Source of the DNA: Flavobacterium sp. KACC 22763
GTDB taxonomy: Bacteria; Bacteroidota; Bacteroidia; Flavobacteriales; Flavobacteriaceae
NCBI RefSeq assembly: GCF_028736155.1
Contig: NZ_CP117879.1
Location: 3,038,001 to 3,102,000 of the forward strand
Direction: 5' to 3'
Length of the DNA stretch: 64,000 bases
The notes beneath the pieces were generated by a model, which had not been told where the DNA came from, ran no database searches, and worked only from the letters and a program-made list of their open reading frames with translations. This document shows, piece after piece, positions 1-64,000 of this stretch; the first letter of the stretch is position 1, and each line of letters begins with the position of its first letter. Made by a program: the position numbers and the translations under genes.

Positions 1-30
1 TGATATAAATATAAAATCCGTAAAATTGAT

Positions 31-69
31 AACCCGACATTTTAAAAATCTGTCGGGTTATTTTTTTTG
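31..69. terminator. Intrinsic terminator upstream of glpD
   Basis: A 9-bp perfect stem (31-39 with 51-59, AACCCGACA/TGTCGGGTT) is followed by a run of eight T at 61-68. It most likely ends a plus-strand gene lying left of the window. Confidence 0.85.
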
Positions 70-80
70 ATCTAGCAAAT

Positions 81-107
81 CAAACTTGAAACCTGAAACC
101 TGAAACT
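81..107. repeat. GAAACCTGAAAC-type intergenic repeat
   Basis: Two tandem copies of GAAACCT lie in a stretch rich in GAAAC. The same words recur at 6952-6999, 8170-8200 and 9728-9800, so this is one copy of a dispersed intergenic repeat family. Confidence 0.6.
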
Positions 108-175
108 TTTTTCTTCATCAATTTTTAATTTCATTTCGTTAAGTTTGCTTTAAACAAAAAAAGTCCCATACATAT

Positions 176-1753
176 ATGAACCGCTCCACGCAATTAACCA
201 AACTACAAAATACTGAAAATTGGGATGTAATAATAATTGGCGGAGGTGCAAGCGGTCTTGGGACGGCAGTTGACGCAGCAAGTCGCGGTTACAAAACCAT
301 TTTATTTGAAGCCGTAGATTTTGCAAAAGGAACTTCAAGCCGAAGCACCAAATTGGTTCATGGCGGTGTACGTTATTTGGCTCAAGGTGATGTGCATTTA
401 GTTAGAGAAGCATTAAAAGAACGAGGCTTATTAGCACAAAACGCGGCTCATTTAGTCAAAAATCAATCGTTTATAATTCCAAACTATCATTTACTGACCG
501 GTTATTTTTATACGATCGGATTAAAAATTTACGATTTATTATCAGGCTTTTTAAGTTTAGGAAGTTCCAAATATCTTTCAAAAAATAAAACTATTGAAAT
601 GCTTCCAAACGTCGAGGAAAAAGATTTGGTCAATGGCGTTATTTATCATGACGGTCAATTTGATGATTCTCGTCTAGCCATCAATCTTGCTCAAACCGCT
701 GTAGAAAACGGAGCTTGTCTTTTAAATTATACAAAAGTTACCAATTTATTGAAAGACGACAAAAATCAAATTATTGGAGTTCAGGTTCAAGATCAAGAAA
801 GCGGAATTAAATATGATATAAAAGGTTCTGTGGTAATAAATGCAACAGGAGTTTTTACAAACGCCATCATGAAATTAAATGATAAAGTTTATAAAAAATA
901 TATTGTCCCAAGTCAGGGAATTCATTTGGTTCTAGACAAATCTTTTCTTCCAGGCGAAAATGCTTTAATGATTCCGAAAACAAAAGACGGAAGAGTTTTA
1001 TTTGCTGTTCCGTGGCATAACCGAATTGTAGTTGGAACAACTGATACTTTAATAAAGAAACAAAGTTTAGAACCTATCGCTTTAGAAAGCGAAATTCAGT
1101 TTGTTTTGGAAACTGCGCAAAGGTTCTTGGCAAAAAAGCCCGAAAGAAAAGATGTATTATCTGTTTTTGCAGGATTGCGTCCGTTGGCTGCGCCGAAAGA
1201 AGAAGGCAAAAGCACTAAAGAAGTTTCTAGAAGCCATAAAATTATAGTTTCAGAAACGGGTCTTATTACCATTACTGGAGGAAAATGGACAACATACAGA
1301 AAAATTGCGGAGGATATTATTGATAAAGCTATCAAAACTGGCAAATTAGAAAAGAAAGAATGCAGTACGGAACATCTTTCAATTCATGGAAATCAACCAA
1401 CGAATTCTTTAGATAGGGAAAATCACCTATATATATATGGTACTGATATTCCAAAAATAATAGAATTACTGGAAAGCGAACCTGAGCTAAAAGAAAAGCT
1501 GCATCCTAATCACGAATTTACAATGGCAGAAGTTGTTTGGGCAGTTCGTTACGAAATGGCACGAACTGTAGACGATATTTTAGCCAGAAGAGTTCGTTTA
1601 TTATTCTTAGATGCCAGAGCTGCAATTGAAGTTTCGGAGAAAACAGCAAGAGTAATTGCCAAAGAATTAGGACATGATGAAGCTTGGATAAACTCAGAAA
1701 TTGCCAATTTTAAGCAAATTGCAAAAGGTTTTCTACTGTCTGAATTCCGATAA
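176..1753 (+). CDS. glpD: Glycerol-3-phosphate dehydrogenase, FAD-dependent
   Basis: This 525-residue flavoprotein is expected to oxidise sn-glycerol 3-phosphate to dihydroxyacetone phosphate and pass electrons to the quinone pool at the inner membrane. The N-terminus carries the dinucleotide-binding motif GGGASGLG (residues 22-29). It is followed by the GlpD-type stretch with TSSRSTKLVHGGVRYL, and the C-terminal region has the family's ARRVRLLFLDARAA segment. Length fits the bacterial GlpD family. The ATG at 176 starts just before the FAD fold, so little upstream coding sequence is missing. No glpK or glpF lies beside it, so it appears to be transcribed alone, although the upstream neighbour is outside the window. 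Family assignment is firm; membrane location is from family knowledge. Confidence 0.95.
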   Translation: MNRSTQLTKLQNTENWDVIIIGGGASGLGTAVDAASRGYKTILFEAVDFAKGTSSRSTKLVHGGVRYLAQGDVHLVREALKERGLLAQNAAHLVKNQSFIIPNYHLLTGYFYTIGLKIYDLLSGFLSLGSSKYLSKNKTIEMLPNVEEKDLVNGVIYHDGQFDDSRLAINLAQTAVENGACLLNYTKVTNLLKDDKNQIIGVQVQDQESGIKYDIKGSVVINATGVFTNAIMKLNDKVYKKYIVPSQGIHLVLDKSFLPGENALMIPKTKDGRVLFAVPWHNRIVVGTTDTLIKKQSLEPIALESEIQFVLETAQRFLAKKPERKDVLSVFAGLRPLAAPKEEGKSTKEVSRSHKIIVSETGLITITGGKWTTYRKIAEDIIDKAIKTGKLEKKECSTEHLSIHGNQPTNSLDRENHLYIYGTDIPKIIELLESEPELKEKLHPNHEFTMAEVVWAVRYEMARTVDDILARRVRLLFLDARAAIEVSEKTARVIAKELGHDEAWINSEIANFKQIAKGFLLSEFR

Positions 1754-1983
1754 ATCGGAAAAATAGCTGATTATGAGAATCTTTTAGCTTAAAGTTATCT
1801 TACAAAAAATCAATTGCTAAATATTTTAAAATTAAAAATCGTCTTGATATTAAAAAATCATTAATTAACAACATATCAATACGTTACACCAAAAATTATT
1901 TTAATTTTATTCTCTAAAAAAACATTCTTTTAGTTCTTGCAGAATGTGTATTTAAACATATTAACAAAAAATTAACACAACAC

Positions 1984-2027
1984 TTGTATATACAACTATT
2001 AAAAGTTATACATTTGTATATACAAAT
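1984..2027 (+). promoter_or_regulatory. MarR promoter with two palindromic operators
   Basis: Two copies of the palindrome TTGTATATACAA lie at 1984-1995 and 2014-2025. The second extends to a 16-bp perfect palindrome at 2012-2027. Their centres are 30 bp apart, about three helical turns. A TAnnTTTG -7 box (TACATTTG, 2009-2016) overlaps the second palindrome, and the TTG of the first (1984-1986) lies at a workable -33 distance (22-bp gap). The regulator gene starts at 2043, so autorepression by occlusion of both promoter elements is the natural reading. This is inferred from position and symmetry. Confidence 0.75.
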
Positions 2028-2042
2028 TATACACTTACGACT

Positions 2043-2501
2043 ATGACAATTGAAGAGGTTATTAAGAGTACGGTTAAGATGGATAATGCGAAAAAAGTTA
2101 TTCTGAATATCATGTACACGCAAAATGTGATTCAGGATCATTTCAACGAGTTGATCAAACCGTATGATTTATCTGGAGAACAGTACAATGTGTTGCGTAT
2201 ATTAAGAGGACAAAAAGGAAAGCCTGCTAATATGTGCGTGATACAAGAGCGAATGCTTGCTAAAACAAGCAACACAACACGTTTGGTAGACAAATTATTA
2301 TTGAAAGATTTTGTTACACGGAATGTCTGTCCGAATAATCGAAGAAAAATTGAAGTTTCGATTACACAAAAAGGATTAGACGTTTTAAAAGAATTAGATC
2401 CGAAAGTAGATGAACACGAACAAACGTTTGCAAACAATTTAAAACCAGAAGAATTAGTTTTCTTAAACCAACTATTAGAAAAATATAGAACCAACAAATA
2501 A
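2043..2501 (+). CDS. MarR-family transcriptional regulator
   Basis: A 152-residue winged-helix protein. The MarR core is visible as a helix-turn-helix around residues 60-90 and a wing with NNRRKIEVSIT (98-108), flanked by dimerisation helices at both ends. Cys65 and Cys96 are the only cysteines and could sense oxidants or electrophiles, but this is speculation. It is the first gene of a short plus-strand run. The nitroreductase begins 13 bp after its stop and a YceI protein follows, which suggests control of a redox or quinone-stress response. Twin palindromes in its own promoter support autoregulation. The ATG at 2043 is the only sensible start, since the operator ends 16 bp upstream. Confidence 0.9.
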   Translation: MTIEEVIKSTVKMDNAKKVILNIMYTQNVIQDHFNELIKPYDLSGEQYNVLRILRGQKGKPANMCVIQERMLAKTSNTTRLVDKLLLKDFVTRNVCPNNRRKIEVSITQKGLDVLKELDPKVDEHEQTFANNLKPEELVFLNQLLEKYRTNK

Positions 2502-2514
2502 AATAATAAAAACT

Positions 2515-3147
2515 ATGAGCAATTTTTTAGCAAATCAAAATTGGCGATACGCAACTAAACAGTTTGATGCATCAAAAAAGATATCAGATGCTGATTTCAA
2601 TACACTAAAAGAAGCAGTTAGATTAAGTGCTTCTTCATACGGATTACAACCTTATAAAGTAGTTATTGTTGAAAATCCAGAATTAAGAGAAAAATTAAAA
2701 GGTGCAGCTTGGGGACAAACTCAAATTACAGACGCTTCTCACCTATTCATTTTTGCAAACGACTTAAGCCTTGATGCAGGTTCTGTTGACAAATATATCA
2801 GCAACATCAGCGAAGTAAGAGGTGTTCCAGTTGATGCTTTAGGCGGATTCAGCGATATGATGAAAAATGTAATTTCAAACTTATCTGAAGATGCAAAACA
2901 CATATGGACTGCAAAACAGACTTACTTAGCTTTAGGAAACTTATTAAATGCAGCGGCTGAATTAAAAATTGACGCAACACCAATGGAAGGTTTCAATGCT
3001 GCTCAATTTAATGAAATTTTAGGTTTCGATAAATTAGGTTTAAACGCTTCAGTTATTGCAACTGTTGGTTACAGACATGATGACGACAAATCTCAACACC
3101 AGAAAAAAGTTAGAAAATCACACGAGGAATTATTTATCACACTATAA
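2515..3147 (+). CDS. NAD(P)H-dependent nitroreductase-family oxidoreductase
   Basis: A 210-residue flavin (FMN) reductase of the NfsB/YdgI-like nitroreductase superfamily, expected to be a cytosolic homodimer. The N-terminal RYATKQFD and LSASSYGLQPYKV segments correspond to the usual FMN phosphate-binding and ribityl-binding parts. The C-terminal IATVGYRHDDD resembles the family's final strand. Physiological substrates in this family are usually quinones or nitroaromatics, and nothing here identifies one. It lies 13 bp after the MarR gene, so the pair is probably co-transcribed and MarR-controlled. Confidence 0.88.
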   Translation: MSNFLANQNWRYATKQFDASKKISDADFNTLKEAVRLSASSYGLQPYKVVIVENPELREKLKGAAWGQTQITDASHLFIFANDLSLDAGSVDKYISNISEVRGVPVDALGGFSDMMKNVISNLSEDAKHIWTAKQTYLALGNLLNAAAELKIDATPMEGFNAAQFNEILGFDKLGLNASVIATVGYRHDDDKSQHQKKVRKSHEELFITL

Positions 3148-3184
3148 TTATTTATTAATCAAATTCAAATTTAATTTTAAAAAC

Positions 3185-3751
3185 ATGAAAAATTTAAAAA
3201 CTATTGCAATAGCATTATTCGTAGCAGCAGCTGGAATCTCAGTAAACGCTCAAACTAAAAAAATCGACGTAAAAGCTTCTACTATTAAATGGGTAGGTAA
3301 AAAAGTAACTGGAGAGCACTCAGGAACTGTAAACTTCAAAGAAGGAGCTGTTATTTTCAAAGGAAAAAAATTAGCTGGTGGTAACTTTACAGTTGACATG
3401 ACTTCATTAACTTCTACAGATTTAACTGGAGAATACCAAGGTAAATTAAACGGTCACTTAAAAGCTGACGATTTCTTTGGAACTGAAAAATTCCCTACTT
3501 CAAAATTAGTTTTCAAAACTATCGGAGCTAAATCTACTGACGTTTACACTGTAACTGCAGATTTAACTATTAAAGGAATCACTAAACCAGTAACTTTTGA
3601 TATTACTGTAAAAGGAAACACTGCTACAACTGCTTTCAAAGTTGACAGAACTAAATACGATATTAAATACGGTTCAGGTAGTTTCTTCGAAGGTTTAGGA
3701 GATAAAACTATCAACGACGAATTTGAATTGGCTGTAGCTTTAAAATTCTAA
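3185..3751 (+). CDS. YceI-family periplasmic lipid-binding-like protein
   Basis: A 188-residue secreted protein with a typical signal peptide (positively charged start, hydrophobic core, cleavage after VNAQ near residue 20). The rest is a YceI-type lipocalin-like beta barrel, with the recognisable ASTIKWVGKKVTGEHSGTV opening and the repeated strand pattern. Relatives bind isoprenoid or amphiphilic molecules. The ligand here is unknown. The ATG at 3185 is chosen because a longer reading frame from 3056 would put 43 charged residues before the signal peptide and overlap the upstream gene. It lies 37 bp after the nitroreductase and ends at a strong terminator, so it is probably the last gene of the MarR operon. 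Confidence 0.9.
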   Translation: MKNLKTIAIALFVAAAGISVNAQTKKIDVKASTIKWVGKKVTGEHSGTVNFKEGAVIFKGKKLAGGNFTVDMTSLTSTDLTGEYQGKLNGHLKADDFFGTEKFPTSKLVFKTIGAKSTDVYTVTADLTIKGITKPVTFDITVKGNTATTAFKVDRTKYDIKYGSGSFFEGLGDKTINDEFELAVALKF

Positions 3752-3783
3752 TATTTCAAGCCTTACTAGTTCAGAAATACAAT

Positions 3784-3820
3784 AAACCCCAGCAGTTTTT
3801 ACTGTTGGGGTTTATTTTTT
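3784..3820 (+). terminator. Terminator after the YceI gene
   Basis: A 13-bp stem with one G-U pair (3784-3796 with 3801-3813) is followed by a T-rich tract. It closes the MarR-nitroreductase-YceI unit. Confidence 0.9.
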
Positions 3821-3956
3821 TTAAACTTTTCAAAAACTTAACGTTCTTAATAATATAGTAACTCTTTCGTAATAAGTATCAGGACTTTGATTAACATACG
3901 GCTTCTATTTTTGGGACAATTAAAAAAATCAAAAACTAGAAATTAAAATCATAGTT

Positions 3957-5237
3957 ATGAAAACAAAATTACATATTGCATGCATAACCTTCATTATCAG
4001 CTTTTTTGCACAGGCTCAGCAACAGCCAAAAGGAATCATTGGTTCTTCAAACTGGATGACTAACTGGACAAACTTTAAGCCTGCTGCAAATGACTACGGT
4101 GAAGCTACTAATATAATTGCAGGAACAATTGACAAAGACACTCGATTAGTAAAACGTAATATTTATCATTTAGTTGGTGTTGTGTATGTTACCAATAATG
4201 CAACTCTAACGATCGAGCCAGGAACGGTTATAAGAGGTGATGATAAAACCTGTGGAACTCTTGTAATTACAAACGGATCAAAAATTGTAGCTGAAGGACT
4301 AGAAACTGATCCAATTGTTTTTACATCTGAAAATGAAATAAATAACAGAAAACCTGGCGACTGGGGCGGAATTATTATTTTAGGAAAAGCTCCTATAAAC
4401 TCTCTAGGAGGAATTCACACTTTACCTTTTGATTTAGATCCGACTTTAAATCATTATGGAGGCCAAGATCCAGAAGATAATTCAGGAATCATGAAATATG
4501 TGAGAATCGAATATGCTGGTAGAAAATTAAGTGCATCGAAAGAATTAAACGGTCTTTCTCTTGCTGGTGTTGGAAGAAAAACAACGGTTAGCCACGTTCA
4601 AATCAGTTATTCAAATGATGATTCTTTTGAATGTTATGGTGGAGATTTGAATCTGAACAATTTAGTTTCGTATAGAACAACTGATGATGATTTTGATTTT
4701 ACGCAAGGTGCTCAAATTAATATCTCTAACAGTATTGCAATTCGTCATCCGTTTTCTTCAGATATTTCAGGTTCAAGATGTTTTGAGGTAGATTCTTATG
4801 AAAAAGTTGGCACAACAGATATGACCAAAAAAATGACCAAAATAAATGCAAGCAACATCACATTGGTTAACTTAGAAGAAAACAATCAAGGTTTGGTTAG
4901 AGAATCTGCTTACATTAAAGAAAATACCTTTTTCAATTTAACTAATAGTGTCGTTTCTGGGTTTGCTCCTTTTATTTTATTGGAAGGAAATATCGGAAAC
5001 GGTGAAGCCAATCTATCAAAAATTACTCTTAAAAACGTTGTGGCAAATAATTGCCAAGGTGAAATTGAAAGCGAATCTGGAAGCAATATTCCAGGTATAA
5101 AAAGCTATTATGGAAACCCAGCTTATGGCATAGAATATACAAAAATGAAACTTAATGAGTTATTTGCAATACCAAATATCAAAGGGAATCCAGATTTTAG
5201 ATTAAACGTAAACAATACGATAGCAAGTGGAAACTAA
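3957..5237 (+). CDS. Secreted beta-helix-like surface protein, function unknown
   Basis: A 426-residue exported protein with a signal peptide (about residues 1-20, ending FAQAQ). The body has the repeating short-strand pattern of right-handed parallel beta-helix proteins, with phrases such as NATLTIEPGTVIRGDDK, NGSKIVAEG and KPGDWGGIIILGKAP. These are typical of Bacteroidota cell-surface proteins annotated as 'T9SS-associated' or 'multidrug transporter' by transfer. I see no type A or type B sorting domain at its end, so it may be periplasmic or held at the surface in another way. It stands alone between the YceI terminator and the trp leader. Function is not recognisable. Confidence 0.75.
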   Translation: MKTKLHIACITFIISFFAQAQQQPKGIIGSSNWMTNWTNFKPAANDYGEATNIIAGTIDKDTRLVKRNIYHLVGVVYVTNNATLTIEPGTVIRGDDKTCGTLVITNGSKIVAEGLETDPIVFTSENEINNRKPGDWGGIIILGKAPINSLGGIHTLPFDLDPTLNHYGGQDPEDNSGIMKYVRIEYAGRKLSASKELNGLSLAGVGRKTTVSHVQISYSNDDSFECYGGDLNLNNLVSYRTTDDDFDFTQGAQINISNSIAIRHPFSSDISGSRCFEVDSYEKVGTTDMTKKMTKINASNITLVNLEENNQGLVRESAYIKENTFFNLTNSVVSGFAPFILLEGNIGNGEANLSKITLKNVVANNCQGEIESESGSNIPGIKSYYGNPAYGIEYTKMKLNELFAIPNIKGNPDFRLNVNNTIASGN

Positions 5238-5334
5238 GGAGTTATAGAAGCATTCGGAATCAAAATTTAACAAATTTTACAAATTCGAAAAGTTTTTTTT
5301 CAAATTTTATATACTCTAATTAAAATTACATTTA

Positions 5335-5342
5335 TATCTTTG
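5335..5342 (+). promoter_or_regulatory. -7 box of the trp operon promoter
   Basis: TATCTTTG matches the Bacteroidota TAnnTTTG -7 box and lies 18 bp before the leader peptide ATG. No clear -33 TTG is seen at the expected spacing. Confidence 0.65.
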
Positions 5343-5360
5343 TCACATCAAAATAAAGAA

Positions 5361-5417
5361 ATGAGAACAATTTTAAACAATACTTGGTGGTGGAGCAATT
5401 TACGTCAGACGTCGTGA
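5361..5417 (+). CDS. trp operon leader peptide (three consecutive Trp codons)
   Basis: An 18-codon reading frame too short for routine gene finders: M-R-T-I-L-N-N-T-W-W-W-S-N-L-R-Q-T-S then TGA. Three consecutive TGG codons at 5385-5393 are very unlikely by chance directly upstream of trpE. The frame sits between a -7 box (5335-5342) and an intrinsic terminator (5458-5490), the classic arrangement for ribosome-mediated attenuation. The stop codon at 5415-5417 lies inside the strand that would form the antiterminator. The peptide itself probably has no function beyond sensing charged tRNA-Trp. Confidence 0.92.
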   Translation: MRTILNNTWWWSNLRQTS

Positions 5418-5490
5418 ACGAAGCTTCCTATGGTATTGTAAGAAATATAAAAATATAAAGGGCTTGTCATCACGACAAGCCCTTTTTTTT
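5411..5490 (+). promoter_or_regulatory. trp attenuator (terminator and competing antiterminator)
   Basis: Terminator: GGGCTTGTC (5460-5468) pairs with GACAAGCCC (5474-5482), loop of 5, followed by eight T. Antiterminator: 5411-5417 pairs perfectly with 5470-5476, continued by 5418-5419 with 5466-5467 and 5421-5424 with 5462-5465. That gives 13 pairs with two small bulges, mutually exclusive with the terminator. A ribosome stalled at the Trp codons leaves 5411-5424 free (operon on). A ribosome reaching the stop codon covers it (operon off). Pairing is seen in the sequence; the mechanism is inferred by analogy with known attenuators. Confidence 0.88.
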
Positions 5491-5536
5491 GATCAAAACC
5501 GAAATATAAATTAACAACACATAAAAACTATATATT

Positions 5537-6937
5537 TTGAAACCTTTTATTCTTAATACACATTACAAACAAATTCTGGCAGATACGGTTACGCCAGTAA
5601 GCATTTATTTCAAAATAAGAGATAAATTCCCAAACAGTTTATTATTGGAAAGTAGTGATTATCACGGAAATGACAATAGTTTCTCTTACATCTGCTGCAA
5701 TCCGATTGCTACTATAAAAATCGAAAATGAAGTTATCTCTAAAACTTTTCCTGATGGAACTTCAGAAAGAATCGCTATTGATGGTTCTACTAATATTCCT
5801 CAGGTAATTCAGGAATTTTCAAGTCAGTTTCAATCAGAGAAAAACGATTTTAAATTCATTAATAACGGTTTATTCGGATATATCTCTTACGATGCAGTTC
5901 GCTATTTTGAGAAAGTTTCAATTGCAAAAAAAGACAATGCCACTTCAATTCCCGATGTTTTTTATGCTGTTTATCAAAATATTATTGCAATCAATCACTT
6001 CAAAAATGAAGCATACATTTTCTGCCATAGCGTAGATAACAAAAATAATATTGCAGAAATCGAGCAATTGTTACAATCAAGAAATATTGCTTCTTATAAA
6101 TTCTCTAAAGAAGGGGAAGGTTTCTCTAACTTAACAGACGAAGAATTTAAAGCAAATGTAGCTTTAGCTAAAAAACACTGCTACCGCGGAGATGTTTTTC
6201 AATTAGTTCTTTCTCGTCGATTTACTCAAGGTTTTAAAGGAGACGAATTTAACGTATACAGAGCTTTAAGAAGCATCAACCCTTCTCCATATTTATTCTT
6301 TTTTGATTATGGCGATTTCAAAATATTTGGTTCTTCTCCAGAAGCACAAATTATCGTAAAAAATAGAAAAGCTGAAATTCATCCAATTGCCGGAACTTTC
6401 AAGAGAACTGGAAACGATGAGCGTGATGCACTTTTAGCAAAAGAACTTTCTGAAGATAAAAAAGAAAATAGCGAACACGTTATGCTAGTCGATTTGGCAA
6501 GAAATGATTTAAGCCGAAACGGACATGATGTAAATGTAGAAAAATACAGAGAAGTTCAGTTTTTCTCGCATGTAATTCACCTAGTTTCTAAAGTTACAGG
6601 ACATTTACACGATAAAGCGACAACTATGCAAGTCGTGGCGGATACTTTTCCTGCAGGAACTTTAAGCGGTGCTCCAAAACACAGAGCCATGCAGTTAATT
6701 GAAGAATGTGAAAAAACAAACCGTAATTTCTACGGAGGCGCAATCGGGGTTATGGACTTTGACGGAAACTTTAATCACGCGATTATGATTCGAACGTTTC
6801 TTTCTAAAAACCATCAATTGCACTGTCAAGCAGGAGCTGGAATCGTAGCAAGTTCTGATGAAGAAAGCGAAATGCAAGAAGTTTACAATAAATTAAGAGC
6901 ATTGAATACAGCCTTGGAAATGGCAGAAAACATTTAG
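5537..6937 (+). CDS. trpE: Anthranilate synthase component I
   Basis: This 466-residue enzyme converts chorismate and ammonia (from TrpG) to anthranilate, the first committed step of tryptophan synthesis. The N-terminal half carries LLESS (residues 36-40), the motif that in TrpE forms the tryptophan feedback site. The C-terminal half is the chorismate-binding fold, with GDVFQLVLSRRF, PIAGTFKRTG, EHVMLVDLARND and PAGTLSGAPKHRAM. Translation appears to start at TTG: an in-frame stop lies at 5522-5524 and there is no ATG before the conserved N-terminus. It is therefore regulated at two levels, attenuation upstream and probable feedback inhibition. Confidence 0.97.
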   Translation: MKPFILNTHYKQILADTVTPVSIYFKIRDKFPNSLLLESSDYHGNDNSFSYICCNPIATIKIENEVISKTFPDGTSERIAIDGSTNIPQVIQEFSSQFQSEKNDFKFINNGLFGYISYDAVRYFEKVSIAKKDNATSIPDVFYAVYQNIIAINHFKNEAYIFCHSVDNKNNIAEIEQLLQSRNIASYKFSKEGEGFSNLTDEEFKANVALAKKHCYRGDVFQLVLSRRFTQGFKGDEFNVYRALRSINPSPYLFFFDYGDFKIFGSSPEAQIIVKNRKAEIHPIAGTFKRTGNDERDALLAKELSEDKKENSEHVMLVDLARNDLSRNGHDVNVEKYREVQFFSHVIHLVSKVTGHLHDKATTMQVVADTFPAGTLSGAPKHRAMQLIEECEKTNRNFYGGAIGVMDFDGNFNHAIMIRTFLSKNHQLHCQAGAGIVASSDEESEMQEVYNKLRALNTALEMAENI

Positions 6938-6951
6938 TTTCAAGTTTTTTT

Positions 6952-6999
6952 AGTTTCAGGTTTCAAGTTATTGGAACGTGAAACTTAAAACCTGAAACC
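6952..6999. repeat. Inverted repeat of the TTTCAGGTTTCAAG family
   Basis: The left arm (6952-6969) is nearly the reverse complement of the right arm (about 6982-6999), so the transcript can form a long hairpin between trpE and the lipoprotein gene. There is no T-tract, so it is not an obvious terminator. Confidence 0.65.
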
Positions 7000-7044
7000 T
7001 GAAATTTTAAACAATTAAAAAACAAACTATAAAAACCACAAACT

Positions 7045-7488
7045 ATGAAAAAAGCAGTATCAATTTTAGTTTTAATCATTACCCTTAGTTCTTGCAATTC
7101 AGAAAAAAAACAAAACCCGATTGAAGGAACCTGGCGTCTTATATCAGCTGAAACCACTGAGAAAGATTCAACTTTTTCAACTTTCAATTCAAAAACAAAA
7201 ATGATTAAAATTATTAACGATACACATTTTGCTTTTTTTAATCATGATTTAAAGCACGGAAAAGATTCAACAGCAGCATTATTCTTTGGCGGAGGCGGAA
7301 AATATACTTTAAAAGACAGTGTTTACACAGAACATTTAGAGTTTTTCAACAACCGTGATTGGGAAGACAACAAATTTGAATTTGTGGTGAAAGTTCAAAA
7401 CGACACCTTAATTCAAAAGGGAATAGAAAAAGTAGAAAAATTAGGCGTAGATCGTGTTATCGTAGAAAAATACGTTCGAGAGAAATAA
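7045..7488 (+). CDS. Small lipoprotein of unknown function in the trp operon
   Basis: A 147-residue protein with a lipoprotein signal peptide (hydrophobic stretch then SSC, Cys17 as lipidation site). The mature part begins with PIEGTWRLISAET, a pattern shared with small lipocalin-like Bacteroidota proteins that form a compact beta barrel. Glycine-rich FFGGGGKYTL lies mid-sequence. It lies between trpE and trpG on the same strand, separated from each by repeat-bearing spacers of about 85-107 bp, so it is probably co-transcribed with the trp genes. No role in tryptophan synthesis is apparent. Function not recognised. Confidence 0.72.
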   Translation: MKKAVSILVLIITLSSCNSEKKQNPIEGTWRLISAETTEKDSTFSTFNSKTKMIKIINDTHFAFFNHDLKHGKDSTAALFFGGGGKYTLKDSVYTEHLEFFNNRDWEDNKFEFVVKVQNDTLIQKGIEKVEKLGVDRVIVEKYVREK

Positions 7489-7501
7489 AAAATTTAGTTG
7501 C

Positions 7502-7567
7502 CAGTCTCAGTCACAGTTTTCAGCAAAAAAACTTAGTAACTCAGAACCTTAGCAACTTAGAACCTTA
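7502..7567. repeat. CAGTCTCAG and CTTAG-type intergenic repeats before trpG
   Basis: The 5' part (7502-7517, CAGTCTCAGTCACAGT) recurs exactly at 8667-8682. The 3' part holds 8-bp-periodic CTTAG units, including an 18-bp word at 7541-7558 that recurs at 8217-8234 and, with one change, at 8705-8722. trpG starts 7 bp after this block. Confidence 0.7.
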
Positions 7568-7573
7568 AAAAAA

Positions 7574-8140
7574 ATGAAAAAGATTTTAGTTATAGACAAT
7601 TACGATAGTTTCACTTACAATTTAGTGCACTATTTAGAAGATTTAGATTGCGAAGTTACTGTTTACAGAAATGACGAATTTGATATTGAAGAAATTGCTG
7701 GTTTCGAGAAAATATTACTTTCTCCAGGACCTGGAATTCCAGATGAAGCAGGTTTGCTAAAAGCAGTAATCGAAAAATACAGTCCAACAAAAAGTATTCT
7801 TGGAGTTTGTTTAGGACAGCAGGCAATTGGAGAAGTTTTTGGCGGAACGCTTTCTAACCTTGACAAAGTGTATCACGGCGTTGCAACAAATGTAAAGACT
7901 TTAGTAGACGACGAAATTTTATTTGAAGGTTTAGGAAATGAATTCGAAGTTGGAAGATACCATTCTTGGGTTGTAGACAGTAATTTGCCAGAAGATTTAG
8001 AAGCCACTTCGGTAGACGAAAACGGACAAATCATGTCTTTACGTCACAAAAATTATGATGTAAGAGGTGTTCAGTTTCATCCAGAAAGCGTTTTGACACC
8101 AAATGGGAAAAGGATTTTAGAGAATTGGATTAAGAGTTAG
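7574..8140 (+). CDS. trpG: Anthranilate synthase component II (glutamine amidotransferase)
   Basis: A 188-residue class I glutamine amidotransferase that supplies ammonia to TrpE. Visible landmarks are the N-terminal IDNYDSFTYNLVHYL, the oxyanion segment LLSPGPGIPDEAG, the nucleophile motif GVCLGQQAIGE (Cys79) and the catalytic His-Glu pair in VQFHPESVLTP. Length is normal. In many bacteria trpE and trpG overlap or are fused. Here they are separated by a lipoprotein gene and two repeat blocks, which is unusual for two subunits needed in equal amounts. It could also serve p-aminobenzoate synthesis, as amphibolic TrpG/PabA proteins do. Confidence 0.96.
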   Translation: MKKILVIDNYDSFTYNLVHYLEDLDCEVTVYRNDEFDIEEIAGFEKILLSPGPGIPDEAGLLKAVIEKYSPTKSILGVCLGQQAIGEVFGGTLSNLDKVYHGVATNVKTLVDDEILFEGLGNEFEVGRYHSWVVDSNLPEDLEATSVDENGQIMSLRHKNYDVRGVQFHPESVLTPNGKRILENWIKS

Positions 8141-8149
8141 TGATCAGTT

Positions 8150-8234
8150 TTCAGAGTTTTAGTGTTCAGTCGCAGAAAACCTGAAACATTAAACTTGAAA
8201 CAAAAAACATAATATCTCAGAACCTTAGCAACTT
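8150..8234. repeat. Composite intergenic repeat between trpG and the GNAT gene
   Basis: TTTTCAG/GTTCAG words (8155-8175), a GAAACnTGAAAC segment (8178-8200) and a CTTAG-type block (8213-8234) are concatenated. The 18 bases at 8217-8234 are identical to 7541-7558. Confidence 0.65.
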
Positions 8235-8247
8235 GAAGCCATAAAAA

Positions 8248-8655
8248 ATGGAAATAACAATTTTAGAAACAAGAGATATCAACATTGATGATATTTTAGT
8301 TTTGTACAAAGCAAATGGATGGAGTTCAGCTAGTAAACCAAACGAATTGTACAACGGATTATTAAATTCAGAAACATTAGTAACGGCTTGGGAAGGCAAA
8401 AAACTTGTTGGACTTGGGAATGCAATTTCTGATGGATTCTTAACAGTTTATTATCCGCATTTACTAGTACTTCCTGAATATCAAGGAAAAGGAATTGGAA
8501 AATTGATTTTGGATAAAATGCAAGAAAAATACAGCAACTTTCACATGCAAATGTTAACGGCAGATGGGAAATCGGTTGATTTTTATAAAAAAAATGGTTT
8601 CGAAAGAGCTGGAAAAACAGAACCCATGTGGATTTATCAAGGGAATGAACATTAA
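8248..8655 (+). CDS. GNAT-family N-acetyltransferase
   Basis: A 135-residue small acetyltransferase. Motif A with the acetyl-CoA pyrophosphate loop QGKGIG (residues 79-84) is preceded by a beta strand ending LLVLPEY. Motif B is seen in DFYKKNGFERAG (111-122). The substrate cannot be told from sequence. It sits inside the trp operon between trpG and trpD, bracketed by direct copies of one 18-bp repeat (8217-8234 and 8705-8722), a sign that it may have arrived by recombination between repeats. A role in tryptophan metabolism is possible but unsupported. Confidence 0.88.
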   Translation: MEITILETRDINIDDILVLYKANGWSSASKPNELYNGLLNSETLVTAWEGKKLVGLGNAISDGFLTVYYPHLLVLPEYQGKGIGKLILDKMQEKYSNFHMQMLTADGKSVDFYKKNGFERAGKTEPMWIYQGNEH

Positions 8656-8663
8656 TAAAAGTA

Positions 8664-8722
8664 TTCAGTCTCAGTCACAGTAAAAAACTTAGAATCTCAG
8701 CATCTTAGAACCTTAGCAACTT
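8664..8722. repeat. CAGTCTCAG and CTTAG-type repeats before trpD
   Basis: Same two-part structure as the block before trpG: CAGTCTCAGTCACAGT (8667-8682), then four 8-bp CTTAG units ending 8 bp before the trpD ATG. Confidence 0.7.
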
Positions 8723-8730
8723 TAAAAAAA

Positions 8731-9723
8731 ATGAAAACAATATTAAATAAATTAATCAACCACGAAGTGCTTTCTAAAGAAGAAGCAAAACAGGTATTGA
8801 TTAATATATCAAGCGGTCAGTATAATCCAAGTCAGATTTCGGCATTTTTGACTGTTTTTATGATGCGAAGCATAACAATTGATGAACTTTCGGGCTTTCG
8901 TGAAGCTTTGTTAGATTTATGTATTCGTGTCGATTTATCAGCCTATAATACAATCGATTTGTGTGGAACGGGCGGTGACGGAAAAGACACTTTCAACATT
9001 TCAACTTTAGCTTCTTTTGTTTCTGCTGGAGCAGGAATAAAAGTGGCAAAACACGGAAATTACGGAGTTTCATCTATTTCTGGATCAAGCAACGTAATGG
9101 AAAAAATGGGAATTAAATTCAGTAACGATCCTTCGTTTTTAGAAAAATGTATAGATCAGGCTGGAATCTGTGTCTTGCACGCTCCCCTATTTCACCCAGC
9201 AATGAAAAATGTTGGACCAATTAGAAAAGAACTGGCGGTAAAAACATTCTTCAATATGTTAGGCCCAATGGTAAATCCATCATTCCCACAAAATCAATTG
9301 GTTGGGGTTTTCAATTTAGAGTTGGCAAGAATGTATGCGTATTTATATCAAAACACCGATGTGAATTTTACCATCTTACATTCGCTTGACGGATATGACG
9401 AAATTTCATTAACTGGCCCGACAAAAACAATTTCTAACCACATGGAAGGAATGTTGAATCCAGAAGATTTTGGCGTTCACCTTTTATCTCAAACTGAAAT
9501 CGAAGGCGGAAAAACCATCGAAGAATCAGCTGAAATCTTTACCAATATTATTTCAGGAAAAGGAAACGAAGCACAGAATAATGTAGTTTGTGCCAATGCC
9601 TCAATGGCAATTTCAACCGTTACAAAATGCTCTCCAAAAGAAGGATTTGAATTAGCAAAAGAAAGTTTATTGTCTGGAAAAGGACATCAAGCCTTAAAAA
9701 AATTACAAGAATTAAGTAAATAA
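8731..9723 (+). CDS. trpD: Anthranilate phosphoribosyltransferase
   Basis: A 330-residue enzyme joining anthranilate to PRPP to give N-(5-phosphoribosyl)anthranilate, the second pathway step. The PRPP-binding loop GTGGDGKDTFNIST (79-92) and the anthranilate-site KHGNYGVSSISGSSN (107-121) are intact, as is the conserved RKELAVKTFFNMLGP. It is a stand-alone TrpD, not fused to TrpG as in enterobacteria. It is preceded by a CTTAG repeat block and followed by an inverted repeat before trpC. Confidence 0.97.
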   Translation: MKTILNKLINHEVLSKEEAKQVLINISSGQYNPSQISAFLTVFMMRSITIDELSGFREALLDLCIRVDLSAYNTIDLCGTGGDGKDTFNISTLASFVSAGAGIKVAKHGNYGVSSISGSSNVMEKMGIKFSNDPSFLEKCIDQAGICVLHAPLFHPAMKNVGPIRKELAVKTFFNMLGPMVNPSFPQNQLVGVFNLELARMYAYLYQNTDVNFTILHSLDGYDEISLTGPTKTISNHMEGMLNPEDFGVHLLSQTEIEGGKTIEESAEIFTNIISGKGNEAQNNVVCANASMAISTVTKCSPKEGFELAKESLLSGKGHQALKKLQELSK

Positions 9724-9727
9724 AATT

Positions 9728-9800
9728 TTGTTTCAAGTTTCAGGTTTCAAGTTATTTTGAACGTTCTACATCTTGAAACATGAAACATGAAACGTGAAAC
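9728..9800. repeat. GTTTCAAG/CTTGAAAC inverted repeat between trpD and trpC
   Basis: The left half is built of TTTCAAGTTTCAGG words, the right half of their complements CTTGAAACATGAAAC. Together they can form a long imperfect hairpin ending about 10 bp before the trpC start. No T-tract follows, so read-through is expected. Confidence 0.65.
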
Positions 9801-9809
9801 AACACAACA

Positions 9810-10589
9810 ATGAACATTTTAGATAAAATAATAATAGATAAAAAAAGAGAAGTTGTTCTAAAGAAATCAATTATTCCAGTTTCTCAATTGGAAGCTTCTG
9901 TATTTTTTGGAAAACAGACTATTTCTCTTAGTCAGAAATTAAAAGAAAGTAATTCTGGAATTATCGCAGAACACAAACGCCGTTCTCCTTCAAAATCAAT
10001 CATCAACAATAATTTTACGGTTGAAGAAGTAGTAAAAGGTTACGAAAATGCTGGAGCTTGCGGAATCTCAGTTTTAACTGATGGAAAATATTTCGGTGGA
10101 TCACTAGATGATTTACTTTTAGCAAGAGCATCAGTAAATATTCCACTTTTGCGAAAAGAATTTATTGTAGACGAATATCAGATCTTAGAAGCAAAAGCAC
10201 ATGGAGCCGATTTGATTTTATTAATCGCTGCGGTTTTAACTCGTGACGAAATTAAATCTTTATCTGAATTTGCCAAAAGCTTAGGTTTAGAGGTTTTGTT
10301 AGAAGTTCACAATCAAGAAGAATTAGAAAAATCAATTATGCCGACTTTAGACATGATTGGTGTGAATAACAGAAACTTAAAAACATTTGAAGTAAGTTTA
10401 GATTTTAGCAAAGAATTAGCATCTCAAATTCCAAATGATTTTGTAAAAGTATCCGAAAGCGGCATTTCATCAATTGAAGCCATCCAAGAACTAAAACCAT
10501 ACGGCTACAAAGGTTTCTTAATTGGAGAAAACTTCATGAAAACCGATAATGCGGGACAAGCAGCAACGGAATTTATTAGTAGAATATAA
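9810..10589 (+). CDS. trpC: Indole-3-glycerol phosphate synthase
   Basis: A 259-residue (beta/alpha)8-barrel enzyme that decarboxylates and closes the ring of carboxyphenylamino-deoxyribulose phosphate, the fourth pathway step. The catalytic EHKRRSPS (54-61) holds the general-acid lysine. GVNNRNL, KVSESGI and GFLIGENFM mark the later active-site and phosphate-binding loops. Monofunctional, unlike the TrpC-TrpF fusion of E. coli. Translation starts at the ATG at 9810, 10 bp after a repeat block. Confidence 0.97.
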   Translation: MNILDKIIIDKKREVVLKKSIIPVSQLEASVFFGKQTISLSQKLKESNSGIIAEHKRRSPSKSIINNNFTVEEVVKGYENAGACGISVLTDGKYFGGSLDDLLLARASVNIPLLRKEFIVDEYQILEAKAHGADLILLIAAVLTRDEIKSLSEFAKSLGLEVLLEVHNQEELEKSIMPTLDMIGVNNRNLKTFEVSLDFSKELASQIPNDFVKVSESGISSIEAIQELKPYGYKGFLIGENFMKTDNAGQAATEFISRI

Positions 10590-10595
10590 TTTTGG

Positions 10596-10737
10596 TTTGC
10601 CACGAATTACACCAATTAACACGAATTTAATTAGTGGAAATTCGCGCAATTCGTGGCAAAAAAACACAAAACTTTGCGAACTTTTTCGCATTCATAACAC
10701 AATACAATAGAAAAAAACTTAGCGCGCTTTGCGCTAA
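10596..10737. repeat. GCCACGAATT inverted repeat plus small hairpin before trpF
   Basis: 13-bp perfect arms lie at 10596-10608 and 10648-10660 (TTTGCCACGAATT and its complement), with further imperfect symmetry inside. A second hairpin lies at 10719-10737 (TTAGCGC/GCGCTAA). This 162-bp spacer is the longest inside the trp gene run apart from the leader. Confidence 0.75.
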
Positions 10738-10751
10738 AAAAACACAACGAA

Positions 10752-11384
10752 ATGAAACTCAAAATATGCGGTATGAAATATCCTGAAAATATTCTCGAAG
10801 TAGGCGCGCTTTTGCCTGACTATATGGGATTTATTTTCTGGGAAAAGTCCGCTAGATATTGCAACGGGAATGTTCCCGAATTGATAAAGACAATCAAAAA
10901 AATGGGCGTTTTTGTCGATCAGAGTCAGGAAGAAATTCTAGAAAAAGTCACAAAATACAATTTACAAGCCGTTCAATTACACGGAAATGAATCGGTTGAA
11001 TTTTTAACGAAATTAAAAAATCAATTGCCAAAGAAAATTGAAATCATAAAAGTATTTTCTGCAGATGAAAATTTTGATTTTGAAATAATTAAGCCTTTTG
11101 AAGCGGTCAGCGATTATTTTTTGTTTGACACCAAAGGAAAACTTCCAGGAGGAAACGGAACAACTTTCGATTGGACCATATTAAAAAAATACAATTCCAA
11201 AAAACCTTTCTTTTTGAGCGGTGGCATCGGAATGAAGGAATTAAAAGCTATTGAAGAAATTTCAAAAACCAATTTACCAATCTACGCTGTCGATGTAAAT
11301 AGTAAATTTGAAATTGAACCAGGGCTAAAAAATAAAAATCTATTAAGCAACTTCAAACGCAAATTTGATGTTGCCAACTTTTAA
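10752..11384 (+). CDS. trpF: Phosphoribosylanthranilate isomerase
   Basis: A 210-residue (beta/alpha)8-barrel isomerase for the third pathway step. The N-terminal KICGM (3-7) carries the catalytic cysteine. VQLHGNE, the LFDTKG segment with the catalytic Asp, LPGGNGTTFDW, FLSGGIG and AVDVNSKFE are all family landmarks. Length is normal. It ends 11 bp before trpB, the tightest spacing in the operon. Confidence 0.96.
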   Translation: MKLKICGMKYPENILEVGALLPDYMGFIFWEKSARYCNGNVPELIKTIKKMGVFVDQSQEEILEKVTKYNLQAVQLHGNESVEFLTKLKNQLPKKIEIIKVFSADENFDFEIIKPFEAVSDYFLFDTKGKLPGGNGTTFDWTILKKYNSKKPFFLSGGIGMKELKAIEEISKTNLPIYAVDVNSKFEIEPGLKNKNLLSNFKRKFDVANF

Positions 11385-11395
11385 AATTTAAAAAA

Positions 11396-12577
11396 ATGAG
11401 TTTTAACGTTAACGAAAAAGGATATTACGGAGAATTTGGAGGAGCTTATATTCCGGAAATGTTATATCCAAACGTAGAAGAATTACGCCAAAAATACTTA
11501 AGTATTATGGACGAACCTGACTTTAAAGCAGAGTTCAACCAATTGCTTAAAGATTATGTGGGACGCCCTAGTCCGTTGTATTTTGCAAAACGCTTGTCTG
11601 AAAAATACAATACCAAAGTTTATCTAAAAAGAGAAGACTTAAACCATACGGGAGCACACAAAGTAAACAACACCATTGGACAAATCTTACTTGCAAAACG
11701 TTTGGGCAAAAAAAGAATTATTGCCGAAACTGGAGCTGGTCAACACGGTGTTGCAACTGCAACAGTTTGCGCTTTAATGGGAATTGAATGCATCGTTTAT
11801 ATGGGCGAAATTGACATTGCACGTCAGGCACCAAACGTAGCGCGTATGAAAATGTTAGGCGCAGAAGTTCGTCCGGCACTTTCAGGTTCAAGAACTTTAA
11901 AAGATGCAACTAACGAGGCAATCCGCGATTGGATCAATAATCCTGTAGATACACATTATATTATTGGGTCTGCAATTGGACCGCATCCTTATCCTGATAT
12001 GGTGACGCGTTTTCAGAGTATCATTTCAGAAGAAATCAAATGGCAGTTGAAAGAAAAAGAAGGACGCGAAAATCCTGATTACGTTGTGGCTTGTATCGGT
12101 GGAGGAAGTAATGCTGCTGGAACATACTATCACTTTTTGCATGAGCCAGAAGTTGGAATTATTGCCGTTGAAGCAGCTGGAAAAGGAGTTGATAGCGGTC
12201 ATAGTGCGGCAACAAGCAAACTAGGTAAAGTTGGTGTTATACATGGCTGTAAAACGCTTTTAATGCAAACTCCTGATGGACAAATTACAGAACCGTATTC
12301 TATTTCAGCTGGATTAGATTATCCTGGAGTTGGTCCATTACATGCACATTTGGCACAAACAGGGCGCGGCGAATTTTTCTCTGTTACCGATGACGATGCT
12401 ATGAATGCTGGTTTACAGCTTACAAAATTAGAAGGAATTATTCCAGCAATAGAAAGCGCACACGCGTTTGCGGTTTTAGATCAAAAAAAATTCAAACCAA
12501 GCGACATTGTTGTAATAAGTCTTTCTGGACGTGGCGATAAAGATTTAGATAATTACATTGATTACTTTAAATTGTAA
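11396..12577 (+). CDS. trpB: Tryptophan synthase beta chain
   Basis: A 393-residue pyridoxal-phosphate enzyme that condenses indole with serine. HTGAHKVNN holds the PLP lysine (Lys89), ETGAGQHG (111-118) holds the catalytic glutamate, and CIGGGSNAAG (233-242) binds the cofactor phosphate. It is a TrpB1-type sequence. Its partner trpA lies 1.2 kb downstream, after two unrelated genes. That separation is uncommon, because the two chains form an alpha2-beta2 complex that channels indole. Confidence 0.98.
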   Translation: MSFNVNEKGYYGEFGGAYIPEMLYPNVEELRQKYLSIMDEPDFKAEFNQLLKDYVGRPSPLYFAKRLSEKYNTKVYLKREDLNHTGAHKVNNTIGQILLAKRLGKKRIIAETGAGQHGVATATVCALMGIECIVYMGEIDIARQAPNVARMKMLGAEVRPALSGSRTLKDATNEAIRDWINNPVDTHYIIGSAIGPHPYPDMVTRFQSIISEEIKWQLKEKEGRENPDYVVACIGGGSNAAGTYYHFLHEPEVGIIAVEAAGKGVDSGHSAATSKLGKVGVIHGCKTLLMQTPDGQITEPYSISAGLDYPGVGPLHAHLAQTGRGEFFSVTDDDAMNAGLQLTKLEGIIPAIESAHAFAVLDQKKFKPSDIVVISLSGRGDKDLDNYIDYFKL

Positions 12578-12633
12578 TAAAAGTATTAATTTGCACATCT
12601 CTAATCGCAACTATTAACGAGAAAAATATAATT

Positions 12634-12954
12634 ATGGAAAAGTTATTCTCATACGGAACATTAAGATCGAAACAAGTTCAAATGCAGATTTTTAAAAAAG
12701 TATTAGTTGGAACTCCAGATCAGCTCTTGGGTTATAAACTAAAAAGTTTACAGATCGAAGAAGAATTTGGAATGGCAGATTATGTGGTTGCAATTGCAAG
12801 TGAAAACGCGGAAGAAAATATACATGGTGTTGTCTTTAATGTTACCAGTGCAGATTTAGCAAAAGTAGATTTATTTGAATCTAATTCGTACCGAAGAGTT
12901 CAGGTTAAACTGCAATCAGGAACAGTAGCTTGGGTTTATACCGAAAATAAATAA
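12634..12954 (+). CDS. Gamma-glutamylcyclotransferase-like (AIG2/GGCT) protein
   Basis: A 106-residue protein with the N-terminal substrate-loop motif LFSYGTLR (residues 4-11) typical of the GGCT/AIG2 fold. The rest is a compact beta-barrel-like domain with VDLFESNSYRRVQVKL, in which the glutamate is a candidate for the catalytic residue of the family. It may release 5-oxoproline from gamma-glutamyl compounds, but many AIG2-like proteins have no known activity. It is separated by only 4 bp from the nitrilase-like gene, so the two are probably translationally coupled. Both are wedged between trpB and trpA. Confidence 0.8.
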   Translation: MEKLFSYGTLRSKQVQMQIFKKVLVGTPDQLLGYKLKSLQIEEEFGMADYVVAIASENAEENIHGVVFNVTSADLAKVDLFESNSYRRVQVKLQSGTVAWVYTENK

Positions 12955-12958
12955 CAAA

Positions 12959-13696
12959 ATGATTTTAGCGGCCGCACAGACAAAACCAAAACGTGGAAAT
13001 ATTGCTTCAAATTTATTAGACCATTATCGGCTTATTGAATTGGCGGCACAAAATGGAGCTCAATTGATCGCTTTTCCTGAAATGTCAATTACTGGATATG
13101 AAAGAGAAAATGCTTTGGAAATGGCTTTTGCCGAAGATGATTATAGAATAGACCATCTGAAAGATTTGGCAACCGACAATAATATTGTCATTATTACTGG
13201 CGCTCCAATTTTAATTGAAGATCAGTTGTTTATTGGCGAATTTATAATTGCTCCCAACGATTCGGTTTCTATTTATACGAAACAGTTTCTGCATGAAGGC
13301 GAAGATGAATTTTTCCAATCTTCTTTTGATAATAATCCAATGGTTACGATTGAAGATCAAAATATTGCATTTGCGATTTGTGCTGATATTGATAATCCGA
13401 AACATCCTGAAAATGCAGCAAAAAATAACGCAGACATTTATATTGCGAGCATTTTCTTTTCGCCAAACGGAATTCCAAATGCATACAGAGATTTACAAAA
13501 TTATGCTGAAAAACATCAAATGAATGTTCTGATGTCTAATTTCAGTGGTGAATCTTGGGGTTCACCTTCGGCTGGACAAAGCGCTTTTTGGAATAATAAA
13601 GGCGAATTAATTGCACAAATGAATGATTCTGACTCTGGATTATTGTTGGTTGAAAAACAAAATGATAATTGGATAAGTAAAATCATAACACTTTAA
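12959..13696 (+). CDS. Carbon-nitrogen hydrolase (nitrilase superfamily)
   Basis: A 245-residue amidase or carbamoylase-type enzyme. The Glu-Lys-Cys catalytic triad is visible: Glu41 in AFPEMSITGYE, Lys108 in IYTKQFLH, and Cys141 in FAICADIDNP. The family hydrolyses nonpeptide C-N bonds, and the substrate here is unknown. It begins 4 bp after the GGCT-like gene. The pairing suggests action on a gamma-glutamyl or glutathione-derived amide, as in deaminated-glutathione repair by Nit1-type amidases, but that is inference. A 28-bp inverted repeat follows and separates it from trpA. Confidence 0.88.
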   Translation: MILAAAQTKPKRGNIASNLLDHYRLIELAAQNGAQLIAFPEMSITGYERENALEMAFAEDDYRIDHLKDLATDNNIVIITGAPILIEDQLFIGEFIIAPNDSVSIYTKQFLHEGEDEFFQSSFDNNPMVTIEDQNIAFAICADIDNPKHPENAAKNNADIYIASIFFSPNGIPNAYRDLQNYAEKHQMNVLMSNFSGESWGSPSAGQSAFWNNKGELIAQMNDSDSGLLLVEKQNDNWISKIITL

Positions 13697-13699
13697 GTT

Positions 13700-13780
13700 C
13701 CTGCAAGGTTTTCAAAACCTTGTAGGTATAATTAAATTACATAAAATAAGAAACCTACAAGGTTTTGAAAACCTTGCAGG
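13700..13780. repeat. 28-bp perfect inverted repeat, each arm itself palindromic
   Basis: Arm 13700-13727 is the exact reverse complement of 13753-13780 with a 25-bp AT-rich spacer. Each arm contains a CAAGGTTTT/AAAACCTTG palindrome, so either a single long stem or two short hairpins can form. trpA starts 18 bp after the right arm. Confidence 0.9.
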
Positions 13781-13797
13781 AGAAAAACATACTAAAA

Positions 13798-14559
13798 ATG
13801 AACAGAATAACTCAAAAATTACAAGAAGATAAAAAGATCCTTTCGATCTATTTTTCTGCGGGATATCCCAACTTAAATGATACCGTGCAGATTATTCAGG
13901 ATTTAGAAAAAAACGGAGTTGATTTAATCGAAATCGGACTTCCTTTCAGTGATCCTTTGGCAGACGGACCGACAATTCAGGCGAGTTCTACACAAGCGCT
14001 TCATAACGGAATGACAACCCAAATTCTTTTTGATCAGCTGAAAAACATTCGCGAAAGCGTAAAAATTCCGTTGATTATTATGGGATATTTTAATCCGATG
14101 TTACAATACGGAGTTGAAGCTTTTTGCCAGAAATGTGCCGAAATCGGAATTGACGGTTTAATTATTCCTGACCTTCCGGTTGATGTTTATGCTGATGAAT
14201 ACAAAGCGATTTTTGAAAAATATGGTTTGATCAATGTTTTCTTGATTACGCCACAAACTTCAGACGAAAGAATTCGTTTTATTGATAGCGTTTCAAACGG
14301 ATTTATCTACATGGTAAGTTCTGCAAGCGTTACAGGATCACAATCTGGTTTTGGTGATGTTCAAGAAAGCTATTTTGAAAGAATCTCTAATCTGAATTTG
14401 AAAAATCCTCAAATTGTAGGTTTCGGAATTTCAAATAAAGAAACTTTTAATCAAGCTACAAAATATGCTAAAGGTGCTATTATTGGAAGTGCTTTTATCA
14501 AACATTTAAGCGAAAGCGGAAGTGGGAAAATTGCTGAGTTTGTTAAGGAGATTCGATAA
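13798..14559 (+). CDS. trpA: Tryptophan synthase alpha chain
   Basis: A 253-residue (beta/alpha)8-barrel that cleaves indole-3-glycerol phosphate to indole and glyceraldehyde 3-phosphate. The catalytic acids lie in LIEIGLPFSDPLADGP (Glu46 and Asp57). The later YMVSSASVTG and VGFGISNKE segments bind the substrate phosphate. The ATG at 13798 is preferred over an in-frame TTG at 13765, because the TTG lies in the right arm of the repeat and would add non-conserved residues. It is the last trp gene. Confidence 0.97.
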   Translation: MNRITQKLQEDKKILSIYFSAGYPNLNDTVQIIQDLEKNGVDLIEIGLPFSDPLADGPTIQASSTQALHNGMTTQILFDQLKNIRESVKIPLIIMGYFNPMLQYGVEAFCQKCAEIGIDGLIIPDLPVDVYADEYKAIFEKYGLINVFLITPQTSDERIRFIDSVSNGFIYMVSSASVTGSQSGFGDVQESYFERISNLNLKNPQIVGFGISNKETFNQATKYAKGAIIGSAFIKHLSESGSGKIAEFVKEIR

Positions 14560-14659
14560 ATTATTTATATGAATTATTCATAGATCGCGTTTAAAAACAA
14601 TTTTTAAATACCGTTTTTAATTTTAAGAATCTGTAAACATAACCTCTTCAAATATTTTA

Positions 14660-14667
14660 TACCTTTG
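14660..14667 (+). promoter_or_regulatory. -7 box of the toxin-antitoxin pair
   Basis: TACCTTTG fits TAnnTTTG and ends 16 bp before the antitoxin ATG. It makes the pair a separate transcription unit from the trp genes. Confidence 0.6.
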
Positions 14668-14683
14668 AATAAAATCAAATATT

Positions 14684-14926
14684 ATGGATTTAGAAGCTCG
14701 CAAAATATCATTTGTACAAGAATTTCTTAGATTGCAAAATGAAGAAATAGTAAATCAGCTCGAAAATTTGCTTCATGAACAAAAAGTGCAATTATTGGAT
14801 TTGGAAATGAAACCGATGAGTTTAGATCAATTTAATAATGAAATTGATCAATCTATAAATGATGTTGCTCAAGGTCGAATTACTTCAGCTAAAGATTTAA
14901 AATCAAGAATTCAAAAATGGGATTAA
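14684..14926 (+). CDS. Antitoxin-like component of a ParE/RelE-type module
   Basis: An 80-residue, mostly helical, charged protein. It resembles the short 'addiction module' antitoxin components of Bacteroidota that wrap around a RelE/ParE toxin. The C-terminal half (MSLDQFNNEIDQSINDVAQG followed by SAKDLKSRIQKW) looks like the toxin-binding region. No DNA-binding fold is obvious, so autoregulation is uncertain. Its last 10 bases overlap the toxin gene, a hallmark of such pairs. Assignment rests mainly on size, order and the downstream partner. Confidence 0.8.
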   Translation: MDLEARKISFVQEFLRLQNEEIVNQLENLLHEQKVQLLDLEMKPMSLDQFNNEIDQSINDVAQGRITSAKDLKSRIQKWD

Positions 14927-15234
14927 CTGTTTACTGGACTCAATTTGCCGAGGATAAACTAACAGATATTTTTGAATATTATAAATATAAAGCTGGAATA
15001 AAAGTTGCAAAAGCATTGATAGATGGTTTAGTAGATTCTTCTCTTTCACTTGAACATAATGCTTATGGTGGCCAGAAAGAAGAACTTTTATCAGAAAGAA
15101 TTCAGAATTTTAGATATTTAGTTTTTAAAAATTATAAAATTATTTACTGGATTGATGAATACAGAAATGTTGTGTATGTTACCAACGTATTTGACACCAG
15201 ACAAAATCCGATCAAAATAAAATTAGACAAATAA
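14917..15234 (+). CDS. RelE/ParE-family toxin
   Basis: A 105-residue protein with the RelE/ParE fold pattern. The N-terminal strand LTVYWTQFAEDKLTDIFEYY leads into a helix, followed by RYLVFKNYKIIYWIDEYRNVVYVTNVFDTRQNP, which contains the typical Arg-Tyr/Lys-Ile strand and the C-terminal strand. RelE members cut mRNA on the ribosome and ParE members poison gyrase. The sequence alone does not decide between them. It overlaps the antitoxin gene by 10 bp and is closed by an intrinsic terminator. Confidence 0.88.
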   Translation: MGLTVYWTQFAEDKLTDIFEYYKYKAGIKVAKALIDGLVDSSLSLEHNAYGGQKEELLSERIQNFRYLVFKNYKIIYWIDEYRNVVYVTNVFDTRQNPIKIKLDK

Positions 15235-15243
15235 ACTCCTTAA

Positions 15244-15276
15244 GAGCTGAAATACTAAAGTGTTTCAGCTTTTTTA
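15244..15276 (+). terminator. Terminator of the toxin-antitoxin operon
   Basis: AGCTGAAA (15245-15252) pairs with TTTCAGCT (15263-15270), followed by a T-run. It separates the module from the efflux operon. Confidence 0.88.
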
Positions 15277-15349
15277 TTTTAACTAATTAAAGAACAAATT
15301 AACATAAATTATCGAAAACGTCTTATGTTAATATTATGTTAAAATAAAA

Positions 15350-15387
15350 TTAAACAAGCGTTTAAATTAAACAAGTGTTTAATTTTG
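15350..15387 (+). promoter_or_regulatory. Efflux operon promoter with twin TetR operators
   Basis: Two copies of TTAAACAAGyGTTTAA (15350-15365 and 15367-15382) form inverted half-sites TTAAAC-N4-GTTTAA with centres 17 bp apart. The second runs into the -7 box TAATTTTG (15380-15387). The first gene of the operon is a TetR repressor, so these are its probable operators. Bound repressor would cover the promoter core. Confidence 0.8.
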
Positions 15388-15408
15388 CATCCGATTAGAA
15401 ACAATACC

Positions 15409-16038
15409 ATGTCACACATCGAATTGAACGATAAAAAAATTCAGATTCTTAATGTTGCAGAAAGACTTTTTTCTGAGAAAGGATTTGAGGGTACATCGAT
15501 ACGGGATATCTCCAAAGAGGCCAAAATTAACATTGCTATGGTCTCTTATTATTTTGGTTCAAAAGAAAGGCTACTTGAAGCTCTGATTTTTCACAAAACT
15601 GTTGATTTAAAACTACAACTCGAAAATTTATTGCAAGAAGACATAGAACCTCTTGAAAAAGTCAATAAATTAATCGAAATTTACATCAACAGAATTTGCC
15701 TTAACAAAGGGATTTACAGGGTTTTACATTTTGAACTTTATAACAAAAAGAGAGAAAAAAGCCTTCAAGCTTTTACTGAACTTAAAAAAGGAAATTTAAA
15801 ATCGGTAGAAAGCATTATCAAACAAGGTCAAGCCCAAGGAGTTTTTAGAAAAGATGTTAACATCCAACTCATTACGCCTACGATTATCGGAACCTTTTTT
15901 CACTTTCACATGAATCGCTCTTTCTTCGAAGAAATATTTGATTTAAAAACAGAAGAAATGTTTAACAATTACATTAAAAACGATCTTACAAAGCACATTC
16001 AACAAACTATAAAAGCGCTACTTGTTTATGAAAATTAG
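15409..16038 (+). CDS. TetR/AcrR-family repressor of the efflux operon
   Basis: A 209-residue regulator. The N-terminal helix-turn-helix is clear: AERLFSEKGFEGTSIRDIS then AKINIAMVSYYFGSKERLLEAL (split over residues 14-57). The C-terminal ligand domain is variable and helical. It opens a four-gene operon with TolC, HlyD and EmrB components. Its 3' end overlaps the TolC gene's 5' end by 11 bp, so translation is probably coupled. The ATG at 15409 is used. An in-frame TTG at 15385 lies in the -7 box and cannot be translated. It presumably represses until a drug or bile-like compound binds. Confidence 0.92.
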   Translation: MSHIELNDKKIQILNVAERLFSEKGFEGTSIRDISKEAKINIAMVSYYFGSKERLLEALIFHKTVDLKLQLENLLQEDIEPLEKVNKLIEIYINRICLNKGIYRVLHFELYNKKREKSLQAFTELKKGNLKSVESIIKQGQAQGVFRKDVNIQLITPTIIGTFFHFHMNRSFFEEIFDLKTEEMFNNYIKNDLTKHIQQTIKALLVYEN

Positions 16039-17347
16039 TCAATTAATGCTCTTTGGAGTTTTCTTCATCGGAATATCTTCAATGGAAGCACAAGAGAAAA
16101 CAAGTTTAACCTTGGGTGAGGCCGTACAAATGGCTTGGGAAAAGAGTAACGAAGTTACGCTTGCCAATACTAAGGTAAACACAAAAAAATACGAATTAAA
16201 AACCGTAAAAAACAATCAATACCCAGATCTTAAAGTTTCTGGTCAATATCAGCGTCTTACTAAAGCATCGATTGATATGCCTAATCAAGGTGAAAGTGCT
16301 TCATTAGCTTCTCCAGACAGAGCAATGCTTGGAATGGCAAACTTAAGTCTTCCTATTTTTGCTGGATTTAAAATTCAAAATAGCATTGATGCCTATGAAG
16401 GAATGTACGAAGCAGAAACGGCTAATGCTGCAAAAACTAAAGAAGATGTTGCTTTAAAAGCAATCACTTATTATACAGCATTGTACAAGGCTCAAAAAAC
16501 TTTAGATGTCTTAAACGAAAATCAAAAAAGCGCAAAACAGCGTGTTACTGATTTTACAGAGTTGGAGAAAAACGGAATTATCCCGAGAAATGATTTGTTG
16601 AAAGCGCAATTATTAGTTTCAAAAACACAATTATCTATTGATGAAGCTAATAATAACATCAATAACATCAACTTTTATCTGACTACTTTACTGAAATTAG
16701 ATCCAAATGTAAAAATTCAGGTAAATGAAGAAGATTTCTTTAATCTTAAGACAAGCAATTCTATAACATCTGATGCTGTTGCACTTGAAAGCAGAAAAGA
16801 TTTAGAAGCAATAAGATTGCAAAGCAAAGCTTCAGAAGCTAATGTAAAAATTGCAAAAGCTGGATATTACCCTTCAATTTCACTTTTAGGCGGCTATACT
16901 GCATTTGACCTAAAAGACATTGTAACTGTAAAATACGCAATGAACTTTGGAATCGGATTATCTTATGATTTATCAGGAATTCTAAAAAATAATGTTCACG
17001 TAAAAGAAGCAGAAAGCAAAGCTTTGGAAGTAAAAAATACCGAAGCAATTATGACAGACCGCATTAAAGTAGAGGTTCAAAAATCTATTGAAGATTATGA
17101 CCTTGCAATTAATCAAAGTGTGGTTTATGAAGAAGCATTACAACAAGCAGCCGAAAACTATAGATTAGTAAAAGATAAATTTGACAATGGTTTATCTGAC
17201 ACTAATGATTTGGTAGAAGCAGATGTAGAGCATTTAAATGCCAAAATTCAAACTGCTTTATCTAAAGCAACCATTATTCAAAAATATTACGAATTACTTT
17301 CAGTATCAGGACAATTATCACAATCATTCAATCTTTCTAAAATATAA
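16028..17347 (+). CDS. TolC-family outer membrane efflux protein
   Basis: A 439-residue outer-membrane channel protein. A signal peptide ends near residue 20 (SSMEAQ). The mature chain has the duplicated long-helix pattern of the OEP family with LGEAVQMAWEKSNEV near the N-terminus and a second EAD-type repeat later. As the trimeric exit duct it would connect to the HlyD adaptor encoded 12 bp downstream. ATG at 16028 is preferred over an upstream in-frame TTG (16022), because it gives a better signal peptide. Confidence 0.93.
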   Translation: MKISQLMLFGVFFIGISSMEAQEKTSLTLGEAVQMAWEKSNEVTLANTKVNTKKYELKTVKNNQYPDLKVSGQYQRLTKASIDMPNQGESASLASPDRAMLGMANLSLPIFAGFKIQNSIDAYEGMYEAETANAAKTKEDVALKAITYYTALYKAQKTLDVLNENQKSAKQRVTDFTELEKNGIIPRNDLLKAQLLVSKTQLSIDEANNNINNINFYLTTLLKLDPNVKIQVNEEDFFNLKTSNSITSDAVALESRKDLEAIRLQSKASEANVKIAKAGYYPSISLLGGYTAFDLKDIVTVKYAMNFGIGLSYDLSGILKNNVHVKEAESKALEVKNTEAIMTDRIKVEVQKSIEDYDLAINQSVVYEEALQQAAENYRLVKDKFDNGLSDTNDLVEADVEHLNAKIQTALSKATIIQKYYELLSVSGQLSQSFNLSKI

Positions 17348-17359
17348 TCGATAGCTCTC

Positions 17360-18439
17360 ATGGAAAAGAAAAAAACAAATAAAAAATTCATCATCATACT
17401 TGCAGTTCTGATTTTAGGAGGCGGAACTTACGGAATATCTAAATACCTACACGGCCAAGCTCACGAAGAAACTGATGATGCTCAGATCGAAAAAAGAATG
17501 AATCCGATTATTCCTAGGGTTTCAGGATATATCAGCAAAGTTTATGTGAAAGATAATGATTATGTAAAAAAAGGAGATACTTTATTTACTATCGACAAGA
17601 GAGATTATCAATTAAAAATTGATGAAGCTAACGCTGCATTATTGGGAGCTGAAGGGCAATTTGAAGCTGCAAAAGCAGATATTGGAAGTGCTTACGCAAG
17701 CATCTCTGTTTCTGATGCTCAAATGAGATCTGCAAGCGGTTCTATCGAAAGTGCTAGAATTAGATTGAGACAGCTTACAAATGATTATAACCGTTACAAT
17801 AACTTGTACAAAACGCACACGATTACAAAACAGCAATACGAGCAAGCTTTAACTGCAAAAGAAGAAGCTGAAAACCAAGTACGCGTTTTAGAACAACAGC
17901 AAAAAGCTACTTCATACCAAAAATCGGTTATTCAATCAAAATCTAAAGTTTCTGATAAACAGACAGAAGTTGCTGCTGCAAACATCAAAAAAGCAAAAAC
18001 AATGCTTGATGTTGCGCACTTAAACCTTTCTTATACAGTAGTTACAGCTGCAATTGACGGTCAGGTTTCTAAAGTTGATATTCAGCCAGGACAATTGGTT
18101 CAGCCAGGACAATCTTTATTTTACATCATCAACAATAATGAAGCTTGGGTTGTAGCTAACTTTAAAGAAACACAATTGAACAAAATGGTTGTGGGTCAAA
18201 AAGTAAGCTTAAAAGTAGATGCATATCCAAACTATGAGTTTAAAGGAACTGTATCTTCTTTCTCTCCTGCAACAGGATCTCGTTTTTCATTATTGCCTCC
18301 TGATAATGCAACAGGAAACTTCGTAAAAACAATTCAGAGATTACCAGTAAAAATTACCATAGACGAATCTAACGATCCTGAAAAAGTGAAACTTTTAAGA
18401 CCAGGTATGAACGTTGACGTAGATGTACATTTGAAATAA
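17360..18439 (+). CDS. HlyD/EmrA-family membrane fusion protein
   Basis: A 359-residue periplasmic adaptor. One N-terminal membrane anchor (about 8-27) is followed by the biotinyl-lipoyl-like half motif PRVSGYISKVYVKDNDYVKK, a long coiled-coil hairpin (about 85-215), the second lipoyl half (VVTAAIDGQVSKVDIQPGQ) and a C-terminal beta-barrel with LRPGMNVDVDVHLK. The layout matches EmrA rather than RND adaptors, in agreement with the DHA2 transporter 5 bp downstream. Confidence 0.93.
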   Translation: MEKKKTNKKFIIILAVLILGGGTYGISKYLHGQAHEETDDAQIEKRMNPIIPRVSGYISKVYVKDNDYVKKGDTLFTIDKRDYQLKIDEANAALLGAEGQFEAAKADIGSAYASISVSDAQMRSASGSIESARIRLRQLTNDYNRYNNLYKTHTITKQQYEQALTAKEEAENQVRVLEQQQKATSYQKSVIQSKSKVSDKQTEVAAANIKKAKTMLDVAHLNLSYTVVTAAIDGQVSKVDIQPGQLVQPGQSLFYIINNNEAWVVANFKETQLNKMVVGQKVSLKVDAYPNYEFKGTVSSFSPATGSRFSLLPPDNATGNFVKTIQRLPVKITIDESNDPEKVKLLRPGMNVDVDVHLK

Positions 18440-18444
18440 GATAA

Positions 18445-20031
18445 ATGGCTACAGCAGTACAAGACGACGATTTAGTAGAATACGGTTTCAGACGTGTTAT
18501 CATTACGATTACAGCAGTACTTTGCGCACTGCTGGAAATTGTTGATACGACGATTGTTAACGTAGCGCTGACAGACATGCGCGGGAGTCTTGGTGCAACC
18601 TTGACCGATGTGGCATGGGTAATTACAGCATACGCAATTGCGAATGTTATTGTAATTCCGATGACGAGCTGGCTATCGCAGCAATTTGGAAGACGTAATT
18701 ATTTTGTGGCTTCCATTATAATATTTACGGTCTGTTCTTTTTTGTGTGGTAATGCCACAAATATTTGGGAACTTGTAGCTTTCCGTTTCGTACAAGGTAT
18801 GGGTGGTGGAGCATTACTAGTAACAGCCCAAACGATTATTACAGAAAGTTATCCAGTAGCAAAACGTGGAATGGCGCAGGCTATTTACGGAATGGGTGTA
18901 ATTGTTGGTCCAACTCTTGGTCCGCCTTTGGGAGGATACTTAGTAGATAACTATTCTTGGCCTTATATTTTCTATATCAATATTCCGTTGGGAATTATTG
19001 CTACTATTTTGGCTTTAACTTTTGTTAGAAGTCCGAAATATGGGGAAAAATTAAAAGCCAATCAGGTTGACTGGTGGGGAATTATATTGTTGACTGCCTT
19101 TATCGGTTCTTTACAATTCGTATTAGAACACGGACAGCAAGACGACTGGTTTAATGACTCTACGATTGTAACCTTGAGTGTTGTTACTGTTCTTGGTTTG
19201 GTTCTTTTTATTTGGAGAGAGCTTACCTATGAATATCCAATTGTAAACCTAAGCGTTCTAAAAGACGGAAACTTAAGAATTGGAACCATTATGTGTTTTA
19301 TTCTTGGTTTCGGATTATATGGTTCTACTTTAATCATCCCAATTTATACGCAGTCAATTTTAGGATGGACGGCAACTGATGCAGGTTTATTGTTGATTCC
19401 AGGATCTATTACAACGGCTATTATGATGCCATTTGTGGGAAATATGATTCAGAAAGGTGTGCCTCAAGGCTATATGGTTGGAGTAGGATTTTTAATTTTT
19501 TTCTTCTTTACCTTTATGATGTACAGCCGTATGACGCCTGACACGGGAGTTGAACACATGTATTGGCCATTAATTTTGAGAGGAATTGGTTTAGGATTAC
19601 TTTTCGTTCCTATTACAACACTTTCTCTTTCAACTTTAAAAGGAAAACAAATTGGTGAAGGAGCTGCATTTACCGGAATGATGCGTCAGTTAGGCGGGTC
19701 TTTTGGTATTGCAATTATCACTACTTTTATCACACGTTTCAGCCAGTCGCACAGAGTAGATTTAATTAACAACCTAGATCCTGCCAAATTTGATGTGCAG
19801 CAGCGAATTGCAGGAATGCAGCACGCCTTTATGGCAAAAGGATATAGCGCAGATGTTGCTTTGAAAAAAGCTTATCAAGCTATAGAATATTCTGTAATGA
19901 AGCAAAGCACTGTAATGGCTTATATGGATATCTTCCTTTATCTAGGAATCATGTTTTTATGTTGCATACCGATTATTCTCTTTATCAAAAAAGGGAAGAA
20001 CAAAATTAGTGCAGCCGACGCAATGCATTAA
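18445..20031 (+). CDS. EmrB/QacA-type (DHA2) drug efflux transporter
   Basis: A 528-residue inner-membrane transporter of the major facilitator superfamily with about 14 membrane segments. Motif C-like GMGVIVGPTLGPPLGGYL and the early ALLEIVDTTIVNVALTDM (acidic residue in the first segment) are typical of DHA2 drug/proton antiporters. Together with the HlyD and TolC proteins it should form a tripartite pump exporting hydrophobic toxic compounds across both membranes. It is the last gene of the TetR-controlled operon and is followed by a strong terminator. Confidence 0.94.
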   Translation: MATAVQDDDLVEYGFRRVIITITAVLCALLEIVDTTIVNVALTDMRGSLGATLTDVAWVITAYAIANVIVIPMTSWLSQQFGRRNYFVASIIIFTVCSFLCGNATNIWELVAFRFVQGMGGGALLVTAQTIITESYPVAKRGMAQAIYGMGVIVGPTLGPPLGGYLVDNYSWPYIFYINIPLGIIATILALTFVRSPKYGEKLKANQVDWWGIILLTAFIGSLQFVLEHGQQDDWFNDSTIVTLSVVTVLGLVLFIWRELTYEYPIVNLSVLKDGNLRIGTIMCFILGFGLYGSTLIIPIYTQSILGWTATDAGLLLIPGSITTAIMMPFVGNMIQKGVPQGYMVGVGFLIFFFFTFMMYSRMTPDTGVEHMYWPLILRGIGLGLLFVPITTLSLSTLKGKQIGEGAAFTGMMRQLGGSFGIAIITTFITRFSQSHRVDLINNLDPAKFDVQQRIAGMQHAFMAKGYSADVALKKAYQAIEYSVMKQSTVMAYMDIFLYLGIMFLCCIPIILFIKKGKNKISAADAMH

Positions 20032-20055
20032 TAATAATAGATTTATAATACGCAG

Positions 20056-20096
20056 AAACGCCGAATTCATCATTTAGAATTCGGCGTTTATTTTTT
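20056..20096 (+). terminator. Terminator of the efflux operon
   Basis: A 13-bp perfect stem (AAACGCCGAATTC, 20056-20068, with 20077-20089) is followed by a T-rich tract. Confidence 0.92.
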
Positions 20097-20097
20097 A

Positions 20098-20205
20098 TAG
20101 TCACAGTTCTCAGTGGCAGTTTTCAGTTTATAAACTTTGCGTTTTTTTGCGCTCTCTGCGTTAAAAAACTTAGAATCTTAGTATCTCAGAACCTTAGCAT
20201 CTTTA
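20098..20205. repeat. Composite intergenic repeats downstream of yaaA
   Basis: A CACAGTTCTCAGTGGCAGTTTTCAG block, a TTTGCG/CTCTGCG block and a CTTAG block (20170-20205) follow one another. The CTTAG block ends 8 bp from the yaaA stop on the opposite strand. Confidence 0.65.
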
Positions 20206-20212
20206 AAAAAAT

Positions 20213-20971
20213 CTATCTTGTAAAAACCAAGTGATTCCCTTTAGAAAGATTGGCATCAAACTGATATCCTTCGTAATTAAAACCTTTTAAGTCATCGATA
20301 GTTTCTGCGTTGGTATCAATAATATAACGCACCATCATCCCTCTCGCCTTTTTGGCAAAGAAACTGATCATTTTTAGTTTTCCGTCTTTGTAATCTTTAA
20401 AATCTGGTGTGATAACAGGAACTTTTAATGCTTTTACATCAACAGCAGAGAAATATTCATTACTCGCTAAATTCACGAATAATTCATCTTTTTTCAATTC
20501 TTTGTTTAAAGCTTTAGTCACAACAGGTTTCCAGAATTCGTGCAAATTTTTATATTCACCAACAGGCATTTTAGTTCCCATTTCCAAACGATACGCTTGC
20601 ATTAAATCAAGTGGTTTTAAAAGACCGTAAAGACCCGATAAAATTCTAAGTTTATCTTGCAAAACATCTAATTTTTCTAAGGGAATTGTATAAGCGTCTA
20701 AACCTGTATACACATCGCCATCAAAAGTATAAACCGCTGGTCGCGCATTTTCGGGCGTGAAAGGCGTTTTCCAATCCTGATTACGTTTCCAGTTTAAATC
20801 GGCTAGTTTGTCTGAAATAGACATTAATTCTGACAATTCAGCTGGCTTTTTTGTTTTTACTACTTTATGAACCACTCTTGCTTCTTTTAAAAATGAAGGT
20901 TCAGTATATTGAGATGTTGGTAATTCTTTTTCGAAATTCAGTGATTTCGCAGGAGATATAACAATTTTCAT
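20213..20971 (-). CDS. yaaA: Peroxide stress protein YaaA family (DUF328)
   Basis: A 252-residue protein beginning MKIVISPAKSLNFE, the signature opening of the YaaA/DUF328 family. Later landmarks are the LYGLLKPLDLMQAYRLEMGT segment (split) and FAKKARGMMVRYII near the end, both strongly conserved in the family. E. coli YaaA limits free iron and oxidative DNA damage during peroxide stress and binds DNA with a helix-hairpin-helix-like fold. The same role is likely here but not shown by context. It is a single minus-strand gene with its own -7 box. Confidence 0.94.
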   Translation of the reverse strand: MKIVISPAKSLNFEKELPTSQYTEPSFLKEARVVHKVVKTKKPAELSELMSISDKLADLNWKRNQDWKTPFTPENARPAVYTFDGDVYTGLDAYTIPLEKLDVLQDKLRILSGLYGLLKPLDLMQAYRLEMGTKMPVGEYKNLHEFWKPVVTKALNKELKKDELFVNLASNEYFSAVDVKALKVPVITPDFKDYKDGKLKMISFFAKKARGMMVRYIIDTNAETIDDLKGFNYEGYQFDANLSKGNHLVFTR

Positions 20972-20991
20972 GTGTGTTTTTTTCTATGTTT

Positions 20992-20999
20992 CAAAAATA
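20992..20999 (-). promoter_or_regulatory. -7 box of yaaA
   Basis: TATTTTTG on the minus strand fits TAnnTTTG and lies 20 bp before the start codon. Confidence 0.55.
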
Positions 21000-21062
21000 C
21001 AAATTGAATTTCTAAAAACAGATTATAGCAATTGATTTGTTTTATGGGGGTATAGATTTTTT

Positions 21063-21284
21063 TCTGCCACGAATTGCACGAATTTCTACAAATTATTCTT
21101 TTGCGCAAATTGTTATATTTTTTTGCCACAGATTAAAATGATTTACACAGATTTTCTTAATCTATTACTATTTTTTTTCTGCCACGAATTGCACAAATTT
21201 TCACTAATTAAAAATCTTTTTTAATCCTTTTAATCTGTGGCAGAAAAAATAAATTCGTGAAAATTCGTGAAATTCGTGGCAGCC
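21063..21284. repeat. Nested GCCACGAATT / GCCACAGATT inverted repeats
   Basis: The 460-bp region between yaaA and the next gene holds no gene but several repeat arms. CTGCCACGAATTGCAC occurs at 21063 and 21180. The inner pair TGCCACAGATTAAAA (21124) and TTTTAATCTGTGGCAG (21228) is followed by the outer complement GTGAAATTCGTGGCAG (21267-21282). The arms are ordered so that one hairpin lies inside another. The same family occurs at 10596 and 47197. Confidence 0.8.
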
Positions 21285-21439
21285 CTTTCTCAATTCATAA
21301 AAATCAATGCAACAAAATGTGAAATTGTTCAAAAAAGTGAGCTCTAGATTATAATAGGCATTTTCTATGTTGTAAATTTGCATGCATTTCATTTCTTAGA
21401 AATTTGAAATTGCATTTTTACTCAATAATTAGTGAATTC

Positions 21440-22873
21440 GTGGCGATACAAACAAACTATAAAACTGCTTTACAAAACAAAATCTTCGATATCATTTCGA
21501 AAGCTTCTCAGGAATTAAATGTTGACTCTTATGTGATAGGAGGATTTGTTCGTGATTTGCTTTTAAACCGAGGTTCTAAAAAAGACATTGATGTAGTGGC
21601 TGTTGGAAGCGGCATCGAATTGGCTCTTAAAGTTTCAGATTTACTTCCGAATAAACCAAAAGTTCAGGTTTTTAAAACGTATGGAACAGCAATGCTTCGT
21701 TTTGAAGATACAGATATCGAATTTGTTGGCGCGCGAAAAGAATCTTATAACCGAGACAGTCGAAATCCGATTGTAGAAAACGGAACTTTGCAAGACGATC
21801 AAAATCGTCGTGATTTTACCATCAATGCATTGGCTTTATCATTAAATTCAACTAATTTCGGAGATCTTCTAGATCCGTTTGACGGATTAACCGATTTAGA
21901 AAATAAAACAATCAAAACGCCTTTGGATCCAGACATTACCTATTCTGATGATCCTTTGCGAATGTTGCGCGCCATTCGTTTTGCCACTCAATTGAATTTT
22001 GAAATCGAAGAAAATTCACTAAACGCTATCACAAAAAATGCTGAACGTATTAAAATTATTTCTGGCGAAAGAATCGTTGATGAGTTAAACAAAATTCTCA
22101 TGACCGATAAACCTTCAACTGGATTTTTACTTTTATACAAAACTGGGCTTTTAGATTTAATCTTACCAGAATTAACAGCGTTGAATCAGGTAGAAGAAAT
22201 TGAAGGTCATACACATAAAAATAATTTTTACCATACGCTAGAAGTCGTTGATAATATTTGTCCAAATACAGATGATGTTTGGTTGCGATGGTCGGCATTA
22301 TTGCATGATATTGGAAAAGCACCAACAAAACGTTTCACTAAAAAACAAGGATGGACATTTCACGGACATGAGTTTCTGGGCGGAAAAATGGCTAAGAAAA
22401 TCTTCGAACGTTTGCACATGCCATTAAACCACAAAATGAAATTCGTTCAAAAAATGGTTATCATGAGTTCACGTCCGATTGTTTTGGCGCAGGATATTGT
22501 AACCGATAGCGCAGTTCGCCGTTTAGTTTTTGATGCTGGCGAAGATGTAGAAAACTTAATGACTTTATGCGAGGCAGATATCACAACCAAAAATCCATCA
22601 AAATTCAAAAAATATCATAAAAACTTCGAGCTTGTCCGCAAGAAAATTGTGGAAGTCGAAGAACGCGATCATGTTCGTAATTTTCAACCGCCAATTTCTG
22701 GCGAAGAAATTATGGAAATATTTGATTTGAAGCCTTCTCGCGAAATCGGAATTTTAAAAGAAGCGGTAAAAGAAGCAATTTTGGAAGGCGTTATACCGAA
22801 TGAATATCAGGCCGCTTATGATTTTGTAATTAAGAGAGCTGAAAAATTAGGCTTAAAAAAAGTTGAGAAATAA
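21440..22873 (+). CDS. CCA-adding-type tRNA nucleotidyltransferase with HD domain
   Basis: A class II polynucleotide polymerase-family protein of about 477 residues. The N-terminal head has the nucleotidyltransferase signature YVIGGFVRDLLL then KKDIDVVAVG with the two metal-binding aspartates. RRDFTINALALSL and DDPLRMLRAIRFATQ are motifs of the tRNA-binding neck. The C-terminal half has an HD phosphohydrolase motif (LLHDIGKAPTKR). It should add or repair the CCA end of tRNAs. Start choice is uncertain. GTG at 21440 is favoured here because the alternative TTG at 21404 adds 12 unconserved residues. It is followed 15 bp later by the heme A synthase gene. Confidence 0.88.
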   Translation: MAIQTNYKTALQNKIFDIISKASQELNVDSYVIGGFVRDLLLNRGSKKDIDVVAVGSGIELALKVSDLLPNKPKVQVFKTYGTAMLRFEDTDIEFVGARKESYNRDSRNPIVENGTLQDDQNRRDFTINALALSLNSTNFGDLLDPFDGLTDLENKTIKTPLDPDITYSDDPLRMLRAIRFATQLNFEIEENSLNAITKNAERIKIISGERIVDELNKILMTDKPSTGFLLLYKTGLLDLILPELTALNQVEEIEGHTHKNNFYHTLEVVDNICPNTDDVWLRWSALLHDIGKAPTKRFTKKQGWTFHGHEFLGGKMAKKIFERLHMPLNHKMKFVQKMVIMSSRPIVLAQDIVTDSAVRRLVFDAGEDVENLMTLCEADITTKNPSKFKKYHKNFELVRKKIVEVEERDHVRNFQPPISGEEIMEIFDLKPSREIGILKEAVKEAILEGVIPNEYQAAYDFVIKRAEKLGLKKVEK

Positions 22874-22888
22874 GTATTATTTAATAAA

Positions 22889-23914
22889 ATGAAAAAAGAG
22901 AATAAATCAGTAATCATTTGGTTACTATCGGGTTGTGTTTTATTGTTTTTAATGGTTGTCGTGGGCGGAATTACGCGTTTGACCAATTCAGGTTTATCTA
23001 TGACCGACTGGCATTTGGTAACTGACACATTTCCACCTCTAACAGAAGCCAAATGGCAAGCCGCTTTTGACGAATACAAGAAATTTCCAGAATATCAGAA
23101 AATCAATATTCATAACGATTTTCAATTAGCCGATTATAAATTCATTTATTTCTGGGAATGGTTTCACCGTTTCATCGGGCGTATTATTGGTTTGGTTTTC
23201 TTTGTGCCGTTTGTTTACTTTTTAGCCAAAAAGAAATTAGATACTCCAACTATTAAAAAATGTATTGTTCTTTTGGCAATGGGAGCTTTCCAAGGATTCT
23301 TAGGTTGGTTCATGGTAAGAAGCGGATTAATTGACAATCCAGATGTAAGTCATTTTAGACTTTCACTTCACTTGACTTTTGCGTTTATCACTTTCGCTTA
23401 TACACTTTGGGTAGCATTAGATTTGATTTATCCTGAAAGAAATATCAACAAGATTTTACCTCTTAGAAATATTGCTCGTTATGCTTTGGCAGCTCTTCTT
23501 ATCCAGATTATTTACGGCGGATTTGTGGCTGGACTAAATGCTGGATTAATTCACAATCATTGGCCTTTAATGAGCGACGGAGAATTTATTCACGAATCGG
23601 TTTTTATTGAGCAGTCTTCTTTAGTCAAAAATTTAATCGAAGGAAAAAGTGGGGTTCAGTTTGTACACAGAACTTTTGCTTACGTTGTTGTGGCCATTAT
23701 TCTTTTCCTTTTCTTTAAAAGCAAAAAATATACGCTTACTCACACGCAGGCAAACGGAATCAAAACTTTAGTTGTTTTTGTTTTCATTCAGTTCTTGCTT
23801 GGCGTTTTCACTTTATTATACAGTGTTCCTTTGGCTTTAGGATTAATTCACCAAATTATGGCATTTTTCCTTTTAAGTGCTATGACGTATACATTGCACC
23901 GTTTGAGCAAATAA
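22889..23914 (+). CDS. ctaA: Heme A synthase, COX15/CtaA family
   Basis: A 341-residue inner-membrane protein with about eight membrane helices. It oxidises heme O to heme A for cytochrome aa3-type oxidases. The four expected heme-ligand histidines are visible in EWFHRFIGR, RLSLHLTFAF, VQFVHRTFAY and GLIHQIMAF. The N-terminal VVGGITRLTNSGLSMTDWH is the family signature. Its oxidase genes are not in the window. Probably co-transcribed with the CCA-adding gene and closed by a strong terminator. Confidence 0.95.
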   Translation: MKKENKSVIIWLLSGCVLLFLMVVVGGITRLTNSGLSMTDWHLVTDTFPPLTEAKWQAAFDEYKKFPEYQKINIHNDFQLADYKFIYFWEWFHRFIGRIIGLVFFVPFVYFLAKKKLDTPTIKKCIVLLAMGAFQGFLGWFMVRSGLIDNPDVSHFRLSLHLTFAFITFAYTLWVALDLIYPERNINKILPLRNIARYALAALLIQIIYGGFVAGLNAGLIHNHWPLMSDGEFIHESVFIEQSSLVKNLIEGKSGVQFVHRTFAYVVVAIILFLFFKSKKYTLTHTQANGIKTLVVFVFIQFLLGVFTLLYSVPLALGLIHQIMAFFLLSAMTYTLHRLSK

Positions 23915-23935
23915 AACAAGAAATATTAAAAACAT

Positions 23936-23968
23936 AAAAGAGCCTTAAAAAATTTTAAGGCTCTTTTT
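23936..23968. terminator. Terminator after heme A synthase
   Basis: A 13-bp stem (AAGAGCCTTAAAA, 23938-23950, with 23953-23965) is flanked by A and T runs, so it may also serve the convergent LytTR gene. Confidence 0.9.
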
Positions 23969-24033
23969 TTATGATATCGACTTTAATCAAATGAATTAAA
24001 ATCTGCTAAATTTCTTGCTTTAATTAATGTTTT

Positions 24034-24801
24034 TTATCCCAACCAAGCTTTAAAATCCTGTACCTTCTCTCGGCTTACAATTACCTCATCATCTTTATAA
24101 CTTGGTAGAATAACTTTTAAACGTGAATTGGTATAAACTTGAATTTCCTTGATTGCTTTTAACGGAACAATAAATTTTCTGCTTACGCGAAAGAAATCCT
24201 TTTTGTCCAGTTCTTGTTCTAAGATTTCCAAAGTCGAATCTATCAGATAATCACGATTGTCGTACGTATGAATATAAGTTCCTTTATTTTCACTGAAAAA
24301 ACATTCGATTTCTTCTGTAGTAATAACTTTTAAATGCTGACCAATTTTAACTGTAAATCTCTTTTTATACGTTTTTTCAAAAGGGTTTGACAGCATTTGG
24401 CGAATCTGTTCAAAATCTAATTGCATATTTGAAGATTCTGCTGCAGCTTTTGGAAGACGTGATTTGAATTTTGAAACCGCTGTTTCAAGATCATCTTCGT
24501 CAATCGGTTTTAGAAGATAATCTATACTGTTTAATTTGAAAGCTTTTAAAGCATATTCATCGTAGGCAGTAGTAAAAATAATAGCACTTTTAATGTCTAT
24601 TTTTTCAAAGATTTCAAACGATAAACCATCCGATAATTGGATATCCAAAAAAATCAAATCAGGATGCGGATTATTTTCAAACCAATGAACCGATTCTTCA
24701 ACAGAGTGAAGCATGGTTTCTACAGTTACTTCTAACTTTTCAAGTTTTCTCTGCAACAGTCTTGCAGCAGGTTTTTCGTCTTCTATAATTAATGTGATCA
24801 T
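24034..24801 (-). CDS. LytTR-family response regulator
   Basis: A 255-residue two-component regulator. The receiver domain (1-120) has the acidic pocket IIEDEKPA and the phospho-acceptor Asp53 in LIFLDIQLSDG, plus the conserved Lys in YLLKPIDEDD. The C-terminal LytTR DNA-binding domain (about 145-255) includes RFTVKIGQHLKVI, ECFFSENKGTYIHT and FFRVSRKFIVPLKAI. It is the last gene of a minus-strand run that includes a LytS-type kinase, its evident partner. Between the two lie four small 2TM membrane proteins. LytTR regulators usually bind paired direct repeats at promoters. The targets here are unknown. Confidence 0.94.
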   Translation of the reverse strand: MITLIIEDEKPAARLLQRKLEKLEVTVETMLHSVEESVHWFENNPHPDLIFLDIQLSDGLSFEIFEKIDIKSAIIFTTAYDEYALKAFKLNSIDYLLKPIDEDDLETAVSKFKSRLPKAAAESSNMQLDFEQIRQMLSNPFEKTYKKRFTVKIGQHLKVITTEEIECFFSENKGTYIHTYDNRDYLIDSTLEILEQELDKKDFFRVSRKFIVPLKAIKEIQVYTNSRLKVILPSYKDDEVIVSREKVQDFKAWLG

Positions 24802-24841
24802 TTACTATAATGTGAAATTTGAAAAAAATATGAATTCAAAG

Positions 24842-25228
24842 TTACTCCCATTTATTTTTATTTGCTGCATCTCTTTCCATGTATTTTTGGATTTTTCTTT
24901 TCTCCCAATCTGGCCCAAAAATCCAATCGGCACCAAAAACAGATAATGCGTGAGCTAATAAACCAATTCCCCAAAAAAATGCAGTAGAATAAGTATGCCA
25001 TTCTGTTAAGCCACTTAAATCCATTACCAGTAGACCTGCAGATTTGTCTCGAGTCAAACTCGATACAATGATGATAATATTTACAATAATGAAAATTTTC
25101 AAATGCGAGTAAAATCTTTTAAGTCTTTTTACTCTTCTATAAGCTGCATTGTAATTTGGATCGTCTGTATACTCTCCAAAATGATGTCTTGCATAATCTT
25201 CGTACATTTCTCTTCTAAAACGTCCCAT
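24842..25228 (-). CDS. 2TM-domain membrane protein (copy 1)
   Basis: A 128-residue protein with two membrane helices separated by a short loop. The pattern follows the 2TM family: a charged helix (NAAYRRVKRLKRFYSHL), the first membrane span, a second span ending FFWGIGLLAHALSVFG, then WEKRKIQKYMERD and a final KNKWE. The ATG at 25228 is used because upstream codons overlap the preceding gene. It is one of four free 2TM copies between the LytS kinase and LytTR regulator. Its loop between the spans is longer than in the others. Role unknown. Confidence 0.82.
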   Translation of the reverse strand: MGRFRREMYEDYARHHFGEYTDDPNYNAAYRRVKRLKRFYSHLKIFIIVNIIIIVSSLTRDKSAGLLVMDLSGLTEWHTYSTAFFWGIGLLAHALSVFGADWIFGPDWEKRKIQKYMERDAANKNKWE

Positions 25229-25241
25229 AACTATATTTTGA

Positions 25242-25547
25242 TTATTTCCACTTGTTTTTATTCTGTTTTTCCTTCTCCATAAACTCTTTGATTTTTCTTT
25301 CTTCCCATTCCTTACCCATTCCTGGAAAAACCTCAAAGACTTTTAATCCGTGAAAAACAACTCCAACTCCCCACCACAGCAATGGCCAGAAAAACCATAA
25401 ATAGCTTGGTGATGTATATAAATTGATAAAAATCAAAATTGCATTTACTAATATATATGCTAGAAGATTTCCGTAAAACCCTTTAATGTTTTCAACCTTC
25501 TTTTTGGCTTGGATATATTTTTCTTCGTCGCTTAAATTCCTTTCCAT
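25242..25547 (-). CDS. 2TM-domain membrane protein (copy 2)
   Basis: A 101-residue protein. KKKVENIKGFYGNLLAY leads into the first span. The second span ends WGVGVVFHGLKVFEVF and is followed by EWEERKIKEFMEKEKQ and a terminal KNKWK. It closely matches the 2TM segment at the end of the LytS kinase (the HxxKVF and WEERKI words are shared). Start ATG at 25547 lies 2 bp after the stop of the preceding 2TM gene, so translation is probably coupled. Confidence 0.84.
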   Translation of the reverse strand: MERNLSDEEKYIQAKKKVENIKGFYGNLLAYILVNAILIFINLYTSPSYLWFFWPLLWWGVGVVFHGLKVFEVFPGMGKEWEERKIKEFMEKEKQNKNKWK

Positions 25548-25549
25548 AA

Positions 25550-25879
25550 CTATTCCCATTTTTGTTTTTTATATTTCTTTTCTAAAATGCTTCTTAATTT
25601 TCGTTCTTCCCATTCTTGCCCAAAAATCTTGTAAGAAGCAAACAAATCTATTGCAGAGCCAACTACAACAGCCGACCAAATAATTACAACGACCCAATTT
25701 AAATATCTAATTGGAAAAAATTGCAGTGGCAAATTGGTATATTCTTTTAAAAGAAAAAGGATCATTGCAATGGCATAAACAAACAAATGCTTATAAAAAT
25801 ATTTTAACTGAATCACTTTTTTGGTTGCCAAATCTTTCAAAATGGTTTCTTCTTGCTCGTTATTCAAATCTGTTTCCAT
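25550..25879 (-). CDS. 2TM-domain membrane protein (copy 3, divergent)
   Basis: A 109-residue protein with two predicted spans and the family's WEERKLRSILEKK tail ending KQKWE. It is the most divergent copy: the histidine of the HxxKVF motif kept in the other copies is absent (GSAIDLF instead), and the Gly-Trp-Gly motif in the second span is lost. Its first 20 bp overlap the end of the upstream copy. It may have a structural rather than sensing role in a mixed complex, which is inference. Confidence 0.78.
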   Translation of the reverse strand: METDLNNEQEETILKDLATKKVIQLKYFYKHLFVYAIAMILFLLKEYTNLPLQFFPIRYLNWVVVIIWSAVVVGSAIDLFASYKIFGQEWEERKLRSILEKKYKKQKWE

Positions 25880-26183
25880 GACTATTTTCTAAACGTTGCT
25901 GATTTTCTTTTTCTAGAATTTCTCTTATTTTTTTCTCTTCCCATTTCTTATTAAAGAAAGGCGGTAGACTAAAAACTTTCAATCCGTGTAAAACAATTGC
26001 TATTCCCCAGCCCATCACAGACCATATCCACCATAGATATTCTGGAGAAGTCATATAATTTACAACAATCACAATCGGGTTGCATAAAGCGTAGACAGTC
26101 AAATGCTCGTAAAATCCTCTTATCTCTTTTACTTTTTTCTGAGCATCATAATAACGAACTGTTTCTGTGAAATCTTTTTCCAT
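25860..26183 (-). CDS. 2TM-domain membrane protein (copy 4)
   Basis: A 107-residue protein with two membrane spans. QKKVKEIRGFYEHLTVY precedes span one, and span two ends GWGIAIVLHGLKVF before WEEKKIREILEKENQ. Very similar in pattern to copy 2 and to the kinase-linked copy. Its ATG (26183-26181) shares one base with the stop codon of the kinase gene (TAATG), so translation of kinase and 2TM proteins is coupled. The ATG giving MEKDFTETV is preferred to an in-frame start 63 bp upstream inside the kinase gene. Confidence 0.84.
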   Translation of the reverse strand: MEKDFTETVRYYDAQKKVKEIRGFYEHLTVYALCNPIVIVVNYMTSPEYLWWIWSVMGWGIAIVLHGLKVFSLPPFFNKKWEEKKIREILEKENQQRLENSHGNRFE

Positions 26184-27523
26184 TACTTCCACGTTTTTTG
26201 CTTGTTGTCTTTCTCTAAAATTTCGCGAATTTTTCTTTCTTCCCAATCTGAGCTGTATCCAAAAACTTTAAAAGCATGCATGGCAACTCCAAATCCCCAG
26301 CCTAAAGCCGAAAACCAAAACCATTGAAATCCTGGCGAAAATTTTAAATTAATAAAGATCAAAAACGGAATCACACAGCAATACGAAATGATATTTCCGT
26401 AAAATCCTTTCAATTCTTCTACTCTTTTTTTAGCTCTATAATAAGCTTTTGCTTCATCGGTATATTCTGCACTCATTTCCATAACGGCAATTTGTTTTGT
26501 TAAAATTGGAATTCTAACTGTGAAATTCTTTCCATCTTCCTCAATCTTCACTTTTCTATCCGTTATAATTCCGTATCTGTTTACAATATTCTGCAGTCCG
26601 ACACCTTGCCTATCCTGCAAAACTTCTTTTTTCTGAAGATCATTCTGAATGGCCAGATAATCTTTATCAATAAAAATTCTAATATGAAGCGGTTTTTGTT
26701 CGCTCACCACATTGTGTTTTACAGTATTCTCCAGTAAAAGCTGTAAAGAAAGCGGCACCACTTTGGCCTCTGGATTGATATTTTCTGTTGGCAATTCGTA
26801 AAACAAACTATTTTCAAAACGCATTTTCAGCAAATTCATATAGGTTTTTGCAAACGACAACTCGTCTTCAACCGAAACCAATTCTTTGTCTTTCTGTTCT
26901 AAAACATATCGATAAATTTTAGATAACGAAGTAGTAAAACGCTGCGCATTATCTGGATTTTCTTCTATTAAAGAACTAAGAACATTTAAGCTGTTGAAAA
27001 GAAAATGCGGGTCGATCTGGTTTTTTAAACTTTCAAATTTGGCATTTGCTGTTCCTGCAATAATTTTCTGCTGTGTTACTTTGTTTTCCTGATAGAGTTT
27101 ATAAAAATTAAGTCCATGAAAAAACAATAAAACAATAAAAGTCATTACTGCAGATTCTATGTAATTTTCAGCCTTTTCATTTGCTAAAAAACCAATAATT
27201 GTCTTATTCTCGATTATTACACTTGTAAACAAACGCAACACTCCAATAACAATCATCGATACTAAAAAAGAACTTGCAAAACCAATTAAAATTCTCTTTA
27301 CTGAATATGGATTTTCTCTAAAGACTCTATCTAAAAAATCAAAAAGAACAACGTTTACGATATACAAAACCACACTGTAAAGCATGCAGTACAAGAAATA
27401 AATGTAAAGATTCTTGTTAAAGACTGCTGTTCCTAAAGAAGCAAACCGAATTAGAAAAGAGAACAAAAATACTATTCCTCCAACTAAGCATGCTTTTAAC
27501 AAATTAGGTTTTAATATCATCAT
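26183..27523 (-). CDS. LytS-type sensor histidine kinase with C-terminal 2TM domain
   Basis: A 446-residue membrane kinase. Four hydrophobic spans occupy residues about 10-145. A His_kinase-type segment follows: FESLKNQIDPHFLFNSLN with phospho-acceptor His173. The ATPase part has the N-box QLLLENTVKHNVV and a G-box-like RQGVGLQNIVNRYG. After the ATPase domain comes an additional 2TM module (about 355-446) with KKRVEELKGFYGN, AMHAFKVFG and WEERKIREILEKDN. Putting a membrane pair after the catalytic domain would tether both ends of the kinase. Its partner is the LytTR regulator at 24034. Confidence 0.93.
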   Translation of the reverse strand: MMILKPNLLKACLVGGIVFLFSFLIRFASLGTAVFNKNLYIYFLYCMLYSVVLYIVNVVLFDFLDRVFRENPYSVKRILIGFASSFLVSMIVIGVLRLFTSVIIENKTIIGFLANEKAENYIESAVMTFIVLLFFHGLNFYKLYQENKVTQQKIIAGTANAKFESLKNQIDPHFLFNSLNVLSSLIEENPDNAQRFTTSLSKIYRYVLEQKDKELVSVEDELSFAKTYMNLLKMRFENSLFYELPTENINPEAKVVPLSLQLLLENTVKHNVVSEQKPLHIRIFIDKDYLAIQNDLQKKEVLQDRQGVGLQNIVNRYGIITDRKVKIEEDGKNFTVRIPILTKQIAVMEMSAEYTDEAKAYYRAKKRVEELKGFYGNIISYCCVIPFLIFINLKFSPGFQWFWFSALGWGFGVAMHAFKVFGYSSDWEERKIREILEKDNKQKTWK

Positions 27524-27539
27524 ATTTTATACTACTGAA

Positions 27540-28160
27540 TTATTTACAAGTTTTCTGAATTTCTAAAGCTCTATCCAATCCCCATTTTGGAGAATAAGGT
27601 GTTGCTGGTTTAAAAGTATTAAAAAGTTCAATAGATTTATCAACTTGCGCGCATAAAGGTTTTGTATCTACTCCTGTCCATTTTGCTCCTCCTATTTGAT
27701 AATCTGCTTCACCAAAAACTGCTCTCGGATTATTTGGATCTAATGCTTTAGCTTTTGCGTAAGCTTCCATCACTTTAGCAGAATATTTCATTCCGTTTGT
27801 CATTGGATCTGCCACAACATATCCTGTATAAATTAAAGCCTGCATTACATACAATTCAGAATTGGCTTGGTCTTTAATCAATTCAATGTCCAATGCGTCT
27901 TGCGCTTTTGTCAATAACAAATCGATTTTTGTTTTGTCTTTTTCTGTAAATACAGCTGTTGCATTAATTAAAGCTACGTAATAATTTGGCAAATAACTGT
28001 TTTTTTCTGCCGCGGCGATTCTTTCAAACAATGCAGAAGCTTCAGTATTTTTTCCTTCTTTCCAAAGTCCGAATGCTTTGTTCATTCCTTGTTCAAATTG
28101 TGTTTGAGCTGAACTTATTACTACTACAAATAGTGCAATTAAAGTGATGATTTTTTTCAT
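27540..28160 (-). CDS. Secreted TPR-like protein
   Basis: A 206-residue protein with a signal peptide (about 1-19, ending SSAQ). The mature part is helical with TPR-like spacing (EGKNTEASALFERIAAAEKN, AYAKAKALDPNNPRAVFG). It lies 16 bp upstream of the LytS kinase on the same strand. Such periplasmic TPR proteins often serve as protein-protein adaptors. No partner is known. Its link to the sensor system is inferred from position only. Confidence 0.78.
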   Translation of the reverse strand: MKKIITLIALFVVVISSAQTQFEQGMNKAFGLWKEGKNTEASALFERIAAAEKNSYLPNYYVALINATAVFTEKDKTKIDLLLTKAQDALDIELIKDQANSELYVMQALIYTGYVVADPMTNGMKYSAKVMEAYAKAKALDPNNPRAVFGEADYQIGGAKWTGVDTKPLCAQVDKSIELFNTFKPATPYSPKWGLDRALEIQKTCK

Positions 28161-28209
28161 TTTATAAGTTATTTAATGGTTTGTTTATATGGATTAGTTA
28201 TTTGTTTGT

Positions 28210-28617
28210 TTAGAATACAATTTCAATTTTTGAATCTTTAGTGACATTAAATTTAGCATCTTGATATGATGGAGGTCCCATAAATCCTTTAGCATTGTTT
28301 GAAGCTGCATATTCTTCTGATGGAGCTCCCATTGCATTTCTATCAAGCTTTCCGTTGATGTTTTCATCATGATAAGTTGAAATTGCATATTCTCCAGCTG
28401 GAAGATTTTCAAAAGTTACAACCGCCTGATTGTTTTTAATTTCCGAAGCCAAACTTTTGTAAGTTGTTTTAAGGAAAGTTCCGTCTGAATTATATAGTCC
28501 TACTTTAACAACGCCTGTATCATTTTTTAAACCTGAAACGGCAACAGTTAATTTTACATTTTGAGCAGACATTAAGCTGCAGATAAATAAGATAGTTATT
28601 GTAATAATTTTGGTCAT
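28210..28617 (-). CDS. Secreted DUF2141-family protein
   Basis: A 135-residue exported protein with signal peptide (about 1-18, ending LMSAQ). The mature domain reads as the DUF2141 beta-sandwich: GVVKVGLYNSDGTFLK, FENLPAGEYAISTYHDEN and INGKLDRNAMGAPSE, in which DENINGKLD resembles a calcium-binding loop. Function of the family is unknown. It is 49 bp upstream of the TPR-like gene and downstream of the TonB receptor. Confidence 0.86.
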   Translation of the reverse strand: MTKIITITILFICSLMSAQNVKLTVAVSGLKNDTGVVKVGLYNSDGTFLKTTYKSLASEIKNNQAVVTFENLPAGEYAISTYHDENINGKLDRNAMGAPSEEYAASNNAKGFMGPPSYQDAKFNVTKDSKIEIVF

Positions 28618-28633
28618 AATTTCTTTTTTTTTA

Positions 28634-29058
28634 AAGTTTCTAAGTTACTAAGGTTCTGAGATTCAAAGTTTTTCTTTTTAAGCTTCTGAGGTACTGAGTT
28701 GCTAAGTTTCTAAGTTTTTTTTCTTAGAATCTTAGAGTCTTAGCAACTTATTCTCTCGAATTTAATTGATGATTAAAACTCTTTTTTTTGCCTCTAAGTT
28801 TTTAAGAAATCTAAGTTTCAAAGCTTTTTAAACTTAGAATCTCAGAATCTTAGCCACTTAGCGACTTTTTAATTTATACTTCAAAAGTATGCTGGTTTTT
28901 AGTCTTTTAAAATTAAATGATACTGAGTTGTTGATTTTTGATGATGAATTGTTTTTTTTTAAGTTGATAAGGTTCTGAGGGACTATCCAGATAGTTATCG
29001 GGACTAAGTTTTTATGGCAAAAACCTTAGCAACTTAGAACCTTAGTATCTTAGCATCT
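28634..29058. repeat. Cluster of three CTAAG/CTTAG inverted repeats
   Basis: The 451-bp region between the DUF2141 and TonB-receptor genes holds no gene. It contains three consecutive imperfect hairpins whose left arms are built of 8-bp CTAAG units and right arms of the complementary CTTAG units: about 28674-28750, 28793-28865 and 28962-29058. The third contains an internal CTATCCAGATAG palindrome (28982-28995 region). The same units occur at eight or more other intergenic sites in the window. Confidence 0.8.
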
Positions 29059-29068
29059 ATACCTCGAA

Positions 29069-31234
29069 CTACAAGTTTTTCAACTGATTCTCGTTCTTAT
29101 TCTGGCTGATTGTCCAAAAGAAACCTACAAAGAAGAATCTGTCTGCTGTTGGCACTACGGCTTGCCTTTGATATACTCCGCTTGCATCTGGTGTTTTAGC
29201 ATAATCATATCCGAAGATATTTTGAGTTCCTAAAACATTTGAAACTGAGAAATAAAGGATTTTTTGTGTTGTTAATAAATACGCCCAGCTAAAACTTAAA
29301 CTATTATACGATTTTGTTTTTCCGTTCATAAACTGTGTTTGGTTCGGATCGTTGTACGGACGTCCAGTGCTGAAACTATTTGTTAAACTCGCCTGAGATT
29401 TCCAGTCTGTAATAAAATATTTTGCCACAACAGATAAGTTATGATTGGCAATAAAACTTGGAGTTGCCATGTTTGGAAAGTTTTTATATTGTCTTTCTGA
29501 ATCGATATAAGAATATGAAATCCAATATTCTAAGTTTTTATACAAATTGCTGTCTCTCCAAAATAAATCCAATCCTTTTGCATAACCCGATCCGTTGTTA
29601 TTGAAAACTGAATTGTATTGAATATCTCTCGTATCGTACTGCACCAAATTGCTGTAATCTTTGTAATAAGCCTCTGCTCTAAGTGTTTGTCCTGGTCTTG
29701 TAAACGTATAATTGAAAATATAATGTCTTGCTTTCTCACTTTCAAACTGATGGTATTTAGAAAATTTAATGTAATCTACAACCGGTGTTTGAGAATAATC
29801 TCCGTAAGCAAAAGAGAACTGGCTATTTTTTGAAGCTTTATATCCTAATGAAGCTCTTGGTGCAATATTGTTTTCGTTTAATAAACTGTTGTTTGAATAT
29901 CTCAAACCAACTTTCAACGCTAATTTTTTAGAAAATAAAATATCACCTTCAGTATACGCTGCAAAAATGTTCGAATCGTAACCATTTGTAACATTAAGGG
30001 AAATATTATCGGCTACGTTTTCATCGTATTTTGTAATGAAATAATCGCTTCCGAAAGACAATTTAAAAAAGTTTGAAAATTTCTTGCTTAACTTCAGTTT
30101 CAACTGCGCTGCATTTTCTTGACTATCAATTCCTGTAATATCATATTTCAGTTTGTTTTTGCTGTAACCGTAACTCACTCCAGAAGTAATTTGCCATCCC
30201 GTTCCAAAACTTCCTTTATAAGATGAATTCAAATAGAAGTTATTGTTGTTCATATCTGTTCGAATCGGATTCTCGAAATTGACATTTTTCTGATTCAAGT
30301 CAAACTTTTCAGAATCAAAAGAAGCATACAGCTTAAATATTCCGTTTGTGAAATTGTATCTATAAACGGTTTCACCTCCAAGTGATTGATACGGATTATT
30401 CCACTCTACGTTTTGCGGAATAACAGCTTGATAAGGCGCTAAATTCACATACATCATATTTACACTCAATGAACTTTTTTTGAATTTCTGCGTATTTCCT
30501 AAACTCAAACCAACCGTCATAAGCCCAATATCTGTTTTATCATGATCCTCTTCGTCTTGTGTATTTAGAAGCAAAACACTCGACAAGGCTTCACCATATT
30601 CTGCAGAATAACCACCTGTAGAAAATGCGATTCCGCTAAACAAAAAAGGAGAAAAACGGCTTCTTGTTGGTAAGTTATTTGTAGTTGCGCCATAAGGCTG
30701 CGCTACACGAATTCCGTCAACAAAAGTCTGTGTTTCGCTGGCTTCTCCTCCACGTACAAACAAACGCCCATCTTCTCCAACAGTTTGAGTTCCTGGCAAA
30801 GTCTGCAATGCAGCCACAATATTTCCAGCAGAACCTGCTGTTGTAACAATATCTAAAGGCTTTAAAACAGAAACTCTTGCTTTATCTCCAGATTCTAAAG
30901 TTCCAGCAGTAATGACAACCGCATCTAGAGTATTAACGTTCTCTCTTAATTTTACCGTTTGATCTTTATAATTTGTAACATCAATTTCTTGCTTGTAAGT
31001 TTCGAAAAGTAAAAAGCTTACTACTAAAAATTTATTTCCAATTTCTGTAGTTTCAAAAGAAAACGCTCCTGTTTCAGAACTTGTCGCTCCATCGTAAGTT
31101 CCGTCAATATATATATTTGCTCCAACAACAGGTTTTCCTTTTTGATCAACTACTTTTCCAGAAATAGTATTTTGAGCAAAAATTAAAACTGTAAAAAATA
31201 AAAAGCTTATTGTAAAAAATAATTTGGTTTTCAT
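29069..31234 (-). CDS. TonB-dependent outer membrane receptor
   Basis: A 721-residue outer-membrane receptor. Signal peptide (about 1-20, ending FAQ). A carboxypeptidase-regulatory-like beta domain follows (about 21-105: ISGKVVDQKGKPVVGANIYIDG). The plug domain (about 115-225) includes ALQTLPGTQTVGEDGRLFVRGG, a TonB-box-proximal pattern typical of this class. The rest is a 22-strand barrel ending in an aromatic residue-rich strand. No SusD partner follows, so it is not a classic SusC. The substrate is unknown and might be a metal chelate, peptide or cofactor. It starts a minus-strand run leading to the LytS/LytTR system. Confidence 0.92.
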   Translation of the reverse strand: MKTKLFFTISFLFFTVLIFAQNTISGKVVDQKGKPVVGANIYIDGTYDGATSSETGAFSFETTEIGNKFLVVSFLLFETYKQEIDVTNYKDQTVKLRENVNTLDAVVITAGTLESGDKARVSVLKPLDIVTTAGSAGNIVAALQTLPGTQTVGEDGRLFVRGGEASETQTFVDGIRVAQPYGATTNNLPTRSRFSPFLFSGIAFSTGGYSAEYGEALSSVLLLNTQDEEDHDKTDIGLMTVGLSLGNTQKFKKSSLSVNMMYVNLAPYQAVIPQNVEWNNPYQSLGGETVYRYNFTNGIFKLYASFDSEKFDLNQKNVNFENPIRTDMNNNNFYLNSSYKGSFGTGWQITSGVSYGYSKNKLKYDITGIDSQENAAQLKLKLSKKFSNFFKLSFGSDYFITKYDENVADNISLNVTNGYDSNIFAAYTEGDILFSKKLALKVGLRYSNNSLLNENNIAPRASLGYKASKNSQFSFAYGDYSQTPVVDYIKFSKYHQFESEKARHYIFNYTFTRPGQTLRAEAYYKDYSNLVQYDTRDIQYNSVFNNNGSGYAKGLDLFWRDSNLYKNLEYWISYSYIDSERQYKNFPNMATPSFIANHNLSVVAKYFITDWKSQASLTNSFSTGRPYNDPNQTQFMNGKTKSYNSLSFSWAYLLTTQKILYFSVSNVLGTQNIFGYDYAKTPDASGVYQRQAVVPTADRFFFVGFFWTISQNKNENQLKNL

Positions 31235-31257
31235 GTCATCTTTGGTTTTTGATGAAG

Positions 31258-31265
31258 CAAATGTA
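31258..31265 (-). promoter_or_regulatory. -7 box of the TonB receptor gene
   Basis: TACATTTG on the minus strand fits TAnnTTTG and lies 23 bp before the start codon. Confidence 0.6.
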
Positions 31266-31377
31266 TTTTAACAATTCATGTTAAAAAATATATAATAACC
31301 CAATTGTAGATTTTCGAGGATGAGTTGTAAAATACTAATTTGTATCTTAGCTAACGTGTTTCTAAAAACTATTAACT

Positions 31378-31836
31378 ATGTCAGAAAGTAAAAGAGTTTC
31401 GAATTTGTATCAATCCATTTATAATGGAAATCCATGGCTTGAAGTGACCTTAGCAGATACTTTAAAAGATGTAACTGCAGCTCAGGCTTATAAAAAAATC
31501 AACCCTAACTTAAACACAATTTGGGAAATTGTCAATCACCTAATACAATGGAGAAGAAATATACTAAAGCGTGTTCAAGGAGAAATAATTACAACTCCCG
31601 ATCATAATTATTTTGTACCCATTTTAGATTCATCTGAACCCGCTTGGGAACAATCACTGCAAAGTCTGGCAAAATCTCAGGAATTATGGAGTGCTTGCCT
31701 GAATGATTTTAATGATGAAGATTTCGAGAAAATAGATCTAAACAATAATCATAATTTTTATGAAGACATTCACGGAATCATTCAACATGACGTGTATCAT
31801 TTGGGACAAATTGTTATTTTGAAAAAACTGCTTTAA
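31378..31836 (+). CDS. DinB-like four-helix metal-binding protein
   Basis: A 152-residue DinB/YfiT-like protein. The three metal-ligand histidines expected of this fold can be placed in WEIVNHLIQWRR, and in DIHGIIQHDVYHLGQIVIL near the C-terminus. Members include mycothiol- and bacillithiol-dependent S-transferases and proteins of unknown role. The thiol cofactor, if any, is not evident here. It begins a plus-strand run of small enzymes (YciI-like, acetyltransferase, VOC). The first follows after 12 bp. Confidence 0.87.
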   Translation: MSESKRVSNLYQSIYNGNPWLEVTLADTLKDVTAAQAYKKINPNLNTIWEIVNHLIQWRRNILKRVQGEIITTPDHNYFVPILDSSEPAWEQSLQSLAKSQELWSACLNDFNDEDFEKIDLNNNHNFYEDIHGIIQHDVYHLGQIVILKKLL

Positions 31837-31848
31837 AAATACTTAATC

Positions 31849-32307
31849 ATGAAAAAGCCACTTCTAGTTTTTGTTTTTTTAGTAATGAGTGCAATCGGCT
31901 TTTCACAAGAAACCGAAGTGAAATATGATGAAGCTCTAGCGAAATCGCTCCATGCCGACGAATACGGAATGAAGAAATATGTTTTCTGTCTTCTAAAATC
32001 AGGAAGTAATACAACCGCTTCTAAAGAAGAAACCAAAAAACTTTTTGCAGGCCACATGGAGAATATTGGAAAACTCGCCAAAGAAGGAAAACTGGCTGTT
32101 GCCGGACCTTTCATGAAAAATGATCGAAATTATCGTGGCATTTATATTTTTAATGTAGAAACGATTGAAGAAGCCAAAGCTCTTGTTGCTACCGATCCAG
32201 CAATAAAAGCCAATTTACTCGAAGCCGAATTAACGCCTTGGTATTGCTCTGCCGCTTTGCAGGAAATTCCGAAAATGCATGAAAAAATTGCCAAGACGAA
32301 AATGTAA
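31849..32307 (+). CDS. Exported YciI-like protein
   Basis: A 152-residue protein with a signal peptide (about 1-20, ending GFSQ) and one YciI-like domain. KKYVFCLLKSG corresponds to the first strand, and HMENIGKLAKEGKLAVAGPF to the central helix plus the conserved Gly-Pro turn. YciI proteins are dimeric alpha-beta barrel folds of uncertain catalytic role, usually cytosolic, so the export signal is unusual. It starts 12 bp after the DinB-like gene and ends 3 bp before the next. Confidence 0.82.
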   Translation: MKKPLLVFVFLVMSAIGFSQETEVKYDEALAKSLHADEYGMKKYVFCLLKSGSNTTASKEETKKLFAGHMENIGKLAKEGKLAVAGPFMKNDRNYRGIYIFNVETIEEAKALVATDPAIKANLLEAELTPWYCSAALQEIPKMHEKIAKTKM

Positions 32308-32310
32308 AAT

Positions 32311-32886
32311 ATGAAAACAGAAAAAGAAAAAATGATCTCTGGCGAATATTACAACGCCTTTGATCCTGAATTATTAAAAGGTCGCCGTGCGGCAAAAAAC
32401 CTTTTACACAGCTTGAATGTAAAAGAATATAGAGTTACCAAAAAAGCAAAAGAGATTTTAAAAGAATTAATTCCAAATGCTGGAGCTGGTTTATATATTG
32501 AACCTCCTTTTCATTGTGATTATGGGTACAATATTTTTGCTGGAGAAAATGTTTATTTTAATGTGAACTGTGTGGTTTTGGACTGTGCGCCCGTAACAAT
32601 CGGATCAAATGTGTTTATTGCGCCAAATGTTCAAATTTATACCGCTTCTCATCCGCTTGACGCTGAATTACGAAAAACATTAGAAAATGCTTATCCTGTT
32701 ACAATTGGAGACGATTGTTGGATTGGCGGAAATTCTGTTATCTGCCCTGGCGTAACAATCGGAAAAAGATGTGTTATTGGTGCTGGATCTGTGGTTACAA
32801 AAGATATTCCAGACAATTCGCTTGCTGTTGGAAATCCAGCAAAAGTTATTCGAAAATTAAATCAAGAATCTGAATCAAAATCATAA
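32311..32886 (+). CDS. Maltose/galactoside O-acetyltransferase-type hexapeptide transferase
   Basis: A 191-residue acyltransferase with an N-terminal helical Mac domain (MISGEYYNAFDPELLKGRR) and a left-handed beta-helix of hexapeptide repeats from about residue 55. The catalytic histidine lies in IYTASHPLD. GNSVICPGVTIGKRCVIGAGS (split) and SLAVGNPAKVIRKL mark the end of the helix. It would acetylate a sugar from acetyl-CoA in the cytosol. The acceptor is uncertain. Its stop codon overlaps the ATG of the VOC gene by one base. Confidence 0.93.
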   Translation: MKTEKEKMISGEYYNAFDPELLKGRRAAKNLLHSLNVKEYRVTKKAKEILKELIPNAGAGLYIEPPFHCDYGYNIFAGENVYFNVNCVVLDCAPVTIGSNVFIAPNVQIYTASHPLDAELRKTLENAYPVTIGDDCWIGGNSVICPGVTIGKRCVIGAGSVVTKDIPDNSLAVGNPAKVIRKLNQESESKS

Positions 32887-33275
32887 TGCTTACCCTTAAT
32901 AAAGTTCATCATATTGCCATCTTATGTTCCGATTACGAAAAATCGAAATATTTCTACACTCAGATTTTAGGTTTAACCATTATTCGTGAAATTTACCGTG
33001 AAGAACGCCAATCGTACAAATTAGATTTGGCTTTGAATGGCTCTTATGTTGTCGAATTATTTTCATTTCCAAATCCGCCGCAAAGACCTTCAAGACCTGA
33101 GGCGGTTGGTTTAAGACATTTGGCTTTTGAAGTCATTAATCTGGAAGAAACGATTGCTTTTTTAAATTCAAAAAATATAGAATCAGAACCGATCAGAGTT
33201 GATGAAACGACAGAAAAACGTTTCACTTTTATTACCGATCCGGATTTGTTGCCAATTGAGTTTTACGAGAGATAA
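32886..33275 (+). CDS. VOC/glyoxalase-superfamily protein
   Basis: A 129-residue vicinal-oxygen-chelate protein. VHHIAILCSDYEKSKYFYTQIL opens the first beta-alpha-beta-beta-beta unit (His8 and His9 are candidate metal ligands), and LRHLAFEVINLEE opens the second (His78 region). A late glutamate in LLPIEFYER completes the usual metal set. It resembles SMU.1112c-like proteins of unknown substrate. TAATG overlap with the acetyltransferase gene indicates translational coupling. Confidence 0.9.
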   Translation: MLTLNKVHHIAILCSDYEKSKYFYTQILGLTIIREIYREERQSYKLDLALNGSYVVELFSFPNPPQRPSRPEAVGLRHLAFEVINLEETIAFLNSKNIESEPIRVDETTEKRFTFITDPDLLPIEFYER

Positions 33276-33293
33276 ATTAAGTTATTTTTTAAT

Positions 33294-33358
33294 CTCGCAA
33301 AGTCGCAGAGTCGCAAAGAATTTACTTAAAAAACTTTGCGACTCTGCGACTTTGCGAG
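33294..33358. repeat. 25-bp perfect inverted repeat (TCGCAAAGTCGCAGAG family)
   Basis: Arms 33294-33318 and 33334-33358 are exact reverse complements with a 15-bp loop. They follow the VOC gene by 18 bp. The arm itself is made of CGCAAAG/CGCAGAG words repeated in tandem. Probably a terminator-like or mobile palindromic repeat. Confidence 0.88.
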
Positions 33359-33466
33359 CAATTTCTCTTCATTTTGCCAAGTAAAACACACGACAGAATT
33401 TTCCTGTTTATATTCATTTTAACACACTAAAATGAAGATTTCCTAGAAAAAACCGAATTTGATGCT

Positions 33467-33474
33467 TAATTTTG
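33467..33474 (+). promoter_or_regulatory. -7 box of the ClC channel gene
   Basis: TAATTTTG fits TAnnTTTG, 39 bp before the start codon. Confidence 0.5.
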
Positions 33475-33513
33475 TAATCCGCAGAAAAAAAATGCGGAAT
33501 TCTCAAACTTATA

Positions 33514-34797
33514 ATGATGAACAAAAGGGCGCAAATCAAAAAAAATCATCAATTAATCAAATTTCGAAAATTAGTTATTGTTTCTATCTTAATTGGCTTC
33601 CTTTCTGCCTTTCTCGGAATTTCACTAAAAAAAATAACCGAATATTACGAAGAAATCTTCTTTCACGAAGTTTCGGTTCATCCCATTTTTTACATCATAT
33701 TTCCTGTTTTTGGTTTGTCGGTAATTTATTTCCTAAGACAATATCTTTTTAAGAAAAAAGAAAACAAAGGAATCAAAGAAGTTTTTGAAAGTACAGCATC
33801 AAAATCTAAAAATCTACCTTCTTATAAAATTCCATCACATTTCATAAACGGATTACTAACTGTTATTTTCGGAGGTTCTACAGGAATTGAAGTTTCTACC
33901 GTTGTAGCCACAGCAACTATTGGTTCTGTTGCTCACGAAAAAGAAAATGTTTTCCGTCAATACAAAACAGAACTAATCTGCGCGGGAGTTGCGGCGGGAG
34001 TCACAGCACTTTTCAGCAGTCCGATTGCAGGAGTTTTATTTGCTTTCGAAGTAATTTCCAGAAAAGTAACACGAGCATTTATCATTTCAAATTTAATTGC
34101 CGTTTCTATCGCATTTGGTTTATTGACCATTTTAAAAGAAGAGCCATTATTTGCGGTTTCAATTACAACATGGAATTTAAAAGCGATTCCGTACTTTATT
34201 CTTTTAGGAATTTTAGCGGGAATGAATTCGGTTTATCTGACACGTTGCGTTTTATTCTTCAAATCTCAATTTGGAAAAATCGATACGCATTATTACAAAA
34301 TCATTCTAGGATCTGCTGTTTTAAGCCTTTCGTTATTCTTTTTTCCACAATTATACGGAGAAGGTTATCATGCCATTAAAGGAATTTTCGGAAATGTGCA
34401 TCAAGCTCAATTGACCATTACTTTAGCGCTGACTTTCATCGGAATTTTAATTCTAAAACCAATTGTAACTTCAATTACGTTGGCTTCTGGCGGTGACGGC
34501 GGTGTTTTTGCACCAAGCTTATTTATCGGAGCATTTTTGGGATTATTGCTGGCTTCTATCTTAAACAGCTTTTTCCATGTAAATGTAATTCCGGTTAACT
34601 TTATGATTATTGGAATGGCGGCGGTTCTAAGTGCCAGCATTCATGCTCCTTTTACAGCAATATTTTTAGTTTGCGGATTAACAAACGATTATACTTTGTT
34701 TTTCCCAATTCTTGTAGTTTGTTTAATATCAAAATACACTGCAAAAACAATTTATCCGTATACTGTATACAGTTATTCCCCAAGCCTAATTAAATAA
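33514..34797 (+). CDS. ClC-family chloride channel or transporter
   Basis: A 427-residue membrane protein with the ClC helical pattern. FSSPIAGVLFAFEV and GGDGGVFAPSLFIGAFLG are canonical ClC motifs. The GxEGP motif on helix F reads GSTGIEVST, keeping the gating-type glutamate but losing Gly-Pro. The N-terminal GSGIP filter motif reads NKGIKEV and lacks the chloride-coordinating serine. No C-terminal CBS domains. Ion selectivity may differ from textbook ClC. It is followed 99 bp later by an HPP-family membrane protein. Confidence 0.9.
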   Translation: MMNKRAQIKKNHQLIKFRKLVIVSILIGFLSAFLGISLKKITEYYEEIFFHEVSVHPIFYIIFPVFGLSVIYFLRQYLFKKKENKGIKEVFESTASKSKNLPSYKIPSHFINGLLTVIFGGSTGIEVSTVVATATIGSVAHEKENVFRQYKTELICAGVAAGVTALFSSPIAGVLFAFEVISRKVTRAFIISNLIAVSIAFGLLTILKEEPLFAVSITTWNLKAIPYFILLGILAGMNSVYLTRCVLFFKSQFGKIDTHYYKIILGSAVLSLSLFFFPQLYGEGYHAIKGIFGNVHQAQLTITLALTFIGILILKPIVTSITLASGGDGGVFAPSLFIGAFLGLLLASILNSFFHVNVIPVNFMIIGMAAVLSASIHAPFTAIFLVCGLTNDYTLFFPILVVCLISKYTAKTIYPYTVYSYSPSLIK

Positions 34798-34896
34798 CCT
34801 CAAACCGACAAGCTACAGATTCACAAAGCAATAAAGTCTGATAACATACCGCAAAGTATATTTAAAAACATAACGAGCAAAATAATACCACATACT

Positions 34897-35496
34897 ATGC
34901 CCACTGAAAAAATAAAAAGAAGCTATCGCAAAACACGTTACATTCTTTACAAAGAAACCTTAATAGACTATAAGGAACACTTTTGGTCATTTTTAGGTTC
35001 ATTTATTGGAATCGGAATTTTGGCTTACGTTCAATCCATACATTTTTCTGGTCCTGATGCGGTTTATTTAATTGGCTCTTTCGGAGCTTCGAGCGTATTG
35101 GTTTACGGAATTATCCAGAGTCCGTTTTCTCAGCCTCGAAATTTAGTCGGTGGACACGTAATTTCGGCTCTTGTTGGAGTTACAGTCAATAAACTGGTTC
35201 CTGATATTATGTGGATTGCTGCGCCTTTAGCGGTTTCAATCGCCATTATTTTAATGCAGATTACCAAAACGCTTCATCCGCCAGGAGGAGCAACGGCTTT
35301 AATTGCAGTTATTGGAACAGAAAAAGTAAAAGCTCTTGGTTATATGTATGTTCTTTCCCCAGTTTTCACAGGAGTTATGATTTTACTTTTGACAGCCTTG
35401 GTTTTTAACAATATGACTTCAAGCAGAAGCTATCCAAGTCACAGCACTTATCACAAACATTATCATAAAATTAGAAAAAGACTGGCGAGAAAGTAA
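34897..35496 (+). CDS. HPP-family integral membrane protein
   Basis: A 199-residue protein with four to five hydrophobic segments. The HPP signature appears as KTLHPPGGATALIAVIG, with SFGASSVLVYGI and QPRNLVGGHVISALVG earlier, all typical of the family. Some HPP proteins in cyanobacteria and plants transport nitrite at membranes. For most bacterial members function is unknown. The positively charged C-terminal tail (KHYHKIRKRLARK) suggests cytoplasmic exposure. It follows the ClC gene on the same strand. Confidence 0.88.
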   Translation: MPTEKIKRSYRKTRYILYKETLIDYKEHFWSFLGSFIGIGILAYVQSIHFSGPDAVYLIGSFGASSVLVYGIIQSPFSQPRNLVGGHVISALVGVTVNKLVPDIMWIAAPLAVSIAIILMQITKTLHPPGGATALIAVIGTEKVKALGYMYVLSPVFTGVMILLLTALVFNNMTSSRSYPSHSTYHKHYHKIRKRLARK

Positions 35497-35521
35497 TTTT
35501 GTTTTCCGTCTTAGTGTCACC

Positions 35522-35574
35522 CTGAGCGAAGTCGAATGGCGTTCCAATTGGAAAAGGGCTTCGACTTCGCTCAG
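35522..35574. repeat. CTGAGCGAAGTCGAA inverted repeat
   Basis: 15-bp perfect arms (35522-35536 and 35560-35574) extend outward by near-complementary TGTCA/TGACA. This 'GTCA-CCTGAGCGAAGTCGAA' palindrome is a widely scattered repeat in Bacteroidota and other genomes (family knowledge). It follows the HPP gene. Confidence 0.88.
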
Positions 35575-35657
35575 CCTGACAAACTAATTGAAAATCAATT
35601 TTCTAAAATCTTTTCAACAAATCACGATTCGTAATTCGTATTTCGTTTTTTATATTT

Positions 35658-35665
35658 TACCTTTG
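35658..35665 (+). promoter_or_regulatory. -7 box of the pRiA4b-like gene
   Basis: TACCTTTG fits TAnnTTTG, 23 bp before the start codon. Confidence 0.6.
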
Positions 35666-35688
35666 ACCTCTCAATAAAAACAAAGATT

Positions 35689-36231
35689 ATGGTTTATAAA
35701 TTTAGAGTTATTCTAGACGCCGAAGAAGATATTTTTAGAGACATTGCTATTCTTGAGGAAGATACACTTGAGGATTTACACAATGCAATCTTCAATGCTT
35801 TTGGCTTTGACGGATCAGAAGTGGCTTCATTTTATACTTGTGATGATACATGGAATCAAGAAGATGAAATTCCGCTTTTTGATACAGGAGATGTTCCTGG
35901 CGAAATGAGAACCATGAACGATTATCCGTTATCTAGTATTTTAGACAAAGAAAATACAAAGATTATCTACGTTTACGATTTCATCAGCATGTGGACTTTC
36001 TTAGTCGAATTGGCTGCTATCGAAGATGAAACTGTTGGAGCAACTTACCCTGAAACTCTATTCTCTCACGGTGAAATGCCAGATGAAGCTCACGAAAAAA
36101 ACTTCGAAGCTGATGACATGCACGACGATATCTACGGAGAATTTGAAGACGACCTAGACGAAGACGATCTTGATATGTTCGAAGGTGATGACAGCTTTGA
36201 AGATTATGGATTTGAGGAGAATTGGAACTAA
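35689..36231 (+). CDS. Plasmid pRiA4b ORF-3-like protein
   Basis: A 180-residue protein. The N-terminal two thirds match the pRiA4b ORF-3 family fold (YKFRVILDAEEDIFRDIAI, LEDLHNAIFNAFGFD, and KIIYVYDFISMWTFLVEL). The last 45 residues are very acidic (Asp/Glu-rich, with DLDEDDLDMFEGDD). Some relatives ride on IS elements, but no transposase is near and the gene looks chromosomal with its own promoter. Function unknown. The acidic tail may mimic nucleic acid or bind basic proteins. Confidence 0.85.
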   Translation: MVYKFRVILDAEEDIFRDIAILEEDTLEDLHNAIFNAFGFDGSEVASFYTCDDTWNQEDEIPLFDTGDVPGEMRTMNDYPLSSILDKENTKIIYVYDFISMWTFLVELAAIEDETVGATYPETLFSHGEMPDEAHEKNFEADDMHDDIYGEFEDDLDEDDLDMFEGDDSFEDYGFEENWN

Positions 36232-36237
36232 CGTCAA

Positions 36238-36723
36238 GTTGCTAAGACTCTAAGACTCTAAGATTCTGAGTTTTTAACATTTGAACGAATTTTCTTATTT
36301 TTGAATTTATTTTAAAAAATAAGTTAATGAGTCATTTTAGAAAGATTTTGGTCTGGCAGAAATCAATTTCCTTAGTTACAAAAGTTTATAAAGTAACAAG
36401 AACTTTTCCAAAAGAAGAAACTTTTGGATTAACTTCGCAAATACGCCGAAGTTCAGTATCAATTCCAAGTAACATTGCAGAAGGATCTGGAAGAGAAAGT
36501 AATAAAGATTTTTTACGGTTTTTATATATTTCTCTAGGCTCCTTATTTGAAATGCAGACCCAACTTGAAATTGCAAAAAATATAATTTATATAAACGAAG
36601 AAGAATTTAACCTTTTATATGAGGACAGTAGAGAGATCGAAAGAATGTTAGCGTCGTTAATCAAAAAATTAAAAGACACTATCTAAAAAACTTAGTATCT
36701 TAGAAACTTAGAATCTCAGCAAC
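36238..36723. repeat. 33-bp inverted repeats enclosing the S23-type gene
   Basis: The left arm 36238-36270 and the right arm 36691-36723 are reverse complements at 27 of 33 positions without gaps. They begin 6 bp after one gene's stop and end 8 bp before the next gene's start, so the enclosed 486-bp unit carries only the four-helix-bundle gene. The arms belong to the CTTAG repeat family. Confidence 0.78.
36327..36686 (+). CDS. Four-helix-bundle protein (23S rRNA intervening-sequence type)
   Basis: A 119-residue helical protein of the S23/IVP family: FRKILVWQKSISLVTKVYK, FPKEETFGLTSQIRRSSVSI (SQIRRSSVSIPSNIAEG is the signature) and FLRFLYISLGSLFEMQTQLE. First known from open reading frames inside intervening sequences of 23S rRNA. 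Here it lies free in the chromosome but between 33-bp inverted repeats, an arrangement reminiscent of those elements. A TATTTTTG -7 box lies at 36296-36303. A related structure binds nucleic acid-like partners in some species, but function is not established. Confidence 0.93.
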   Translation: MSHFRKILVWQKSISLVTKVYKVTRTFPKEETFGLTSQIRRSSVSIPSNIAEGSGRESNKDFLRFLYISLGSLFEMQTQLEIAKNIIYINEEEFNLLYEDSREIERMLASLIKKLKDTI

Positions 36724-36731
36724 TCAAAAAA

Positions 36732-37790
36732 ATGATCAACTTATTCAACACCCACATCGACACGCTGTCAATACACCGCGTAGGAAACAAAAGCCGTAAC
36801 GAAGCGATTTTTTTATCGGAGCAGCCGTTTAATTTAAATGACGAGATTGTTCCTTTGATAAAAGAATTCTTTTTTAAGCCTTTTAGAGAAAAAGAAGAAA
36901 ACTATTATCAGTTTGCACACGAAGTGGACTTGGACTACAACGACATGTTTAAATATGCAACTGAGATTTTTGCTAATCCGTCAAATGTTCATGAGGTTTC
37001 TAAAAACATCACAAAACATTTATATGAGCAGTCAAATCACCCGCACATTAAAAATGGAGAGGTTTACGTAACCTATTTAACAAACCTAAGTATTGACAAC
37101 AATGTTGTTGATGCAATTGGAATTTTTAAAAGTGAGTTACAAGCAGACTTTTTACAGTTTGAAGAAAATAACAGCAACCTTGAGATGATTTTACAACAGG
37201 GAATCAACCTGAATAAATTGGATAAAGGATGTTTGATTTTCAACTACAAAAAAGAAGAAGGATATAAAATCCTTACTGTAGACAGCAACCGTTATGATGC
37301 GCGTTACTGGTTAGAGCACTTTTTATCTGTTGACGCTTTTGAAGATGAAAATTTCATCACTAAAAAATATTTGAAATTCTGTCAAAACTTCGCAAAAGAC
37401 GTGGTTTTGCCAGCCGAAGACAAGAAAGAGGAAGTAATGTTTATGAACCGATCTGTGAATTATTTCGCTAAAAATGATCAGTTTGAAGAACAAAATTTCT
37501 TGAATGAAGTACTAGACAATCCTGATTTGATTCCTGAATTTAAAAACTATAAAGTTGATAAAGGAGAAAAATACAGCATCGAAGATGTAACCTCATTCCC
37601 TATTGCCAACGCAGCAGTTTCTGACGCTAGAAAATCGATTAAAAACGTAATTAATTTGGATACTCACATTCAGATTAAAATGGATTTCATCAATCCTGAA
37701 AGTGCAGAAAAATTTGTTGAAAAAGGCTGGGATGAAGAAAAACAAATGTATTACTACTTAGTTTACTTCAACAAAGAAGAGAAAAGCTAA
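36732..37790 (+). CDS. Nucleoid-associated protein, NdpA family
   Basis: A 352-residue cytosolic protein of the 37-kDa nucleoid-associated (NdpA/YejK) family: an opening HIDTLSIHRVGNKSRNEAI, then the conserved segment NVVDAIGIFKSELQADFLQF, and KGCLIFNYKKEEGYKILTVDSNRYDARYW (split) in the middle. E. coli YejK binds DNA and topoisomerase IV. It starts 9 bp after the CTTAG right arm of the S23 element and is followed by a bidirectional terminator. Confidence 0.88.
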   Translation: MINLFNTHIDTLSIHRVGNKSRNEAIFLSEQPFNLNDEIVPLIKEFFFKPFREKEENYYQFAHEVDLDYNDMFKYATEIFANPSNVHEVSKNITKHLYEQSNHPHIKNGEVYVTYLTNLSIDNNVVDAIGIFKSELQADFLQFEENNSNLEMILQQGINLNKLDKGCLIFNYKKEEGYKILTVDSNRYDARYWLEHFLSVDAFEDENFITKKYLKFCQNFAKDVVLPAEDKKEEVMFMNRSVNYFAKNDQFEEQNFLNEVLDNPDLIPEFKNYKVDKGEKYSIEDVTSFPIANAAVSDARKSIKNVINLDTHIQIKMDFINPESAEKFVEKGWDEEKQMYYYLVYFNKEEKS

Positions 37791-37824
37791 GAAGTTTTCA
37801 TTTTCTATTACTTACTTAATACAA

Positions 37825-37858
37825 AAAAAGGCAATTACAAATGTAATTGCCTTTTTTT
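37825..37858. terminator. Bidirectional terminator between ndpA-like and tetR genes
   Basis: A 14-bp stem AAAAAGGCAATTAC/GTAATTGCCTTTTT (37825-37838 and 37843-37856) has A-run and T-run flanks, so it serves both converging genes. Confidence 0.9.
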
Positions 37859-37873
37859 ATTCCAACTGATTTT

Positions 37874-38455
37874 CTAAAATAAAGCGAAAATTGATTTTAA
37901 AATATCATCGTAAACCTGTTTATCTTTTTCACCGGCACGAGCCAAAACTCGAATTCCAGAATAATTATTAAAGATAAATCGTGCTAGTGATCTCGCATCT
38001 TGTCTATAAGAAATCTGACCTAAGTCCTGCCCTTTTTTTACAGCATTACAAAAAATGTCTTCTACTACCTTTTGGTTATCATGAACAATTTTTGCAATTT
38101 CAGGATCATGCATCGCAAGTTCGACTGCCGAATTTACCATAAAACAGCCTTTTGTAATTCGATCTTGAAGACTTTCTATAACAGCTTGTTTGAATATATC
38201 AGTTAAAGCAGTTTTGATATTTTCAGCATTTTCAAAAAGCTCATTGAGACTATCTAGATTTTGCTTTTGATATCGTTTTAATGACTTTACAAAAAGCTTT
38301 TGCTTATCTCCAAAAGTATCATACAAACTAGAACGGCTTAATCCTAAATGATTTACCAAATCTTGTGCAGAAGTTCCGTTGTAACCTTTGTGCCAAAAAA
38401 TCTCAATTGCTTTATCTAAAGCCTGATCTTCATTAAATTCTTTCGTTCTAGCCAT
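37874..38455 (-). CDS. TetR-family regulator paired with the SDR gene
   Basis: A 193-residue regulator. The helix-turn-helix is seen in KAIEIFWHKGYNGTSAQDLV and NHLGLSRSSLYDTFGDKQKL. The C-terminal domain has a single cysteine in ITKGCFMVNSAVELA, a position seen in TetR members such as NemR/AcuR-type electrophile sensors. Start ATG at 38455 (MARTKEF) is used, because an upstream in-frame start would cover the promoter and operator. It lies downstream of the SDR gene on the same strand, with its own promoter and a copy of the same operator. Confidence 0.92.
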   Translation of the reverse strand: MARTKEFNEDQALDKAIEIFWHKGYNGTSAQDLVNHLGLSRSSLYDTFGDKQKLFVKSLKRYQKQNLDSLNELFENAENIKTALTDIFKQAVIESLQDRITKGCFMVNSAVELAMHDPEIAKIVHDNQKVVEDIFCNAVKKGQDLGQISYRQDARSLARFIFNNYSGIRVLARAGEKDKQVYDDILKSIFALF

Positions 38456-38478
38456 GACATTCCAATTAAATTCTTCTA

Positions 38479-38509
38479 CAAAGATATAAAAATACGGAAC
38501 AATCGTTCC
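38479..38509 (-). promoter_or_regulatory. tetR promoter with near-palindromic operator
   Basis: A minus-strand -7 box TATCTTTG (38486-38479) and, just upstream of it, GGAACAATCGTTCC (38496-38509, one central mismatch). This matches the core of the longer palindrome before the SDR gene. It supports autoregulation. Confidence 0.75.
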
Positions 38510-38526
38510 TGAATTGGTCAAAAAAA

Positions 38527-39279
38527 TTATAGCACTGTGTTTACGATAAGTCCACCGTCAACTACAATTTCAGATCCAGTGATAAATGAAGCGTCATCTG
38601 AAGCTAAGAAACTAACTGTTTTGGCAACTTCAGCAGCTTGTCCAAAACGTTTCAATAAAATTTTCTCCCCCAAAGCAGATCCTAATCCTTCTACTTGTTC
38701 TTTTTCTAAACCAACTTTTCCGTACAATGGTGTTTCAATTGGACCAGGAGAAACCGCATTTACTCTAATTTTTCTTGAAGCCAATTCTACTGCAAAAACT
38801 TTATTTAAAGACAAAACCGCTGCTTTACTCGCTGCATATACACTTGAATTTGGCATTCCCACGTGAGCATTTACAGAAGTATTAAAGATAATTGAACCGC
38901 CGTCATTTAAAATTGGAAGCAGTTTTTGAACTGTAAAATAAACTCCTTTTACATTTACATTCATAATGCTGTCGTAATGATCTTCTGAAGCTGAATCTAA
39001 TGGTGCAAAAGCTGCAATTCCAGCATTCAAAAATAAAATATCCACTTTTCCGAATTTTGATTTTACTTCTTCTACCAAATTGTCGATTGATTTTAAATCA
39101 GATTGATCTGCAACAATTCCTGTAACATTCAATTCTGATTCCGCTTTCGCTAAAGCTTCTTTGTTTCTTCCTGTTACAATTACTTTTGCTCCTTTTGCAA
39201 CTAAATCAGCTGCTGCTGCGTATCCAATTCCACTGTTTCCACCTGTCACGATTGCTACTTTGTTTTCTAAATTTTTCAT
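38527..39279 (-). CDS. Short-chain dehydrogenase/reductase
   Basis: A 250-residue classical SDR. The cofactor motif TGGNSGIG (12-19), the catalytic Ser-Tyr-Lys set (SVNAHVG, then VYAASKAAVLSL) and the post-catalytic VSPGPIETPLYG are all intact. The terminal VDGGLIVNTVL is also typical. It is an NAD(P)-dependent oxidoreductase of unknown carbonyl substrate. It shares operator sequences with the TetR gene, so the likely inducer is a reactive carbonyl or toxic aldehyde/quinone, by analogy only. Confidence 0.93.
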   Translation of the reverse strand: MKNLENKVAIVTGGNSGIGYAAAADLVAKGAKVIVTGRNKEALAKAESELNVTGIVADQSDLKSIDNLVEEVKSKFGKVDILFLNAGIAAFAPLDSASEDHYDSIMNVNVKGVYFTVQKLLPILNDGGSIIFNTSVNAHVGMPNSSVYAASKAAVLSLNKVFAVELASRKIRVNAVSPGPIETPLYGKVGLEKEQVEGLGSALGEKILLKRFGQAAEVAKTVSFLASDDASFITGSEIVVDGGLIVNTVL

Positions 39280-39321
39280 TTTATTATTATTTAAGTTATT
39301 GATTATTCAATTATTATGATA

Positions 39322-39358
39322 CAAAGATATAATAACGGAACGATCGTTCCGTTATTAT
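39322..39358 (-). promoter_or_regulatory. SDR promoter with 30-bp perfect palindrome
   Basis: The palindrome 39329-39358 is a perfect inverted repeat over all 30 bases, with core CGGAACGATCGTTCCG. It abuts the minus-strand -7 box TATCTTTG (39329-39322), sharing one base. This is the probable TetR operator controlling the SDR gene. Confidence 0.88.
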
Positions 39359-39479
39359 TATTGTTAATTTTTTGTTAAAACAAAAAATACCCTCCTAGAT
39401 GTCTTTATTTTAAAGGCAATCAGCTATTTAACTATAAGCGAAAGAAATAGCAAAATGTCGTACATTCTTAATTTATGCT

Positions 39480-39487
39480 TAATTTTG
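39480..39487 (+). promoter_or_regulatory. -7 box of the GAF gene
   Basis: TAATTTTG fits TAnnTTTG and lies 18 bp before the start codon. Confidence 0.55.
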
Positions 39488-39505
39488 TATTAAAAAATAA
39501 CTCAG

Positions 39506-41875
39506 ATGGATATTCAATTTTTTAAAGAAAGTCCTTTTACCACTATAATTTCATTTCACAAGCTAATTGAATCTTTTGAAGAAATTGCTCAATCAGACGT
39601 TGATTACAGATCAAATTATGCCAAAGCGATTTTAGAACAAATTGAATTAATTCCGGAACTTAGGACTGGAATCCAGGATTATTCGGTTATCAAAAACAAT
39701 GAAGCTTTAATTAAAAATATATTAGCCGATTTATTTCCGACTGCATTGACGCACAACGAGATAAAAGCGGTTACAATTCCATTTCAAAATATCTCCTTTA
39801 ATTATACAGAGCGTTTCAAGAAAATCCTCAAAAATGCAGGAGATGAGTTTTATATGGAAATTCGCGACTTTAGCGACCATCAATTCTATATCAATAACTG
39901 CTGTTTAATTTTGAGCAGTTATTACAAACAGCATATTGATTTCAATCAGCCGTTTTTCTATGACATTCCTAATGAAAATGGTATTGAAAAGCACTATCGC
40001 ATTTTGTACAATGCTGATTTCATGGAAATTACTCCAACCGAAAACGCTGTTCCACTAACTCAAGAAGATATTGATCAATTACTTGATAATTATAACGATA
40101 TCAATTTATGGAAATCTAAATTCCCAAAAGGAAGCTGGATTTTAAGAGGTTTTGGTATTGTTTCTTTATTTGATGCGACAACAGAAAGTGCTATTTCTAT
40201 ATTGAAAAGTAATCTTCTGAAACCTGGGCCTAAAACGGTTGAAACAGATCAAGAAGTCTCTAATATTTTTCAGTCTATCTTTAATCTTCCAAATTTAAAA
40301 GTCGGATTTATTATCTATAATCCAGAGGAAGAAAAATTTATCAGACCAGCAAAATATGAAAATCAGATGAAAAGCTTCTTGCTTTCGGCTGATCAGGAAG
40401 TCGATTGTAAAAATGCTTTGTTCGGATGTTCTTTCGAAAATTTATTAGATAACAATGAGCCTTTTGTTATTTCTAATGTGCGTAAATTCACTGAAGAACA
40501 AACAAATAAAAAACTTGGTGAGCATTTACTGTCACAAGGCATACAGAGCTGTATATTTGCACCAGTTATAAAAAATGGGCATTTACTAGGAGTTGTAGAA
40601 TTAGTTTCACAAAACATACAAGATCTAAATAGTGTAAATGCTACAAAACTAGATTTGGTTCTGCCATATTTAACCGATACTATTGATCGTGTTAATACCG
40701 ACATGCAGCATCAGATCGAGGCGATTATTCAGCGTGAATACACTACGATTCACCCAAGTGTGTATTGGAAGTTCAAGAGAGAATCTCAGAACTATTTTCA
40801 AAATATGAATCATACTAAAGATTATATTTTTAAAGAAATTGTTTTTAAAAATGTATATCCGCTGTATGGACAAATTGATATTAAAGGTTCTTCTGAACAT
40901 CGTAATGAAACAGTAAAAATTGATCTGAAAAGTCAACTGACAGCTCTTATGGAAATTTTTGATAATCAAGAAGAAAACTCAAACTTAGTTCTTCTTGAGC
41001 AGAGAAAATTTGAATTGGAATCGCTTCGAAGCGAGTTGGATTATCCACTAAAAGCAGATACAGAACAGCACATACAGCGTTACATTGAAGAAGAAATTCA
41101 TCCGATACTGAAAAATACAAAAAGCAATGTTAAATCTGAAAAATTAGAACAATTATACTTTGATAGCTTAGACGAAAAAACAGGAATGTTTTATCAGGAA
41201 AGAAAGAAGTTTGACAATGCCATGTCGATTATCAATAAAAGATTGGCAACAGTTTTAGACAGAAAACAAGTTGAAGCTCAGCAAATTTATCCGCATTATT
41301 ACGAACGTTTTAAAACGGATGGTGTAGAACATAATTTATATATTGGAGCTTCGATCTCGCCAACAAAACCTTTCGATATTATGTATCTGCATAATCTTCG
41401 TTTGTGGCAATTGCAAACTTTATGCGAAATGGAATTGGAACACCATGAACTTAAAGAATCTCTGCCTTACGAATTGGATGTTACTTCGTTAATTCTAGTT
41501 TTCAGTTCTGCGCTTTCTATCCGTTTTAGAATGGACGAGAAACGTTTTGATGTAGATGGAACTTACAATGCAAGATATGAAGTCGTTAAAAAACGAATTG
41601 ACAAATCGCACATCAAAGGAACAAACGAACGAATTACTGAAAAAGAAAAAATTACAATTGTATATTCTCAAAACAGCGAGGAAGCAGAATATTTAAAATA
41701 CATTAAATACCTGCAGCATAAAAAAATTCTTGAACCTTCAATTGAACAATTTGAAGTTGAAGATCTTCAGGGAGTTTCTGGTTTGAGAGCGATTCGTGTG
41801 AAAGTAATCAACAATAATTCGAACCCAGGAATTAAAAAAATAACTTATCAGGATTTATTAGATGAGCTCAACTAA
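39506..41875 (+). CDS. Large GAF-domain protein of unknown function
   Basis: A 789-residue cytosolic protein. A GAF-like sensory domain occupies about residues 250-395 (SIFNLPNLKVGFIIYN, CIFAPVIKNGHLLGVVELVS). The remaining parts, including a long helical C-terminal half, have no recognised family, although the whole protein type recurs as a conserved hypothetical in Bacteroidota. No output enzyme motif (kinase, cyclase, phosphodiesterase) was seen. It stands alone with its own promoter and a terminator overlapping its stop codon. Confidence 0.78.
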   Translation: MDIQFFKESPFTTIISFHKLIESFEEIAQSDVDYRSNYAKAILEQIELIPELRTGIQDYSVIKNNEALIKNILADLFPTALTHNEIKAVTIPFQNISFNYTERFKKILKNAGDEFYMEIRDFSDHQFYINNCCLILSSYYKQHIDFNQPFFYDIPNENGIEKHYRILYNADFMEITPTENAVPLTQEDIDQLLDNYNDINLWKSKFPKGSWILRGFGIVSLFDATTESAISILKSNLLKPGPKTVETDQEVSNIFQSIFNLPNLKVGFIIYNPEEEKFIRPAKYENQMKSFLLSADQEVDCKNALFGCSFENLLDNNEPFVISNVRKFTEEQTNKKLGEHLLSQGIQSCIFAPVIKNGHLLGVVELVSQNIQDLNSVNATKLDLVLPYLTDTIDRVNTDMQHQIEAIIQREYTTIHPSVYWKFKRESQNYFQNMNHTKDYIFKEIVFKNVYPLYGQIDIKGSSEHRNETVKIDLKSQLTALMEIFDNQEENSNLVLLEQRKFELESLRSELDYPLKADTEQHIQRYIEEEIHPILKNTKSNVKSEKLEQLYFDSLDEKTGMFYQERKKFDNAMSIINKRLATVLDRKQVEAQQIYPHYYERFKTDGVEHNLYIGASISPTKPFDIMYLHNLRLWQLQTLCEMELEHHELKESLPYELDVTSLILVFSSALSIRFRMDEKRFDVDGTYNARYEVVKKRIDKSHIKGTNERITEKEKITIVYSQNSEEAEYLKYIKYLQHKKILEPSIEQFEVEDLQGVSGLRAIRVKVINNNSNPGIKKITYQDLLDELN

Positions 41876-41893
41876 ATAGTTGAGCTTTTTTAT
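41865..41893 (+). terminator. Terminator overlapping the GAF gene's stop codon
   Basis: AGCTCAACT (41865-41873) pairs with AGTTGAGCT (41878-41886), followed by a T-run. The TAA stop codon begins at 41873, so the hairpin forms from coding sequence. Confidence 0.9.
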
Positions 41894-41898
41894 TTTTT

Positions 41899-42030
41899 AA
41901 ACACATAGAAACATAGATTTTGAAACTTAAAAGGCGTTTCACTTGTATCAATGCACATAGGTATATGTGAGAAACTAGTTTCTTTCTTTATTCTTTGTAG
42001 ATAAAGAAAAAACTATGTTTCTATGTGTTT
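41899..42030. repeat. ACACATAGAAACATAG inverted repeat
   Basis: 18-bp perfect arms lie at 41899-41916 and 42013-42030, with a 96-bp interior that has further GAAAC/GTTTC symmetry. It belongs to a 330-bp stretch without genes between the GAF gene and the HD gene. Confidence 0.85.
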
Positions 42031-42083
42031 AAAAATATTTTTGTTAAAAAATTTGTCAAAGTTCTCTAGACACGGATAAAACA

Positions 42084-42184
42084 GATTCGCTATCGCGAAA
42101 ACGCGGAAAAAAACGAATTTTTTTCAATCTAAAATAAATCAGAAAAAGAATCTGTGTTCATCCGCGTTTTCGCGATAGCGAATC
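42084..42184. repeat. 24-bp GATTCGCTATCGCGAAAACG-type inverted repeat
   Basis: Arms 42084-42107 and 42161-42184 are exact complements, about 53 bp apart. The arm contains TCGCGA-type palindromes. It lies next to the 41899-42030 repeat and 22 bp from the HD gene's stop. Confidence 0.88.
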
Positions 42185-42206
42185 CGTAAAATCAGCGTCT
42201 AAAATT

Positions 42207-43394
42207 TTAAATAGATTTAAAAGCAATCACAAACGCAATTACCGTTATGATAATTCCGAACATAAAAAAGTTATAGGCAATTCGCAGTAAATTATATTTT
42301 CGCTGCAAAACCAATCCCAAGTAATACAAATCTTTGATCATGGTTGAATACAGATAATCTCGGTCTTTCATCATTTCATTCATTGCCCAATCGTAATCTT
42401 CGAGAGGCATTTTGTAGAAATTTCCAAAAAACATCAAATTCACTTTCTTAGCTTCCACATCATCTCTGGTGAAAAATCCTGATGTAACTTTTGGACGTGT
42501 CGAAAGAATCGCAAAAATAATCGTAATTACACTAGACATCAGCATAATAAACGTCGGTACAACCAAATGCGCATTTTTCGGACTATCTAGTTTTGGAATA
42601 ATAGATGATAATGCAATCGAGATAATAATCGCATTTACCGACAATAGAATATTGGCTTTACTATCGGCAATTCCACTTAAACGTGTATGATTTCCGAGAG
42701 TGACACGAAATAGAGTATCAATTCCGCGATCTGGTTTATCAGCTTTTTCAGCTTTTTCTCTTTTTTTATTTTCTTCTTCTAGTGCAGCGGCAGCTTTCAA
42801 TTCCTGTTTGTTTATTTTTTTCTGAATTAATAATAGATTTTTTTCTTTCAGAGGTTGCCATTTTCTCAAGGCATAGTCTGTGTAGAATCTGTGTTTATTC
42901 AATAAAAAATTAAGATTTTCTCTAGTCCATTCTTCATTAGAAAAGCTTACAATTCCAGCATTTTTTAATTCCAAACGAAGTAATTCGCAAGTTGTGGCAT
43001 ATTCAGCTCCCATTAAATGGGCGTAATCTGCATCTCTAATAATTTTTTCAAGATGCGTTTTAGGCTCATATTCTTTAACTGTAGCCAAAATTAAACTCGC
43101 AACAAGTGCGATAAATTCTTCCGATTTTCCTTTTTCGCGCAAAAACTCAGCAGCAATTTCGGTGCTTTTCTTTTCATGATTTTCATACCCTTCAATATAT
43201 CCAGTGTCGTGAAACCACGCAGCCACCAAAAGCGCTTCCTTATCCTCACCGCTTACATCTTCTTTTTTGCAAAGTTCTTTTACTGCTGTAACAACCGTAA
43301 AAGTATGATTAAAATTATGGTAAGAATATAAATTAGAAAGTTTATCTTTGAGTAAATTACCGACAAAATCCTCGGATTGTTCTATTAGATTCAT
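42207..43394 (-). CDS. HD phosphohydrolase fused to a Pycsar-effector-type membrane domain
   Basis: A 395-residue protein. The N-terminal half is an HD domain: HNFNHT (His26/His30 area), AAWFHDTGY (His-Asp pair 62-63) and IIRDADYAHLMG. A charged Lys/Glu-rich linker follows (about 190-222). The C-terminal part has two membrane spans after GIADSKANILLSVNAIIISI and a third near the end, matching the PycTM/DUF5706 domain found in Pycsar anti-phage effectors. In Pycsar, cCMP or cUMP triggers such membrane proteins. No pyrimidine cyclase is nearby. It could degrade or sense a cyclic nucleotide at the membrane. Confidence 0.85.
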   Translation of the reverse strand: MNLIEQSEDFVGNLLKDKLSNLYSYHNFNHTFTVVTAVKELCKKEDVSGEDKEALLVAAWFHDTGYIEGYENHEKKSTEIAAEFLREKGKSEEFIALVASLILATVKEYEPKTHLEKIIRDADYAHLMGAEYATTCELLRLELKNAGIVSFSNEEWTRENLNFLLNKHRFYTDYALRKWQPLKEKNLLLIQKKINKQELKAAAALEEENKKREKAEKADKPDRGIDTLFRVTLGNHTRLSGIADSKANILLSVNAIIISIALSSIIPKLDSPKNAHLVVPTFIMLMSSVITIIFAILSTRPKVTSGFFTRDDVEAKKVNLMFFGNFYKMPLEDYDWAMNEMMKDRDYLYSTMIKDLYYLGLVLQRKYNLLRIAYNFFMFGIIITVIAFVIAFKSI

Positions 43395-43420
43395 AAAGAA
43401 TATTTTTATACCACTAAATT

Positions 43421-46400
43421 ATGAAATTGTTTTTGGATAATCATTTTATTGCTAAGATTAAAAACTGTTTATTAGCAATAGCGACACTATTCATCGTTTA
43501 TTCCTGTGCAACACGTAAACCGCAATATGGAAAAAGTGTAAGCGCCAACGAAACAGAAAACGCAACAGATACCATAAAAATTGCACATACTTTTTTTCTT
43601 GTTGGCGATGCTGGAAATGCCGATGAAGAACAGGCACAGCAAACGTTAGAACTTCTGCATCAAAAGCTAAAAAAGGCGAACAAAAAATCGACATTGCTGT
43701 TCTTGGGCGATAATATTTATCCAAAAGGCTTTCCGAGTGACAAACATCCTGAAGACAAGGCTTTAGCGGAAACTAAATTGACCAATCAATTAAAATTAAC
43801 GAAAGGTTTTAAAGGAAAAACAGTTGTCATTCCAGGAAATCATGATTGGTATAGCGGCATCAAAGGCCTAGAACGTCAGGCTGATTTTGTAGCCAAATAT
43901 TTAGATGATAAAAAAGGTTTTCTTCCAAGAAAATCCTGCCCAATTGAAAACACAAAAATTGACAGTACTACTACTCTGATAGCTGTTGATAGTGAATGGT
44001 TTCTTGAAGATTGGAACGATCACCCAACTATAAATGACAATTGTGAAATTAAGACCCGAGAAGCTTTTTTTGAAGAGCTAGAAGGTCTTTTAAACAAAAA
44101 TCAAGAAAAAACCGTTGTTTTAGCTATACATCATCCGTTATTAAGCAACGGAACACATGGCGGACAATTTTCATTAGAAAAACAATTATTCCCTTTAGAG
44201 CAAAAAATTCCGCTTCCAGTAATTGGTTCGTTTATTAATTTATTGCGAAAAACTTCTGGCGTTAATCCGCAGGATATTCAAAACAAACAATATACGATTT
44301 ATACTAAAAGAATTAAAACGCTTTTGCAAAAACAGAAAAATGTAATTGTCGTTTCAGGTCACGATCATAACCTGCAATATATAAGCAAAGAAAATATCCA
44401 GCAGATTATCAGTGGCGCTGGATCAAAATCGGAAGCCGCTAGAGCTATTAGCCCGTATGACTTTTCATATGGCGGAAATGGTTATGCTACTTTAACTATG
44501 TTTAAAAGCGGAGATGCGAAAGTTTCTTTTTATGGAAATGAAAACGGCAAAGAAAAGCTTCTTTTTGAACGCGAAATAATAAAAGCCAAAGAAATTAATT
44601 GGGCTTCAGATATTCCGAACAAGTTTCCTGCAAAAGTAACCACTTCGATTTATTCTCCAGAAATGACTCGAAAAGGGGCATTTCACAGATTTTTATTCGG
44701 TCAGCATTACAGAAAATATTACAGTATGCCAATTGAAGCTACAACGGCTACCGTTGATACTTTAAAAGGAGGCTTAAAACCAATTCGCGAAGGCGGAGGG
44801 CATCAATCTGTTTCTTTGAGAATGTCTGATCCTCAAGGGCGTGAATACATCATGCGTGCGATGAAGAAAAGTGCGACCGTATTTTTGCAGTCAGTGGCTT
44901 TTAAAGATCAATATGTGGTAAATGAATTTGAAAAAACATACGCCGAAGATTTCTTGTTTGATTTTTATACTACTTCTCACCCTTATTCTTCTTTTGCAAT
45001 CGGAAGCATGTCTGATCAAATTGGACTTAGACATACGAATCCTATTTTATATTATATTCCGAAACAAAATGGTTTAGGCGAATTTAATGCAAGTTTTGGA
45101 GACCAATTATATATGGTTGAAGAAAGACCTGCAGATAATCATCTTGACGGAAAAAATTTCGGAAAGCCAAGCAATATCATTGGAACTGATGATATGATGC
45201 TGAACCTTCATAAAGATGAAAAATATACTGTTGATGAAAAAGAATATATTAAGGCGCGTTTGTTTGATATTCTTTTGGGTGATTGGGATCGTCACAGTGA
45301 TCAATGGCGTTGGGCTGAATACAAAGAAGATGGAAAAGTAATCTACAGACCTATTCCGAGAGATCGTGATCAGGCTTTTGTGAAATATGATGGCGCTTTG
45401 CTTTCACTTATAATGAATATGCCTCCTCTTCGTCATATGCGAACTTTTAAAGGCGACAGAATCAATGTAAAATGGCTTGGAAGAGAACCTTATCCAATGG
45501 ATTTGGCATTTCTAAAAACTGCTGGAGAAAAAGAATGGGTTGAACAAGCCAAATATATTCAGGAGAACTTAACAGATGCAGATATCGATTTGGCTTTTAA
45601 AAATATGCCTAAAGAAGTTCAAGACGAAACGGTTGATGAAATTAAAGCAAAGCTAAAAAGCAGAAAAAAAGATCTTCAGAAATATGCTCGCGAGTATTCT
45701 GAAGTGTTAGATAGGACTGTTATGATTGCTGGAACAGACAAAAAAGACAAATTTGTTTTGAATCATAATGTGAAGAAAGGAATTGAAATTCAGGTTTTCA
45801 GAATCAAAAAAGAAGGTGATGAATTACTTTATACTAAAAACATAACCGATGATAAAACCAAAAATCTTTGGATTTACGGACTAGACGACAATGATGTTTT
45901 TGAAGTAAAAGGAAACGAAAAATCTAGCATTAAAATTCGTTTGATTGGAGGTCAGAACAACGATACTTATAATATTGAAAACGGAAGAAAGGTTATTGTT
46001 TACGATTTCAAATCAAAAGAAAACACATACAATCTAGATTCTAAAACGCAAACACAGCTTACAGACGATTACGATGTTAATGCTTACAATTACGAAAAAC
46101 CTAAATATAATGTAGTTTCTGGTCTTCCAAATATTGGATATAATCCAGATGACGGTGTAAAAGTAGGAGTTAACGTAAATTATACCGTTAATAATTTTAA
46201 GCAAAATCCGTACACACAAAAACATATTTTTAATGCTTTCTACTATTTTGCTACTGGTGGTTTAGAGTTTAATTATGCGGCGCATTTCCCTGGCTTATTA
46301 GGAAAATGGGTCATTGATGTGGAATCATTGTATACGACTCCGAATTTTGCCATGAACTATTTTGGCTACGGAAATGAATCGCAATACGATGATGATCTAG

Positions 46401-47152
46401 GAATGGATTACAATCGTGTACGCATTAGAAAATTTAATGCTTCGGGTGCCATTCGTCATGTAGGAAGATATGGAAGCGAGTTTAGCATTCAGCCAATCTT
46501 CCAGAGAATGACAGTTGAAGATACCGAAAACAGATACATTAATATCCCAGGAATTGTAAATCCTGAGGTATTTGATAGTCAGAATTACGGAAGTTTAAAA
46601 GTAAAATATCAATTTAAAAATTCAGATTTCGCAGCAAAACCAACTTTAGGAATGGCTTTTATGATTGCTGCAACTTGGACGACGAACTTAGATGACACAA
46701 AGAAAAATTTCCCTACTTTGGAAAGTTTCTTAGGTTTTACTCATAAAATTGATCATAACGGAAAATTGATTTTAGCAACTTACTTTAAAGGAAAAGCTAT
46801 TTTTAATAATAATTATGAATTCTATCAAGGTGCTTCTTTAGGTGGTGATACCGATTTGCGTGGTTATAGAAATGAGCGTTTCTTAGGAAGTTCATATTTC
46901 TCTCAAAGCTCTGATTTGCGTTTAAGCATCGGAAAAATCCGTAAAACGATTGTGCCTTTTACGTATGGAATTTTAGGAGGTTTTGACTACGGAAGGGTTT
47001 GGCTTGATGGTGAAAATTCTAAAAAATGGCACCAAGATTACGGCGGCGGACTTTGGCTGAATGCCATAAATGTGATTACAGCAAGAATCTCATATTTTAA
47101 ATCTCCAGACGAAATTGGAAGATTGATTTTTGGAGCCGCTTACAGCTTCTAG
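43421..47152 (+). CDS. Metallophosphoesterase with kinase-like and outer-membrane barrel modules
   Basis: A 1243-residue lipoprotein (lipobox Cys29). Residues about 50-400 form a calcineurin-like phosphoesterase with all metal motifs: LVGDAGN, FLGDNIYPKG, IPGNHDWYSG, IHHPLLSNG and SGHDHNLQ. Residues about 450-660 carry kinase-fold-like landmarks: a glycine-rich loop GGGHQSVSL with YIMRAMKK, then LGDWDRHSDQW (about 620) and IPRDRDQAF (about 648), like CotH or FAM20-type kinases. From about 900 the chain is a predicted beta barrel of the surface-antigen/Omp85-like type ending in FGAAYSF. It is divergently arranged with the HD gene, 26 bp apart. Confidence 0.82.
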   Translation: MKLFLDNHFIAKIKNCLLAIATLFIVYSCATRKPQYGKSVSANETENATDTIKIAHTFFLVGDAGNADEEQAQQTLELLHQKLKKANKKSTLLFLGDNIYPKGFPSDKHPEDKALAETKLTNQLKLTKGFKGKTVVIPGNHDWYSGIKGLERQADFVAKYLDDKKGFLPRKSCPIENTKIDSTTTLIAVDSEWFLEDWNDHPTINDNCEIKTREAFFEELEGLLNKNQEKTVVLAIHHPLLSNGTHGGQFSLEKQLFPLEQKIPLPVIGSFINLLRKTSGVNPQDIQNKQYTIYTKRIKTLLQKQKNVIVVSGHDHNLQYISKENIQQIISGAGSKSEAARAISPYDFSYGGNGYATLTMFKSGDAKVSFYGNENGKEKLLFEREIIKAKEINWASDIPNKFPAKVTTSIYSPEMTRKGAFHRFLFGQHYRKYYSMPIEATTATVDTLKGGLKPIREGGGHQSVSLRMSDPQGREYIMRAMKKSATVFLQSVAFKDQYVVNEFEKTYAEDFLFDFYTTSHPYSSFAIGSMSDQIGLRHTNPILYYIPKQNGLGEFNASFGDQLYMVEERPADNHLDGKNFGKPSNIIGTDDMMLNLHKDEKYTVDEKEYIKARLFDILLGDWDRHSDQWRWAEYKEDGKVIYRPIPRDRDQAFVKYDGALLSLIMNMPPLRHMRTFKGDRINVKWLGREPYPMDLAFLKTAGEKEWVEQAKYIQENLTDADIDLAFKNMPKEVQDETVDEIKAKLKSRKKDLQKYAREYSEVLDRTVMIAGTDKKDKFVLNHNVKKGIEIQVFRIKKEGDELLYTKNITDDKTKNLWIYGLDDNDVFEVKGNEKSSIKIRLIGGQNNDTYNIENGRKVIVYDFKSKENTYNLDSKTQTQLTDDYDVNAYNYEKPKYNVVSGLPNIGYNPDDGVKVGVNVNYTVNNFKQNPYTQKHIFNAFYYFATGGLEFNYAAHFPGLLGKWVIDVESLYTTPNFAMNYFGYGNESQYDDDLGMDYNRVRIRKFNASGAIRHVGRYGSEFSIQPIFQRMTVEDTENRYINIPGIVNPEVFDSQNYGSLKVKYQFKNSDFAAKPTLGMAFMIAATWTTNLDDTKKNFPTLESFLGFTHKIDHNGKLILATYFKGKAIFNNNYEFYQGASLGGDTDLRGYRNERFLGSSYFSQSSDLRLSIGKIRKTIVPFTYGILGGFDYGRVWLDGENSKKWHQDYGGGLWLNAINVITARISYFKSPDEIGRLIFGAAYSF

Positions 47153-47196
47153 CTGTAGGTTCAAAGTTGCAAAGGCTCAAAGTAACAAAGTTTTTA

Positions 47197-47271
47197 TAGC
47201 CACGAATTACACTAATTTCCACTAATTTTTATTTAAATATAATTCGTGAAAATTAGTGTAATTCGTGGCTA
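47197..47271. repeat. 22-bp perfect inverted repeat of the GCCACGAATT family
   Basis: Arms TAGCCACGAATTACACTAAT.. (47197-47218) and its exact complement (47250-47271) flank a 31-bp AT-rich interior. The same family is found at 10596-10660 and 21063-21284. It lies between two convergent genes. Confidence 0.9.
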
Positions 47272-47288
47272 ACTTTTGACTTAGTAAC

Positions 47289-48146
47289 TTAAAGCTTAAA
47301 CTCGTAGAGCTTTCCTCCTATTTTGTTTGTTTTTTCGTCGGCGATTAGTAACGTATTATTATCTTTAAAAACGATCGCTTCTTTTTGTGAAAAGTGATTT
47401 AAATTTAACTCTGTTTGAGTTCCTTTATGATATAAATCTCCTTTAAAGCCTTTAAACAAAAGCACTTTATCGTGACTAAGTAAAGCTACTTTTTTCCCAT
47501 CGGGACTAATTGTTGCACTCGTAAGAACGCAATGATTATAATTACTGCAGGTTTTAAACTCTCCTATTTTAACTGCTTTTTGAGTTCCTGCAGCATTTTT
47601 GATTTTGTAGATAAAAGCTGTTCCGTCAAAACCTTTACTTCTGTTTTTGGTAAAAAGATAGAAATAACCGCCTTGTTCGAAGAAGCCTTCAACATCGAAA
47701 AACATTTCTTTTTTCTTTGGAGGAAATTCTTTTTGTTCCGGATACGAAAATGAAATTTTATATTCCGTTTTAGCGACATCACTATTCAGTTGATTTTTTG
47801 CTACTTTATAAATGCACAAATCTCTTCTTTCGTTATCATTATTTCCAAAATCTCCAATGTAGATATTTCCAGTTTTATCTTTTGTAATATCTTCCCAATC
47901 AACATTTGTAGCGTTTGAAATCGTAATGGTTTTTGCCAATTTCCCTTTAGAATCGATAGCATAAATCGCATTTTTATTTCCGCTGTCTTCCAAAGTATAA
48001 AGCGTTTGCGTTTCGGGAAAGTAAGTTATTCCAGAAACTTCTTTTAATTTTTTCGGAAGCGAATAAAGTTCTTTTAAATCAGAACCAGATTGTTTCTGGC
48101 AAGCCAATAAAACAATTGAACAGATAATTAGGAAAGATTTTTTCAT
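47289..48146 (-). CDS. SdiA-regulated-like beta-propeller lipoprotein
   Basis: A 285-residue lipoprotein (lipobox Cys16). The body reads like a beta-propeller of the SdiA-regulated type: KKLKEVSGITYFPETQTLYT, WEDITKDKTGNIYIGDFGNN and VDWED motifs repeat with GxxG turns. Such proteins are thought to bind calcium or polymeric ligands in the periplasm or outer membrane. No partner is evident. It is a single minus-strand gene with a propeller-like ending and no terminator visible before the repeat at 47250. Confidence 0.82.
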   Translation of the reverse strand: MKKSFLIICSIVLLACQKQSGSDLKELYSLPKKLKEVSGITYFPETQTLYTLEDSGNKNAIYAIDSKGKLAKTITISNATNVDWEDITKDKTGNIYIGDFGNNDNERRDLCIYKVAKNQLNSDVAKTEYKISFSYPEQKEFPPKKKEMFFDVEGFFEQGGYFYLFTKNRSKGFDGTAFIYKIKNAAGTQKAVKIGEFKTCSNYNHCVLTSATISPDGKKVALLSHDKVLLFKGFKGDLYHKGTQTELNLNHFSQKEAIVFKDNNTLLIADEKTNKIGGKLYEFKL

Positions 48147-48226
48147 AAAACTATTTTTTGAACCATATAAGTTAATTTAAAAAGACAGGCTTAATTAAAC
48201 TTATATATCTTATATGGTGAAATGAT

Positions 48227-49279
48227 TTAAACTAAGTTAGTGTTTTTAAAATTACGGGTAATAAATTCAAATGCGGCGTGCATGATGTGCCCCATTGATT
48301 TTGCGTTTTTGAATTTCATATCGTTTGTATAACGGTATAATTCCATTTTTAATTGCAGTAAATGTTCTTGCGTTGAAATGGTATCGTGGCACATAATATT
48401 CAGCAATTTTTTGATTCTCGTTTCGGCAGAATGAATACGTTTTGCCAAAATCGCTCTCTCTTCATCTTTATATTGAATAATCGAACGTTCTTCTAATTTC
48501 TCTTTAATCAATTGAATCATTGGAAAGTTTTCCTTGAAAAACTGCGGACGATACACTTTAAAATTCCCCTCGTAACATTGCTGATCAAAATCGATTGGAC
48601 GAATTTTATAGACTACTTGATCAAAATCGTGAATCGGGACAATTACATAATTGTACGCACGCATGTCGCCTAAAAGCCGAATCATACAACGTTCATTAAA
48701 TTTCACAAATTCTTTTGCTATTTGTGCTTTTTCCATTTCACTACATTTATCAAGCAAAGTATCCATAAAAACATCGCCTGGAATTCCGATAATATGCTCT
48801 TCGATTAGAGTGTCTTTATAAACCAGAAAGTTGATTTTATCTGGCGAAAGAATATCTTCTAGTTCTAATCCGTAAATACGGGAAGCATCTGCTTTTTTGA
48901 TATAAAAATGAACATAGTTATCATTGAGAATATTTCGGACTTTAATTCTAAAAGGTTTTGAATTTCCGAAAGTACAATAGTCAATGGCATCAACATTTAG
49001 ATATTGAATAATTTCGCTATTACCATCAGAATGCAGAAGTGAATATATTTTCTTTAGATTCAAATCAATTTCATTACGCTCAAATTCGCCATAATATACC
49101 CGAATCCAAAGCGTGTCTGTATCATTCTTATCATAAACATTTATAGAACCCGAAAAACGAAGCAAGTCATCATAAAACACAGAAACTTTAGAAATACGCT
49201 CGTATCGCTCTAAATAACTTAAAAGTGGCTGTGTTAAAGGGTAAGACGGTTTTTTTAAAACCATTAAAGGCTCGCTCAT
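48227..49279 (-). CDS. Unrecognised protein with kinase-fold landmarks
   Basis: A 350-residue protein without a family I can name. The order of motifs suggests a divergent protein-kinase-like fold: YIKKADASRIYGLELED (Lys128/129 and Glu139/141, like the beta-3 lysine and helix-C glutamate), a hinge-like LIEEHIIGIPGDVF (158-171), LGDMRAYNYVI (204-213, Asp205 and Asn210 like the catalytic loop) and RPIDFDQ (227-233, like the Asp-Phe metal motif). The last 80 residues are helical and unrelated. The kinase idea is inference. It could instead be a fold that has lost activity. It is a lone gene upstream of the ABC operon, on the opposite strand. Confidence 0.7.
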   Translation of the reverse strand: MSEPLMVLKKPSYPLTQPLLSYLERYERISKVSVFYDDLLRFSGSINVYDKNDTDTLWIRVYYGEFERNEIDLNLKKIYSLLHSDGNSEIIQYLNVDAIDYCTFGNSKPFRIKVRNILNDNYVHFYIKKADASRIYGLELEDILSPDKINFLVYKDTLIEEHIIGIPGDVFMDTLLDKCSEMEKAQIAKEFVKFNERCMIRLLGDMRAYNYVIVPIHDFDQVVYKIRPIDFDQQCYEGNFKVYRPQFFKENFPMIQLIKEKLEERSIIQYKDEERAILAKRIHSAETRIKKLLNIMCHDTISTQEHLLQLKMELYRYTNDMKFKNAKSMGHIMHAAFEFITRNFKNTNLV

Positions 49280-49385
49280 TTTGAATATCTTTATTACAAA
49301 TTTACGTCAATACGATTTAAAGTTAGAATTTAAAGTAACAAAAATCAACTTGGCTCGTCATACTAAAAACTAAAACCAGAAAAAT

Positions 49386-50297
49386 TTGGAAACCATATTA
49401 ACCATTGAGAATTTAAGCAAAAGATACGGCCGCATTCAGGCTTTGAAAAATGTATCTTTTCAAATACAAAAAGGTCGCGTTTATGGCATTCTAGGGCCAA
49501 ACGGCAGCGGAAAATCGACTACATTGGGAATTGTATTGAATGTTGTCAATAAATCGTCTGGCGATTATCGCTGGTTTGATGGCAATGTTGAAACTCATGA
49601 CGCGTTGAAAAAAGTGGGCGCCATTATAGAAAGACCTAATTTCTATCCGTACATGACAGCCGAGCAAAACTTAAAATTGGTTTGCAAAATCAAAAACATC
49701 AACTATTCTAAAGTCAATGAAAAGTTGGAATTAGTGGGTTTAAGCGAAAGAAAAGACAGTAAGTTCAGTACTTTTTCATTGGGTATGAAACAGCGTCTAG
49801 CTATTGCATCGGCACTTTTGAACGATCCTGAAATTTTAATTTTAGATGAACCAACCAACGGATTAGATCCACAAGGAATTCATCAAATTCGTGATATCAT
49901 AAAAAAAATCGCATCGCAAGGAACGACTATTCTGCTTGCTTCGCATTTATTGGATGAAGTCGAAAAAGTATGCTCGCAAGTAATTGTTTTAAGAAAAGGT
50001 GAAGTTTTATATTCTGGCCCTGTTGATGGAATGTCTTCTAACGAAGGTTTCTTTGAGCTGCAAGCCGATAATAATTTAGTTTTAAAAACTGTTTTAGCCG
50101 AACATCCTGCTGTTGATAGAATTGCTGAAGAACATGATAAAGTTTTAGTTTACCTAAATTCTAATTTATCGGCTTCAGAATTAAATCAGTTTTTGTTTTC
50201 TAAAAACATTGTTTTAAGCCATTTAGTAAAACGTAAAAACAGTCTGGAAGCACAATTTTTAGAATTAACCAAAAACGCTATCGCTCAAAAAAACTAA
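49386..50297 (+). CDS. ABC transporter ATP-binding protein
   Basis: A 303-residue ATPase. Walker A GPNGSGKST (37-45), Q-loop region, signature FSLGMKQRL (a common variant in this subfamily) and Walker B ILILDEPTNGLDP are all present, followed by the switch histidine in LLASHLLDEVEKV. It resembles the ABC-2 export subfamily (bacitracin or lantibiotic-type). The only start before the conserved ETILTIENLSKRYG is TTG at 49386, which I use. It is followed 3 bp later by the permease gene. Confidence 0.93.
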   Translation: METILTIENLSKRYGRIQALKNVSFQIQKGRVYGILGPNGSGKSTTLGIVLNVVNKSSGDYRWFDGNVETHDALKKVGAIIERPNFYPYMTAEQNLKLVCKIKNINYSKVNEKLELVGLSERKDSKFSTFSLGMKQRLAIASALLNDPEILILDEPTNGLDPQGIHQIRDIIKKIASQGTTILLASHLLDEVEKVCSQVIVLRKGEVLYSGPVDGMSSNEGFFELQADNNLVLKTVLAEHPAVDRIAEEHDKVLVYLNSNLSASELNQFLFSKNIVLSHLVKRKNSLEAQFLELTKNAIAQKN

Positions 50298-50300
50298 ACC

Positions 50301-51137
50301 ATGAAAAGACTTCTTTCTATAGAATTGCAAAAAATCTGGATGAACAAAGCCAGTAAAATATTAACTCTAACTTATTTTATATTACTTTCTTTTATAGCCT
50401 TAATTGCAGCAATAAAATTTGACATAGGTCCTTTCAAATTTCATTTGGCAGAAATGGGAATTTTTAATTTCCCTTTTATCTGGCATTTCAATACTTACGT
50501 TGCCGCTTGGATGAAATTCTTTTTAGCTATTGTAATTGTTTCGATGATGGCCAATGAATATAGCTACGGAACTTTAAAGCAAAATTTAATTGATGGTCTT
50601 AGCAAAAAGGAATTTATTTTATCCAAATTTTTAACCGTAGTTTTATTTGCTTTTGCCTCTACTGTTTTTGTTTTTGCAATGAGTTTAATTTTAGGGCTAT
50701 GCTTTTCTTCTTACACCGAATTTGGTATTATCTTTAGCGATTTAGATTATCTTCTAGCCTTTTTTGTAAAATTGACCGGATTCTTTTCTTTCTGTTTATT
50801 TTTAGGAATCTTAGTAAAACGTTCTGCTTTTGCTTTAGGCTTTCTTTTAGTTTGGAATATTCTTGAAGGCATTATTAAAGGTATTTTGGCATTTAAGGTT
50901 TTTCCTGACAGCAACACTAATCAGAAAATCATGCAGTTTTTCCCATTAGAATCAATGTCAAATTTAATTGTCAATCCGGGCCCAAGATTATCTGTAGTTA
51001 AAAATATTGGGACACAAATGGGAATTGAAACTGAAACTGATTTTAGTGTTGATTATTTAGCCGTATTTATTGTTTTGATTTGGACTTTTCTATTCATTTA
51101 TTTTTCTTACAAATTATTAAAAAATAGAGATTTGTAG
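50301..51137 (+). CDS. ABC-2-type transporter permease
   Basis: A 278-residue inner-membrane protein with about six spans, the first after an N-terminal charged segment (MKRLLSIELQKIWMNKASK). EYSYGTLKQNLIDGLSKKEF is the cytosolic coupling region typical of ABC-2 permeases. It probably pairs with the preceding ATPase as a homodimer. Substrate unknown. Its stop codon is immediately followed by a -7 box for the next gene. Confidence 0.87.
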   Translation: MKRLLSIELQKIWMNKASKILTLTYFILLSFIALIAAIKFDIGPFKFHLAEMGIFNFPFIWHFNTYVAAWMKFFLAIVIVSMMANEYSYGTLKQNLIDGLSKKEFILSKFLTVVLFAFASTVFVFAMSLILGLCFSSYTEFGIIFSDLDYLLAFFVKLTGFFSFCLFLGILVKRSAFALGFLLVWNILEGIIKGILAFKVFPDSNTNQKIMQFFPLESMSNLIVNPGPRLSVVKNIGTQMGIETETDFSVDYLAVFIVLIWTFLFIYFSYKLLKNRDL

Positions 51138-51145
51138 TATATTTG
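51138..51145 (+). promoter_or_regulatory. -7 box directly upstream of the T9SS gene
   Basis: TATATTTG fits TAnnTTTG and ends only 5 bp before the ATG at 51151. Transcription would then begin near the start codon, giving a leaderless or nearly leaderless mRNA. The permease stop codon abuts the box. Confidence 0.55.
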
Positions 51146-51150
51146 TTACT

Positions 51151-53505
51151 ATGAGTCCTTCAAGAATTTTATTTATAATTTTCATTTTGTGCTGTTTTGG
51201 CAATCAAATCAGTGCACAGAATATTTCTGTAAATTCTACTGCAACCCCAACTGATTTAATTCAGAATGTTTTAATTAATAGTTCTTGCATTGATACTGAA
51301 AGTGTCAATGCATCAGGAAATCCAACGCCAAACCAGCAGAGTTACGGCTCTTTTACAGCAGGTGCAAATTTTCCATTTTCTAGCGGAATAATTTTAAGCA
51401 CCTCACCAAGTAAAAAAGCAGAAGGTCCTTATAACCAGCAAGACTCAAAAGGTACACAAGTGCCGGGCTGGAATGGTGACCCTGACCTTAATCAAGCTTT
51501 AGGAATTAGCAACAGTACACAAGCAACATTTTTAGAATTTGATTTTGTGGCCCTAACCAATTCAATAAGCTTCAATTATATTTTTGCTTCAAATGAATAT
51601 CAAAATAATTTTCCCTGTATTTATTCAGACGGATTTGCGTTCTTGATTAAAGAAGCAGGAGGCAGTGAAAATTATAAAAATCTCGCGGTTTTACCCAATT
51701 CTACAACCGCGGTTTCTGCTACAACAGTTCACCCTAAAATTAATACGATAAATGGCAGTGGCGGAGAACCATTGATAGGATGCGAAGCTGTAAACGAGAA
51801 CTACTTTAATGGCTATAATACAGCTACAAGTCCTATTAATTATGCTGGTCAAACTACAGTAATGAATGCTTTTACAGATGTCATTCCAGGTAAAAAATAC
51901 CATTTAAAATTGGTTGTTGCCGATGATGCCACAAGACAATACAACTCGGCAGTTTTTATTGAGGCAGGCAGTTTTGTAACAAAAATAAATTTTGGTGACG
52001 ATAGAACAGTAGCTAACAATAATCCAATTTGTTTTGGCGAAAATTATGTATTAGATACCAATTTAAACTCTGCAATATATACTTTCAAATGGTTCAAAAA
52101 AGATGCTTCCAATAATTACGTTCAAATTCCAGGAGCAACATCTTCCTCCTATGCTGTACAAGCAACTGGAACGTACAAAGTTGAAGCAAATTTGGCTACT
52201 ACAACATGTATTTCTGTTGGAGAAATTACAGTTGAGTTTACACCTCAAATTCAATCAACCAATACTTCTTTGCTACAATGTGATGATGATGCTGATGGTA
52301 TTACTATTTTTGATTTGACTAAAGTTGCTAATATTGTAAAAAACAATAACTCGCAAATTATCAATCAAGGATATTACGAGACTCTGGCCGATGCACAGGC
52401 AAAAACAAATCCAATTTTAAATCCGCAACGTTATACCAATAAAACGCCAAATCAAATCATTTTTGCAAGGATTGAAAATACGTTTGGTTGCAGTGCGATA
52501 GCTCAAATTACACTTAATGTTTCCAGCACTGTAATTCCAGATCAATCTCCAATAGCGAAATGTGACGAAGACGAAACTCAAGACGGATTATATCAATTTA
52601 ATCTAGAACAAGAGGTAACTCCTCAAATTTTAACAAGTTTGCCTCCTGGATTAGTAGTCAATTATTTTTTGACAGCTTCTGATGCAGTTACAGAAACAAA
52701 TCAGCTGCCGAATATTTTCAAAAATACTACGCCAAACAGCCAGACTATTTATGCTCGTGCAGTAAATGGTTCCGATTGTTATGATATCACTCCTATAGAA
52801 TTAATTGTCCACACCTTCGACCCTCCAAATTTTGAAGATGAGACGCAATATCTTTGCAAAGGAGATCAAATAACATTATCTGTTGCTACAGGTTTTAGCA
52901 GTTACTCATGGTCAAATAATGGCAGCACAACAAATTCAATTCCTGTTAGTAGTGCTGGCGATTACTCCGTAACTGTAACAGATGCAAATGGGTGTCCAAA
53001 AACTAAAAAATTCAAAGTAATTTTATCTGAACCAGCTACAATTACAGGAGCAGATGTAAAAGATTTCTCTGGAATAGACAATTCTGTAAAAATTCTCTAT
53101 ACTGGTGTTGGAAATTATGAATTTTCTTTGGATGGAACTGTTTTTCAAGACGATCCAACTTTCACACAAATAAGTCCGGGAGTTTACAATGCGATTGCTA
53201 GAGACAAAAATGGTTGTGGTCCTTCTAATGTGTTTCAAATATATGTTTTAGATTATCCACGTTTCTTTACTCCAAATGGAGATGGCTACAATGATTTATG
53301 GGTAATTAAAAACATTGACCAAATGCCAGATTATACTATCTCTATTTTTGATCGCTACGGAAAATTATTAAAGCAAATGAACCAAAATGGATCAGGCTGG
53401 AACGGAATTTTCAACGGAAGAGAAATGCCTTCAGACGATTATTGGTTTACTCTTTTATTTGTTGACGGAAAAAATGTGAAAGGACATTTTAGTTTGAAAA
53501 GATAA
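51151..53505 (+). CDS. Surface protein with choice-of-anchor L domain and type B T9SS signal
   Basis: A 784-residue exported protein. Signal peptide about 1-23 (ending ISAQ). Residues about 30-270 look like the choice-of-anchor L domain (FPFSSGIILSTS, ASNEYQNNFPCIYSDGFAFL). The middle contains Ig-like and PKD-like segments with repeated cysteine-bearing strands. The last 85 residues are the gliding-motility-type CHU_C sorting domain with YPRFFTPNGDGYNDLWVI and WNGIFNGREMPSDDYWF, the type B signal for the type IX secretion system. It should be secreted and anchored on the cell surface. Size and composition suggest an adhesin-like role. Confidence 0.9.
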   Translation: MSPSRILFIIFILCCFGNQISAQNISVNSTATPTDLIQNVLINSSCIDTESVNASGNPTPNQQSYGSFTAGANFPFSSGIILSTSPSKKAEGPYNQQDSKGTQVPGWNGDPDLNQALGISNSTQATFLEFDFVALTNSISFNYIFASNEYQNNFPCIYSDGFAFLIKEAGGSENYKNLAVLPNSTTAVSATTVHPKINTINGSGGEPLIGCEAVNENYFNGYNTATSPINYAGQTTVMNAFTDVIPGKKYHLKLVVADDATRQYNSAVFIEAGSFVTKINFGDDRTVANNNPICFGENYVLDTNLNSAIYTFKWFKKDASNNYVQIPGATSSSYAVQATGTYKVEANLATTTCISVGEITVEFTPQIQSTNTSLLQCDDDADGITIFDLTKVANIVKNNNSQIINQGYYETLADAQAKTNPILNPQRYTNKTPNQIIFARIENTFGCSAIAQITLNVSSTVIPDQSPIAKCDEDETQDGLYQFNLEQEVTPQILTSLPPGLVVNYFLTASDAVTETNQLPNIFKNTTPNSQTIYARAVNGSDCYDITPIELIVHTFDPPNFEDETQYLCKGDQITLSVATGFSSYSWSNNGSTTNSIPVSSAGDYSVTVTDANGCPKTKKFKVILSEPATITGADVKDFSGIDNSVKILYTGVGNYEFSLDGTVFQDDPTFTQISPGVYNAIARDKNGCGPSNVFQIYVLDYPRFFTPNGDGYNDLWVIKNIDQMPDYTISIFDRYGKLLKQMNQNGSGWNGIFNGREMPSDDYWFTLLFVDGKNVKGHFSLKR

Positions 53506-53511
53506 TGTTTT

Positions 53512-53647
53512 AAAATCCAAATTCTGAAATTCCAAATTCCAATACTTAGTCAGAAATCTAAACTCACATTCCAATTGCAAAAAGCAATTTCAATTAATCA
53601 TAAAAAAGAATCCCAAACTCCATGAAATTGGAATTTGGGATTTTTTA
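53512..53647. terminator. Repeat-rich terminator between the T9SS gene and typA
   Basis: CCAAATTCCAA-type repeats (53515-53570) precede a hairpin with stem AATCCCAAA/TTTGGGATT (53609-53617 and 53634-53642) and a T-run. A similar repeat and hairpin lie at 57757-57895. Confidence 0.85.
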
Positions 53648-53665
53648 TATTGAAAGTTAAACTAA

Positions 53666-55462
53666 TTAGATTTTGTATCTTTTTCTATCAGTTTCACTTA
53701 AGTAAATCTTTCTTAAACGTAAAGATTTTGGAGTTACTTCAACGTACTCATCTTTTTGGATATACTCTAAAGCTTCCTCTAAAGAGAATTTGATAGCTGG
53801 AATAATTCTAGCTTTATCATCAGCTCCAGAAGAACGTACGTTAGAAAGTTTTTTCGTTTTAGTAACGTTAACTGTCATATCGTCGCTACGAGTATTTTCT
53901 CCAATTACCTGACCTTCATAGATATCCTCGTTAGGATCAACGAAGAATTTACCACGATCTTGTAATTTATCGATAGAGTAAGGAATAGCTTTTCCGTTTT
54001 CCATAGAGATTAATGAACCGTTGTTACGTCCAGGAATTTCTCCTTTGTATGGTTCGTATCCGATGAAACGGTGTGCCATAATAGCCTCACCAGCAGTAGC
54101 AGTAAGCAATTGATTTCTTAAACCAATGATTCCACGAGATGGAATGTTGAATTTAATAATCATACGCTCACCTTTACCTTCCATAGAAAGCATTTCCCCT
54201 TTACGGATAGTTACAAACTCAACCGCTCTACCTGAAAGGTTTTCTGGCAAGTCGATCGTTAATTCTTCAATTGGCTCACATTTAACACCATCAACTTCTT
54301 TGATGATAACTTGTGGCTGACCAATTTGAAGCTCATACCCTTCTCTTCTCATTGTTTCAATAAGAACAGATAAGTGAAGTACACCACGACCAAAAACCAT
54401 GAATTTATCAGCAGAATCAGTTTCTCCAACTTTCATCGCTAAGTTTTTCTCAAGCTCTTTTGTTAATCTTTCGCGGATATGACGAGAAGTAACAAATTTA
54501 CCTTCTTTACCAAAAAAAGGAGAATCGTTAATTGTAAACAACATACTCATTGTTGGCTCGTCGATAGCAATAGTTTGTAAAGCTTCTGGATTTTCAAAAT
54601 CTGCAATAGTATCACCAATTTCAAAACCTTCAATACCTACAACAGCACAAATATCTCCAGCAACAACCTCTTCTACTTTTCTACGACCTAAACCTTCAAA
54701 AGTGTGTAATTCTTTAATTCTAGATTTGATGATTTTACCATCTCTTTTTACTAAAGAAATTGGCATTCCTTCTTTTAAAGTACCTCTTTCAAGACGTCCG
54801 ATAGCGATACGACCTGTAAATGAAGAGAAATCTAAAGAAGTAATCAACATTTGTGGAGTACCTTCAGAAACTTTAGGAGCTGGAACATTAGCAATAACCA
54901 TGTCTAATAATGGCTCAATGTTTTCTGTTTGATTTTTCCAATCATCAGACATCCAGTTGTTTTTAGCAGAACCGTAAACAGCTGGGAAATCTAACTGCTC
55001 TTCAGTAGCTCCTAATTCGAACATTAGGTCAAAAACTTTTTCGTGAACTTCTTCAGGAGTACAGTTTTCTTTATCTACTTTGTTGATAACCACACAAGGC
55101 TTCAATCCTAAATCGATCGCTTTTTGCAAAACGAAACGAGTTTGAGGCATTGGTCCTTCAAAAGCATCAACTAGCAAACATACACCATCGGCCATGTTCA
55201 ATACACGTTCTACTTCACCTCCAAAATCGGCGTGGCCAGGAGTGTCGATAATATTGATTTTTGTTCCTTTATATTGAACAGATACGTTTTTAGAAGTAAT
55301 TGTAATACCTCTCTCGCGCTCTAAATCATTATTATCTAAGATTAAATCACCTGTGTTTTCGTTCTCACGAAATAACTGACAGTGATACATAATTTTATCA
55401 ACCAAAGTTGTTTTACCGTGATCGACGTGGGCAATAATTGCAATGTTTCTAATAGATTCCAT
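53666..55462 (-). CDS. typA: Translational GTPase TypA/BipA
   Basis: A 598-residue ribosome-associated GTPase. The GTP-binding motifs are intact: AHVDHGKTT (11-19), the DxxG in [12 protein letters not shown], and NKVD. The middle has the EF-Tu-like domain II and the C-terminal TypA-specific part with [19 protein letters not shown]. Members help ribosome assembly at low temperature and under stress. Minus-strand single gene with a TACCTTTG -7 box (55489-55482). Confidence 0.97.
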
Positions 55463-55481
55463 CTGTGATTTTTAATGGGCG

Positions 55482-55489
55482 CAAAGGTA
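55482..55489 (-). promoter_or_regulatory. -7 box of typA
   Basis: TACCTTTG on the minus strand, 19 bp before the start codon. Confidence 0.65.
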
Positions 55490-55617
55490 CACTTTATTTT
55501 TTAAAAAAAAATGTTTCTGCCATAGTTTGCGTATATACAATCAATTAGTTAATATAAATCATAAAAATATCGTTTTCAAAATGACATTAAGATACGTTCT
55601 GTTATAGTTAAATTAAC

Positions 55618-55625
55618 TATATTTG
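55618..55625 (+). promoter_or_regulatory. -7 box directly upstream of the PAS kinase
   Basis: TATATTTG fits TAnnTTTG and ends 5 bp before the ATG at 55631, the same spacing as at 51138-51151. It again predicts a leaderless mRNA. Confidence 0.55.
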
Positions 55626-55627
55626 AG

Positions 55628-57340
55628 GTGATGAAAAGTAAAACTCTCCAAATTACTCTTATTTATACCATCATCTCGATAATTATGGCGGTCTTATGTC
55701 ATAAATTACTCATAACCTACTTTTCTTCTTCAGAATACTTATACTTCTCTTTAATAAAAGACGTAATATTTATTCTAATTACAGTATTGGTTTTCAGTCT
55801 TATTCTTTCAAAAAACGAAAAACGAAACATAACCATTTTTGAAAAATTAAACAAAACCAACGAAGAAATAAAAGAATCTAATGAGAAATATGACATTGTA
55901 GCGAAAGCGACTAGCGATACGATTTGGGATTGGAAAATTCAAGAGGACAGTATTAATTGGAACAAAGGAATTGAAGGTGTCTTTGGTTACGATCCAGCAG
56001 AAGTGGGCAAAACTTCTAAATGGTGGTTTGACAAAATTCACCCAGAAGACAGCATCCGAATGTCAATAAAGCTATATTCTTTTATAGAACAAAAAACAGA
56101 AAAATGGCAGGATCAATACCGTTTTAGATGCGCAGATGGATCATATAAATATGTTTTGGATCGAGGTTTTTTACTGAAAGATGAAAATGGCAGAGCCATT
56201 AGAATGATTGGAGCTATTCAGGATATTACGAAGCAAAAAGAAGAAGAGCAGCGATTAAAACTTTTGGAAACTGTAATTACGCAATCTAAAGATTCTATTT
56301 TAATTACCGAGGCCAATTCTTCTGAAAGAAAAATACCAAAAATAGTTTACGTGAATCCTGCATTTTCTCAAATGTCAGGTTATCAGTCCAATGAAATTAT
56401 TGGAAAATCGCCAAACATTTTTAAAGGGCCGAAATCAGATTCTGACGAATTAAAGAAACTTTTAAGAGCCATAAAAAATGAAGAAGAATGCCTAATTGAA
56501 ACCATTACTTACACCAAAAGTAAAGAAGAATACTGGGTTCGTTTTTCTATGATTCCTATCTTTAATAATGAAGGCATCATTTCTCACTGGATTTCAATAC
56601 AGAGGGATATTACAGACGAGAAAAAACTGGAAACAGAAAAAGAACATCTTATTCGAGAATTAACCCAAAACAATAAAGATTTAAAACAATTCTCTTATAT
56701 CACGTCACACAATCTTAGAGCACCACTTTCTAATTTGATTGGACTTTTAAATTTAATAGAAGACATACCTATAGAAAATGAAGAGCTTGAAGAAATATTA
56801 GCAGGCTTTACAAAATCAACACATTTGCTAAATGAAACCATCAATGATTTAGTAAAAGTTATTATCATTAAAGACAATCCTTCTATGCAAAAAGAAGAAG
56901 TATCTTTAAAAGAAGTTTTTGAAAACGTATTTAGCCAATTATCTTTTCAAATCGAGTTACACAAACCAATAATTAAACTTAAATTTGACAAAGTACCTGA
57001 GCTTATTACAAATAAGGCCTATATTGAAAGTATCTTATTAAATCTCTTAACCAACTCTATAAAATACAAATCAGAAAACAGAAAACTAAAAATATCTATA
57101 ATAGCAGAACAAATAGAGCAAAGAACAATCTTAACCTTTAAAGATAACGGAATCGGAATTGACCTTGAACGAAATCGCGACAAAGTATTTGGCCTTTATC
57201 AAAGATTTCATAATTACCCTGACAGCAAAGGCTTAGGATTATATCTTGTAAAATCGCAAGTAGAAACAATGGGAGGCACAATCTCTATTGATAGTGAAGT
57301 TAATAAAGGAACTACATTTACGATAACATTTAAAAATTAA
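55628..57340 (+). CDS. PAS-domain sensor histidine kinase
   Basis: A 570-residue membrane kinase. Two N-terminal spans (about 8-28 and 38-60) are followed by two PAS domains (about 85-200 and 205-335; the first with a DITKQKEEEQ linker of PAC type, the second with DITDEKKLE). The HisKA phospho-acceptor His361 lies in YITSHNLRAPLSNLIG. The ATPase domain shows NLLTNSIKYKSE, NGIGIDLERN and SKGLGLYLVKSQVE. It is followed 5 bp later by a single-domain receiver, evidently its partner. Start could be GTG at 55628 or ATG at 55631. Confidence 0.93.
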   Translation: MMKSKTLQITLIYTIISIIMAVLCHKLLITYFSSSEYLYFSLIKDVIFILITVLVFSLILSKNEKRNITIFEKLNKTNEEIKESNEKYDIVAKATSDTIWDWKIQEDSINWNKGIEGVFGYDPAEVGKTSKWWFDKIHPEDSIRMSIKLYSFIEQKTEKWQDQYRFRCADGSYKYVLDRGFLLKDENGRAIRMIGAIQDITKQKEEEQRLKLLETVITQSKDSILITEANSSERKIPKIVYVNPAFSQMSGYQSNEIIGKSPNIFKGPKSDSDELKKLLRAIKNEEECLIETITYTKSKEEYWVRFSMIPIFNNEGIISHWISIQRDITDEKKLETEKEHLIRELTQNNKDLKQFSYITSHNLRAPLSNLIGLLNLIEDIPIENEELEEILAGFTKSTHLLNETINDLVKVIIIKDNPSMQKEEVSLKEVFENVFSQLSFQIELHKPIIKLKFDKVPELITNKAYIESILLNLLTNSIKYKSENRKLKISIIAEQIEQRTILTFKDNGIGIDLERNRDKVFGLYQRFHNYPDSKGLGLYLVKSQVETMGGTISIDSEVNKGTTFTITFKN

Positions 57341-57345
57341 TTACT

Positions 57346-57753
57346 ATGCTTGAGCAGATTTTATGCATTGATGATGACCCAATAACATTAATGCTATGCA
57401 AAAAGGTAATTTCAAAATCTTCATTTTCACATGAAGTTGTTACAGCTCAAAATGGCGAAGAAGCCCTTCATCATTTCAATGTCTTAAAATACGCAAAGGA
57501 CAAAACAAAAAAAAGGCCTGAGTTAATTTTTTTAGATTTAAATATGCCTATTATGGGAGGATGGGAATTTCTAGACCATTTCACCTCTTCGGATTACAAA
57601 GAGTTTAATACTGTTCCAGTAATCGTCTTATCTTCTACTATTGACCCCGAAGATCTTGCCAAAGCAAAAAAATATCCAATTATAATAGATTTTCTTTCCA
57701 AACCAATTACACAGCCAATGCTAGAATACCTTAAAAAGAAAATTGATTTATAA
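57346..57753 (+). CDS. CheY-like response regulator
   Basis: A 135-residue single receiver domain. The acidic pocket IDDDPI, phospho-acceptor Asp64 in IFLDLNMPIMGG, conserved Ser/Thr in VLSSTIDPED and Lys in FLSKPITQ are present. No DNA-binding output, so it must act by protein contact or phosphorelay. It is 5 bp after the PAS kinase gene. Confidence 0.95.
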   Translation: MLEQILCIDDDPITLMLCKKVISKSSFSHEVVTAQNGEEALHHFNVLKYAKDKTKKRPELIFLDLNMPIMGGWEFLDHFTSSDYKEFNTVPVIVLSSTIDPEDLAKAKKYPIIIDFLSKPITQPMLEYLKKKIDL

Positions 57754-57756
57754 AAT

Positions 57757-57895
57757 TTAAAATCCCAATATTTTAAATTCCAAATCCCAAAACCCCACAA
57801 TACACAAAATCAATCAAGGTTTAAATTTTTAAATCTCTCAAATAACAAAATTCCAAATTCCAATCTATTTATAAAATTGGAATTTGGATTTTTTT
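57757..57895. repeat. CCAAATTCCAA repeat cluster with terminator
   Basis: Multiple copies of TTCCAAAT/ATTCCAA lie here. The last pair CCAAATTCCAAT (57853-57864) and ATTGGAATTTGG (57876-57887) forms a hairpin followed by a long T-run, so it also terminates the kinase operon. The same family is at 53512-53647. Confidence 0.8.
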
Positions 57896-57928
57896 TGTTG
57901 GAATTTTATTTTAGATTTAAAACAAAAA

Positions 57929-57956
57929 AAAGTCCTCTTTTGGAGGACTTTTATAT
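57929..57956 (-). terminator. rpsT terminator
   Basis: Minus-strand hairpin AAGTCCTC/GAGGACTT (57930-57937 and 57943-57950) flanked by A and T runs, 25 bp after the rpsT stop. Confidence 0.85.
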
Positions 57957-57975
57957 TTTTAATAAATTGTTTTAA

Positions 57976-58227
57976 TTACAATTTAGCAACATGTTTAGTT
58001 AATTTAGACTTCAAGTTAGAAGCTTTATTATCATGAATGATGTTCTTTTTAGCTAATTTATCAATCATAGAGATTACAGTTGATAATTTTGCAGTAGCAT
58101 CAGCTTTATCAGTAGCTAATCTTAACGCTTTAATAGCATTACGAGTAGTTTTATGCTGATATCTGTTAAGAACTCTTCTTTTTTCGTTACTTCTGATTCT
58201 TTTTAATGCTGACTTATGATTTGCCAT
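57976..58227 (-). CDS. rpsT: 30S ribosomal protein S20
   Basis: An 83-residue, very basic helical protein. It opens [18 protein letters not shown] and contains [19 protein letters not shown], typical of bacterial S20 (bS20), which binds the 5' domain of 16S rRNA early in subunit assembly. Length is slightly shorter than the E. coli protein. Gene and tRNA cluster lie on the same strand. Confidence 0.96.
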
Positions 58228-58381
58228 TTTCTTTTAATTTTAGATGTAATAATTATTATAAATACTAGTTAAAAAAGAAAAACCTCCCACAACTGTAAAA
58301 CAATCACTTTGGTTTTAACTAATAAAACAAAAACCGAGACACCAATCTTTGTTTTACAAAACTTATTTACAACTAATTTTG

Positions 58382-58453
58382 TAGTCCGTAGGGGAATCGA
58401 ACCCCTGTTACCAGGATGAAAACCTGGCGTCCTAACCCCTAGACGAACGGACC
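58382..58453 (-). tRNA. tRNA-Glu (anticodon TTC)
   Basis: A cloverleaf can be folded on the minus strand: acceptor GGTCCGT/ACGGACT (with a G-U first pair), anticodon loop TTTTCAT in CAGG/CCTG stems, and T-loop GTTCGATTC. Reading TTC gives glutamate. No encoded CCA end, so CCA must be added, in line with the CCA-adding enzyme in this window. Confidence 0.95.
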
Positions 58454-58498
58454 AATATTCTCCTAAGTTGGAAACTTTTCAATATGTAATATAACTTG

Positions 58499-58570
58499 TA
58501 GTCCGTGGGGGAATCGAACCCCCCTTACCAGGATGAAAACCTGGCGTCCTAACCGATAGACGAACGGACC
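58499..58570 (-). tRNA. tRNA-Glu (anticodon TTC), second copy
   Basis: Same cloverleaf and anticodon as the neighbouring copy 45 bp away. They differ at several positions in the D-arm (CTATCGG versus CTAGGGG) and in the T-stem (GGGGG versus AGGGG). Tandem duplication with divergence. No encoded CCA. Confidence 0.95.
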
Positions 58571-58590
58571 GCGCTTCTGTATTGCGGATG

Positions 58591-58620
58591 CAAAGATACA
58601 TCTATTTTTTATTTGCGCAA
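58591..58620 (-). promoter_or_regulatory. tRNA-Glu promoter
   Basis: Minus-strand -7 box TATCTTTG (58598-58591) with a -33 TTG (58620-58618) at exactly 19 bp spacing, the Flavobacterium-type consensus. It reads into the two tRNA-Glu genes. Confidence 0.8.
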
Positions 58621-58648
58621 CACCTAATGCAAAAAAATGTATTTTTTT

Positions 58649-60127
58649 TTAATACGCCTTAGCAAAAAGCACTCTTTTAGAAGATGGTTTCCCAGTAAAT
58701 ACACAGGTTCCCGCCTCTTCAATAGCATCCAAAGGAATACAACGAATTGTCGCTTTTGTCAATTCTTTTATCTTCTCTTCTGTCTCAGCAGTCCCATCCC
58801 AATGAGCAGATAAAAAGCCTCCTTTTCCTTCTAAAACTTCTTTAAATTCCTCAAAACTATTTACTTCCGTAATATGGGTATTACGATAATCTAATGCTTT
58901 AGTAAATAAGTCCGTTTGAATCTGTTCTAAAAGATCATTTACATGTTCAACGATTTTTTCGCTAGCAACAACCTCTTTTGTCAAATTATCTCGTCTTGCC
59001 ACCTCAAAAGTTCCGTTCTCTAGATCTTTTGGACCAACCGCAATTCGAACAGGAACCCCTTTCAATTCCCATTCTGCAAATTTAAATCCTGGCTTTTGAG
59101 TTGTTCTGTCATCAAACTTAACCGTGATTTTCAATTTTCTCAATTTAGCTGTTAAATCTTTAACGGCTTCTCTAATTTGAACCAATTGTTCATCAGTCTT
59201 ATATATAGGTACAATAACTACTTGAATTGGAGCCAAATTTGGAGGCAATACCAATCCTTGATCATCAGAATGCGTCATGATTAACGCTCCCATTAAACGA
59301 GTAGATACTCCCCAAGAAGTTCCCCAAACGTGTTCTTGTTTCCCTTCTGCATTAGCAAACTTAACATCAAATGCTTTTGCAAAGTTCTGGCCCAAGAAAT
59401 GAGATGTACCAGCTTGCAACGCTTTTCCATCTTGCATTAACGCCTCGATGCAATATGTTTCATCAGCACCAGCAAAACGTTCTGTTTCGGTCTTAAAACC
59501 TTTAACAACTGGAATTGCCATAAAGTTCTCAGCAAAATCAGCATAAACATTCATCATTTTTTCAGACTCCTCAATAGCTTCTGCTTTTGTAGCGTGAGCA
59601 GTATGCCCTTCCTGCCATAAAAACTCAGCAGTTCTTAAGAACAAGCGCGTACGCATTTCCCATCGAACCACATTAGCCCATTGATTAATCAACAGAGGCA
59701 AATCTCTATAAGATTGCACCCATCCTTTATATGTAGACCAAATAATAGCCTCACTTGTTGGACGAACAATAAGTTCCTCCTCTAATCTTGCATTCGGATC
59801 AACCATTAATTTACCTGGTCTTTCCTCATCATTTTTTAATCTATAATGCGTTACAACCGCACATTCTTTTGCAAATCCTTCAGCATTTTTCTCTTCAGCC
59901 TCAAACATGCTTTTCGGCACAAACAAAGGGAAATACGCATTTTGATGTCCAGTTTCTTTAAACATACGATCTAACTCAGCTTGCATTTTTTCCCAAATAG
60001 CATATCCGTATGGCTTAATTACCATACATCCTCTAACTCCTGAATTTTCAGCTAGATCTGCCTTTACAACCAGTTCGTTATACCATTTCGAATAATCTTC
60101 TGATCTTGTAGTAAGGTTCTTACTCAT
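58649..60127 (-). CDS. proS: Prolyl-tRNA synthetase, archaeal/eukaryal type
   Basis: A 492-residue class IIa synthetase. Motif 2 lies in [23 protein letters not shown] (split) and motif 3 in [18 protein letters not shown]. It lacks the insertion editing domain of the E. coli type. A C-terminal domain ends in RVLFAKAY, as in archaeal/eukaryal-type ProS, which is standard in many Bacteroidota. Start at 60127 ([15 protein letters not shown]). Confidence 0.96.
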
Positions 60128-60191
60128 ATTATATTTTTTGGCACAAATTTTGTTTTAAACAATTTTAACTAAATAGTTTGACAAAACTAAC

Positions 60192-60199
60192 TAATTTTG
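60192..60199 (+). promoter_or_regulatory. -7 box of the Tyr/Gly-rich lipoprotein gene
   Basis: TAATTTTG fits TAnnTTTG, 30 bp before the start. It lies in the spacer shared with the divergent proS gene. Confidence 0.55.
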
Positions 60200-60229
60200 T
60201 AATGTGCAACAATAAAAAACACCACAGAT

Positions 60230-61237
60230 ATGAAAACTTACCTTTCACTCCGCCAAAACTCTAATCATTTTTACTTAATTGGATTATTGAGTTTATTGCT
60301 AGCATCGTGTGGTTCTTACCAAAATTCCTCTTATTACGATAATGATGGCGTTTATGGTGGCTCATCTGTAAAATATGCGCAAACTACTGGTACAAACAAC
60401 CAATACAAAGAATATTTCAGATCACTGCAAGATAACAATCAGTCAACTGAAATTTTTACTGATGTTGATAATTACACTAACTATTCAGATAGCACTCAAA
60501 CCGCTTCAACAGGTTATCCAGCTTGGGGAAGCAGCAGTTCTGATGTTTCTGTAAGCTTCTACACTACCCCAACATGGTCATTCGGATTTGGATGGGGCTA
60601 CCCTTATTACGGCTATGGCTATTACGGATGGGGCTACCCTTACTACGGATGGGGATATCCAGGATGGGGCTACCCAGGCTGGGGTTATCCAGGATGGGGA
60701 TATCCATATTATGGATATGGCTACAACTATTCTTACAACTATGGAAGAAGAGGATCTGCAGCTTATTACGGAGACAGAAACTATGCTTACAACAGAAATT
60801 ACAGCACCAATAGAGGATACACAACCAATAGAAACTACACCACTAATAGAGGATACACTACTAATAGGGGAGATTACACAACAAACAGAAATTATACCAC
60901 AAACAGATCTAACAGCTACACTGATTTTAGAAGAACTTCTACTTTAAACAGAGGAACCACTAGTCCTACATTTACAAATAGAGGAAATTACAACAACGGC
61001 TCTAATTACAACTATAGCAACAGAAGATCTTATAACAATAGCGGAAATACCACAACAAACAGAAGCTACACGCCTAACTACAACAATGGCTCTTCTAGAA
61101 GCTATACACCAAGCAACAGCAGCTCATCAAGAAGCTACTCTCCTAGCATGGGAGGCGGAGGCGGCTCTAGATCATACAGCGGCGGTGGCGGCGGTGGCGG
61201 AATGAGATCTGGTGGCGGTGGCGGAGGAAGAAGATAA
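60230..61237 (+). CDS. Tyr/Gly/Trp-repeat lipoprotein, function unknown
   Basis: A 335-residue lipoprotein (lipobox Cys27 in LLLASCGS). Residues about 115-180 consist of GWGYP and YYGYGY repeats. Residues about 185-260 are NRxYTTNRG-type repeats rich in Asn, Arg, Tyr and Thr. The tail is Ser/Gly-rich (GGGGGMRSGGGGGGRR). Low-complexity aromatic repeats of this kind occur in Bacteroidota outer-membrane or surface-associated lipoproteins. No function is recognised. It precedes the OmpP1 gene by 42 bp and may be co-transcribed. Confidence 0.85.
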   Translation: MKTYLSLRQNSNHFYLIGLLSLLLASCGSYQNSSYYDNDGVYGGSSVKYAQTTGTNNQYKEYFRSLQDNNQSTEIFTDVDNYTNYSDSTQTASTGYPAWGSSSSDVSVSFYTTPTWSFGFGWGYPYYGYGYYGWGYPYYGWGYPGWGYPGWGYPGWGYPYYGYGYNYSYNYGRRGSAAYYGDRNYAYNRNYSTNRGYTTNRNYTTNRGYTTNRGDYTTNRNYTTNRSNSYTDFRRTSTLNRGTTSPTFTNRGNYNNGSNYNYSNRRSYNNSGNTTTNRSYTPNYNNGSSRSYTPSNSSSSRSYSPSMGGGGGSRSYSGGGGGGGMRSGGGGGGRR

Positions 61238-61279
61238 CCTTTCCTCAGCACACTTAAATTCGAACTAAAACTTATCAAA

Positions 61280-62857
61280 ATGAAAAAAATACTTTTCCTA
61301 TTAATAACAGGACTAACTGTCAGCGCGTCATATTCTCAAGAAGTTTCAGATGCTTTACGTTATTCTCAAGAAAACCTTACCGGAACTGCACGCTATAGAG
61401 CCATGAGTGGTGCTTTTGGAGCTGTTGGAGGAGACATCTCTGCTTTAAGCGTTAACCCTGCCGGATCAGCGATTTTTAATAGCAATCAAGTTGGAGTAAC
61501 CTTTAGCAATCAGAACATTAAAAACAATTCTAATTACAACGGAACTCAAACATCAGATAAAGAAAACTCTTTTATCTTAAATCAAGCTGGAGGCGTTTTT
61601 GTATTTAAAAACCACAACCCTAATGTAGGTTGGAATAAAATTTCAATTGGGGCAACTTATGAGAATACCAACAATTTCAACAATGAAGTTTTCTCGGCAG
61701 GAACAAACCTTAACCATTCGGTTGACGCGTATTTTTTAGATTATGCAAATTACAGCAATGGAGGCGCCCCTGTTCCTCAGGAATTTGTTACTTTACAACC
61801 AAACGAAACGGTTTCTGATCTATATCAATATTTAGGATCCAATTTTCCAAACGGCCAATATCCAAACCTAAGCGGCTTCTCTGCACAACAAGCTTTATTA
61901 GGAAATCTTGGACGTGTTATAGGAATTGACGAAGCAAACAATCCTAATAGCACGTATTCCACAAATGTTCCAAAAGGCGGAAATTATTATCAAGAAAATG
62001 AAATTTATACTAGAGGATACAATAGCAAAGTAGGCTTCAATATCGCAACGTCTTACAAAGACCGATTATATTTAGGAGCAAATTTAAATGTTCATATTAC
62101 AGATTATAGAAGATCTACAAGTTTCTATGAAGACAATGACAATCCGTTACAACCTAACGAAACAATATCAAGCATAAGATTTAATAATGATTTATATACT
62201 TATGGAAATGGTTTTTCTTTCCAACTTGGAGCAATCGGAAAAGTAACTGACAATTTTAGACTGGGTGTAGCATACGAATCTAACACTTGGTATGAATTGT
62301 ACGATGAGCTTTCACAAAGTCTATACACAACGAGACAAGCTGCAGGCGGACCAATTGTCAATGCTAATGTAGCTCCTAATGTAGTAAACGTATATGAATC
62401 TTATACTTTACAAACACCTGATAGATGGACTTTTAGTGCTGCATATATTTTTGGAAAATCAGGATTATTAAGTATTGATTATGGCATAAGAAATTACGGA
62501 AACGCTAAATTCAAACCAAGCAATGCGGGCTTTGGCGGCATTAACAATGAAATAGATAACACTCTAACTAGCACTGGAGAGCTTCGTATAGGTGCTGAAT
62601 ACAAAATCAAACAATTAAGCTTAAGAGGCGGATACCGTTATGAAGGAAGCCCTTATAAAAATGGAATTACAGTTGGAGAATTAAACAGTTATTCTGCTGG
62701 TTTAGGTTATAATTTTGGATCTACAAAATTAGATCTGGCTTACTCTTATTTAGAAAGAGATTCGAATCAAGGTTTCTTTACAAGAGGATTCACTGACGGA
62801 GCTAACATTACTTCGAAATTAAACAATGTTACTATGACTTTATTATTTGAATTGTAA
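61280..62857 (+). CDS. OmpP1/FadL-family outer membrane transport protein
   Basis: A 525-residue beta-barrel protein. Signal peptide about 1-20 (ending SYSQ). The mature N-terminus has the FadL-like AMSGAFGAVGGDISALSVNPAG, in which the conserved Asn-Pro-Ala-Gly closes the hatch. The remaining chain is amphipathic strands and ends in a phenylalanine-glutamate-leucine strand. FadL-type porins carry long-chain fatty acids or other hydrophobic compounds. The substrate here is unknown. Confidence 0.9.
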   Translation: MKKILFLLITGLTVSASYSQEVSDALRYSQENLTGTARYRAMSGAFGAVGGDISALSVNPAGSAIFNSNQVGVTFSNQNIKNNSNYNGTQTSDKENSFILNQAGGVFVFKNHNPNVGWNKISIGATYENTNNFNNEVFSAGTNLNHSVDAYFLDYANYSNGGAPVPQEFVTLQPNETVSDLYQYLGSNFPNGQYPNLSGFSAQQALLGNLGRVIGIDEANNPNSTYSTNVPKGGNYYQENEIYTRGYNSKVGFNIATSYKDRLYLGANLNVHITDYRRSTSFYEDNDNPLQPNETISSIRFNNDLYTYGNGFSFQLGAIGKVTDNFRLGVAYESNTWYELYDELSQSLYTTRQAAGGPIVNANVAPNVVNVYESYTLQTPDRWTFSAAYIFGKSGLLSIDYGIRNYGNAKFKPSNAGFGGINNEIDNTLTSTGELRIGAEYKIKQLSLRGGYRYEGSPYKNGITVGELNSYSAGLGYNFGSTKLDLAYSYLERDSNQGFFTRGFTDGANITSKLNNVTMTLLFEL

Positions 62858-62885
62858 TTAAAAATCAAAATAGATGATTGAAATT

Positions 62886-62918
62886 TCCGTCAGGTTTTTC
62901 CTTGACGGATTTTTTTTT
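62886..62918 (+). terminator. Terminator after the OmpP1 gene
   Basis: TCCGTCA...TGACGGA hairpin (62886-62892 and 62903-62909) followed by nine T. Confidence 0.85.
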
Positions 62919-63040
62919 ACTCTTTCAAAAAAACATTTGTTTTAAATTCAACTCAAAAAGCACAAGTAACCAAACCGGTTAACTTCATAAAAAACAGCTA
63001 AAACAAACTGCAAACTAGTGCGGTTTGAATAAAAAAAGTG

Positions 63041-63048
63041 TAATTTTG
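63041..63048 (+). promoter_or_regulatory. -7 box of rimO
   Basis: TAATTTTG fits TAnnTTTG, 19 bp before the rimO start. Confidence 0.6.
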
Positions 63049-63067
63049 CACTCCAATTTATAAAAGT

Positions 63068-64000
63068 ATGAGAACCAAGTCTTTAAAAAAGAACAAAATT
63101 AACGTAATCACTCTTGGGTGTTCAAAAAATGTTTATGATAGTGAAGTCCTGATGGGACAGCTTCGCGCGAATGGAAAAGAGGTTGAACACGAAGCTCCTG
63201 CAGAAAAAGAAGGAAACATTATTGTAATTAATACTTGCGGATTTATTGATAATGCAAAAGCAGAATCGGTAAATATGATTTTGGAATATGCAGACAAAAA
63301 AGATAAAGGACTTGTTGACAAAGTTTTTGTAACAGGATGCTTGTCTGAACGTTACAGACCAGATTTAGAAAAAGAAATTCCAAACGTTGACCAATATTTC
63401 GGAACTACAGAATTACCTCAACTATTAAAAGCCCTTGGAGCCGATTATAAGCACGAATTACTTGGAGAACGTTTAACCACAACTCCAAAAAATTACGCTT
63501 ATTTAAAAATCGCAGAAGGATGCGACAGACCTTGCAGTTTTTGTGCAATTCCGTTAATGAGAGGTTCTCACGTTTCTCAACCAATTGAAAAATTGGTTAA
63601 AGAAGCAGAAGGTTTAGCTAAAAATGGGGTTAAAGAATTAATCTTAATTGCTCAGGACTTAACTTATTATGGCCTTGATCTTTATAAAAAAAGAAATCTA
63701 GCAGAACTTTTAGAAGCTTTAGTAAAAGTAGAAGGAATTGAGTGGATTCGTTTACATTATGCTTTCCCAACTGGTTTCCCTATGGATGTTTTGGAAGTAA
63801 TGAAACGCGAACCTAAAATCTGTAACTATATTGATATTCCGTTGCAGCACATTTCAGATTCAATTTTAAAATCAATGCGACGTGGTACAACTCAGGCTAA
63901 AACCACTCAATTATTGAAAGACTTCCGTGCTGCAGTTCCTGGAATGGCAATTAGAACTACACTAATTGTTGGATATCCTGGTGAAACTCAAGAAGATTTT
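63068..64000 (+). CDS. rimO: Ribosomal protein S12 methylthiotransferase, cut by window end
   Basis: First 311 codons of a radical-SAM methylthiotransferase that adds a methylthio group to an aspartate of ribosomal protein S12. The N-terminal MTTase domain begins VITLGCSKNVYDSEVLMGQL with conserved cysteines at positions matching a [4Fe-4S] site, including INTCGFI and VTGCLSERY. The radical-SAM motif CDRPCSFCAIP (CxxxCxxC) binds the second cluster. RimO rather than MiaB is supported by the GCSKN opening and the S12-type PLMRGSHVS segment. The C-terminal TRAM domain lies beyond the window. Confidence 0.95.
   Translation, partial: MRTKSLKKNKINVITLGCSKNVYDSEVLMGQLRANGKEVEHEAPAEKEGNIIVINTCGFIDNAKAESVNMILEYADKKDKGLVDKVFVTGCLSERYRPDLEKEIPNVDQYFGTTELPQLLKALGADYKHELLGERLTTTPKNYAYLKIAEGCDRPCSFCAIPLMRGSHVSQPIEKLVKEAEGLAKNGVKELILIAQDLTYYGLDLYKKRNLAELLEALVKVEGIEWIRLHYAFPTGFPMDVLEVMKREPKICNYIDIPLQHISDSILKSMRRGTTQAKTTQLLKDFRAAVPGMAIRTTLIVGYPGETQEDF

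What the first reader, a model, noticed from the sequence alone, without database searches (positions are those of the whole stretch)
36238..36723. S23-type gene enclosed in 33-bp inverted repeats: a free intervening-sequence-like element
The four-helix-bundle protein belongs to the family first found inside 23S rRNA intervening sequences, which are stem-loops carrying an S23 gene. Here the gene sits between inverted repeats matching at 27 of 33 positions, with ends only 6 and 8 bp from neighbouring genes. That is the same architecture outside an rRNA gene. The arms belong to the CTTAG repeat family seen elsewhere as short hairpins, raising the idea that S23-like proteins act on, or spread with, these palindromes.
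Basis: partly seen in the sequence, partly recalled or inferred. Interest (0 to 1): 0.72.

Follow-up and report, generated by a model that had tools for sequence, protein, structure and literature searches.

The report
S23 genes boxed by five-unit arrays
A small bacterial gene of unknown function sits between mirror-image arrays that often hold five 7- or 8-base units, the same layout recurs around many of its relatives in distant bacteria with arrays that change along with the protein, and this points to an unrecognised family of small, apparently mobile elements whose five-subunit ring protein may grip one unit per subunit.

Summary
In detail: an S23 (PF05635) gene lies between 39-bp inverted arms matching at 33 of 39 positions. 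Of the genome's 8 S23 genes, 7 have strong inverted arms, of differing families. Among 240 S23 genes from several phyla, AG recurs four or more times at a fixed 7- or 8-base spacing in both arms in 86, against 0 of 366 control genes; the two arms share spacing in 85 of 86. AG-array length peaks at five in both arms. Xanthomonas S23p is a toroidal homopentamer (passage of PMC4990558). Arms change with the protein rather than the site, and S23 with arms is present in some genomes and absent in others at two compared sites. I read this as a selfish cassette whose pentamer binds one unit per subunit on its own arms. Association is shown; binding and movement are inferred. 154 of 240 genes miss the strict rule. 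My ten literature searches showed no report of it.

The parts
36237..36275 (+). left arm: five AG-centred 8-bp units (AG at 36237, 36245, 36253, 36261, 36269), AGNNNCTR-like
   Evidence: 5 units at spacing 8, AG on the coding strand
36327..36686 (+). S23 / four-helix-bundle protein gene, 119 aa
   Evidence: PF05635 147.3 bits (cut-off 33.8), TIGR02436 147.5 bits (cut-off 24)
36686..36724 (-). right arm: inverted copy of the left arm, AG units on the minus strand (five-unit core 36691-36724; the chain counts six with one more AG at 36683)
35689..36231 (+). upstream neighbour, PRiA4_ORF3-like protein; left border of the site compared across 30 genomes
36732..37790 (+). downstream neighbour, 37-kDa nucleoid-associated protein family (NA37); right border of the site
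7532..7565 (-). S23-less dispersed array of the same family, five AG units at spacing 8
8688..8721 (-). S23-less dispersed array, five units
20169..20202 (-). S23-less dispersed array, five units
28635..29058 (.). cluster of five S23-less arrays (28635-28668 +, 28681-28714 +, 28723-28756 -, 28833-28866 -, 29025-29058 -), five units each
47157..47190 (+). S23-less array of the related AGNNNCAA type, five units at spacing 8

Best explanation
The locus is one copy of a small element: array of about five 7- or 8-bp units, S23 gene, inverted copy of the array. The S23 protein is a ring of five identical subunits; I propose that each subunit grips one AG-centred unit, so that one ring wraps one single-stranded arm of about 35-40 nt (in RNA, or in DNA extruded as a hairpin). 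Binding would mark the element's ends, hold its hairpin open or protect it, and serve both its own expression and its spread to intergenic sites. Protein and arms therefore change together, and S23-less hairpins of the same unit type are dependent or decayed copies. SHOWN by counts here: the two-armed layout, its orientation, equal spacing of both arms, the peak at five AG units, arms that follow the protein more than the site, presence in some and absence in other genomes at two sites. TAKEN from a paper for a relative: the pentamer. INFERRED: that S23 binds the arms, one unit per subunit, a single-stranded target, and how the element moves.
For: Inverted arms at score >=34 in 107 of 240 S23 genes against 14 of 1420 mismatched up/down pairs; best period 7 (64) or 8 (33) in 97 of those 107, null about 10% each. 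AG chains of >=4 at a fixed spacing: spacing 7 in 86 (up) and 66 (down) of 240, spacing 8 in 37 and 38, other spacings from 4 to 13 0-5, spacing 14 = 2x7 26 and 11; wrong-strand CT chains upstream 22 of 240. AG chains >=4 in both arms: 86 of 240 S23 genes against 0 of 366 control ORFs of the same loci (Fisher 4e-40); single arms 121 (up) and 103 (down) of 240 against 10 and 10 of 366; at 60% non-redundancy both arms in 29 of 105; equal spacing 85 of 86. Chain length peaks at five: up 4:33, 5:60, 6:24; down 4:23, 5:63, 6:15; shuffled upstream flanks 10.7, 3, 1; joint 5/5 the largest cell, 29. Homopentamer: stated in PMC4990558 (passage); PDB 2gsc and 2rld have five chains each. Coevolution: the period label changes 15 times on a tree of 106 proteins, shuffled mean 28.8, minimum 23 of 300; S23 pairs at different sites with 80-90% identity keep arm similarity in 92% of 12 pairs, 70-80% in 63% of 38, random pairs 2.7%; same-site pairs at 40-70% identity only 3-27%. 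NA37 site: all 9 genomes with an AG-type S23 have five AG in the 5' arm although the units differ (3' arms 4-6); other genomes there have S23-less 5/5 hairpins (L301, L304) or none. Upstream of ettA the own genome has S23 with arms; three relatives with 98-99% identical EttA have 47-63 bp there (L407-L409). New material: 21 plasmid S23 loci, upstream AG chain >=4 in 15, inverted arms above every one of 60 shuffles in 13.
Against: No binding was tested. 154 of 240 genes fail the strict two-arm AG rule and 94 of 240 have no inverted arms even at score 30. Five is a mode, not a law: AG chains of up to 27 units exist, in the non-redundant set five against four units is only 40 to 24 (p=0.03), and 43 genes whose arms lack AG chains show no clear five. 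The nine genomes at the NA37 site are related by descent, not independent. In the plasmid set only 5 of 21 have >=4 units in both arms and at least three loci have an upstream array alone. In genomes where such arrays are rare elsewhere, only 3 of the 13 S23 genes I held reach arm score 34. Dispersed copies are not always cognate: G006 and G015 have 211 and 295 CTNAG triples but CAAAG-type arms at the related S23 gene. 'Different site' means no protein-level match in 0.7-1.4 kb of flank, which can miss shared sites. No target-site duplication or clean boundary was found. S23 has no known catalytic domain (recalled), so how it would move is open.
Confidence: 0.55

Rival explanations
1. Autoregulation only: the arrays are cis-acting binding sites by which S23 controls its own mRNA (TRAP-like), and the unit is not mobile; shared arms reflect descent with occasional ordinary gene transfer.
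For: Upstream arrays are more frequent than downstream ones in plasmid loci (15 against 7 of 21) and three loci have an upstream array of exactly five and no downstream arm. Where a five-unit upstream array is found it lies close before the start codon (median 32 nt).
Against: It does not explain the inverted downstream arm with equal spacing in 85 of 86, S23-less hairpins at the same site, the dispersal of the arrays in some genomes, or S23 with arms at a site where near relatives have a short gap.
Confidence: 0.25
2. The arms are ends of a non-autonomous transposon moved by an unrelated host transposase; S23 is a passenger.
For: Inverted ends, intergenic location, S23-less relatives (MITE-like), no known catalytic domain in S23 (recalled). 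A passage of PMC2700814 notes IS elements at a fixed distance from paired octanucleotide sites in Geobacter.
Against: A passenger would not be expected to track the arm unit: arms follow the S23 clade, with the same period rule in several phyla. One 718-bp interval between two arms in the own genome holds a 217-aa ORF that is not S23; whether that is cargo was not tested.
Confidence: 0.12
3. Chance or neighbourhood: S23 genes merely sit where intergenic short tandem repeats accumulate.
For: The own genome is rich in hairpin repeats: 79 in 464 kb. In the named-genome loci 16 of 499 control ORFs (8 of 101 small ones) reach the arm score of 38 that 20 of 80 S23 genes reach (these controls were not cleared of second S23 genes).
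Against: With S23 flanks cleared, 0 of 366 control ORFs have both arms by the AG rule. In the own genome 4 of 345 control ORFs reach score 38 and 7 of 8 S23 genes do. Nine other S23-bearing genomes have one AG5 array in 720 kb of samples, yet S23 genes L191, L193 and L129 there have arms at 40-45.
Confidence: 0.02

Closest known systems
23S rRNA intervening sequences (IVS) with an S23p ORF
   Same: S23-family ORF inside a stem made of inverted arms, 428 nt (first given as 444) in Coxiella; a passage of PMC4990558 reports two or three tandem heptamers GACAGAT plus one degenerate copy upstream of the S23p ORF, i.e. AG every 7 nt
   Different: here between protein genes, no 23S gene found in the fetched flanks; RNase III excision untested; the passages and Discussion that I saw treat the heptamers as strain variation, not as a binding array
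REP/REPIN sequences with RAYT transposases (recalled)
   Same: gene with flanking palindromes of its own family, dispersed gene-less copies
   Different: S23 is not a transposase by Pfam; arms are several direct units, not one imperfect palindrome
Heptamer arrays: TAACTGA repeats (PMC4679880), GGGAATC repeats (PMC4692102), paired sites on opposite strands in Geobacter including five tandem MTYCTGA heptamers (PMC2700814), cyanobacterial STRR (recalled)
   Same: 7/8-mer arrays, mostly intergenic, some in inverted pairs; TAACTGA read on the other strand is TCAGTTA, AG every 7
   Different: no link to S23 in what I saw: the words S23 and four helix do not occur in PMC4679880 and PMC4692102, S23 not in PMC2700814
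TRAP (trp RNA-binding attenuation protein; recalled)
   Same: ring protein with AG-containing repeats, one per subunit
   Different: 11 subunits and shorter spacing; unrelated fold; analogy only
Avd of diversity-generating retroelements
   Same: related four-helix-bundle family (bAvd 33.1 bits, below its cut-off of 40; DivGenRetAVD 23.6 bits, cut-off 80)
   Different: below both cut-offs; retroelement genes near S23 were not looked for

Membership tests
PF05635 / TIGR02436 (S23, four-helix-bundle protein) | profile score over the curated cut-off | tested here: met
   147.3 bits against 33.8; 147.5 against 24
23S rRNA intervening sequence (IVS) | S23 ORF inside a stem of inverted arms | tested here: met
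23S rRNA intervening sequence (IVS) | insertion in a helix of 23S rRNA | tested here: not met
   lies between two protein genes; the six 23S genes of the genome match the model end to end at 2883 bases each
23S rRNA intervening sequence (IVS) | excision from the transcript by RNase III | not testable with these tools
   needs RNA work
REP-RAYT system | gene encodes a RAYT (Y1) transposase | tested here: not met
   Pfam gives S23 and bAvd only
Transposon / MITE | terminal inverted repeats | tested here: met
Transposon / MITE | target-site duplication at an occupied site against an empty site | tested here: inconclusive
   occupied and short-gap sites seen, gaps too diverged by eye to show a duplication; no alignment of the junctions was made
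Diversity-generating retroelement Avd | Avd profile over cut-off | tested here: not met
   NF033474 23.6 bits, cut-off 80
Homopentameric ring of the S23 family | five subunits in a ring | not tested
   by homology only: PDB 2gsc, 2rld with five chains each; PMC4990558 says homopentamer, toroidal, for the Xanthomonas protein

The most novel reading that the evidence does not exclude
S23 genes define a widespread class of mobile elements ('five-unit elements'): a homopentameric ring recognises five tandem units in each of two inverted arms, one unit per subunit; every S23 lineage has its own unit. IVS elements in 23S rRNA, cyanobacterial heptamer repeats, TAACTGA arrays and the Geobacter paired sites would be members or remnants of this one class.
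Probability: 0.45. Interest if true: 0.93.

Novelty: new variant of a known kind. Interest (0 to 1): 0.85.

Why it matters
S23 proteins are described as having no known function (PMC4990558, passage), and bacterial heptamer arrays have been reported several times without a known binding protein. The counts here tie the two together and give a direct, cheap test (does the ring bind five units?). If right, it would explain how IVS elements and many intergenic palindromes arise and would describe a new way for a protein to read tandem repeats.

Tried and rejected
Rejected: CTTAG arms as a general S23 mark. Rejected: S23 loci in my set as true 23S IVS (the two blast hits, L122 and L124, fall at query positions 5-379, which are flank: the fetched locus is 5883 bases with the 2883-base gene inside). 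Rejected: a known RNA family (Rfam: a Bacteroid-trp leader and two tRNAs in the window). One 718-bp interval between two arms as other cargo: 217-aa ORF, not followed up. Prediction that dispersed AG5 arrays mark S23-bearing genomes: not supported; outside the own genome (60 per Mb) and G036 (50 per Mb) nine other S23-bearing samples of 80 kb had 0 or 1 each, one in 720 kb together, and two S23-less genomes one in 400 kb. Of 13 S23 genes that I held from seven of those nine genomes only 3 reach arm score 34. Five-unit rule in families without AG: not seen. Rows dropped: S23 ORFs under 25 bits with my own profile (of the own genome L007, 22.0 bits), 4 of 244 genes for short flanks; the tree used 106 of 240 (arm score >=30, 95-150 aa, clear period). 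The 80 genus loci were picked by hand from the listed places, some listed places being passed over; 11 of 32 plasmid hits were not fetched. Literature searches that showed nothing on the link, read as capped listings.

Full report
What is there. The S23 gene at 36327-36686 (+) is a member of PF05635/TIGR02436. It lies between a PRiA4_ORF3-like gene and a NA37 gene, inside two inverted arms of 39 bp that match at 33 positions and exceed all 300 shuffles. Each arm is a tandem array with AG every 8 bp, five times in the left arm; the right arm counts six on the other strand, five of them in the family pattern. The full element folds as RNA with the arms paired, z -6.1.

The rest of the genome. 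It has eight PF05635 genes. In seven of eight the 300-bp flanks form an inverted repeat of score 38 or more; 4 of 345 control ORFs do. The arm sequences differ: CTNAGNNN here, CAGT-type units at L002 and L003, GTTTATT-type units at L004 and L005, others at L006-L008 (unit names by eye). L004 and L005 are 81% identical proteins with like arms (arm score 28) at different sites; the arms of L004 itself are weak, 6 of 300 shuffles reach them.

Generality. They gave 244 S23 genes, 240 used. Inverted arms at score 34 or more: 107 of 240, mismatched flank pairs 14 of 1420; best period 7 in 64 and 8 in 33 of the 107. Control ORFs in the named-genome loci reach 38 in 16 of 499 against 20 of 80 S23 genes (controls not cleared of second S23 genes). 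AG chains of four or more at one fixed spacing stand out only at 7 and 8, and at 14 as twice 7. With a stricter rule, and controls kept clear of S23 flanks, both arms hold four or more AG units in 86 of 240 S23 genes and in 0 of 366 control ORFs of the same loci; single arms 121 and 103 of 240 against 10 and 10 of 366; spacing is equal in 85 of 86. 154 of 240 do not meet the two-arm rule.

Five units. The longest AG chain with spacing 7 or 8 peaks at five in the upstream flank (4:33, 5:60, 6:24, 7:8) and again in the downstream flank (4:23, 5:63, 6:15, 7:5); shuffled upstream flanks give 10.7, 3 and 1 for 4, 5 and 6. In the 96 genes of the named-genome set alone, five beats four 58 to 24. At 60% non-redundancy with the stricter rule it is 40 to 24, p=0.03. 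Longer arrays occur, and the 43 genes with arms lacking AG chains show no clear five. S23p of Xanthomonas campestris is described as a toroidal homopentamer in the introduction of PMC4990558 (passage; the 2006 structure paper itself was not read); the two PDB relatives have five chains each. One unit per subunit is my inference.

Arms follow the protein. On a tree of 106 S23 proteins the period label changes 15 times, against a mean of 28.8 and a minimum of 23 in 300 shuffles; several clades also share unit sequence. Among pairs at different sites, arm similarity is kept at 80-90% protein identity in 92% of 12 pairs and at 70-80% in 63% of 38; at 60-70% in 14% of 120; random pairs 2.7%. Pairs at the same site whose proteins are 40-70% identical show 3-27%. 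Site identity was judged from short flanks, and the short alignment leaves many forks unresolved.

Sites. Between the PRiA4 and NA37 genes I compared 30 genomes. Nine have an AG-type S23 with five AG in the 5' arm and four to six in the 3' arm, although units are CTRAG in some and CAAAG in others. L294 has a different S23 clade with its own arms, L303 a decayed copy of that kind, L290 a short remnant. Without S23: L301 and L304 (period 7, 5/5), L305 (period 8, 6/5) and L299 (5' array only); six have weaker heptad arrays (L285, L287, L289, L291-L293); L284 and L288 have a hairpin of another kind; six show no inverted arms (L295, L296, L298, L300, L302, L306; L295 and L298 keep a short one-sided array). 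Upstream of ettA, one of the 30 fetched loci, the own genome, has this S23 with arms (searched with the L004 protein only); three relatives with 98-99% identical EttA have gaps of 47-63 bp. G003, not among the 30, has an S23 match beside ettA too (coordinates), and 10 of the 30 lack the upstream reference gene. No target duplication was read.

New material. In the plasmid collection 32 records matched; I fetched 21, 18 of them cyanobacterial. Upstream AG chains of four or more: 15 of 21; downstream: 7; both: 5; inverted arms above all 60 shuffles: 13. Units include GGGAACA in Nostoc. This is weaker for the two-armed rule than the main set and stronger for the upstream array.

Dispersal. In the own genome AG5 arrays run at 60 per Mb, and none of the 29 found in 464 kb lies inside an ORF of my simple caller. 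CTNAG arrays within 300 bp of each other face as they do around S23 in 14 cases, the other way round in none, and are parallel in 7 (the regions were chosen from the list). Nine other S23-bearing genomes sampled have almost none, so dispersal is a lineage matter; of the 13 S23 genes I held from those genomes 3 reach arm score 34. Ten genomes with a >=60% relative of this S23 have more CTNAG copies than 31 without (p=3.7e-5), with exceptions both ways.

Literature, with what I saw. PMC4990558 (passages and the Discussion): Coxiella IVS, inverted 28-bp stem, two or three GACAGAT heptamers before the S23p ORF. PMC4679880 (abstract, Introduction, one discussion section, passages): TAACTGA arrays, the majority in one genome just before start codons; no binding protein identified; [quoted passage not shown] PMC2700814 (passages): sites mostly paired, on opposite strands, in Geobacter, one class with five tandem heptamers. 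PMC4692102 (passages): GGGAATC heptamers, sometimes in inverted pairs. PMC5524665 (passages): four-helix-bundle genes appear in a gene table only. TRAP, STRR and RAYT are recalled. The ten searches named under Tried and rejected, seen as capped listings, showed no paper that connects S23 genes to such arrays; most subscription papers are outside the library.

Mechanism and verdict. The layout, orientation, equal spacing, five-unit peak and coevolution make a physical tie between protein and arms the best reading. A ring of five reading five units on a single strand is the simplest geometry, by analogy with TRAP. Whether the target is RNA or DNA, and how the cassette moves, is open. I rate the association as near certain, the binding model about 0.55.

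Noticed in passing
L386, L390, L396: On cyanobacterial plasmids S23 genes with arrays sit inside CRISPR-cas loci (cas6-S23-cas4 twice, cas10-S23-cmr3 once), so such genes may be element insertions rather than CRISPR parts.
   Followed up: partly
window 28635-29058: Five five-unit arrays packed in one intergenic stretch of about 450 bp in both orientations, without S23.
   Followed up: partly
window 7532-7565, 8688-8721; L150, L152, L162, L166: Of 10 solitary own-genome arrays between codirectional genes 8 have AG on the antisense strand, and 6 of these 8 end 6-10 bp before the next start codon, like the reported TAACTGA arrays.
   Followed up: partly
window 21178-21282, 47196-47271: Hairpins built on a period of about 10 (CACGAATT-like units), a different palindrome family.
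   Followed up: no
window 5341-5468: Bacteroid-trp leader RNA by Rfam.
   Followed up: no
L290, L303: Truncated and decayed S23 copies at the NA37 site, suggesting turnover of the gene.
   Followed up: partly
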